From the NCBI GenBank assembly GCA_015233375.1, contig JADFXW010000005.1, positions 541 to 41,027 of the forward strand: a stretch of DNA of 40,487 nucleotides, read 5' to 3'. This document shows positions 1-40,487 of this stretch, in pieces. The translations under genes were made by a program, and so were the position numbers. The DNA comes from Candidatus Omnitrophota bacterium. GTDB lineage: Bacteria; Omnitrophota; Gorgyraeia; Zapsychrales; Fredricksoniimonadaceae. The first letter of the stretch is position 1; each line of letters begins with the position of its first letter. The notes below the pieces were generated by a model, which was not told the origin of the DNA, ran no database searches, and saw only the letters and a program-made list of their open reading frames with translations.

Positions 1-130
1 GTTTGCGAGCTGATTTTCCTTCTTCAACAAAGAATACACGTATATCTTTAACCAGATCAATGATATAATTCGGTAATAATTGTTCTGTTTTATCGCTGAT
101 GGTATTGGGAATCAGATATAATTTAGGCAT
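1..130 (-). CDS. SAM-dependent methyltransferase, RsmI/YraL-like (partial, runs off the left edge)
   Basis: Minus-strand reading from ATG at 130: MPKLYLIPNTISDKTEQLLPNYIIDLVKDIRVFFVEEGKSARK; 'LYLIPNTISD' and 'FVEEGKSARK' resemble the N-terminus of RsmI-related methylases. Too short for the ORF track. Confidence 0.6.
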   Translation of the reverse strand, partial: MPKLYLIPNTISDKTEQLLPNYIIDLVKDIRVFFVEEGKSARK

Positions 131-133
131 TGC

Positions 134-568
134 TTAGTCATGGGTTTGGCAATAGGTCAAGACTTCACTTAATTCTTTTGCAGTAATAAAACCAACAATC
201 CTGGCATTTTCAATTTCTTGACCATGGCTATTTAAAAAGATGAGTGTTGGAACACCCTCAAGCCCATATTCCCCGGCAATCTTCTGAACTGCGGGGCTTT
301 CTTGATCCGTAACATCGACCTTTAAAGCCGTAAATTTGGCTAATTTAGCCTGAATTTCAGGACGGGGAAAAACTTGTTCTTCTAGCTCATGGCAAACCCC
401 GCACCAATCAGCTGAAAAATCAATAACAACAGGTATACCTTTTGCGAGTGAATCAGCAAGGGCCTCTTTACTATACGTCTTCCATGGCATCTGGGATGAA
501 TGAACAAAACCTTGAGAATACGCACAGAACACAAAAATTAAACAAATAATACCCATCAAATTTTTCAT
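134..568 (-). CDS. Thioredoxin-family protein, DsbD C-terminal-like, with N-terminal signal/anchor
   Basis: VVIDFSADWCGVCHELE (CxxC) and GVPTLIFL cis-Pro motif; likely start MKNLMGIICLIFVF at 568 rather than TTG at 601. Confidence 0.85.
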   Translation of the reverse strand: MKNLMGIICLIFVFCAYSQGFVHSSQMPWKTYSKEALADSLAKGIPVVIDFSADWCGVCHELEEQVFPRPEIQAKLAKFTALKVDVTDQESPAVQKIAGEYGLEGVPTLIFLNSHGQEIENARIVGFITAKELSEVLTYCQTHD

Positions 569-698
569 GGCATTATTATACCATAAAATATAATTGCTCA
601 ATCTATAGAAATAAATATTGCGTCAGGAAATACCAACAGGTATTATAGTAAAAATTAAGTTATTTGAGATTTTAAATAAGTAGAGTGAGCAAGGATGA

Positions 699-832
699 GG
701 ACTTGGTAAAATTGTTTTTTAAAAGGGATTTGGTCATTTTAGCCTAAAATTGGTCAGAGCCACCGAAGGCTATGACTAATTTTAGGCGTAAAAAATGACC
801 CATCCCTTTTAAAAAATAATTTTACCAAGTCC
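699..832. repeat. Long inverted repeat (134 nt, arms ~60 nt)
   Basis: GGACTTGGTAAAATTGTTTTTTAAAAGGGATTTGGTCATTTT... pairs with ...AAAAAATGACCCATCCCTTTTAAAAAATAATTTTACCAAGTCC; few mismatches. Confidence 0.9.
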
Positions 833-859
833 GTCCACTATCAAGCAATTACCCATTTT

Positions 860-2389
860 ATGAAAATAATCATCTTAAACCCTTCATTTGGAGATAATTT
901 TGTCCGCGTGGCTCGTTGGGCTGCGAAATCCCGTGGCCGCGTCCAACGGCATCCTGAATATTTGTTAACTGCAGCACAGGTACTCATTGATGCGGGGCAT
1001 GACACCCATTTTATTGAAGCTGCGGCACGCAATTTGACGGTGGAAGAATCTGTTGATTCAACAGTTCATCTAAAGCCTGATCTTCTGGTGATGCACGTCA
1101 CCACCCCTTCTATTTATTCTGATATTGAACAGGCCAAAATCATCAAAAACAAAACTCATTGCAAGATAGCCTTTGTTGGCCAACACGCCACCGCTGAAAT
1201 TGACAATACCTTTGAAATAGGACGCGGTGTGGTGGATTATATCCTCGCGCGCGAATATGATTATACCCTCCGTGATCTGGCCCAAGGCCTGCCTGATGAT
1301 AAGAATCCAGGCCTTTGCTGGATTAAAAATGGACAAGTCATTAAAAATAACCCCAGACCTGATCTGGATGTGAATGATCTCCCTTTTCCTGCTTGGCATT
1401 TGATTAAACCTGAATGGTATCCTGACGCTGGTAAGAAATTCCCGTTTTTGACCTTAATGACTGGACGTGGTTGTAATAATGCCTGCACCTTTTGCAGGGA
1501 CCCCCAATTAATGTACGGCCATCAATTCCGCAACCGCCGGGCAGATCTCGTTGTTGCTGAAATGGAGCATGATCTAAAACTGCACCCGCAGATTCGTGAA
1601 ATCATGTTTGAAACAGATACCTTTGGGGCCAACCGCCAGCATGTCATTGATGTTTGCAATTTAATAATCTCCAAAGGTATTCATAAGCGGATCAGCTGGT
1701 CTTGCAACATGCGTGTGAACACGGATTTATCCCTGCTTCCACTCATGCGCAAAGCTGGCTGCCGGATGCTCATGACAGGTTTTGAATTTGGGACTAATGA
1801 AAATTTACGGGTTGTGCGTAAAGGCGGCGTATCCATCGAAATGGCCAGGGCCTATACTAAGGAAGCCCATCGTTTAGGCTTTACAGTGCATGGCTGTTTT
1901 ATGTTTGGAGCACCTGGTGAAACCAGGACAAGCGCTCGTGCAACCATTGATTTTGCGAAATCTTTAGCCTTAGACACCATTCAATTTACTGGTATCGCTG
2001 TTTATCCAGGCACATCACTTTATGCCTGGGCCAAGGAAAATGGGTATATATTAGCCCAAGACTGGAAGGATTGGCTAACCGCAACGGGTGAGCAGCGTAC
2101 CCTGCTTTCCTATCCTCAATTTTCACATAAAGACATTGATGAGCATATTGATATTGGGCTTAAAGAATTTTATTTAAGGCCCAAACAAATCTGGAGCATG
2201 TTGATTTCCATTAATTCTATAGGAGATCTCTTAAGGAAACTTTACGGCTTAAAAGCCTTTATTGATTACTTTTCGCACAAAATGAAGAAAGGTTTTCAAA
2301 AACCAACGGATAAAAAACCATTCGCAAAATTCTTGCATAGAAAAATTAAAGGTCGAAATAACAACATGAGATTGACACCTGCGTGTTGA
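860..2389 (+). CDS. B12-binding-domain radical SAM protein (HpnJ-like class)
   Basis: GRGCNNACTFC (CxxxCxxC), N-terminal cobalamin-binding-like domain (ILNPSFGDN..., YLLTAAQVLIDAGHD), FMFGAPGET. Confidence 0.85.
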   Translation: MKIIILNPSFGDNFVRVARWAAKSRGRVQRHPEYLLTAAQVLIDAGHDTHFIEAAARNLTVEESVDSTVHLKPDLLVMHVTTPSIYSDIEQAKIIKNKTHCKIAFVGQHATAEIDNTFEIGRGVVDYILAREYDYTLRDLAQGLPDDKNPGLCWIKNGQVIKNNPRPDLDVNDLPFPAWHLIKPEWYPDAGKKFPFLTLMTGRGCNNACTFCRDPQLMYGHQFRNRRADLVVAEMEHDLKLHPQIREIMFETDTFGANRQHVIDVCNLIISKGIHKRISWSCNMRVNTDLSLLPLMRKAGCRMLMTGFEFGTNENLRVVRKGGVSIEMARAYTKEAHRLGFTVHGCFMFGAPGETRTSARATIDFAKSLALDTIQFTGIAVYPGTSLYAWAKENGYILAQDWKDWLTATGEQRTLLSYPQFSHKDIDEHIDIGLKEFYLRPKQIWSMLISINSIGDLLRKLYGLKAFIDYFSHKMKKGFQKPTDKKPFAKFLHRKIKGRNNNMRLTPAC

Positions 2390-2400
2390 TTTGTTATATT
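2372..2400 (+). promoter_or_regulatory. Sigma70-like promoter for the ferredoxin gene
   Basis: TTGACA (2372-2377), 17 nt spacer, TATATT (2395-2400); overlaps the 3' end of the upstream CDS; AAGGAG RBS at 2421. Confidence 0.65.
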
Positions 2401-2432
2401 AGCCAAAATTAATTATTAATAAGGAGAGTTAT

Positions 2433-2708
2433 ATGCCACACGTTGTAACCGAAGCCTGTCTTAAATGCAAGTACACTGATTGTGTTGTTGTCTGTCCAGT
2501 GGAATCCTTCCGTGAGGATGCTGAAATGGTCTATATTGATCCAGACGTCTGCATTGACTGCGGCGCCTGTGTTCCAGAATGTCCTGTTCAAGCCATCTTT
2601 CCAGACGCTGAAGTGCCGGATAAATTCAAAAATTACATTGCCTTAAATGCAAGCAAATCAAAAGAATGCCCGGTCATCAACCAAAAGAAACCACCGCTGG
2701 CAAAATAA
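2433..2708 (+). CDS. Ferredoxin, 7Fe/8Fe bacterial type
   Basis: CLKCKYTDCVVVCP and CIDCGACVPECP cluster motifs. Confidence 0.93.
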   Translation: MPHVVTEACLKCKYTDCVVVCPVESFREDAEMVYIDPDVCIDCGACVPECPVQAIFPDAEVPDKFKNYIALNASKSKECPVINQKKPPLAK

Positions 2709-2738
2709 GTTTTATTTACGTTATCTTATAGTTTATTT

Positions 2739-2774
2739 GAACTCCCCCTACCCCCTCTTTAAAAAAAGAGGGGG
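2739..2774. repeat. Interspersed palindromic element, GAACTCCCCCTA[A]CCCCCTCTTT...AAAGAGGGGG (copy 1)
   Basis: gaactccccctaccccctctttaaaaaaagaggggg. Confidence 0.85.
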
Positions 2775-2807
2775 CCTCTTCTTGAAATTCTTTTTGAGGC
2801 CTTTTTT
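2773..2807 (+). terminator. Rho-independent terminator after ferredoxin
   Basis: GGCCTC...GAGGCC followed by TTTTTT. Confidence 0.65.
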
Positions 2808-2869
2808 ATAAAAGAGGTGGAATTAAGCAGAGTGTGTTTTTGGGGACCAATTTCGAAAGTTAGGGAATT

Positions 2870-3418
2870 TCAGCACCAATCACTCATCCCAAAGAAATAC
2901 CACAGGTTTGAAGCCACATGAACACCCTGCTCTAATTGAGAGAGCATGAATTCTTTGGCGTCTTTTCGATAGACCAAGAAGACTTGGATGTCTTCGGCGT
3001 CCTCCAATTCTTGGACAGGATTTTGATTGGCGGGCAGGTTTTCATCGACTTCAACACAAACAATCCTGGCGCTATCATTGACAAGGGACGCGCCAGTTTT
3101 TAGCACAGGACTGACCTCAATGATTTGACCTGTATAACCAGTCTCTTCTTTTAGCTCTACTAAGGCATGGGCCGGATCATTAAAGGCCAAACCTGCTGGA
3201 AAAGAAATAATATAACTGTCAATGGCAGGACGGTATTGCTTAATCAAAACAAATCTTTTTGAAGGCATCAGGCGGGCTAGCACAATAACACCCACCGTGG
3301 AACGTTTCCTGTCCACACATTCCCATGTTAATTCTGCGCCTTTATCATTTTGATACTTGGTTTCACGGACAGCAAGCCAGTTGCCGTCGTAAACTATTTT
3401 TTCGCTTAGTTTTTTCAT
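2870..3418 (-). CDS. NUDIX hydrolase (ADP-ribose pyrophosphatase-like)
   Basis: FPAGLAFNDPAHALVELKEETGYTG: a Nudix box with partial divergence (GLAFNDP...ELKEETG). Confidence 0.8.
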   Translation of the reverse strand: MKKLSEKIVYDGNWLAVRETKYQNDKGAELTWECVDRKRSTVGVIVLARLMPSKRFVLIKQYRPAIDSYIISFPAGLAFNDPAHALVELKEETGYTGQIIEVSPVLKTGASLVNDSARIVCVEVDENLPANQNPVQELEDAEDIQVFLVYRKDAKEFMLSQLEQGVHVASNLWYFFGMSDWC

Positions 3419-3438
3419 TATTGCTTTCCAAATTGATC

Positions 3439-3498
3439 GTAGGGGCTGACCTTGTATCGGCCCGTTAGACTTTGGGAGGACACAAGGTCCTCCCCTAC
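3439..3498. repeat. Imperfect inverted repeat, GTAGGGGCTGACCTTGTATCGGCCC/GGGAGGACACAAGGTCCTCCCCTAC
   Basis: Ends pair as GTAGGGG/CCCCTAC with a partly matched interior; a related fragment (gggcggacacaaggtgtgcccc) occurs near 13628. Confidence 0.75.
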
Positions 3499-3546
3499 AA
3501 CTTACAGGAAATCTGCGTCATAAAGGGACACAAAATCCATCAGTGT

Positions 3547-3807
3547 TCACTTGATTGCAGTCATTTGATCCGCAAGCAAGGTCACTTGATGCGCCATGTC
3601 CACTTCCACAACCCCGCTTGTTATTTCATATCCAGACTCCTGGTTATGCTGACGCACACGAACCTGTCCTTGTTTTAATGTGGACACTAAAGGCATATGA
3701 CCTGTGTAGATTTCAAATGACCCTTCAGCACCTGGAAGAAAGACAGAATCGACCTGGTCTTCGAAAATGATGCCTGTAGGCGCAACTATTAATAGTTTAA
3801 ATGACAT
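3547..3807 (-). CDS. atpC: ATP synthase epsilon subunit, short form (86 aa)
   Basis: MSFKLLIVAPTGIIFEDQVDSVFLPGAEGSFEIYTGHMPLVSTLKQGQVRVR; beta-sandwich domain only, 3' of atpD. Confidence 0.9.
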   Translation of the reverse strand: MSFKLLIVAPTGIIFEDQVDSVFLPGAEGSFEIYTGHMPLVSTLKQGQVRVRQHNQESGYEITSGVVEVDMAHQVTLLADQMTAIK

Positions 3808-3828
3808 AAAATTACCTGAATTTAAAAT

Positions 3829-3872
3829 GAACTCCCCCTAACCCCCTCTTTAATCGCTTCGCAAAGAGGGGG
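3829..3872. repeat. Interspersed palindromic element (copy 2)
   Basis: gaactccccctaaccccctctttaatcgcttcgcaaagaggggg. Confidence 0.85.
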
Positions 3873-3932
3873 AAAAGAATTTCGGTTCTTTTGAATTTTG
3901 AATGAGTAGGAATAGTATAGATTAGCGGGTGG

Positions 3933-4053
3933 CTTGGACAGCGTGTTAACGAGCGCACGACCAGTGCCCAAGTCAGCGGTAAAGGGAAACCCCCTTTCTG
4001 GCCGCTGATAGGGTTGCCATTCGCCAAGAGGAGCACGTTAACACGCTGTCCAA
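3933..4053. repeat. Long inverted repeat between atpD and atpC
   Basis: CTTGGACAGCGTGTTAACG / CGTTAACACGCTGTCCAAG (19 bp perfect ends) enclosing a second hairpin TCAGCGG...CCGCTGA. Confidence 0.9.
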
Positions 4054-4128
4054 GACAGGCCCCGCGTAAGATTAAGCTTTGCTACCCATTCAAAATTTCA
4101 AAGAGCCAGAATTTCCTATAGTATTAAA

Positions 4129-6435
<2,307 letters not shown>

Positions 6436-6439
<4 letters not shown>

Positions 6440-7950
6440 GGTTTAAATGTGCCTTTTACTTCTTCTAATATCTTCTTGAAACCTGCCTTAATTTCATCCG
6501 TCATGGCCAAGGTCTTGTTAAACAAGGCCACAAAATCACCATAACGGGTATCTAATTGGATGAACAGATATTCTTCAAACCTGCGTACCTGGTTTACTGG
6601 AACATCATCCAAATACCCGTTAGTACCTGCAAAAATAATCGCTACCTGATTGGCAACGGATAAAGGCTCATGGATACCTTGCTTGATAATTTCCATCAGG
6701 CGCTTGCCGCGGTCTAACTGTTTGCGGGTTGCGGCATCCAAATCTGAAGCAAATTGAGAGAAGGCTGCTAATTCACGGTACTGCGCTAATTCCAAACGCA
6801 AGGAACCCGCGGTTTGCTTCATGGCCTTGACTTGACCATCACCACCAACGCGTGAAACGGAAAGGCCTGCATTAATAGCCGGCCTCTGGCCTGCATTAAA
6901 CAAATCGCCTTCCAGGAAAATTTGTCCGTCTGTAATGGAAATAACATTGGTGGGAATATAGGCTGACAAATCACCTGCTTGCGTCTCAATAATCGGTAAA
7001 GCAGTCAGACTTCCCGCACCTTTTTTATCCGATAACTTGGCAGCCCTCTCCAATAAACGGCTATGAAGATAAAAGATGTCGCCTGGAAAAGCCTCTCGTC
7101 CCGGCGGCCTGCGTAAAAGAAGGGATAATTGACGATATGCTTGGGCTTGTTTGGTTAAATCATCATAAATAATCAAGGCATGCTTGCCATTATCCCGGTA
7201 ATGCTCTGCCATGGCGGTGCCTGAATAAGGCGCTATAAATTGCATGGGAGCTGGATCAGAGGCGGTGGCTGCAATGATCGTCGTATACTCCATGGCCCCG
7301 AATTTCCGCAAGGTCTCGGAAACCTGGACAACTGTAGATCTTTTTTGACCAATAGCCACATAGAAGCAATAAACACCTTTGCCCTTTTGGTTAATGATAG
7401 TATCAATGGCCAAGGAGGTTTTTCCTGTTTTTCTATCCCCTATAATAAGCTCACGCTGGCCACGACCTACAGGTGTTAAAGCATCAATGACCTTGATACC
7501 TGTTTGCAAAGGCTCATGCACGTTTTTCCTGTCAATGATACCAAGGGCCTTACGCTCAATAGGCAGATAATCTTTGGGAACAAAAGCAGGCTTGCCATCA
7601 ATAGGCACACCTAAAGCATCCACGATACGGCCAAGCAAAACATCACCCACAGGCACAGAGGCAATTTTACCTGTACGTTTAACCTCATCGCCTTCCTTGA
7701 TAGCAGAATCCTCGCCAAAAATAGCAACCCCCACATTCGAACTTTCCAAATTCAAGGCCATGCCCATAACACCGCATGAAAACTCAACTAATTCACCTGC
7801 CATGACATTACTTAAGCCATAAACACGCGCAATACCATCCCCTACATTGAGAACTGTGCCAACCTCGTAGGTTTCAACCTTACTTGAAAAGTTGGCTAAC
7901 TGTTGTTTTAAAATTGAAGATATTTCATCAGGTTGTAATTGTTGAGTCAT
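6436..7950 (-). CDS. atpA: ATP synthase F1 alpha subunit
   Basis: [19 protein letters not shown]-loop; [42 protein letters not shown]. Confidence 0.99.
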
Positions 7951-7965
7951 AACACAAGTCCCTTT

Positions 7966-8502
7966 TTAAACCGGTTGGATGGTCTTTTGTAAATAATTTT
8001 CTAACTGATTTCTAAAACTATAATCGTACATCTTGTCCTTAACCAAAATCTTGAATCCACCAATAAGGCTTTTATCTATTGTCCATTGGGGCAAAACATG
8101 GGCTTTAAATTTATCATTTAAACATTGGCCAATATAAGTTTTTTCGGTATCCTCCGTCACCTGGGCGGTGGTGATCAACGCCTTTAATTGACGGGTGCTT
8201 TGCAAATACAAAGCATCAAAGGACTCAATCATATCAGCCAGCCCTGACAAACGGCCTTTATAGGCGATAAACAACAAAAATTGTAAAAAAAGGTCAGGGA
8301 CTTTTTTCTCAAACAAGGCCTTTAAAAGAGAACTCTTCTGGTCATAAGACAAAAGCGGATTGCCCAGGAATCGGCGGAAGTCTGCTGATTCCTGGATAAA
8401 TTTGCCTATACCTGACATGCTTTGATGCAGTTCTTCCAGGCTCATTTTTTCTTGAGCCAGGTCAAATAATGCTTTTGAATAACGTTCGGATGATTGGGAC
8501 AT
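7966..8502 (-). CDS. atpH: ATP synthase F1 delta subunit
   Basis: MSQSSERYSKALFDLAQE...GGFKILVKDKMYDYSFRNQLENYL; ATG at 8502 preferred over 8550, which lies inside an inverted repeat. Confidence 0.92.
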   Translation of the reverse strand: MSQSSERYSKALFDLAQEKMSLEELHQSMSGIGKFIQESADFRRFLGNPLLSYDQKSSLLKALFEKKVPDLFLQFLLFIAYKGRLSGLADMIESFDALYLQSTRQLKALITTAQVTEDTEKTYIGQCLNDKFKAHVLPQWTIDKSLIGGFKILVKDKMYDYSFRNQLENYLQKTIQPV

Positions 8503-8533
8503 ATCTATTGTATTAAATTCATTTACACACGCA

Positions 8534-8713
8534 GGATTGAGGGATGGCAATTATGTTTTCGGAACAATCAGGGATTTTTGGCCAAATGTTTGCGAGGATT
8601 TACAATAAATTTTTTCCAAATATACTAAGGATGCTTTAGAAAAAATTTATTGTAAACCGAAGCAAACGGCCAAAATATCCCGTTCAGAAAACATAATTGC
8701 CATCCCTCAATCC
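8534..8713. repeat. Long inverted repeat (180 nt) between atpF and atpH
   Basis: GGATTGAGGGATGGCAATTATGTTTTC / GAAAACATAATTGCCATCCCTCAATCC (27 bp perfect ends) plus further interior pairing (TTTACAATAAATTTTTTC / GAAAAAATTTATTGTAAA). Confidence 0.95.
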
Positions 8714-8726
8714 CTGGATGATTTAT

Positions 8727-9251
8727 TTATATACCCTTTATCGCCTCATTGATTAATTTCTTATTTTTCTCATTATCCATGTTTTCTTTAAGGATCTTTT
8801 CAGCGAGTGACACCGCTATTTGCGCGCTTTCTTTTTTTAGGGCATTTTTAACACGCTGGCGTTCACTCTCAATTTCTTGATAGGCGTTCTCGATGATATC
8901 TTCCGCGTTCTTTTTAGCTTGCCCCTCAATCTGATTGGCTAATTCATGGCCAGATTTTCTGGATTGCTCGATGATGATATTTGCTTTTTCCTTGGCTTCA
9001 TTTAAAATTTGGATCTTTGTTTCTTCAACTTTTACTAATTCGGCCTTTATTTTATCCGCGTCATCCAGGGACTTGCGGATATAATCCTCCCTGTTTTTTA
9101 AACCTTGTAAAATAGGCTTCCAGGCAAATTTTTGTAAAATCCACAGGACAAGAAAGAACGTCACCCATGTCAAAATGACCATGAGTGTTTCGGGCATTAA
9201 AATATTAGGACCGCCATTGGATGCGGCATGAGTCACGGACGAATTTTCCAT
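8727..9251 (-). CDS. atpF: ATP synthase F0 b subunit
   Basis: Single N-terminal TM helix then a long charged coiled coil; position in operon. Confidence 0.95.
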   Translation of the reverse strand: MENSSVTHAASNGGPNILMPETLMVILTWVTFFLVLWILQKFAWKPILQGLKNREDYIRKSLDDADKIKAELVKVEETKIQILNEAKEKANIIIEQSRKSGHELANQIEGQAKKNAEDIIENAYQEIESERQRVKNALKKESAQIAVSLAEKILKENMDNEKNKKLINEAIKGI

Positions 9252-9268
9252 AAAATTTTAATCCTTTA

Positions 9269-9505
9269 TTATGATTGAAGCGCTAAAAAGCAAAACACCG
9301 CGCACAACAAAGCCACGCCTTCAACCAAGGCCGCACCCACAAACATGACTGTCTGAATCTTACCTGATTGTTCAGGCTGACGGGCAATGCCGTTTAAAGC
9401 CGCAGAAACAATTAAACCGACACCAATACCAGCTCCTACAGAACAAAGGCCGAAGCCGATCCCTACAAAAAGTCTTCCTAAATGTGCTATTTCCCATGAT
9501 TGCAT
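9269..9505 (-). CDS. atpE: ATP synthase F0 c subunit
   Basis: GAGIGVGLIVSAALNGIARQPE...MFVGAALVEGVALLCAVFCFLAL (two TM helices, RQPE loop). Confidence 0.97.
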   Translation of the reverse strand: MQSWEIAHLGRLFVGIGFGLCSVGAGIGVGLIVSAALNGIARQPEQSGKIQTVMFVGAALVEGVALLCAVFCFLALQS

Positions 9506-9519
9506 AGTTTTTTCCTTTC

Positions 9520-10284
9520 TTAATGTTCTGGATGATACATTTGACCTATAAAAACAGCTGATAACAACACAAAAATGTACGCTTGCAAAAAGACAATCAA
9601 AAGCTCAAGAAGCGATACTCCCACCGCTAAAACCAAGGATGGCAGGGCTATCCAGCCAAATAAGGCGATCATCCCAAGCAAGGACAAAACAAGCATATGA
9701 CCTGCCAGCATATTGGCAAAAAGTCGGATCATCAACGCAAAGGTCTTAATAAAAAGACTTATAAATTCCATCAAAAAGATAAAAGGCAAAATGATTACAG
9801 GAACACCCGCAGGCATAAAAGCCTTTAAAAAACCGCCTAAACCATTTTTTCGTATTGTATCCGCAGTCATGAAATAGAACGTCACCAGTGCTAATGGAGC
9901 CGTTACACTAATATTAGCAGTGGCTGAGGCAAACAAAGGAATCTGGCCCATTAAATTTAGACCAAGGATAAAAAAGAAAAAGGTGCATAATAAGGGTGTT
10001 AACCGCTGGCCCTCTTCTTCTCCTAAGGATGGGATTGCAATACCATCACGAACAAATTGGACCATGGCCTCAAGGCAATTGGTCAAACCCGTAGGAACAC
10101 GTTGCTCTCTTTTATAACAAACGCAAAAAATGACAACCAATAATAAAGCCCATATCACCAGCATCAAGCCATGCAAGGACAAAAAATGAGGCAAAAGAAC
10201 TGGCCCCATAAACGGCAGATGCCATTCATTGGAATTGGTCACATGATGCATGATATAGGAACTTAAATCAAATGATGGATTCAT
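9520..10284 (-). CDS. atpB: ATP synthase F0 a subunit
   Basis: FALMIRLFANMLAGHMLVLSLLG (essential Arg region), C-terminal LLELLIVFLQAYIFVLLSAVFIGQM. Confidence 0.97.
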   Translation of the reverse strand: MNPSFDLSSYIMHHVTNSNEWHLPFMGPVLLPHFLSLHGLMLVIWALLLVVIFCVCYKREQRVPTGLTNCLEAMVQFVRDGIAIPSLGEEEGQRLTPLLCTFFFFILGLNLMGQIPLFASATANISVTAPLALVTFYFMTADTIRKNGLGGFLKAFMPAGVPVIILPFIFLMEFISLFIKTFALMIRLFANMLAGHMLVLSLLGMIALFGWIALPSLVLAVGVSLLELLIVFLQAYIFVLLSAVFIGQMYHPEH

Positions 10285-10287
10285 TAA

Positions 10288-10503
10288 TTATTTATACAAC
10301 CCTTTTTTTAAAACCTTCCAAACCTCATAAACACAGTACACAATGCCTAAAACAATCCCAATCATAGTCCAAAGAAAACGGGTATGGCACTTTTGATCTA
10401 ACCACCAACCCAGCATGGTCAAAAAAACAATACCACAACCCATGCTCCACAATATCGCAAAAAGAGAATAATCAGGCCTATCTTTTGGGGATTTTTCAGG
10501 CAT
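10288..10503 (-). CDS. AtpZ/AtpI-like ATP synthase accessory membrane protein
   Basis: 71 aa, two TM helices, first gene of the atp operon. Confidence 0.75.
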   Translation of the reverse strand: MPEKSPKDRPDYSLFAILWSMGCGIVFLTMLGWWLDQKCHTRFLWTMIGIVLGIVYCVYEVWKVLKKGLYK

Positions 10504-10516
10504 AAATTAAAAAAGA

Positions 10517-10545
10517 ACTATATCAAAAGTTTTGATGGTGATCAA
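10517..10545 (-). promoter_or_regulatory. Candidate promoter of the atp operon
   Basis: Minus strand TTGATC (10545-10540), 17 nt spacer, TATAGT (10522-10517), directly upstream of the first atp gene. Confidence 0.4.
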
Positions 10546-10668
10546 ATTTTAAATTTTAAATCCTGCGATAACTACGCAGGCCCTATATTAGAAGAAGCGG
10601 CGAAGAAGATTGTGCAAATTTGTTCGGACAAATTTTATGCTTGATTACCTTCTATTGGGTAGGTCTTT

Positions 10669-10971
10669 TTAAAGAACACCTGCTAATCCCTTATCTTCAA
10701 TGATGTGCAGTAGCTTTAAGGCCGTTCCTGAGGGCTTCTTATCGCCCTGTTCCCACTTCTGGACTGTGCGCACGCTGGTATTAATAAACCTGGCTAATGC
10801 TGCTTGGCTTAATTTTAGCTTCCTACGTAACCTGGAAATGGATTTAGGAGTATAGGGCTTTACTTCTAAAGCCAATGCTCTAACTTCTTTAAGGGTTATT
10901 TCATTAATTGAACCCAGCTTATAAAGATCCTCCATTGATTCTAAGACCATATTTTTAATACTGTTTTCCAT
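10669..10971 (-). CDS. HTH (XRE-type) antitoxin, HigA/NadS-like
   Basis: LSQAALARFINTSVRTVQKWEQGDKKPSGTALKLLHIIEDKG. Confidence 0.85.
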   Translation of the reverse strand: MENSIKNMVLESMEDLYKLGSINEITLKEVRALALEVKPYTPKSISRLRRKLKLSQAALARFINTSVRTVQKWEQGDKKPSGTALKLLHIIEDKGLAGVL

Positions 10972-10976
10972 AGATC

Positions 10977-11354
10977 TTATTCTCCCGGTTTTAAAATCTT
11001 AAAAAATTTCTTTTGTTGAATACCTTGGGCTATTATCCCATCCGTTGAATCCTGATAACCGTCCGATAATTTATGGAGAAAATTAATTTCTGAACTGCTT
11101 AAATTACTTTGGTGACTTTTTTCGAACCCGTAACAAAAAATTAATTTTTTGCCCTTTTGATAAAACAATATCGTCCGTGTTCCTGCGCTTTTTCCTCGAC
11201 CAGCTAATGCAATGCGTTTTTTAAATAAATGATTCCCCAGATCAGCTTCAAATAACCCACTCTCAAATTCACTAACAGCATCTAAAAGAACGTTGTCTGT
11301 AATTCCGTGTTTTCTAGCCCAACGTGCAAAATATTTATTTTTTAAATAATTCAT
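10977..11354 (-). CDS. RelE/HigB-like toxin
   Basis: MNYLKNKYFARWARKHGITDNVLLDAVSEFESGLFEADLGNHLFKKRIALAGRGKSAGTRTILFYQKGKKLIFCYGFEKS; 5 nt upstream of the antitoxin gene. Confidence 0.85.
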   Translation of the reverse strand: MNYLKNKYFARWARKHGITDNVLLDAVSEFESGLFEADLGNHLFKKRIALAGRGKSAGTRTILFYQKGKKLIFCYGFEKSHQSNLSSSEINFLHKLSDGYQDSTDGIIAQGIQQKKFFKILKPGE

Positions 11355-11415
11355 GGCCCTTTTAAATATCCATCGTGAGTATACCCCCAAGTACGATACA
11401 TGTCAAGCTGCTTTT

Positions 11416-12579
11416 CTAAACCCGCCAGCTAAAATAGGGCCATCGATGTTGGTTTTTGTGGCTGTCATATTCGATAAAACCATCGGCTTGGGCTAAGGAG
11501 GCAAAATCACCCAAACCTCCTACGACCACTAATTTACCAGCTAAAACAGGTAAGAATTGAGTCAAATCTGATTGGATGTTAATATTTTCAGCAACCTCAA
11601 CAAATTCCTGTTTCACATCAAGCCCACTGGCCTTCTTTAAAAATGGGACAATATATCGAAAAGCACAGATTTGCGCAGATACAGGATTTCCAGGCAGGGC
11701 AAAAACAGGTTTCCCTCTTTGGGCTGTCCCAAACCAAAAAGGCTTGCCTGGCCTTTGGGAAACCTTGTGAAAAAGCTTTTTTATCCCAACCTTTGCCAAA
11801 ACCTTAGGCACATAATCAAAAGCTCCCATGGACAAACCGCCACTTAATATCACCACATCAAATTTTCCTAAAACTTCCTTAATACAATTAAATATCACCT
11901 GCTCATTATCAGGAGCATGAAAAATCTGGACGTCCCCTAGTTTAGCTTGATGGAATAACGCCTGTAATGCATACGAATTAGACAACCTGGTTTGATATTG
12001 CTTGATAGGCTTACTGATATCGACCAACTCATCACCTGTGGCTATCATCGCTATTTTAGGTAACGCGCTGACCTTAAATGTTGATTTTCCGACAATGGCT
12101 GCGGTTGCGATATGTGGAGCCAAAAGCTGGCAACCGTGTTTTAACAAGACCTTTCCCCTTTTCCCATCAGCAGCTTGAAAACGGATATTCTGGTTCTTTT
12201 TAACAATCGTCCAATCCTTAATTTCAGCTATATTACCTTCTAGATCAATTTGATCAATGGGTATAACACAATGACACCCTTTAGGCAAAACAGCGCCTGT
12301 CATGACACGTAAACAATAAGAAGAATTCTTTAAAGGTTTGGCTGCTATTCCTGGCGGAACAATGGCTTGGACATTAAACTGCCTGATGCCTTTTTGCCAA
12401 GCCTCAAAACTAATGGCAATACCGTCTAAAAGGCACTTGTCAAAAGGCGGTTGGTCACGATCGCTTTTTATATCTTCACGCAAAACACGACCTACTGCTT
12501 TTGAAAGTTGAATCGATTCAACAGCCAAAGGCTTGGCATGAGATAAGATAATCCTGATTGCTTCTGATGGAGAAACCAT
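11416..12579 (-). CDS. moeA: Molybdopterin molybdenumtransferase
   Basis: SDRDQPPFDKCLLDGIA, IATGDELV, LSGGLSMGAFDYVPKVL, ALPGNPVSA. Confidence 0.93.
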   Translation of the reverse strand: MVSPSEAIRIILSHAKPLAVESIQLSKAVGRVLREDIKSDRDQPPFDKCLLDGIAISFEAWQKGIRQFNVQAIVPPGIAAKPLKNSSYCLRVMTGAVLPKGCHCVIPIDQIDLEGNIAEIKDWTIVKKNQNIRFQAADGKRGKVLLKHGCQLLAPHIATAAIVGKSTFKVSALPKIAMIATGDELVDISKPIKQYQTRLSNSYALQALFHQAKLGDVQIFHAPDNEQVIFNCIKEVLGKFDVVILSGGLSMGAFDYVPKVLAKVGIKKLFHKVSQRPGKPFWFGTAQRGKPVFALPGNPVSAQICAFRYIVPFLKKASGLDVKQEFVEVAENINIQSDLTQFLPVLAGKLVVVGGLGDFASLAQADGFIEYDSHKNQHRWPYFSWRV

Positions 12580-12624
12580 AGACTTTATTATCTCACAGAT
12601 TTACAAGATAGCAAGTAAGTTGAC

Positions 12625-12697
12625 GAACGGACCTGGAACTAAAATGGGGACAGGCCAATTTTTTTGTCCTGTCCCCATTTTAGTTCCAGGTCCGTTC
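12625..12697. repeat. Perfect inverted repeat, 30 bp arms and 13 nt loop, abutting the TPR gene stop codon
   Basis: GAACGGACCTGGAACTAAAATGGGGACAGG-ccaatttttttgt-CCTGTCCCCATTTTAGTTCCAGGTCCGTTC. Confidence 0.97.
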
Positions 12698-13611
12698 TAG
12701 AAAAAACGAGGGTTGATAGAACGATCGTAAGGAAAACGAGGGTTATTCTGGCGATGAAGCATTAAAGAGACTTCTAGTAAATTCTGGGCCTCTTTGAGAC
12801 GCCCCATAGTTTTATAAATATTCGCCATATAGTAATAAACTTCAGGATTATTCTTCTCAATCAATAAACTTTTTTGAAAAAACTGCTCTGCCTGTGCTAA
12901 TTGCCCTTCTTCAAGAAGCCCAACCCCTAAATAAAGATATAAAGCATCTTTACAGGGCAACCCTCGGCCTAAAGCTGAATTGGCAAGAATGATCATTTTG
13001 TCATACTGTTTTAAATGATTTAAGGTTGATAATAATAAAATATAAGATTTTTCCAGGGCATTTTCCAACTGTTGGCCATAGGTATATTTAAAGTAAGGAC
13101 TTGCAGAAACCTGTCTGTAAATAATTGAAGTCTGCACTAAAAAAGCTGTTAACTTGGGATTTGCCCCAATAGCTTTAAATAAATATTGAGCGGACTCAGT
13201 CCACATGCCTTTTTTATAATAGATAACGCCTAAATTATAGTCAGGCCAAAACACATCCTGCCCGCCAAGCTGGGCAACATCTTTGTATAATTTAATGGCC
13301 CTTGCCTCATCACCCACATAATAACTGACATACCCAAGAAACTGTTTAGCAATCATATCATCTGGCACGTATTGCAAGATAAGCTCAAAATAATCCTTAT
13401 ATCCTTGCCATGACACCTTTTCATCTTTCGCCATTAAACCTTTTTCAAACAAAATTAACTGTGAAAAATCCCGGGCAGCAGAATTGAGGCGTCTTACCTT
13501 AATACGCTCATCAAGCGTCTTTAGATCTAAGCAGGTCAGACAAAAAATAAATATCACCAAGTAGATGACAGCAACCCTGCTAAAAAACCATTTAATTTGT
13601 TGGATAATCAT
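12697..13611 (-). CDS. TPR-repeat protein with N-terminal TM/signal anchor
   Basis: Repeats such as VFWPDYNLGVIYYKKGMWTESAQYLFKAIGANP and PEVYYYMANIYKTMGRLKEAQNLLEVSL. Confidence 0.85.
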   Translation of the reverse strand: MIIQQIKWFFSRVAVIYLVIFIFCLTCLDLKTLDERIKVRRLNSAARDFSQLILFEKGLMAKDEKVSWQGYKDYFELILQYVPDDMIAKQFLGYVSYYVGDEARAIKLYKDVAQLGGQDVFWPDYNLGVIYYKKGMWTESAQYLFKAIGANPKLTAFLVQTSIIYRQVSASPYFKYTYGQQLENALEKSYILLLSTLNHLKQYDKMIILANSALGRGLPCKDALYLYLGVGLLEEGQLAQAEQFFQKSLLIEKNNPEVYYYMANIYKTMGRLKEAQNLLEVSLMLHRQNNPRFPYDRSINPRFF

Positions 13612-13682
13612 ATTATTTCAAATTTTATTCGGGCGGACACAAGGTGTGCCCCAACGACCATAAGAAGCGTCCTGCTTATTAT

Positions 13683-13728
13683 GAACTCCCCCTAACCCCC
13701 TCTTTAATCGCTTCGCAAAGAGGGGGGG
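13683..13728. repeat. Interspersed palindromic element (copy 3)
   Basis: gaactccccctaaccccctctttaatcgcttcgcaaagagggggg. Confidence 0.85.
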
Positions 13729-13750
13729 ACATCTTGAACACGCATGATAA

Positions 13751-15868
13751 TTAACGATAAATTATAAAAAGGGCCACCAAACCTATTAATACCCCAAAAA
13801 ACAAAATTATTAAAGAATAATGAAAAAAATAGCGGCCAAAAGATCCAAAACGCAACACCACCTTTGATTCACCTGCGGGGACCCATAAACCCTTAAATGA
13901 ACCATTAGCCCTAAACAAATGGACTTCTTGGCCATTCACAAAAGCATGCCAATGGCTATGATAATTATCATTAATGACTAAAAACTCCTTATGAGACAAA
14001 TGCGTTTTTAAAATCCAGGTGTTTGAGTCGTGCTTCAAAACCGTCAATTCACCTAACGCCACAGGGTCAAAATCCGCGTTAAAGCTACGGGCCATATCAC
14101 CATGCATATTGTTCTGGATTCCCGCTTTCGCGGGAATGACAATATAAGAGGTATCCGCCCTTGGAACAAAGGCCAGATTAGCATGGGCTTTCATCGCATT
14201 TTGCAAATCAGTATAAAAATTGGGTGTTTCATCGTAAGGCTTCAGAATGTCATAAAAAATAAAGAGGTGTTGGCAATAACCATCAAACACCTCTGGATCA
14301 ATGTGATTAACCAGGTCCCCAAACCAATGGGAAGCATAATACAAATCAATTTTGTGTTTTCCTGTCACTTGATGAGTGTCCTCATAATGGGCAATAAATT
14401 TTTCTAATTGGAACAATTGTTTCTGTAAACTACTGTACACAGGAATTGACTGAATAAAAACAGCCAATAAAACCAACAAAAAACCAAGAAAACAGGAAAT
14501 CTTACGGTCATACAAAATCAATACTATAAAATAAATCAAACTCAATATAACAGCTAACCAATCAGTCCATAAAAGTCCTTGATGCGTTAATAAAAATAAA
14601 ACAAAAATCACATGAGCTGCAATGATAAAAAATAACCATTTTATTTTATGACCAGAAACCTCGATACACGAAAACAGGGATTTTAAAGCAGTCATGGCTA
14701 ATAATAAACCTGCGGGCAGTATTCCTAACCAAAAGAAATAATAAATGTTCCTGATAAATTTAAAACCCATGAGGTGTTCATACAAGAAGCGATGAAGACC
14801 TGAAGCTGTTGTAACCGTTACTAAAAAAAGCGCGAGAATATTAAACAACAAAAAGAAAATTAATTTGTTAACCCGTGCTGGTATAGTAACAAGTAAAATC
14901 AAGAAAAAGATAAACGGCAGGTAAATATCTCCCATGTCTAAATGAGCATGATCCGCAAAAAGTCGATCAAAGAAGCCATGGCTTATAAAATCTCCGCTTT
15001 TCACATGCTCCATGCTCACCGTCACTTCTGAAGCAGTTTTTGCCCCAGCATGCCGGTTTGGAAGAACAAATTCCCCAGCTTTCGAATCTTTATAAAAAAG
15101 AGCGCCAGGAACACATGCGGCTAATAAAAAAAACACACAAAACACGGAAAAAATTTTATTAATTTTAACAAAAGCCAGGCTGCCTTGCATAAACCCAACG
15201 AATTCTTTCCCATAAAACACCAAAACCGCCAAGATAAAAACAGTCAAAATCGTTATAAAGAAAAACGGGATATAGGTTGTGACCAACAACCCCAAGCATA
15301 AACACATCCCTAAAAAATGCCCCTTTTGAAAACGTTGAGCAAAACATAATAAAAAATAAAAAAACCAGACCACAGGAACAAAAATAATAATAATATAATT
15401 ATAAAAAATTTCCGTCGACCAAGAGGAATAAAGAAAAAGAAGATACGCTAAAAAGGCGCAAAAATGATCTTTTAAAAGAAGACGGGTTATCAAATACAAC
15501 GACCACCCTGCTAGAAAATAATAAAAACCTAGAAATATCAAATAGGCAAAAGAGCCGGGTAACCCAAACCCTTTTAAAATTAGTATTAGAATAAAAAATG
15601 GATTAACATCGCCCATCCTTCTTAAAAAGAAATCATTGGACGCCCCGTTAAACCAGGTCGGGTCCCATAATGGATAAACCCCACGACTTAAATTATCAGC
15701 ATAAAAACAAATATGGTTCGCGTAAGAGATAGCATCTTCATATAAAAGCAGGCGACCTGTAAAAAAATGCCAAAAACAAATCACCCATAAAATAAAGGGG
15801 AAAGATAAATAAAAAAATTCGTATCTGGAGGTGTGAGAGGAAAATTTATCAAGGAATGACTTAAACAT
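13751..15868 (-). CDS. Polytopic membrane protein, YfhO-like
   Basis: Many TM helices; C-terminal FLVINDNYHSHWHAFVNGQEVHLFRANGSFKGLWVPAGESKVVLRFG typical of YfhO-like proteins. Confidence 0.75.
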   Translation of the reverse strand: MFKSFLDKFSSHTSRYEFFYLSFPFILWVICFWHFFTGRLLLYEDAISYANHICFYADNLSRGVYPLWDPTWFNGASNDFFLRRMGDVNPFFILILILKGFGLPGSFAYLIFLGFYYFLAGWSLYLITRLLLKDHFCAFLAYLLFLYSSWSTEIFYNYIIIIFVPVVWFFYFLLCFAQRFQKGHFLGMCLCLGLLVTTYIPFFFITILTVFILAVLVFYGKEFVGFMQGSLAFVKINKIFSVFCVFFLLAACVPGALFYKDSKAGEFVLPNRHAGAKTASEVTVSMEHVKSGDFISHGFFDRLFADHAHLDMGDIYLPFIFFLILLVTIPARVNKLIFFLLFNILALFLVTVTTASGLHRFLYEHLMGFKFIRNIYYFFWLGILPAGLLLAMTALKSLFSCIEVSGHKIKWLFFIIAAHVIFVLFLLTHQGLLWTDWLAVILSLIYFIVLILYDRKISCFLGFLLVLLAVFIQSIPVYSSLQKQLFQLEKFIAHYEDTHQVTGKHKIDLYYASHWFGDLVNHIDPEVFDGYCQHLFIFYDILKPYDETPNFYTDLQNAMKAHANLAFVPRADTSYIVIPAKAGIQNNMHGDMARSFNADFDPVALGELTVLKHDSNTWILKTHLSHKEFLVINDNYHSHWHAFVNGQEVHLFRANGSFKGLWVPAGESKVVLRFGSFGRYFFHYSLIILFFGVLIGLVALFIIYR
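14111..14146. repeat. Palindromic repeat inside a CDS (encodes VIPAKAGIQ)
   Basis: CTGGATTCCCGCTTTCGCGGGAATGAC; hairpin ATTCCCGC/GCGGGAAT. Confidence 0.88.
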
Positions 15869-15904
15869 AGTATTTTATAGCAAGGTTTATAGACATCTTA
15901 AAAA

Positions 15905-15940
15905 GAACTCCCCCTACCCCCTCTTTAAAAAAAGAGGGGG
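15905..15940. repeat. Interspersed palindromic element (copy 4)
   Basis: gaactccccctaccccctctttaaaaaaagaggggg. Confidence 0.85.
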
Positions 15941-15972
15941 AAAAATTGCCCATGATTTAAATTTAAAAAAAA

Positions 15973-16494
15973 TCATAAAAATTTGCTGCGTATTTGGTAG
16001 ACGGCAATGCCAAAAGCAACAGCCACATTTAATGAATTCTTAATCCCATCCATATCAATTTCAATAGCCGCGTTGGCCCATTTGGCTAAAGAATCAGATA
16101 TCCCTTCAACCTCATTGCCAACCACCAAACATACAGGAAACTTAGGGGTAAAGGCATCATAACTCACCGCGCCTTGCATCTGCTCCAAAAGAACAATTTG
16201 ATACCCTTGAGTTTTTAATTCTTGGACCAAACTAACCGGGTCTTCTCTATATTCCCATGGGACATGATTTTCAGCGCCTAACGCGGTCTTTGCAATACCA
16301 CCTTGTGGAGGATAACCTGTAATACCGCAAAGCCAGACCTTTTGAATCCCTGCCCCATCCGCAGTCCTGAACATATTACCCACATTATGAAGACTGCGGA
16401 TATTATTTAAAAGAACACATAAAGGAAGCCTGCGATTCTTGACGCGTTGAACCTGCCGGGCAATGATTTCCTCATGGGAAAGCTTTCGAATCAT
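15973..16494 (-). CDS. TrmH/SpoU-family RNA methyltransferase
   Basis: LLNNIRSLHNVGNMFRTADGAGIQKVWLCGITGYPP...LVVGNEVEGIS...NSLNVAVAFGIAVYQ; ATGA overlap with the upstream gene. Confidence 0.93.
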   Translation of the reverse strand: MIRKLSHEEIIARQVQRVKNRRLPLCVLLNNIRSLHNVGNMFRTADGAGIQKVWLCGITGYPPQGGIAKTALGAENHVPWEYREDPVSLVQELKTQGYQIVLLEQMQGAVSYDAFTPKFPVCLVVGNEVEGISDSLAKWANAAIEIDMDGIKNSLNVAVAFGIAVYQIRSKFL

Positions 16495-18236
16495 GAAAGC
16501 TTCTCCCATTCACGAGTGACCTCTTCAACCAATGGTTTGATAATACCCTCTGAAAAATCAAACGAAATCCCGCTCGTAGTAAATAACTCTCTCAATGGTC
16601 TTGAACCGCCTAAAGCCAATCCCCTTTTATAATTTTCTAAAGCTTCTTTAAGATTGCGGCGTGCATGAAGCCATACCTGCAATGCACCTAACTGGGCAAT
16701 CCCGTATTCAATATAGTAGAATGGTACCTCAAAAATATGCAATTGCCTATGCCATAAATAACTTTTTATTTCTGACAAGCCATCCCAATCGATAAATTGA
16801 CCACCAAACTTGTCAAACAAACCATTCCAGGCCAAGGAACGCTCTTGATGAGAATGGTTTGGGTGTTCGTAAAGCCAATGTTGAAACGCGTCAATATTAG
16901 CCACCCACGCTAAAACCTGAATAATCCCTTCCAGATGTTCCCGGTTAGATCTTCTCACATCTTCTGGATCATAAAATTCACTTAAATAATCACTTCCTAA
17001 AAGTTCCATGGACATGGACGCCACTTCACAAAACTCCATCGGTGCATGACGGTAATCAACCATTGGGTCTGACGCACAAGCCATCGCATGAAAGGCATGA
17101 CCTGACTCATGTAATAAGGTGCGGACATCATCATCCACACCCACCGCATTCATAAAAATAAAAGGTTTTCTGGACTCATCCAGGGTGTTTTGGTATCCGC
17201 CAGGCGCCTTGCCCTTACGGTTTTCTAAATCTAAAAGCCCTAAACTATCCATTTCTTGAAATTGACGATTGAATTCAATATCCAATTTGTTAAAGATAGC
17301 GCCTGTGGATTGAATTAATTTCCTGGTGTCTTTAAAAGGTGAAAGGGGCTTTTTGCCTAATGGATCACAAGATGTGTCCCAAGGACGGAGTGATTTTAAT
17401 TTCATCTGTTGGCGCCTTGTATTCAAAATCTTTCCATTTAAAGGGACAATCCACTTTTCTATTGTCTGATGATATTTATGGCAATCTTCAGGGGTGTAAT
17501 CAAACCGATGATACGCTTTAAATTGATAATCAATAAAACTTTTATAACCTGCATTTTGGGCTATGGTATTTCGAAGATTAAAAAGCTTATCAAAAATTTC
17601 TTCAAATTTATCCTTATCTTGAAGGCGGCGCTGGGCTGAGGCTTGCCAGGCTCTTTGGCGCAAGGCGGAATCTGTTTCCTGCAAATATTTAGCCATCTGA
17701 GGCAAGGTCTGTTGGCGGCCTTCAAACATGACCGTCATGGCCCCTGAGAGTGTTTGATATTCCTGGGCCAATAAATCAACCTGTGTTTGCAAGGGCACAT
17801 TTTGTTCACAAAAAAGTTTTATGTCCTGTGAAATATCACGCTCATACACCTCATAGCGTTTTTTGTCTAAACCAAAAGACTTTTGGGCCTTCAGGTATTT
17901 ATGGTTTAACCGGTCGTTGATAGGCTTGACTGCTGGCGGAACTGTTTGTATAAAACGCGCATAAGCCTCTGTTCTTTGGGCATCATCTGTTTGGCAGGTC
18001 ATGCGGATATAAAGGATGGAACCTGCTTGAGACAAGCTCGCATCCAATTCAGAACGGTCCATGAGCCAACGTTCTAAGTCTTGGGCTGATTCTATATTCC
18101 TGGCCTCTAATTGTTGATAAAGGCTTTTGACCAGCTGAACATCAGTTAAATCAACCCCTTCTGGAACAAAGGATCGTTTTTGATAATAAGGTAATTGGTC
18201 TAAATCCATAACAACCTTTCTAAAAACGCTTGACAA
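16491..18236 (-). CDS. M3-family oligoendopeptidase (PepF-like)
   Basis: LLHESGHAFHAMA (HExxH zinc site), APMEFCEVASMSMELL. Confidence 0.92.
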   Translation of the reverse strand: MSSVFRKVVMDLDQLPYYQKRSFVPEGVDLTDVQLVKSLYQQLEARNIESAQDLERWLMDRSELDASLSQAGSILYIRMTCQTDDAQRTEAYARFIQTVPPAVKPINDRLNHKYLKAQKSFGLDKKRYEVYERDISQDIKLFCEQNVPLQTQVDLLAQEYQTLSGAMTVMFEGRQQTLPQMAKYLQETDSALRQRAWQASAQRRLQDKDKFEEIFDKLFNLRNTIAQNAGYKSFIDYQFKAYHRFDYTPEDCHKYHQTIEKWIVPLNGKILNTRRQQMKLKSLRPWDTSCDPLGKKPLSPFKDTRKLIQSTGAIFNKLDIEFNRQFQEMDSLGLLDLENRKGKAPGGYQNTLDESRKPFIFMNAVGVDDDVRTLLHESGHAFHAMACASDPMVDYRHAPMEFCEVASMSMELLGSDYLSEFYDPEDVRRSNREHLEGIIQVLAWVANIDAFQHWLYEHPNHSHQERSLAWNGLFDKFGGQFIDWDGLSEIKSYLWHRQLHIFEVPFYYIEYGIAQLGALQVWLHARRNLKEALENYKRGLALGGSRPLRELFTTSGISFDFSEGIIKPLVEEVTREWEKLS

Positions 18237-18257
18237 ATAATTTATTTGGATTATATT
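18230..18257 (+). promoter_or_regulatory. Sigma70-like promoter upstream of rpmB
   Basis: TTGACA (18230-18235), 16 nt spacer, TATATT (18252-18257). Confidence 0.6.
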
Positions 18258-18315
18258 TAAAATTCAAAATTTAAGCATTAAATTTAATGAATATTCTTAT
18301 TTGAGGTGCAAAAAC

Positions 18316-18543
18316 ATGAGATCTTGTATTGTTTGTTCTAAAAGTCCGACAACCGGAAAGAAATATAGACGCCGTGGTATGGAAAAGAGAAAAGGCGGTG
18401 CAGGTTCCAAAGTTGTCGGTAAAAGTTTCCGCACGGTTTTTCCTAATTTACAACGCATTAAAATTTCTTTAAACGGTAGTGTGCAACATGCGATGGTGTG
18501 CACAAGCTGTATTCAAGCCAATAAAGTCACTAAAGCGGCTTAA
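18316..18543 (+). CDS. rpmB: 50S ribosomal protein L28 (with CxxC pairs)
   Basis: MRSCIVCSKSPTTGKKYRRRGMEKRKGGAGSKVVGKSFRTVFPNLQRIKI...VCTSCIQANKV; GAGGTG RBS. Confidence 0.9.
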   Translation: MRSCIVCSKSPTTGKKYRRRGMEKRKGGAGSKVVGKSFRTVFPNLQRIKISLNGSVQHAMVCTSCIQANKVTKAA

Positions 18544-18558
18544 TTAAATTCTTAAAAA

Positions 18559-18592
18559 CAAGGACAGGTCTTAAAAGCCTGTCCTTTTTTTA
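18559..18592 (+). terminator. Rho-independent terminator of rpmB
   Basis: AGGACAGG...CCTGTCCTTTTTTT. Confidence 0.8.
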
Positions 18593-20269
18593 TGATTTAA
18601 TGTCCTTTAAGATAAGCTGCACCGTATCTGGCTTGTTCCAATCATCAATCGCTACAGAATAAGCTAAATCAATTTTTTTTCCAAGTTGAACCATGTCTTT
18701 CATGGAAGCCATCCCAAAACCTACCACACTTAATGTGCACGCCCCATCACTGACCCAAAATTTAATCGTATCCTTACCTAACACATTCACCGCGCTTTTG
18801 ACAACAACCTGCCTTGTACAAAACACAGGAGCAGGGTTTCCTTCTCCATGAGGTTCCATGGCACAAATAAAATTAACAAGAGACACATCAAGCATGCTTA
18901 AAGGCATATCATAATCAATCTCAAGCGTTGGGATAAAATTTTCCCGCGTCATGTTCTGTTTAGCAAAATCATTAATCGCAAGACGAAAATTCTCAATATT
19001 GTCATGTTTAAGCCTTAAACCAGCGGCCCGCTTATGTCCTCCATAATTATCTAATACACCCGCACAAGAACTCAAGGCTTCATGTAAATGGAAACCTTCT
19101 ATAGAACGGGCTGATCCTGTCCCTATACCACCTTCCACTGAAATGACCACGGTGGGTCGATAATATTTATCCACAATACGGCTGGCCACAATACCTAAAA
19201 CGCCTTTATGCCAGCCTTCTTTATGCACCACAATAATATCTTGGTTCTTAATGCCTTCGTTAGACTCAATCATTAAAAGCGCCTCTGTAATCACCTCACC
19301 TTGCATTTTTTGGCGGGTTTGATTATGCGCCTCAAGACTATGGGCCAACGCATACGCGTCGGTCTGATTCTCAGATAAAAGAAGATCTAAAGAAATAGAA
19401 GCCCTATCCATGCGGCCTGCGGCATTAAGCCTGGGGCCTAGCATAAAACCAATATAATGAGGTTTCATCTTTTTGCCCGCGATTTTGGCCACGTCCAACA
19501 AAGCTTTAATTCCTGGCTTACTACTCCGTTCAATATAAGGCATGCCATTCTTCACTAAAATGCGGTTCTCGCCAGATAACGGGACGACGTCAGCAACAGT
19601 CCCCAGAGCCACTAAATCAAGTTCCTCCATAGGTATGGACCCCAGCATCGCCTGCATTAATTTAGCGACCAGACCAACGGCAGATAAGCTTTTAAAAGGA
19701 TATAAACAATCATGCCTTTTAGGATTAATAACCGCTCTAGCATTCGGGAGTTTTAAACCTTCAGGCTCATGATGATCAATAATAATAACATCAATCCCTG
19801 CCTTATTAAGCGCATCCACAGGAGAAAAAGCATTAATACCGCAATCAACGCTTATCAACAGATTAATATCCTGGTCTTTGGCTAATTTGGCAATATCATC
19901 ATTCAAACCATACCCATCTTCCATGCGATGAGGAATATAATTAATAGTATTTATCTGCAGTTGATTCAACAAACGGCGAAGAAGGGCGCTTGAGGTCACG
20001 CCATCAACATCATAATCACCATAAATAAGAACCTTATCGCCATTCATTCGCGCAGCTTCAATACGCTCAACCGCCTTGTCCATGTCTGTAAGTAAGAAGG
20101 GATTATATAAAGAAGAGATATCCGCAGACATAAACATCCTTGCCTGGTCTAAAGAAGTAATCTTACGGTTTATTAAAAGCTGAGCTATGACAGGATGGAG
20201 CCCTAATGTATCACTGATGTGTTTTTGCAGGTTGGGGTCATGGGGTTTAATGAGCCATTGTCGGGTCAT
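18590..20269 (-). CDS. recJ: Single-stranded-DNA-specific exonuclease RecJ
   Basis: YGDYDVDGVTSSALL, ISVDCGINA, IDHHEP, RLNAAGRM, GGHKRAAGL. Confidence 0.97.
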   Translation of the reverse strand: MTRQWLIKPHDPNLQKHISDTLGLHPVIAQLLINRKITSLDQARMFMSADISSLYNPFLLTDMDKAVERIEAARMNGDKVLIYGDYDVDGVTSSALLRRLLNQLQINTINYIPHRMEDGYGLNDDIAKLAKDQDINLLISVDCGINAFSPVDALNKAGIDVIIIDHHEPEGLKLPNARAVINPKRHDCLYPFKSLSAVGLVAKLMQAMLGSIPMEELDLVALGTVADVVPLSGENRILVKNGMPYIERSSKPGIKALLDVAKIAGKKMKPHYIGFMLGPRLNAAGRMDRASISLDLLLSENQTDAYALAHSLEAHNQTRQKMQGEVITEALLMIESNEGIKNQDIIVVHKEGWHKGVLGIVASRIVDKYYRPTVVISVEGGIGTGSARSIEGFHLHEALSSCAGVLDNYGGHKRAAGLRLKHDNIENFRLAINDFAKQNMTRENFIPTLEIDYDMPLSMLDVSLVNFICAMEPHGEGNPAPVFCTRQVVVKSAVNVLGKDTIKFWVSDGACTLSVVGFGMASMKDMVQLGKKIDLAYSVAIDDWNKPDTVQLILKDIKS

Positions 20270-20273
20270 GAAA

Positions 20274-21944
20274 TTACATTTTCTGAGGCTGTGACACCCC
20301 TAAAAGCCTTAGGCCATTGCCTAAAACCACACAAGCTGCCTCAATTAACCCTAAGCGTTCCGAAGAAATATCTTTATTTTCATCCAAGACCCTGCAGGAA
20401 TCATAAAATTTATGGAAAGCTGCCGCCATTTCCTGTAAATACCTGACTAAAGCAAAAGGTTCTATGAAATGCGCACAACTCACAAGAATATCTGGATAAA
20501 GACCAATTTTACGCATTAAATCCAATTCTTCAGGCGCATGAAGACTTCTGAAATCATTTTGCTTAGGTGTTAAATGGAGTTCGTCATAAGCCTTGCGGAT
20601 AATACTGCATATGCGCGCATGCGCGTATTGAATATAATACACGGGATTTTCAGCGTTTTGTTTCTTGGCTAACGCCAAATCAAAATCCAAATGAGCGCTG
20701 GCCTGGCGCATCAAAAAGAAAAACCGGGCTGCATCACGGCCTACTTCATCCATGACTTCCCTAAGAGTGATAAATTCACCTCTTCTGGTGGACATGGAAA
20801 CCTCAACACCATCCCTAAAAATAGTGGCTAACTGGACAATCAGGACGTCTAAATCGTCCGTTTTATACCCCAAGGCGCCTGCGGCAGCCTTAATACGGGG
20901 AATATAACCATGATGATCCGGACCTAAAATATTCACAATACGACTGAAACCTCGCGCGAATTTGTCTTTATGATACACCATGTCCGGTGTCAAATAGGTG
21001 TATTGGCCATCGCTCTTTCTGACCACACGGTCTTTATCATCAGACCATAAAGTAGATTTAAACCACCAGGCCCCTTCTGCTTCGTAAACATAGCCCTTGT
21101 TTTTTAGATCAGCCAAAAGCGCTTCAATAGACTGCGGGTTTGCAATAACCGATTGATACGACCAAATATCAAAATGAACTCCAAAATCCTCAAGATCTTT
21201 CTGAATCAGGTCCATCAAATATTGGACACCAAATTTCCTGAAAGCATCATCTTGCAGCTTTAATAAATCATCCAGTGATTGAATTTGATGTTGACCCATA
21301 AAAACCTTGGCCATGTCTCGAATATAATCACCTTGATAACCATCTTCCGGGAATGTGATATCGCTCCCCAGGATTTGTAAAGCCCTGGCTTTAATGGATC
21401 GTCCTAAAATATTAATTTGATTGCCTTCATCATTAACGTAATATTCTCTTTGAGCATTAAAACCAACGGCTTTCAGGATATTCACCAGAACATCCCCAAC
21501 AGCTGCTTGACGGCCATGGGCCACGGTCAGCGGGCCGGTTGGATTAGCAGAGACAAACTCTAAACAAAACTTTTGGCCATCCCCGAAATTTGAACACCCA
21601 TACCTGTCTTTTTGCTCAAACACGTCATATAAAACATGATAAAAACCTTCAGGTGACAAATAAAAATTAATAAAACCAGGGGCTTTTATTTCAATCTTGC
21701 CTATCTCTTTATTCAGGGGGCTTTGATTCAATAAATCTTGTAAGACAGGCAGGACTTCCTTGGCAATTATCAAGGGATTTTTCTTAAGCTGCCTGCTTAA
21801 TTGCAGGGCGATATTACAAGAAAATTCACCATGTTGTGTTTCTGCAGGAATATCGATAATAATATTAGGAATGGTAATCCCCTGAAATATAGACAAGGAA
21901 TCTGAAATTAAGTTTTTGAGCTGTTGACGTGTCTCTGAAAACAT
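20274..21944 (-). CDS. argS: Arginyl-tRNA synthetase
   Basis: EFVSANPTGPLTVAHGRQAAVGD (HIGH-class motif), REYYVNDEGNQI, VQYAHARI-like YYIQYAHARICSI. Confidence 0.97.
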   Translation of the reverse strand: MFSETRQQLKNLISDSLSIFQGITIPNIIIDIPAETQHGEFSCNIALQLSRQLKKNPLIIAKEVLPVLQDLLNQSPLNKEIGKIEIKAPGFINFYLSPEGFYHVLYDVFEQKDRYGCSNFGDGQKFCLEFVSANPTGPLTVAHGRQAAVGDVLVNILKAVGFNAQREYYVNDEGNQINILGRSIKARALQILGSDITFPEDGYQGDYIRDMAKVFMGQHQIQSLDDLLKLQDDAFRKFGVQYLMDLIQKDLEDFGVHFDIWSYQSVIANPQSIEALLADLKNKGYVYEAEGAWWFKSTLWSDDKDRVVRKSDGQYTYLTPDMVYHKDKFARGFSRIVNILGPDHHGYIPRIKAAAGALGYKTDDLDVLIVQLATIFRDGVEVSMSTRRGEFITLREVMDEVGRDAARFFFLMRQASAHLDFDLALAKKQNAENPVYYIQYAHARICSIIRKAYDELHLTPKQNDFRSLHAPEELDLMRKIGLYPDILVSCAHFIEPFALVRYLQEMAAAFHKFYDSCRVLDENKDISSERLGLIEAACVVLGNGLRLLGVSQPQKM

Positions 21945-21960
21945 AATATAAAAATAGTAT

Positions 21961-21995
21961 AAAGGCCTCTTTAGGATATCCCTCCAGAGGCCTTT
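21961..21995 (-). terminator. Hairpin/possible terminator between rsfS and argS
   Basis: AAAGGCCTCT / AGAGGCCTTT stem; weak T tract after it on the minus strand. Confidence 0.45.
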
Positions 21996-22007
21996 AAATA
22001 TATAAAA

Positions 22008-22424
22008 TTACACTTTCTTACGACGGGAAATTTTATATTCTAGCCTTGGGGCATCTTGCCAAAGATGTTCTAAGGCATAAAACTCACGGGATCTGGGCTC
22101 AAACACATGGACCACCACATTCCCTAAATCTAATATAACCCATGCCCCATTCTCTTGGGCTAGTAACACACCCGATTTATCCAGGTTCCTGGATTTCCCA
22201 TTCCCCTTATTATTAAGCCCTTCGTCAACGCCTTCAGCGATGGCTTTGATGTGCCTGTCAGATGTACCTGTTGCAATGATAAAGAAATCACAGAAATTGA
22301 CCATCTGACGCATGTCTAAAATGACAATATCTTCTGCCTTCTTATCATTAGCCAACTTCGCTATCTTCTCGGCTAAACCTTGAGAATTGAGCTCTTTTTT
22401 GCGAATAGTTCCCGTTCTTGCCAC
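22008..22424 (-). CDS. rsfS: Ribosomal silencing factor RsfS (Iojap/YbeB)
   Basis: AEDIVILDMRQMVNFCDFFIIATGTSDRHIKAIAEGV...WVILDLGNVVVHVFEPRSREFYALEHLWQDAP; GTG start. Confidence 0.95.
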   Translation of the reverse strand: MARTGTIRKKELNSQGLAEKIAKLANDKKAEDIVILDMRQMVNFCDFFIIATGTSDRHIKAIAEGVDEGLNNKGNGKSRNLDKSGVLLAQENGAWVILDLGNVVVHVFEPRSREFYALEHLWQDAPRLEYKISRRKKV

Positions 22425-22598
22425 TTATTTAGTTTTCAATTTTGCAGCTTGATCTTTACTTAAAACGCGCCAGCATTCATGTGGCCCCTTAGGAGATTTA
22501 GCTACCGCAAAAAAACGGCCGCTTTTTTCCTTTACCTCATAAACTTCCGTTTCAAATTTTCCCTTGGTCTTCACATCATAAAACGATAATTTCTCCAT
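22425..22598 (-). CDS. Small protein, 57 aa, unknown function
   Basis: MEKLSFYDVKTKGKFETEVYEVKEKSGRFFAVAKSPKGPHECWRVLSKDQAAKLKTK*; GAGGAGG RBS; stop abuts the rsfS GTG. Below the ORF track's length cutoff. Confidence 0.75.
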   Translation of the reverse strand: MEKLSFYDVKTKGKFETEVYEVKEKSGRFFAVAKSPKGPHECWRVLSKDQAAKLKTK

Positions 22599-22674
22599 CC
22601 AAGCCTCCTCATGTTTTTGTTAATTTATCTTAAGAATGCTCTTCACGCATTCGAGAAAAATCAATTTAAACAAA

Positions 22675-22702
22675 GTGTAATGGATAATATTTTCTTTGTC
22701 AA
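22675..22702 (-). promoter_or_regulatory. Sigma70-like promoter for the small ORF-rsfS unit
   Basis: Minus strand TTGACA (22702-22697), 16 nt spacer, TACACT (22680-22675). Confidence 0.55.
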
Positions 22703-22715
22703 TTCAATTTAAAAA

Positions 22716-23744
22716 CTACTCGGATTTTAAAGAACGACCCATTAAATCTTTCATGGCCAAAAGAGCTGACTTTTGTTCAAAAATAATATTATAAACCTCT
22801 GTCACAATAGGCATAGGGATTTTCATTCGACACGCTAATCGATAGACCGCGCGGGCTGTCACAACACCCTCGGCCACCGCATTCATATGCCCTAAAATCG
22901 CCATTATCTTTTTACCTTGACCCAAGGCCTCACCCACCGTACGGTTACGGCTGTCCGGGCTAAAACAGGTCGTGGCCAAATCGCCAAGACCTGCCAGGCC
23001 ATAAAAGGTTTCAGGCCTGCCACCTAACGCAATACCAAGACGAGTTATTTCAGCAAGACCGCGGGTCAAAATAGCCGCCTTTGTATTGGTCCCCAGTTTA
23101 AGCCCATCACATATCCCGCAGGCCAAGGCAATAACGTTTTTGACACTACCCCCTATTTCAACACCAATCATGTCCGTATTCGTATAAATACGGAAGGTGT
23201 CAGAATTAAAAACCTTTTGGATGGATGACGCTAACCTTAAATCGCTGCAAGCCGCCACCGCGGTTGTCGGGATACATGAGGCCACCTCAGGGGCAATGGT
23301 TGGGCCTGATAAGACAACCAGGGGAGATTCTGGCAAGTGATCCTTAATAATTTCTGACATCCGCTTAAAAGACACGGGATGTATCCCCTTGACCACACTG
23401 ACAAAGACCTTGCCTTGATAGGCTGTTTTTTTGATATTAATTAATGTATTAGTTAAATATTCTGAAGGAATGGCTAAAACAACCAAATCACCAAAAGTAA
23501 TCGCTTCATCAATGTTAGAAGTTAACTCAACCTTGGCCGGTATTTTAAATTTAGGCAGGAATTTCTTGTTAATCCGGGTCTTTTGCATCTGGGCGATATT
23601 CAAAGGGAAAGCACCCCAAAGCATGACTGGATATTTCTTCCGGCTTAAATGAATTGCCAGTGTCGTGCCCCAGGCCCCATCGCCAATAATGCATATTCTT
23701 TTAAATGAAACAGCTTTTAGTGCCAAATGAAAATCTCCCGCCAA
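22716..23744 (-). CDS. gpsA: Glycerol-3-phosphate dehydrogenase [NAD(P)+]
   Basis: ICIIGDGAWGTTLAIHLSRK, VVSVVKGIHP-like, LSGPTIAPEVA, NVIALACGICDGL, GLAGLGDLATTCFSPDSRN. Start uncertain (TTG). Confidence 0.95.
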   Translation of the reverse strand: MAGDFHLALKAVSFKRICIIGDGAWGTTLAIHLSRKKYPVMLWGAFPLNIAQMQKTRINKKFLPKFKIPAKVELTSNIDEAITFGDLVVLAIPSEYLTNTLINIKKTAYQGKVFVSVVKGIHPVSFKRMSEIIKDHLPESPLVVLSGPTIAPEVASCIPTTAVAACSDLRLASSIQKVFNSDTFRIYTNTDMIGVEIGGSVKNVIALACGICDGLKLGTNTKAAILTRGLAEITRLGIALGGRPETFYGLAGLGDLATTCFSPDSRNRTVGEALGQGKKIMAILGHMNAVAEGVVTARAVYRLACRMKIPMPIVTEVYNIIFEQKSALLAMKDLMGRSLKSE

Positions 23745-24439
23745 ATTTCAAACATATAAGCCGCGCCCCATTTGAGGATTTGTAATTTACGCTCTCCACC
23801 CTCGCGGGCTGGCTCATCGCCTGGAATATCAATCAACTTTAACCGGCGTTTTGCAGCACGGATAGACAATAAAGGTTCCCAACTAATCTTTGTCTTAAAT
23901 AATTTTTCTTCAAATGAATAACTGGCATCTTTATCAAGGTCTAAATCATAAATCAACTGCTTAGGATACGCCCTATAAATCACCATGGCGTCTGTATAAT
24001 GCGCCCTATGTAATAAATTAATAGAGCCTGTAAATAACCAGTTACCAAAGGCCGTGATAACATCATCATCGTAACTCTTCGCACCCTTCGCATAACGGGA
24101 CACGATGCACATATCATAACCTTCTTTTATCTTAAGAAGGCACTCTGGAATAAGCTCAGGGATAGAATTGCCATCAGGGCTAAAGGTCAGGATAACGTCC
24201 CCTTTAATAAAAGGTAGGGCATCCATATAGGCCCCGCGAATTCCTGGAGATTTTTGCATCACCACATCATAACCCATTTCACGGGCAATATCCGCAGTGC
24301 CATCCTTAGAATTACCATCCACAATAAGGACTTGATCAACCCATTCCTTCTTGACCTTAGGCATAACGGCACGCATACCCACAGCTTCATTCAAGGTCGG
24401 GACTAATAAGGTTGTCTTCATAAATGTCCTTTTTTCCAA
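23717..24439 (-). CDS. Glycosyltransferase family 2
   Basis: TLLVPTLNEAVGMRAVMPKVKKEWVDQVLIVDGNSKDGTADIAREMGY; start probably MKTTLLVPTLNE at 24421. Confidence 0.88.
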   Translation of the reverse strand: MEKRTFMKTTLLVPTLNEAVGMRAVMPKVKKEWVDQVLIVDGNSKDGTADIAREMGYDVVMQKSPGIRGAYMDALPFIKGDVILTFSPDGNSIPELIPECLLKIKEGYDMCIVSRYAKGAKSYDDDVITAFGNWLFTGSINLLHRAHYTDAMVIYRAYPKQLIYDLDLDKDASYSFEEKLFKTKISWEPLLSIRAAKRRLKLIDIPGDEPAREGGERKLQILKWGAAYMFEIWREIFIWH

Positions 24440-24452
24440 TAGGGACTTTAAT

Positions 24453-24526
24453 TGGAGCGGGAGAACGGAATCGAACCGTCGTTCTTAGCTTGGAAGGCTA
24501 GAGTTCTGCCACTGAACTACTCCCGC
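24453..24526 (-). tRNA. tRNA-Gly(TCC), CCA encoded
   Basis: GCGGGAGTAGTTCAGTGGCAGAACTCTAGCCTTCCAAGCTAAGAACGACGGTTCGATTCCGTTCTCCCGCTCCA. Confidence 0.93.
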
Positions 24527-24592
24527 GTCCCACCCCTACATCCCTCCCTCATGATGAGGGAGGTTTGAAGCAGGGGCGGAAATTCTTTTATA

Positions 24593-24673
24593 TGGGCAGG
24601 GAAGGATTCGAACCTCCGAAGCGTGTGCAGCAGATTTACAGTCTGCCCCCGTTGACCACTTGGGTACCTGCCC
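24593..24673 (-). tRNA. tRNA-Tyr(GTA), CCA not encoded
   Basis: GGGCAGGTACCCAAGTGG...CAGACTGTAAATCTG...GGTTCGAATCCTTCCCTGCCCA; long variable arm. Confidence 0.93.
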
Positions 24674-24686
24674 TAAAAATATTATA

Positions 24687-24762
24687 TGGAGCTGGCTAGA
24701 GGCTTCGAACCCCCGACCTGCTGATTACAAATCAGCTGCTCTACCAACTGAGCTAAGCCAGC
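24687..24762 (-). tRNA. tRNA-Thr(TGT), CCA encoded
   Basis: GCTGGCTTAGCTCAGTTGGTAGAGCAGCTGATTTGTAATCAGCAGGTCGGGGGTTCGAAGCCTCTAGCCAGCTCCA. Confidence 0.95.
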
Positions 24763-24903
24763 ATAATCATCAATTCTTAGATGACGAATTATACAATATA
24801 TTCACGTTTTGTATATATTTTTTTTGATTTATAAAACCGATTGGGGACACTTCTGCTGTAAATACCTGCAGCTCTAGAGTCCACGCAGAAGCGGTCTGGC
24901 TTA

Positions 24904-25686
24904 TTGTCTGGCTTATTCTATTTGCGGATGATTTTTGTTTATGTTAGAGTACACTTCATGCGTATTCATAAGAATATATTATTGGCCAAAGACGTGGATG
25001 GTTTCTTGACGGATCGTGAAGGGCAAATACTCTATAGTTTAGCCTTTGAGTGTCGAGGAGTTGGAAGCATTGTTGAAATCGGGTCCTGGAAAGGCAAATC
25101 CACGATTTGGTTGGCCCAAGGCGTTAAGGATGCCAAAAAGAAGCAGGTTCTTTATGCGATTGATCCACATGTTGGATCATCAGAACACCAACAAGAAAAC
25201 CACAAGGTGTGGACCTATGAAGAATTTCTTAAAAATATTGATGCGGCGAACGTAACCGATATCATCCATCCAATTGTAAAATATTCATCAGAAGCCATCC
25301 CTGATCTGAAGGTCAGGCCCATCGAGCTGCTTTTTATCGATGGCGCCCATGAATATGAATTTGTGGCCCAAGACTATAAACTTTTCGCGCCACTTGTTTC
25401 TATGGATGGTTATGTGGCTTTTCATGACACGCCATGGCCTGGGGTCAAACAATTTATCAAAGAAATCTTTAAATCTAATGAGCTCAAGAATATTTACTTT
25501 GTTGATACGATTTTATTAGCCCAAAAGACCTCGTCTTTATCTTTAAAGGATAAAATTAAAAATCGATTTATGCTTGGGCTTCATCAACAACTTCAACAGG
25601 CTTGTGATTCTAAGGCCCCAAAAACCTTCCGGGCTCTTTGGAAAAATTGGATTAAACTAATGAGGGATATTCTTTACCAGCTTTAA
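24904..25686 (+). CDS. Class I SAM-dependent methyltransferase (CmcI/Methyltransf_24-like)
   Basis: GSIVEIGSWKGKSTIWLAQG, ELLFIDGAHEYEFVAQDYKLF, YVAFHDTPWPGVKQFI; start may be the ATG at 24958. Confidence 0.8.
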   Translation: MSGLFYLRMIFVYVRVHFMRIHKNILLAKDVDGFLTDREGQILYSLAFECRGVGSIVEIGSWKGKSTIWLAQGVKDAKKKQVLYAIDPHVGSSEHQQENHKVWTYEEFLKNIDAANVTDIIHPIVKYSSEAIPDLKVRPIELLFIDGAHEYEFVAQDYKLFAPLVSMDGYVAFHDTPWPGVKQFIKEIFKSNELKNIYFVDTILLAQKTSSLSLKDKIKNRFMLGLHQQLQQACDSKAPKTFRALWKNWIKLMRDILYQL

Positions 25687-26309
25687 TCCAGGCAGGAGGT
25701 AATATCTGCTTTTTGAGCGAGGCTGATAAGTTCTGTGACGGTTTTGACCTGCATCTTCTTCATGACTTGGCCTCGTTGGACCTTGATTGTTTGTAAGGAC
25801 GTCCCCCGCTTTGCAGCAATCTGTTTATTCAATAAGCCTCGGGCCACTAACTGAAAAACCTCTAGTTCTCGCGGCGACAGGGTACTAATATGCTTTTTGA
25901 TTTGGGCCACCTCGGCTTGACCCTGATTAAGGACCTTGCTTCGCACAAGGGCTGCTGTGACGCTTTTAAGTAATTCTTTATTCTTAAAAGGCTTGGCCAA
26001 AAAATCAATCGCCCCTGCCTTCATGGCCTTTACTGTCATGGGAATATTGCCATGACCTGTTATAAATATAATAGGGACAAGAATCCCTCGTTGGCTCATT
26101 ATTTCCTGAAGGGCGAATCCATTAATATTCGGAAGACTGATGTCTAATATCAAACATGAGGGTATCTTGGGATGCTTAAAGTCTAAAAATCCTGAAGCAC
26201 TGGTGAATGTTTCTACCCTGAATCCCTGTGATTTTAACAATAGGCTCAAGGCTCGGCACACGGAAACATCATCGTCAACAACATAAAGGATTGACCCTGG
26301 AAGACTCAT
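25683..26309 (-). CDS. FixJ-family response regulator (receiver + LuxR HTH)
   Basis: VVDDDVSVCRALSLLLKSQGF...LSPRELEVFQLVARGLLNKQIAAKRGTSLQTIKVQRGQVMKKMQVKT; ATGA overlap with the kinase gene. Confidence 0.93.
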   Translation of the reverse strand: MSLPGSILYVVDDDVSVCRALSLLLKSQGFRVETFTSASGFLDFKHPKIPSCLILDISLPNINGFALQEIMSQRGILVPIIFITGHGNIPMTVKAMKAGAIDFLAKPFKNKELLKSVTAALVRSKVLNQGQAEVAQIKKHISTLSPRELEVFQLVARGLLNKQIAAKRGTSLQTIKVQRGQVMKKMQVKTVTELISLAQKADITSCLD

Positions 26310-27571
26310 ATATTTTCCTTTATGGCAACAGGAAGAGAAAAACTGAAAGTTGATCCGCAATCCACATTATTCTCTGCCTCTAAATGGCCGCCATGGGCCT
26401 CTACAATGGAACGGCTGATGGATAAGCCCATCCCCAACCCATCTGGTTTGCTCGTAAAAAAATGGGAGAATAACTTCTTTATATTTTCTGGTGGGATACC
26501 ACATCCGGAATCCTTGACCTGAACCATAATCGTTTTAGTATTCATAAGAAATGATTTAATCAATAAATCTCTGGATTCAGGCCTCTCACCCATGGCCTCC
26601 AAACTATTGCTGATAAGATTTAAAAGCACTTGCTGTAATTGTACCCTGTCTCCCAGAATCACAGGAAGCTTGCTATCCAACTCAAAATTAATAATTTTAT
26701 TTTTTGAAATGACATGGGCCAACATAAGGGCCGTCGTATCCTTAATCAGATCATTAATATTTAAAAGTTTAAAAGCAGGTTTATTCTTTTTTAATAATTC
26801 CCTTAACCGCTGGATAACCTCGGAGGCCCTCACATCATCATTAATAATATTCTGGATAATTTCCTGCAGCTGGGGCTCTCTACCTTTAAAAAGACGCTGA
26901 ATAGCCTCCGCATAAGAAAGAATCGCGGCCAGGGGTTGGCTTATTTCATGAGCCAAAGAAGAAACAAATTCCGCAAGTTTCCCAACCCTCGTGACATGCA
27001 AAAGCTCTTCACGCTGCAGGTTAATTTCTGACTCCCGCTGTTTCATTAATGTGGTATCTGTTTTAATCCCCACATAATGAGTGATGACCCCTTCATTATC
27101 ACGTACCGGCGCGATACGCAGTAAAGTCCAATACTTTTCGCCATTCCTTTTGTATTTTAATATCTCCCCATGAAAAGATTTTCCCTGGAGTAAATTTTTT
27201 TTTATTTCTTCAGGGTTACTCAAATTAACATCAAAACCGTTAAGTAAAAAATAACCTTTTCCCAAGACATCTTTCTTGGAATAACCGGTAATCCTTAAAA
27301 AAGACGGGTTAACATAAATAATAGGAAAATCAGGTTTGATGGCATCAATAATAAAAATAGCATCCAATGTGAATTCCATGGCCTTGGTTTGAATATATAT
27401 TTGCTCTTCTGCAGATTTTTCTCTATCAGCGCCTTCCTTGAGCTGCCCTTTTTTATTCTTTAGTTCAGCTGATTGGCGACTAATTTTCTTTTCTAAACTG
27501 CTGCGAGTAAAATCTTTTATTCGTTGTTTTTTTATTTTCTTTTGCTTATGCACCGTTTTATTGTTTTTCAT
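26306..27571 (-). CDS. PAS-domain sensor histidine kinase
   Basis: PAS (IIYVNPSFLRITGYSKKDVLG), H-box SSLAHEISQPLAAILSYAEAI, QQVLLNLISNSLEAM, GMGLSISRSIVEAHGG. Confidence 0.95.
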   Translation of the reverse strand: MKNNKTVHKQKKIKKQRIKDFTRSSLEKKISRQSAELKNKKGQLKEGADREKSAEEQIYIQTKAMEFTLDAIFIIDAIKPDFPIIYVNPSFLRITGYSKKDVLGKGYFLLNGFDVNLSNPEEIKKNLLQGKSFHGEILKYKRNGEKYWTLLRIAPVRDNEGVITHYVGIKTDTTLMKQRESEINLQREELLHVTRVGKLAEFVSSLAHEISQPLAAILSYAEAIQRLFKGREPQLQEIIQNIINDDVRASEVIQRLRELLKKNKPAFKLLNINDLIKDTTALMLAHVISKNKIINFELDSKLPVILGDRVQLQQVLLNLISNSLEAMGERPESRDLLIKSFLMNTKTIMVQVKDSGCGIPPENIKKLFSHFFTSKPDGLGMGLSISRSIVEAHGGHLEAENNVDCGSTFSFSLPVAIKENI

Positions 27572-27584
27572 TGAGAATCGCCTT

Positions 27585-27947
27585 TTATTTTTTTAATGTT
27601 GAATTGATAAGAGAAACCAAGTCCTGACCATGAATAGGTTTTTGTAAATAACCCACTGCTCCAGCATTAAGGGCCCGTTGAAGAGCGTTCTCTTTCTTCT
27701 CAGCAGAAATAAAAATAACGGGGTGTTTCGATCCAGAATCAATATTTTTCTTCTGTGCCTGCCATCCATCCATCCCGGGCATATGGATATCAAGAAGCAA
27801 ACAACCTGGCAGATCCACATTTTCATTCTCAAAAAAACTTTGTGCTGAATTAAATGTTTTCACCTCAAAACCAAAGGTCATTAAAAGAATTTTAAGCGAG
27901 CGACATACGGATTCGTCATCATCGACAATATATATATTTGTGGACAT
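27585..27947 (-). CDS. Single-domain response regulator receiver
   Basis: IYIVDDDESVCRSLKILLMTFGF...LLLDIHMPGMDGW...FISAEK...GAVGYLQKP. Confidence 0.93.
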   Translation of the reverse strand: MSTNIYIVDDDESVCRSLKILLMTFGFEVKTFNSAQSFFENENVDLPGCLLLDIHMPGMDGWQAQKKNIDSGSKHPVIFISAEKKENALQRALNAGAVGYLQKPIHGQDLVSLINSTLKK

Positions 27948-28049
27948 TTTTCTCCCTAAATATAATAAATCAAAGAAAACAAGTTGGAAGCAAAAACTCC
28001 GATCAAAATTGACTTGTTATTATTATGATGCAAAGAAACTTGGATAACA

Positions 28050-28067
28050 ATTATACCAAGGTATAAT
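28050..28067. repeat. 18 bp palindrome ATTATACCAAGGTATAAT (copy 1)
   Basis: Perfect dyad; flanking match extends to caattataccaaggtataata. Confidence 0.9.
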
Positions 28068-28072
28068 ACCAC

Positions 28073-28116
28073 AATCTTTCCTGCTAAACACCTTTTGATG
28101 CCTCACAGGAAAGATT
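28073..28116. repeat. Inverted repeat AATCTTTCCTG...CAGGAAAGATT
   Basis: 11 bp perfect arms separated by 22 nt, upstream of the regulator/kinase operon. Confidence 0.8.
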
Positions 28117-28319
28117 TCAAACCTAAAGCACAGTCGTTGCCTAAATAAAGATTATTCTACAGAGAAACAACATCCACTGCCCTAATGTATTATGTTCCAT
28201 GATTCCACCCTCCCCCTTTTTATCCCCTTACCGTTCTTACAAAAAAACTGTAATGGGTTAAAATCTGCTCTTTTTCTGGCCTGGATGAAGGTAGTATGGA
28301 ACAATTCCAAATATTATCA

Positions 28320-28337
28320 ATTATACCAAGGTATAAT
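28320..28337. repeat. 18 bp palindrome ATTATACCAAGGTATAAT (copy 2)
   Basis: Identical to copy 1, 270 bp away, just 3' of the pyruvate kinase stop codon. Confidence 0.9.
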
Positions 28338-28346
28338 AGGCTGTAT

Positions 28347-29393
28347 TTACCTGATATCTTTAATATGCTCTTCGGTGTATCTGATTATCTGGCGCATCAT
28401 ATCAACGGATTCTACAGGATATTTTCCTGCAGCCGTTTCCGCGGAAAGCATTAAAAAATCAGAACCATCCAAAAGAGCATTGGCCACATCTGTCACTTCC
28501 GCGCGGGTCGGCCTTAAATGCTCTGTCATGCTTTCTAACATTTGCGTTGCGGTTATCACAATTTTCTTCATGCGGTTACATTTTTGGATAAGCATCTTTT
28601 GAATGACAGCTATCTCATAAATGGGCAGACAAACACCCATATCGCCCCGCGCAATCATTATCCCATCAGAAACAGACATGATTTCATCAATATTTTTAAT
28701 ACCCTGCTTGTTCTCGATTTTAGCAATGATCTGACAGCCAGGACGCCGGTCCTTGACAGAATCCCTAAATTTCAAGATATCCTCCTTACTCCTGACAAAG
28801 GACTGGGCAATATAATCCACCTTGTTTTTAACACAAAATTCTATGTTCACCTTATCCTTATCCGTCAACCCGCTAAATTTCAGATCAATCTCTGGAATAT
28901 TGATCCCCTTATGCTCTTTTAAAACACCTGGGACAATCACTTCTGCCTTAAGAGAGCCCTTGTTGCCTGAAATAACCTTAATCGCGATAAGCCCATCATC
29001 AATATAAATCAAAGTACCCTTGCGAATATCCCTTAGATCCCCTTGATAGTCCAGAGGCACAACACCTTTGGTACAAAGACCTGGCTCATTAGTTAATATA
29101 AGCGTTTGCTTTTTCTTTAACAGGATATCACCTGGAAGCTTCCCAATCCTGACCCTAAAACCTTCCAAGTCACCTAATATTTTGACCCCAGAAGAGGACA
29201 GGGCCCTTGTAAAGCCTGGGCCTGTCCCCTTGTTTAAAGTCCTTATCAAATTAATATTTTTCGTATGTTGACCAAGATGGCCATGAGAAAAATTAAGACG
29301 GGCCACATCCATACCCGCCAAGATCATCCCTTTGAGAACGGTTTGTGTGTTGCTTGCTGGTCCAATCGTACAAATAATGCGTGTTTTGGCCAT
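28347..29393 (-). CDS. pyk: Pyruvate kinase, short (348 aa, no C-terminal domain)
   Basis: TRIICTIGPASNTQTVLKGMILAGMDVARLNFSHG...IAKIENKQGIKNIDEIMSVSDGIMIARGDMGV...TATQMLESM...PTRAEVTDVANALLDGSDFLMLSAETAAGKYPVE. Confidence 0.95.
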   Translation of the reverse strand: MAKTRIICTIGPASNTQTVLKGMILAGMDVARLNFSHGHLGQHTKNINLIRTLNKGTGPGFTRALSSSGVKILGDLEGFRVRIGKLPGDILLKKKQTLILTNEPGLCTKGVVPLDYQGDLRDIRKGTLIYIDDGLIAIKVISGNKGSLKAEVIVPGVLKEHKGINIPEIDLKFSGLTDKDKVNIEFCVKNKVDYIAQSFVRSKEDILKFRDSVKDRRPGCQIIAKIENKQGIKNIDEIMSVSDGIMIARGDMGVCLPIYEIAVIQKMLIQKCNRMKKIVITATQMLESMTEHLRPTRAEVTDVANALLDGSDFLMLSAETAAGKYPVESVDMMRQIIRYTEEHIKDIR

Positions 29394-29412
29394 TTTTACA
29401 TCCCTTCATAAT

Positions 29413-32400
29413 TTAGATTACTGATAAAAACCTTCGGATGTTTTGAATACGATATATTGTATCAATAACTGGAGTAAAACCTGGATAATTTTGGTAGCGT
29501 TGGATCATGGCAGCATCAAAACCTGATTGGGCTTGGGCAGCCATTCTATTGAGGTCTATCATTCTTGGGCTCAAATCTATACCACCAGGACTGGCCATGG
29601 CAGAGCTCTTTAACTTGACGCCTAACTTTCGGCTAGGTAATCTTTTATTCCCATCTATCTTTCGACCATTCAGATCAACCCATTGACCTGTCTGAGCGTC
29701 CCGTATTAAATGACATTGCTCCTCCCATTTGCGCCTATCAACATTCCACTGTAACTGATATTTTTCTACAGAAACAAATTTACCTTTCTTAGAATCCCAT
29801 CGAAAGGCACAAGTTTTCACAATAGTGGAATCATATCTCGGATATCCATAAAAAATAACCAATGGACCCCCTTCTTGAGACCTGACAAATGCTTCTGCCC
29901 TCTGTAAACCACCACCCACTTCCATATACCCATCCTTTTGTTTCCATATTTTTGTATTATCCACATCGTTTGGTAATGGCACAATGCCTCTCATATATCC
30001 TCTGTTTAAATTACTTTTTGTCAGCCATGAGTCAAATTTAATCCAACGCCCTTTTGGGTCCTTATACCCTTCTCTGAATTCTTGAGCTATCTTTTCGCAA
30101 AGCTTCTGGTCATCTGTTATCTGATATATCAATTGTTCTTTCTGTTTATCCCAGAACCATACAGATCTCATCACTTCCTTACCTTTTCTGTATTTAACAA
30201 AAGTTATCTCCATTTGACCATTATTATTAACAATACCTATTTGGCCCTCCTGCAAGTGATCACCCGCCTTCACATACATCCTTGGCATCATTTGACCATT
30301 GGGTAAGGGGAGCCCAAGAACATCTCCTTTTTCTAAATAACTCAACGGCACGAATTTGTCTAATCTGAACCATACTTGAGTTGAGCTTTGATACGCCTCC
30401 AGCATGTCCTTTTGTATCCTTGACTTCTCTTCATCTTTTGGCTGATATACTAATTGCTTTTTAGTATTGTCCCAGAACCAGACAGATCTCATCACTTCCT
30501 TACCATCCCTGTAATTAACGAAAGTCATTTCGATTTGACCATTATTATTAACAATACCCATCACACCTTCCTGTAAATTGTCACCAGCCTTCACATATGT
30601 CCTTGGCATCATTTGACCATTTGGTAATGGTATCCCAAGAACATCTCCTTTTTTTAAATAACTCAACGGCACGCGCTCATCCAACTTAAACCATTGTTGA
30701 GTAAAACCTTTGTAAGCTCTTAAAATAGCTCTTTCAATTTGGACTTGTTTTTTATCTTTTTGATATTTAAATCGTCCTGCTCTTTTAAGCCAAAGCCATT
30801 TTGATTGAGCATGCACCTTTGATCCTTTAAATCCGATGATGGTCATTTCTATCCGTCCATTCCCATTATTATCAATAACCACTTCAACATCTTCCAAGTC
30901 ACAACCTACTTGCATAGAATTAGTGGTCTTTGTTCTATACCACAAGTTGCCATTGGGAAGCGGTGTAGCCGGTTTTATAAAGCCTTGTTTTAAGGATGAC
31001 TCTCCTATCCACTGGCCTATTCTGAATCTACAACTCCCTTTCTTAAGGTAAGCATTCCTAAATTTTGTTTCAATCTCTTGGTATTGGAATTGCCCCTGGC
31101 CTTTATTCCATAACCACTGCGATAATGACGCCCTTTCTTGACCAATCAATCCATAAACCGTCATCGTGATACGCCCATTTCCAGCATTATCAATAACCAC
31201 TTCCATATCATCTAAACCTTCTCCAACCTTCATGTCCCGACTTGTTTCTTCTTTCGTCCATAATGAGCCATCAGGCAAAGGCATATCTGGCATACATCCT
31301 TTTAATAAAGAAACAGGGGAAACCCTGTCTTTGACTCTAAAAGTCCTCAACCCCACTTCTCTATAAGCTGTTTTAAATTCATCCTCAAGTGACATGGGCG
31401 TTTCTTTTTCTATAACTGTTATCTTATCAGCCTGCTGCTTATGAACAAATCTCTCAATGTTATTATCCCACCGATAAGCGCAACTATGAAATCCACCATC
31501 AAGAAAACCTAAAAAAACAATTATGGGAACACCGCCTAAATCCGTAACAATAGCTCTTGAGGGTATAAAAACATTTCCCACATCACTATAGAGTTCTTTG
31601 ATTTGCAGGGAGGTTTTATTAGGTAATGGGATTAAAATTTCTAAATCAGCTTCTACTAAATCAATAGATACTCCAGCCGCGGTTTGATATCCATTTTCAA
31701 ATAACTCGCTGATCGTTTTTATTCGCTGTTCCTTAACAGCCTCCTTTTTATCTTGGCTTGAAACAACGTCACTTTGCCCATCTTTTTCTTCAGTCGATAA
31801 GACTTCTGGCCTCGCTTGTTCCTCTTGTTCTTCAAGACCACCGCTGCGTATCTCAGGAACCTCATTTTTAATATTTTCTGATGTACCCGCCTCTTTCTGA
31901 TTTGGTGGATTCACAGGCGCATCTTGTTGTGGACTTCTTTTCTGACGTTGTTTTTCTGAATTTTTATGTTTTACACATTTAATTTGAAAATTTCCATAAT
32001 AGGTAACCTCACCGCCTCCTTTAAACTTCACGCGATAGCCTTGCCCCAAATCAGGATAATCAGGATTTTGTTCAATCACTTCAATAATCTTCCCATAACG
32101 TTGTCCAATTAAAACCTCATCTCCAGCTTCCAATTCATCATCATCACTAAATTTAACAAACCCTGGGACTGCCGTTTCTATGCTTCTCTGTGAAGATTTA
32201 AGCCTTCTCGCCTTTTTACCCTTTTTAGTCCTACCTCTCTCTAAAGTCTTGTCTGCCAAAACAACTTCTTTCTGTCTTTCAGGTATTTTGACCTGACTCT
32301 GTGCTTTCTTATCAGGCATTGGAACATGAGGGACTTGAATGTCTATATCTGGAATGGGCCTGCTATCTATCCCTTCAATAGAGAGAAGATCAAATTTTCC

Positions 32401-34308
32401 TTTTATGGGGTTCCATAACCATTGACTTTGTCCTGTTTGATGTCCATTCTTAACCCCAACAATAGTTCTTTCTATATGATGGGGATTTCTTAAAACCTCT
32501 AATAATGCCTTGAACACCTGCTTATCTTTAACAATTTCTTCAATCTTATCTTCATCAATTAATCCGGGATCAACAAAAACCTGTCCTCCAACCCTGACCA
32601 TATAACCTTGAGATATTAATTGCTCAAAAACCATAATTCCTGCAGAACGACCCTGCAAAGATCTCAAGGCATCAAAAATATCACTTGTTTCAACAACACC
32701 AGACCCTCCTATCGTATGTTCAATAATCACGTGGGCGTTCGTTAACCCTTGGCCTACCTCCATATATTCTTGACTCAAAAGTTTCCTCCCATTAGGTAAC
32801 AAACAACCAGGTTTTAAATACCCTGCCATTAAAAGATCTTTTTCAAGCCATTCGGTTAATTCTATTTTAGCAGTTCCAGGAACTGTATAGGCCAGCCTCA
32901 ACGCATTTCTTATACTTATATCTACGTTTCTTTTTATCTTATTTCTTTCTTCTTGATGTAATACTTCTTCTTGGGGTATTTCATTAGTCTCTGAAGAATC
33001 TATAGGGACTTTTATAATACCACTTCTTCTCGAACGATAAGTCATCACCACTCCATTTCTCTCAACCTCATATACCGCTAAACCAGCGAGTGGCCCTTCC
33101 TTCTCAGAAGGCAGCTCTGACTTAATCTTCCATGGCGTCCCCTGGATTAAAATCAAATCCCCAGGATTTATCGTTTGATATTGGGGACCTTGACTCTCTT
33201 GTGCTGGTGAAACCAATCTTACCTTCATGCCAAAACTTTCTTTTTCAGGCACGGCCATGGCTCCATCTTCCCTATCCAGTGTTATTTTCTCAAAACCTGA
33301 AATCCCGCCTGAAAAATATTTTCTGGGAATACGAAGACCGTTGGTTTTGTTGATATCCTCCTTGATGTAATTAAAAACACCCTTCTGATAGGCCTTAATA
33401 TAACGCTCATAAATTTGTTCCTTTATTGTCTTATCTTCAATATCAACGCCTTTTATCTTGCCCTTACCCACATAAACCTTGGCCAATAAAGTCTTTGTAA
33501 TAACATCCCTGTACCATTTTGCTAAAATGGCGGCATAATAAATTTGACGTAAATGAGAAAAATTCTTGCCCTCGTTAACCTCATGTTCGATGGCCGGTAA
33601 GATGATTTGACGAATAAGTTGGGAAGTAGAATGGTGAATATTGTTTTTGTGATGAGAAAACGCCAAATAATCCTCTTCAAGCATCACCTTCAATCGAGCT
33701 TCAGTCACATAAACAGCATGGCCTTTTTCATAAATTTTTGCTTGAGCAGGCACGATCCAAACCTTGTTAAAACAATTAAGCGGGATATCATGGGTACCAA
33801 AACGCTTTGAGGCTTCTTCATAAATCTTGTCCCAAAATTCCTTACCCAAAGCTTTTTCTGGATAAATAAGAGAGGCTGTCAATTGCTTAAGCAGATAATC
33901 CTGGGCTAACATGTCTCGTCCCAGATCCGTATTACCTAATTCATTGGGGATGACCCTGTTATGCTCATAGGGCGATAAATTGACCCATAAATCTGATGCT
34001 TTGACAGTCAGAGCAGCTAAGAAGTACCTCACCATGCGCCGGCCTTCTTCTTTTATTGTGCTTTGATACACTCGAGTGCTGCCTGAATCTAATATGAAAT
34101 CAAAATCAAATGGTTTGTCAGGGAAGGTTATCATCCCCTTTAACAGCACAGGGACAAAATCAGAAGATAGATAAACCTGACTGCCTACAGATGGCAAGGC
34201 GTTTAGAAATAGATTTTGAGCAAAGGCCTGTCTTGGACTAAGAAGCAAGGAACCGCTTAATAGGACACACAGAATCTTTCGAGCTAAAGATTTTATATGA
34301 TATTTCAT
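29413..34308 (-). CDS. Large exported protein (1631 aa): paralogous N-terminal module, KOW/SH3-like segments, tandem ~107 aa repeats, GGIDL tail
   Basis: Signal peptide MKYHIKSLARKILCVLLSGSLLLSPRQAFA|Q; N-module shared with the next two genes; repeated 'PLPNG...VGxxL...GIVNNNGQIEMTF...SVWFWD' units. Confidence 0.85.
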   Translation of the reverse strand: MKYHIKSLARKILCVLLSGSLLLSPRQAFAQNLFLNALPSVGSQVYLSSDFVPVLLKGMITFPDKPFDFDFILDSGSTRVYQSTIKEEGRRMVRYFLAALTVKASDLWVNLSPYEHNRVIPNELGNTDLGRDMLAQDYLLKQLTASLIYPEKALGKEFWDKIYEEASKRFGTHDIPLNCFNKVWIVPAQAKIYEKGHAVYVTEARLKVMLEEDYLAFSHHKNNIHHSTSQLIRQIILPAIEHEVNEGKNFSHLRQIYYAAILAKWYRDVITKTLLAKVYVGKGKIKGVDIEDKTIKEQIYERYIKAYQKGVFNYIKEDINKTNGLRIPRKYFSGGISGFEKITLDREDGAMAVPEKESFGMKVRLVSPAQESQGPQYQTINPGDLILIQGTPWKIKSELPSEKEGPLAGLAVYEVERNGVVMTYRSRRSGIIKVPIDSSETNEIPQEEVLHQEERNKIKRNVDISIRNALRLAYTVPGTAKIELTEWLEKDLLMAGYLKPGCLLPNGRKLLSQEYMEVGQGLTNAHVIIEHTIGGSGVVETSDIFDALRSLQGRSAGIMVFEQLISQGYMVRVGGQVFVDPGLIDEDKIEEIVKDKQVFKALLEVLRNPHHIERTIVGVKNGHQTGQSQWLWNPIKGKFDLLSIEGIDSRPIPDIDIQVPHVPMPDKKAQSQVKIPERQKEVVLADKTLERGRTKKGKKARRLKSSQRSIETAVPGFVKFSDDDELEAGDEVLIGQRYGKIIEVIEQNPDYPDLGQGYRVKFKGGGEVTYYGNFQIKCVKHKNSEKQRQKRSPQQDAPVNPPNQKEAGTSENIKNEVPEIRSGGLEEQEEQARPEVLSTEEKDGQSDVVSSQDKKEAVKEQRIKTISELFENGYQTAAGVSIDLVEADLEILIPLPNKTSLQIKELYSDVGNVFIPSRAIVTDLGGVPIIVFLGFLDGGFHSCAYRWDNNIERFVHKQQADKITVIEKETPMSLEDEFKTAYREVGLRTFRVKDRVSPVSLLKGCMPDMPLPDGSLWTKEETSRDMKVGEGLDDMEVVIDNAGNGRITMTVYGLIGQERASLSQWLWNKGQGQFQYQEIETKFRNAYLKKGSCRFRIGQWIGESSLKQGFIKPATPLPNGNLWYRTKTTNSMQVGCDLEDVEVVIDNNGNGRIEMTIIGFKGSKVHAQSKWLWLKRAGRFKYQKDKKQVQIERAILRAYKGFTQQWFKLDERVPLSYLKKGDVLGIPLPNGQMMPRTYVKAGDNLQEGVMGIVNNNGQIEMTFVNYRDGKEVMRSVWFWDNTKKQLVYQPKDEEKSRIQKDMLEAYQSSTQVWFRLDKFVPLSYLEKGDVLGLPLPNGQMMPRMYVKAGDHLQEGQIGIVNNNGQMEITFVKYRKGKEVMRSVWFWDKQKEQLIYQITDDQKLCEKIAQEFREGYKDPKGRWIKFDSWLTKSNLNRGYMRGIVPLPNDVDNTKIWKQKDGYMEVGGGLQRAEAFVRSQEGGPLVIFYGYPRYDSTIVKTCAFRWDSKKGKFVSVEKYQLQWNVDRRKWEEQCHLIRDAQTGQWVDLNGRKIDGNKRLPSRKLGVKLKSSAMASPGGIDLSPRMIDLNRMAAQAQSGFDAAMIQRYQNYPGFTPVIDTIYRIQNIRRFLSVI
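30089..30730 (-). repeat. Two recent tandem copies of a 321 bp (107 aa) coding repeat
   Basis: ccagaacc(a/g)(t/g)acagatctcatcacttcc at 30151 and 30472, 321 bp apart; long near-identical stretches between the units. Confidence 0.85.
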
Positions 34309-34374
34309 CGTATTTATTATTTTAAATCAGAATAAAGATGAGGAATTATACAACATATTAATATTTTGTATATA

Positions 34375-36969
34375 TTAATTTGTCTTATAATCAAACACAG
34401 AAACACCAAAAGTGGATGATATATCAAGAAGGCCAATATGGAGGATAATAGGCACGATTTTTTTCACGCCTTGACGCTTCATCTTCATCAATAAAGCTTT
34501 ATTAACGGAAACATGAATTTGATTATGCTGGTCTCTCTGGACTGAAAGGACCGCATCTTCTGACTTTAAGTCAATACCACCTTCTGGATTAGGCTGCCTG
34601 TCTGCTGCTTCGCTTCGCAGATAAGATGAGCCTAAAAGAAACCCATATACCTCATCCATATGATACCTATCGCCTTGATCTAAATAAAAATCTAAAGAAT
34701 GGGAAGACTTTATCAGGTCTATCACATTTATCAAAAGAGCCTTTTGCCTTTCATACTCTCTTATCTGATGATGTGCTGTTTGATACCTGATACGCTCTTC
34801 TAAACCTGTCCCAAAATTCTTATAAAGATTATAAAGAACATCCGCAAAGGATACCGACACAAAATCGCCTGACTTAAAATGAGTTAGATAATCACCCGTT
34901 TTATATTGACTATAATAATAACTGTAAACGTAAGCCATCCAATAATGCCGTACAATTGGGTCAATCGGCCTTCTTACCCACTGCTCAAACGTGTTAAAAT
35001 ATTTCCTAAAGGCAATAACAGCATTCACTCTTTCTTCAATATAATCCCTTTGATAGTAGAATGACCCTTCTCGCAGGTGTCTTGCTAAACCCCAATGTCC
35101 AGGAACATATCTATGGCGTTGATATTTCCCTAGATACCTTTCAAAAACCTTCTCATTTGATCCAAAATCATCTGGAAGAAGGTCTAAATATTCCATAATA
35201 ATATAGGCCGCTTCATCGATATATACAGGCTGTTTACTGGTTTCTTGAATAAGTTGTATCAAAGGGACAACTTCATCAACCATGGGCACTCGGCGCTGAC
35301 CTTTGCCTAAAGAATCCCTGGAAACACCTGCCTTGGTTTTTTGATTGAAATTAAAATGTTCCATGAGAGCTGTTAAAACCCTTGAGTTTCTTATCTTATT
35401 TTCTTGATTGTCTGGATCTGCGGCAATAGCAATCCCTTCAAGATCTGATATCAAACCTGATAAAGACGTCTGGTCAAAAGCTGAAATCCGCTGCAACGCA
35501 TTTTGAGCAGCCCTGATTTTCTCTAATGACTCAAAAATCCCAGAAGGGTCTAACGCCAGATAGGCAGATTGGTATTTGGATAATATAGGCTGCAATATAC
35601 TGCCCCTCTTTCTTGTTAACCGAGAAATTTTGAGGGCAATTTCGTATTCCTTTTGTTGAAAATCTCTTCTAAGACGCCTGATTTCCTCTACAATAGCTGC
35701 CTTTTTTTGGTGAATTTGTTCGCTCCATTGAATGATTTCCGGCTCAAGAGGGGTTAAGACAAGCCTTTCATAAGGCCTCTCTTTTTCTTTGACCATTTGA
35801 GGCGATGCCTGAATCTCTTCTGCGACCATACCAGGATTGGCAAAAACCTTAACAGCTAAACAACCGTCTAATTGAGGGATAACGGATGCTAACTGCGCAT
35901 TGCTTCTTAATAAAAATTCTTTCATTCCCCCATCATACCCGCCAGAAAAATATTGATGCGCTACCGGCACTTGAGTCTTTGGGTCAAACTCATCTTTGAT
36001 AAAATTAAAAACACCTTTTTGGTAGGCTTTTAAATATTGGTTATAAATAGCTTCATTGGTGGCCTTATCATTCTGATCAATCCCTTTCACCGTACTTTTA
36101 TTGGCATAGACCTGATTAAGTAAGGCTTGCTTTAAATGACGCTTAAACCAGACCGCTAATACCTGTGCATAAAAAATCTGGCGTAAGGTGGAAAAATTCT
36201 TGCCTTCATTGACTTCTTTTTCGATTTCAGGAAGAATAATTTGACGGATAATATTTGAACTCCCCCTAGCCCCCTCTTTCAAAAAAAGAGGGGGGATATT
36301 ATTGGTTTTAATGTCTTCTTGTTTAGCCAATGCAAGATAATCCTCTTCTAACATCACCTTCAAATGCCCACTGACGATAAACCCTGTTTGACCATGTTCA
36401 TACACACTTGCCTTTTGAGGGACTATCCATACTTTATTAAAGGTATTTACTGGTATTTGTGTTGACCCATATAATTCTTGAGCTTGTTTATAAATTTTGG
36501 CCCAAAATGTTTTTCCTAAAGAATTTTCAGGATACATCAAGGATGCAGTCAACTGCTTGAGCAAATAATCTTGGGCTAACAAGTCCCTGCCCATGACTGT
36601 TTGGCCCAGCGCTGTTGGTATAATCCTGTCTTTTTCATAGGGGCTTAAATTGACCCAAATATCCTTATCAGGCAGGGTTAAGGAAGCAAAAAAGTATCTG
36701 ACCATCCGTAACGCTTCCCTTTTCAATTCTTCCTTTGATGTCTTTGATTCACCAGGTGAAACAATAAAATCAAATAAAAAGGGATTGTTTTCATTAATGA
36801 TCACCCCTTTCATTAATGCAGGTTGAAACAAAGGACTTGCAGAAACCATGGTCCCTGCAACAGGTAAATCAGCAATAGACATAGCCATGCTCATAGAGCC
36901 CCCCGGCCCTGGCATAACCATGATTGATAAAATAACAAAATAAGTGAATATTCTTTTGAGTTTATTCAT
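34375..36969 (-). CDS. Exported paralog 2 (864 aa): N-module plus helical cargo of unknown function plus GGIDL tail
   Basis: MNKLKRIFTYFVILSIMVMPGPGGSMSMAMSIADLPVAGTMV signal region; DIWVNLSPYEKDRIIPTALGQTVMGRDLLAQDYLLKQLTASLMYPE. Confidence 0.82.
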   Translation of the reverse strand: MNKLKRIFTYFVILSIMVMPGPGGSMSMAMSIADLPVAGTMVSASPLFQPALMKGVIINENNPFLFDFIVSPGESKTSKEELKREALRMVRYFFASLTLPDKDIWVNLSPYEKDRIIPTALGQTVMGRDLLAQDYLLKQLTASLMYPENSLGKTFWAKIYKQAQELYGSTQIPVNTFNKVWIVPQKASVYEHGQTGFIVSGHLKVMLEEDYLALAKQEDIKTNNIPPLFLKEGARGSSNIIRQIILPEIEKEVNEGKNFSTLRQIFYAQVLAVWFKRHLKQALLNQVYANKSTVKGIDQNDKATNEAIYNQYLKAYQKGVFNFIKDEFDPKTQVPVAHQYFSGGYDGGMKEFLLRSNAQLASVIPQLDGCLAVKVFANPGMVAEEIQASPQMVKEKERPYERLVLTPLEPEIIQWSEQIHQKKAAIVEEIRRLRRDFQQKEYEIALKISRLTRKRGSILQPILSKYQSAYLALDPSGIFESLEKIRAAQNALQRISAFDQTSLSGLISDLEGIAIAADPDNQENKIRNSRVLTALMEHFNFNQKTKAGVSRDSLGKGQRRVPMVDEVVPLIQLIQETSKQPVYIDEAAYIIMEYLDLLPDDFGSNEKVFERYLGKYQRHRYVPGHWGLARHLREGSFYYQRDYIEERVNAVIAFRKYFNTFEQWVRRPIDPIVRHYWMAYVYSYYYSQYKTGDYLTHFKSGDFVSVSFADVLYNLYKNFGTGLEERIRYQTAHHQIREYERQKALLINVIDLIKSSHSLDFYLDQGDRYHMDEVYGFLLGSSYLRSEAADRQPNPEGGIDLKSEDAVLSVQRDQHNQIHVSVNKALLMKMKRQGVKKIVPIILHIGLLDISSTFGVSVFDYKTN
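36257..36295. repeat. Interspersed palindromic element (copy 5), inside the CDS of paralog 2
   Basis: gaactccccctagccccctctttcaaaaaaagagggggg; translated in frame as NIPPLFLKEGARGSSN. Confidence 0.9.
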
Positions 36970-36978
36970 AATTGAGCT

Positions 36979-37977
36979 TTAACTTGTTTGCAGTCCTAAA
37001 ATTGGCAGAATGCTTAAAAGAGGTATAATACGAATAATATTCGCTACTACACCTGAAAATTTTCCACGTTGAAATTCAGCAATCATCGCAGGGTTAAATT
37101 TTATTTTAACACCTTGACCAACCCTCTCAATATCCAGCCCCGCCTTCTTAACCTTAAGGTCAATACCGCCAGGCACAAAATTCTCTTCTAAATGCCGAGC
37201 CTTTCCTATGTCACTTATATTCATGGCAAAATCTTGGGACCATTCAAGCTCAATTTTCAACTGATTCTTATCGAAACCTGCTAACCGAATAACATCATCT
37301 TCATCCATCATCAGAAGCCTCTTTACCACGTTCATTTCTTTTTCACCCGTATCTTCGCCTGTTTCTTGACTTAAAAGGACTTCTTTAGCCTTATTAAAGA
37401 CGGGTTTAATACGTTTGGAAACATCGACAATCTCATCCACCTTGGGGAATAAAACAGATCCAGATTTATCCCGATAACCATTTAACCGTGCCACATATTG
37501 CTGTTGAATAGACAAATCCCCTGGATTCATGACTTTTTCCATAAGCCGTTCGGTTGCATTGATAACAAAATCATCAAAATCTTCTATCCTCAATTGTTGA
37601 ATCTTCAAAAGACCGTCATCACCAAAAACAAAGTTTACAAATTCCTCCATCCCTTCAAAAGATTCAACCAGGCGTTTATCCTTATACATTAACTTATAAG
37701 CCAAAACAAAATCTTCGACATACCCCAACATTTTATCCGCATTAAAGAATAATCTTGCTTCTGGTGATTGAATTTCATCAAATGTCTTTAAAAGAAGATG
37801 ATTAATATCCCTGGAAATATCATGATCAATAGCCAAGTTATTCTGATTGTATACAATTTCCTGGGCTGCTGCCTGATTATACCGTGTCACCACACGTGAT
37901 CCAACCTGCATCTGGGCTGCGATTACGGGATTGGCTGAAAAATATTCACCTATCCCGGCCTTCCACAAAATGAACAA
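36979..37977 (-). CDS. 3' part of exported paralog 3 (frame-shifted continuation; HD-like C-terminal part and GGIDL tail)
   Basis: Begins in +1 frame within the end of the upstream ORF; no credible start; contains ...EARLFFNADKMLGYVED... and ENFVPGGIDLKVKKAGLDI tail. Confidence 0.65.
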   Translation of the reverse strand: MFILWKAGIGEYFSANPVIAAQMQVGSRVVTRYNQAAAQEIVYNQNNLAIDHDISRDINHLLLKTFDEIQSPEARLFFNADKMLGYVEDFVLAYKLMYKDKRLVESFEGMEEFVNFVFGDDGLLKIQQLRIEDFDDFVINATERLMEKVMNPGDLSIQQQYVARLNGYRDKSGSVLFPKVDEIVDVSKRIKPVFNKAKEVLLSQETGEDTGEKEMNVVKRLLMMDEDDVIRLAGFDKNQLKIELEWSQDFAMNISDIGKARHLEENFVPGGIDLKVKKAGLDIERVGQGVKIKFNPAMIAEFQRGKFSGVVANIIRIIPLLSILPILGLQTS

Positions 37978-40288
37978 ACGGGAGCCTGCCTAACTCATGA
38001 GCTAAAGCTACCGTGACGAGTTTATCTTGATCCATTTGTAATTTCATTTTCTGTGTATATAGTTGGGCAGAAGCCAAGCCACGCAGGACATGCCTTTGTC
38101 TATTCGTCAATGTTTTTGTCGAATCCTCTTTAACATGTACAAATGTTGGAAAACAGCCGCCGATATTCTTAAGCCTTACCCACCCCGAGGATGAACGAAT
38201 TTTCTCTGCTAATCCGGCGCTTGTCATAGAGGCACTGACCTCTTGTTTCTGACTAAGAAGCTCAGTTCTTCCTAAATGCAACAGTTTAGAAGTTATATTG
38301 TTTCTTATTTTAGCCAGTTGCGGTGATCCTTGAAGTCTCTCAAGAGCATCGTGGTCTAATATATTCCCAAAGCTTATATTGTTCCCGTACACCGATGCCT
38401 CCAGTACACCTTTCGAATCAAGATATAAATACGATTGATCATAGGAGGGAGTATCGTATGCTATTGTAAAATCGTTATCAAATTGTCTTCGTATAGCCTG
38501 ACACGCTTCAAAGTATGTTTCATAATCAATAAAATATGGATCCTTTTCTTCCGCATATAATTTAGCTGTTTTTCCTATTCTTTTATACCTGCTTATTTTC
38601 CAACGAAAATTCTGGAGACCTTGTCTTTGTTGCTCCATTAATTGACCGATTTTAGGAAGGTCTGCCAAATTTTTTGCCGAAGCCACGGTCAAAATTTGGG
38701 TCTTTAGATGAGGAAAATGTTGCTTAATCAATCCGATTGTACGCAAACCTGCTTCAAAAGTTCCCTGACGTCCACTGACTTGATCATTTTCAATATTATA
38801 ACCATTGATTGAAACAGAAAGAAAATCAATATTGGGTATAAGATCTAAAAATTTCCTCTCATTTAATAAAACGCTGTTTGTATAAAATAAAATCCGTAAT
38901 CCCTTTTCTTTGGCATATTTTACAAGATCTACTATATGAGAAACCATCAAGGGTTCTCCTCCAGTAATCGTTAAGGAGACAACCCCATTAGCCTGCATCA
39001 TATCAACCATTCTTTTATGTTCTTCAAGAGTCCCTTCCTGATCTGCCGCAAAATTGTCCTTCCAACATATAGAACAATCACGATTACATCTTTTTGTAAC
39101 CAAAAATTCCATTACCGGCGGCAATATCATTGCCGCATTAGACTTGCTTACAAACGTTTCAACGACAGCCATGGCCCCATTCACTGTTATTTGGTCTCCT
39201 GGAGTTGGCTTCTGTTCTGCTTCCAGGATACCAGAAGTCTTCATGGCTAATCCACCTGAGAAATATTTGCGTGAAATGAACTGTTTACTACCCTCATCCA
39301 TCTCTTCCTTAATATAATTAAAAACCCCCTTTTTGTACGCTTTTAAATACTCTTCATAAATTTTTTCCTTGACCCCAATATCATCAGATAAAACGCCACC
39401 GATTTTGGCTTTATTGCTATAAACCTGATTAAGCAAAGCATCTTTCAAAGCCAGCTTATACCATGAAGCCAAAATCATTGAATAAAACATCTGCCGCAAG
39501 GGTGCAAAATTCCGTCCTTGATTGACCTCTTTTTCAAGTTCAGGAATGATGATTTCGCGGATGATGTGACTGCCTATTTGATTGGTAGAGACGCCATAAA
39601 TAGCATCTCTGCGATGATAAAAATTGCCTTGATATTTTTTAAGAGAAAGATAATCCTCATCAAGCATCACCTTTAATTTTGCGCCAACCACATACACGGC
39701 GTTGTTATGTTCCAAAACCTTGGCCTTTTCTGCCACAATCCATACCTTGTTAAAAGTACTCACCAAAATTTCAGATGTGCCATATTTTGCCTGGGCCTTT
39801 GCATAAACCCTATTCCAAAACTCTTGGCCTAAATGTTTCTCAGGATAAATGAGGGACGCGGTTAATTGCTTTAAGATGTAGTCTTGGGCTAACATATCAC
39901 GCCCCAATCCTGTTTTTCCTAACTCGGTTGGAATCATCCTGTTTTTTTCATAAGGAGATAAATTAACCCATAAATCATCTTCTTTGATGGTCAATGAGGC
40001 CAAGAAATATTTAATAAGTTTTTCGGATTCAACCTTAAATTCATGCCTGTTCACTTTTAGACCGGAATTGCCCGTGTCTAGAATGAAATCAAATAGAAAT
40101 GGATTTTCAGAATGAACTTTCAAGCCTTTAATCAAAACTGGCTCGAAGGCAGGGCTTAAATTTACCATGGTCCCTGCAACAGGTAAATCAGCAATAGACA
40201 TAGCCATGCTCATAGAGCACACCGGCCCTGGCATAGCCATGATTGATAAAATAACAAAATAAATGAATATTTTTTTGAGTTTATTCAT
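37946..40288 (-). CDS. 5' part of exported paralog 3: N-module plus radical SAM domain plus start of an HD-like domain
   Basis: MNKLKKIFIYFVILSIMAMPGPVCSMSMAMSIADLPVAGTMV; FLVTKRCNRDCSICW (CxxxCxxC), TITGGEPL; RQRHVLRGLASAQ...VALAHELGRLPFVHFVE. Start moved to ATG at 40288. Confidence 0.8.
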   Translation of the reverse strand: MNKLKKIFIYFVILSIMAMPGPVCSMSMAMSIADLPVAGTMVNLSPAFEPVLIKGLKVHSENPFLFDFILDTGNSGLKVNRHEFKVESEKLIKYFLASLTIKEDDLWVNLSPYEKNRMIPTELGKTGLGRDMLAQDYILKQLTASLIYPEKHLGQEFWNRVYAKAQAKYGTSEILVSTFNKVWIVAEKAKVLEHNNAVYVVGAKLKVMLDEDYLSLKKYQGNFYHRRDAIYGVSTNQIGSHIIREIIIPELEKEVNQGRNFAPLRQMFYSMILASWYKLALKDALLNQVYSNKAKIGGVLSDDIGVKEKIYEEYLKAYKKGVFNYIKEEMDEGSKQFISRKYFSGGLAMKTSGILEAEQKPTPGDQITVNGAMAVVETFVSKSNAAMILPPVMEFLVTKRCNRDCSICWKDNFAADQEGTLEEHKRMVDMMQANGVVSLTITGGEPLMVSHIVDLVKYAKEKGLRILFYTNSVLLNERKFLDLIPNIDFLSVSINGYNIENDQVSGRQGTFEAGLRTIGLIKQHFPHLKTQILTVASAKNLADLPKIGQLMEQQRQGLQNFRWKISRYKRIGKTAKLYAEEKDPYFIDYETYFEACQAIRRQFDNDFTIAYDTPSYDQSYLYLDSKGVLEASVYGNNISFGNILDHDALERLQGSPQLAKIRNNITSKLLHLGRTELLSQKQEVSASMTSAGLAEKIRSSSGWVRLKNIGGCFPTFVHVKEDSTKTLTNRQRHVLRGLASAQLYTQKMKLQMDQDKLVTVALAHELGRLPFVHFVEGRDR

Positions 40289-40487
40289 AAATAAATTTTG
40301 ATAATAAATATATAGACAGTGAGAGTATACCCGGTATGCAAGAAATAAGCAAATTTGTTTATTTTTGAAAATTTTTTCTGGGGAAAATTTCATGCAACTG
40401 TATTTTTAAAAAATAAGAAAAAAGAGGAAATCAAATATGGTGGGATGATAGGAAATGTTCTAGAAACTGCTTGGTACCTTCTAATAA

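What the first reader, a model, noticed from the sequence alone, without database searches (positions are those of the whole stretch)
29413..40288. Tandem cluster of three polymorphic exported proteins: shared N-module, swapped cargo, shared GGIDL tail
Three consecutive minus-strand genes share a signal-peptide-bearing ~340-380 aa N-terminal module. Its hallmarks are FDFI, RxxRYFxAxLT, DLWVNLSPYExxRxIPxxLGxTxxGRDxLAQDYxLKQLTASLxYPE, NxFNKVWIV, LKVMLxEDYL, EVNxGxNFxxLRQxxY and KYFSGG. After KYFSGG they diverge completely: tandem 107 aa repeats, an unknown helical domain, and radical SAM + HD. All end with a similar short tail containing 'GGIDL' about 60-80 aa from the C-terminus, with a similar pattern in paralogs 2 and 3 (GGIDLKxxxxxLxIxR...NxAxI...VxxIIxxIxxL). 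Conserved ends with swappable middles suggest a modular export/display or effector-delivery system, comparable in logic to polymorphic toxins but with no recognised delivery domain. From memory, Omnitrophota genomes carry many proteins of this type; I know of no functional description.
Basis: partly seen in the sequence, partly recalled or inferred. Interest (0 to 1): 0.88.

Follow-up and report, generated by a model that had tools for sequence, protein, structure and literature searches.

The report
Exported protein chassis with swappable cargo
One order of tiny, probably host-dependent bacteria (Omnitrophota) carries dozens of genes per genome that wrap completely different enzymes between the same exported front module and the same short tail, with a repeated four-residue linker motif (D/N-x-A-M), which looks like an undescribed way of exporting and possibly cutting free a whole set of proteins.

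Summary
The three window genes belong to a family of about 60 members in this 1.76 Mb genome. The family is present in 52 of 55 genomes of its order and rare elsewhere in the phylum. The signal-peptide N-module and the GGIDL tail co-occur: 74 of 79 complete relatives, chosen by N-module alone, carry the tail. Between these ends sit unrelated proteins: radical SAM enzymes, methyltransferases, GGDEF, kinases, GH77, NUDIX, RNAP alpha-CTD, HTH arrays, and even epimerase + URO-D + HPr in one chain. Cargo replacement is shown in both directions. N-module and tail similarity rise together (Mantel r = 0.61) although the cargo is unrelated. New here: linkers flanking the cargo carry [D/N]-x-A-M, 17-fold enriched over neighbouring non-family proteins and replicated in two independent sets; it separates domains inside multi-cargo proteins. 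N-module and tail match nothing in Pfam, NCBIfam or PDB. Correction: in paralog 3 the tail lies in another frame. Best reading: a Sec-exported chassis whose cargo is probably released at DxAM sites and perhaps acts in another cell. Architecture, swapping and motif are shown; export is strongly inferred; cleavage and delivery are inferred.

The parts
33304..34308 (-). Paralog 1 N-module with Sec signal peptide, ending in KYFSGG
   Evidence: HMM and alignment, 50% identical to paralog 3
33256..33267 (-). Paralog 1 linker motif DGAM, 13 residues after YFSGG
29608..33255 (-). Paralog 1 cargo: diverged tandem repeats of about 107 aa; no significant Pfam hit
29596..29607 (-). Paralog 1 linker motif SSAM just before the tail
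29413..29586 (-). Paralog 1 GGIDL tail
35938..36969 (-). Paralog 2 N-module with signal peptide
   Evidence: AlphaFold part
34582..35937 (-). Paralog 2 cargo, predicted mostly helical at low confidence, no Pfam hit; no DxAM motif (NAQ variant at 35893-35901)
34375..34581 (-). Paralog 2 GGIDL tail, predicted strand-strand-helix-strand mini-domain (blocks with pLDDT about 76-87)
39251..40288 (-). Paralog 3 N-module with signal peptide
39128..39181 (-). Paralog 3 linker motifs NGAM (39170-39181) and NAAM (39128-39139)
37946..39127 (-). Paralog 3 cargo: radical SAM domain with intact CxxxCxxC (39065-39088); frame ends at 37946
36979..37977 (-). Continuation of paralog 3 in another frame: DFAM motif (37222-37233) and GGIDL tail (37156-37170 onward)

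Best explanation
This is a lineage-specific exported protein chassis. Each gene encodes, in order: a Sec signal peptide; a conserved N-module of about 310 residues ending in YFSGG; a linker; one or more unrelated cargo domains; and a tail mini-domain of about 60-75 residues starting GGID[LF]. The linkers on both sides of the cargo carry the short motif [D/N]-x-A-M. SHOWN: the architecture, cargo replacement, matched evolution of the two ends, and enrichment of the motif at module borders and between cargo domains. STRONGLY INFERRED: Sec export, from conserved signal peptides and signal-peptidase sites. INFERRED: N-module and tail together act as the handling pair for retention, for a second transport step (the genome has 6-7 secretins) or for assembly; the DxAM motif is most likely the recognition site of a dedicated protease that cuts cargo free, making these exported polyproteins; and, because most recognisable cargos need ATP, SAM, NAD, nucleotides or DNA, they act in the cytoplasm of another cell (prey or host), fitting the proposed predatory or parasitic life of Omnitrophota.
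For: About 60 N-module genes and 55-58 tails in one 1.76 Mb genome; 52/55 genomes of the order against 6/58 across the phylum, where the tail is found in 3, all N-module carriers. Tail in 74/79 relatives chosen by N-module and 17/18 more. Cargo diversity: 154 cargos in 122 groups, no sharing among about 50 own N-module proteins; Pfam types; active-site motifs kept where checked. Swaps in both directions. Mantel r 0.61 own and 0.61 relatives, p <= 0.001. Motif: AM dipeptide 116 observed against 23 expected in own linkers; D at -2 in 62 of 89 linker AM sites of relatives; D.AM 1.53 per 1000 aa in family proteins against 0.088 in neighbouring non-family ORFs, while the control K.AM is equal (0.116 against 0.123); 22 of 34 again D in an independent set. 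Sites fall between Pfam domains, for example L067 site 2015 between URO-D (ends 2010) and HPr (starts 2026). Codons at the motif vary as background with no ribosome-site enrichment, so it is a protein-level motif. Signal peptidase site conserved. Secretins.
Against: No protease, receptor or transporter was identified, and no conserved neighbour gene was found. The motif is missing near one or both ends in a good share of members (44/79 have D.AM in the first 60 linker residues and 21/79 before the tail); window paralog 2 has none. A D/N-P-A-M also occurs inside many tails, which fits docking as well as cutting. One N-x-A-M in L067 (1904) lies inside the URO-D domain. Delivery into another cell rests only on cargo types and on the published lifestyle proposal. 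N-module and tail may evolve together simply because genes duplicate whole before cargo is replaced.
Confidence: 0.5

Rival explanations
1. DxAM is a docking motif, not a cleavage site: a chaperone, a secretion ATPase or the N-module itself binds D-x-A-M peptides in the linkers and the similar DPAM in the tail, and the chain is used whole.
For: Many tails carry the same pattern in a helix start (alignment; the extra D.AM in whole family ORFs over the inter-module counts). Several closely spaced copies occur in one linker. N-module and tail co-vary.
Against: Sites also sit singly between cargo domains far from both ends (L067, L081, L062), which fits spacing of cut units better.
Confidence: 0.25
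2. Surface display or coat: N-module and tail anchor the proteins on the cell surface and cargo works outside the cell or is structural.
For: Signal peptides; some cargos fit the cell surface (GDSL, LysM with weak M23); giant coat-like ORFs are known in the phylum (PMC10066038).
Against: Most recognisable cargos need cytosolic substrates (radical SAM, MTases, GGDEF, kinases, NUDIX, HPr, RNAP alpha-CTD, HTH arrays). No anchor signal or terminal membrane helix is seen in the tails.
Confidence: 0.2
3. The family is mostly genetic debris: repeated gene fusions and recombination between paralogs trap random genes between conserved ends, without a delivery function.
For: Frameshifts and IS insertions in several copies; cargo identity turns over fast.
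Against: Ends are conserved across an order with an intact signal-peptidase site; catalytic motifs kept; motif placed specifically at module borders; matched ends.
Confidence: 0.05
4. Type IX secretion substrates: signal peptide, variable protein, conserved C-terminal sorting domain.
For: Same general layout and a tail of similar length (own knowledge of T9SS; tail).
Against: Tail matches no T9SS sorting family in the Pfam scans or the listed NCBIfam hits. Gingipain-type peptidase C25 (PorU family) absent from 18 of 19 related genomes. T9SS substrates have no 310-residue shared N-module.
Confidence: 0.03

Closest known systems
Polymorphic toxin systems and marker-domain effectors (for example RIX/MIX T6SS effectors, PMC10435454)
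   Same: Conserved module joined to swapped cargo, many copies, cargo exchange by recombination.
   Different: Cargo lies between two conserved ends; cargos are mostly metabolic and regulatory enzymes, not toxins; a Sec signal peptide is present; no recurrent immunity-type neighbour; no known delivery domain.
Type IX secretion system substrates
   Same: Sec signal peptide plus variable protein plus conserved C-terminal domain, often cleaved.
   Different: Different tail family, additional N-module, no C25 sortase in 18 of 19 relatives.
PEP-CTERM / GlyGly-CTERM / LPXTG sorting tags (from own knowledge)
   Same: Short conserved C-terminal tag on many unrelated exported proteins in one genome.
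   Different: Tail lacks the terminal membrane helix and basic end; it is a predicted strand-strand-helix-strand mini-domain.
Giant ORFs of Omnitrophota (PMC10066038)
   Same: Same phylum; long, poorly annotated, probably exported proteins linked to a predatory life. N-module ORFs reach 6160 aa.
   Different: That paper describes no shared N-module, tail or linker motif in the passages read.

Membership tests
Type IX secretion substrates | C-terminal sorting domain of a T9SS family (Pfam/NCBIfam) | tested here: not met
   No such hit in Pfam scans of 52 own cargo+tail parts or among the 25 NCBIfam families listed for 35 full relatives
Type IX secretion substrates | Genome encodes the C25-type sortase PorU | tested here: not met
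   PF01364 absent in 18 of 19 relatives including the own genome, which is 64% complete
Polymorphic toxin systems | Conserved N-terminal trafficking part with variable C-terminal toxin domain | tested here: not met
   Variable part is internal; recognisable cargos are mostly enzymes and regulators rather than toxins
Polymorphic toxin systems | Cognate immunity gene next to each toxin | tested here: inconclusive
   Neighbours are unrelated housekeeping-type genes with no recurrent family; unique small ORFs were not examined
T6SS marker-domain effectors (MIX/RIX/FIX) | No Sec signal peptide; conserved marker domain | tested here: not met
   Conserved signal-peptidase site; no Pfam match to such a domain
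PEP-CTERM / exosortase substrates | C-terminal PEP motif, membrane helix, basic end | tested here: not met
   Tail alignment shows none of these
Sec-exported proteins | Signal peptide with type I signal-peptidase site | tested here: met
   Ala at P1 in 76/79, A/V/S at P3 in 62/79; helix 2-18 in both models
Processed polyprotein | Cleavage at recurrent sites between units | not testable with these tools
   Recurrent DxAM sites between domains shown; cutting itself not shown

The most novel reading that the evidence does not exclude
A bacterial order exports dozens of processed polyproteins. A matched N-module/tail pair carries whole cytosolic enzymes and regulators, which a dedicated protease frees at D/N-x-A-M sites, so that an entire manipulative enzyme set reaches the cytoplasm of prey or host cells through an undescribed route.
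Probability: 0.3. Interest if true: 0.96.

Novelty: categorically new. Interest (0 to 1): 0.88.

Why it matters
Two protein families and a linker motif unknown to Pfam, NCBIfam and PDB account for about 60 genes in a 1.76 Mb genome and mark an entire order. They give a concrete handle on how these uncultured, probably predatory nanobacteria act on other cells. They may also explain part of the unexplained giant ORFs of the phylum. The idea is directly testable by proteomics or by heterologous expression of one short member.

Tried and rejected
Known enzyme or fold for the N-module: no sequence hit, no Foldseek hit with E <= 0.001 against PDB or viral models. Tail weakly resembles RsbS/STAS (E 0.14): not significant. 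Type IX secretion: C25 sortase absent. Caspase-type protease for the D motif: absent in 18 of 19; the one hit lies inside a family member as cargo. Internal start codons or a DNA recombination site as the cause of the AM motif: codons vary as background and no ribosome-site enrichment. Conserved gene neighbour as machinery: none. Stop-codon recoding at residue 105-107 of some N-modules: instead an IS110-family insertion. T9SS-like and toxin readings: see membership tests. Distant N-module homologues in the class lie in other large exported proteins without an informative operon. Paper searches found no description of the N-module, tail or motif.
Full report
CHECK OF THE OBSERVATION. The window's three minus-strand genes carry the described N-module with all quoted hallmarks, and GGIDL stretches at 29572-29586, 34567-34581 and 37156-37170. 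Paralog 1 has the 107-aa tandem repeat (period 321 nt) plus older, diverged copies. Paralog 3's radical SAM frame stops at 37946, and its tail is in an overlapping ORF in another frame (36979-37977). No HD domain was recognised by Pfam there.

SCALE. The N-module of paralog 3 matches about 60 separate genes in the own genome (1.76 Mb, 64% complete), and the tail profile matches 55-58 places. In a sample of the order, 52 of 55 genomes carry the N-module, from 1 to about 40 or more copies, with open frames up to 6160 aa. Across the phylum only 6 of 58 do, all in the same class, and the tail is found in three of those genomes only. In the class outside the order the N-module is rare and divergent in most genomes.

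CO-OCCURRENCE. A tail profile built from own sequences was tested on relatives collected by N-module only. 74 of 79 complete proteins carry the tail, and at least one of the other five shows a GGIDF by eye. 17 of 18 more proteins from two same-genus genomes carry it.

CARGO. The middles are unrelated. Among about 50 own N-module proteins no two share a detectable cargo, and 154 cargos fall into 122 groups. Two tail-bearing fragments outside that set do look similar to each other by eye. Pfam finds methyltransferases, GGDEF, a protein kinase, GDSL, NUDIX, GH77, starch-synthase-type GT5, RNAP alpha-CTD/HHH, HATPase, AAA_5, FHA, TPR, LysM with weak M23, HlyD + OEP, HTH repeats and radical SAM. 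One relative carries an epimerase, a uroporphyrinogen decarboxylase and an HPr domain in one chain. Active-site motifs are intact where checked: radical SAM CxxxCxxC, GGEEF, kinase HRDLKPSN, HPr histidine.

REPLACEMENT, NOT DIVERGENCE. L064 and L065 lie in one genome. Their N-modules are 91% identical up to KYFSGG, their tails 67%, and their cargos unrelated. L089 and L138 share a cargo 59% identical over 649 aa but have N-modules at background similarity (52%). N-module and tail similarities correlate strongly although the cargo between them differs: Mantel r = 0.61 in the own genome and 0.61 in relatives, both beyond 999 permutations.

LINKER MOTIF (NEW). The dipeptide AM is about five-fold enriched in own linkers (116 against 23 expected), concentrated in the first 60 residues after the N-module and the last 20 before GGIDL. 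In relatives the motif is D-x-A-M (D at -2 in 62 of 89 linker sites). In the own species it is N/D/T/S-x-A-M. In two same-genus genomes it is D again, 22 of 34. Rate: 1.53 per 1000 aa in family proteins against 0.088 in neighbouring non-family ORFs; the control K-x-A-M is equal in both. The family figure includes the DPAM inside tails; counted between N-module and tail only, 142 sites occur in 79 relatives, 74 of them in linkers. In multi-domain cargos the sites fall between Pfam domains, with one N-type exception inside URO-D of L067. Codon variation and the lack of ribosome-binding sites show a protein-level motif. In the window: DGAM and SSAM flank the cargo of paralog 1; NGAM, NAAM and DFAM flank that of paralog 3; paralog 2 has none.

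STRUCTURE. The N-module model is fairly confident (pLDDT 79, pTM 0.72) and has no significant match among solved or viral structures. In the full-length model of paralog 2 the tail is a confident strand-strand-helix-strand mini-domain, while the cargo is unreliable. Relative placement of N-module and tail could not be read from the output.

MECHANISM. Export through Sec is strongly inferred from the conserved signal peptide and signal-peptidase site. Six to seven secretins in the genome offer outer-membrane channels, but no link to this family was shown. Matched ends suggest that N-module and tail work together. Motifs at module borders most likely mark cutting sites, which would make these exported polyproteins; docking is the main alternative. 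Since most recognisable cargos need cytosolic substrates, action inside another cell is the most economical reading and agrees with the predatory or parasitic life proposed for Omnitrophota (PMC10066038). None of the last three steps is shown.

PARASITE OF THE FAMILY. Some N-modules are broken at residues 105-107. The cause is an IS110-family element: all six assembled right ends, 100% identical, and two of three left ends lie at the same WV|NLSPYE codons of different paralogs. The window's three copies are free of it. This accounts for part of the assembly fragmentation.

NOVELTY. No Pfam, NCBIfam or PDB family covers N-module or tail, and paper searches found no description. The logic resembles sorting-tag systems and polymorphic effectors, but the defining features of those families that could be tested are not met. 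I therefore rate it categorically new, with the caveat that the function is unproven and the literature held is partial.

Noticed in passing
L030:17860-19483, L011:1-52, L040:4237-4354, L050:7746-7865, L053:4011-4099, L043:7740-7860; left ends L056, L058: An IS110-family element (transposase L030:17947-18963, DEDD_Tnp_IS110 2e-16) sits at the same codons (W-V|N-L-S-P-Y-E) of different N-module paralogs: 6 of 6 assembled right ends and 2 of 3 left ends. It has specialised on the family's most conserved DNA.
   Followed up: yes
L015:2660-4798: A family member whose cargo is a tandem array of about 85-90 aa repeats each with helix-turn-helix matches: a putatively exported DNA-binding-like repeat protein.
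   Followed up: partly
L194:8562-16643, L193:6422-9514, L192:8138-17999, L195:1-7678: Divergent N-module homologues in other families of the class sit in large exported proteins; in L192 and L195 a homologue is adjacent to another very large ORF.
   Followed up: partly
L172, L173, L174: Three contigs filed as viral in IMG/VR carry an N-module gene; provirus, misfiled chromosome or real carriage not decided.
   Followed up: no
L138, L090, L110: N-module genes in MAGs labelled Planctomycetales and Elulimicrobium; probably mislabelled or contaminated bins.
   Followed up: no
G096:C41:86432-86779: A caspase-like (C14) domain as cargo of a family member in a same-genus genome.
   Followed up: no
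window 4129-10284: F-type ATP synthase operon (a, b, alpha, gamma, beta); the beta-type subunit scores with the V/A-type C-terminal domain.
   Followed up: no
window 24456-24762: Three tRNA genes in a row on the minus strand.
   Followed up: no
own genome: Seven secretin matches (PF00263) in a 1.76 Mb, 64% complete genome.
   Followed up: no
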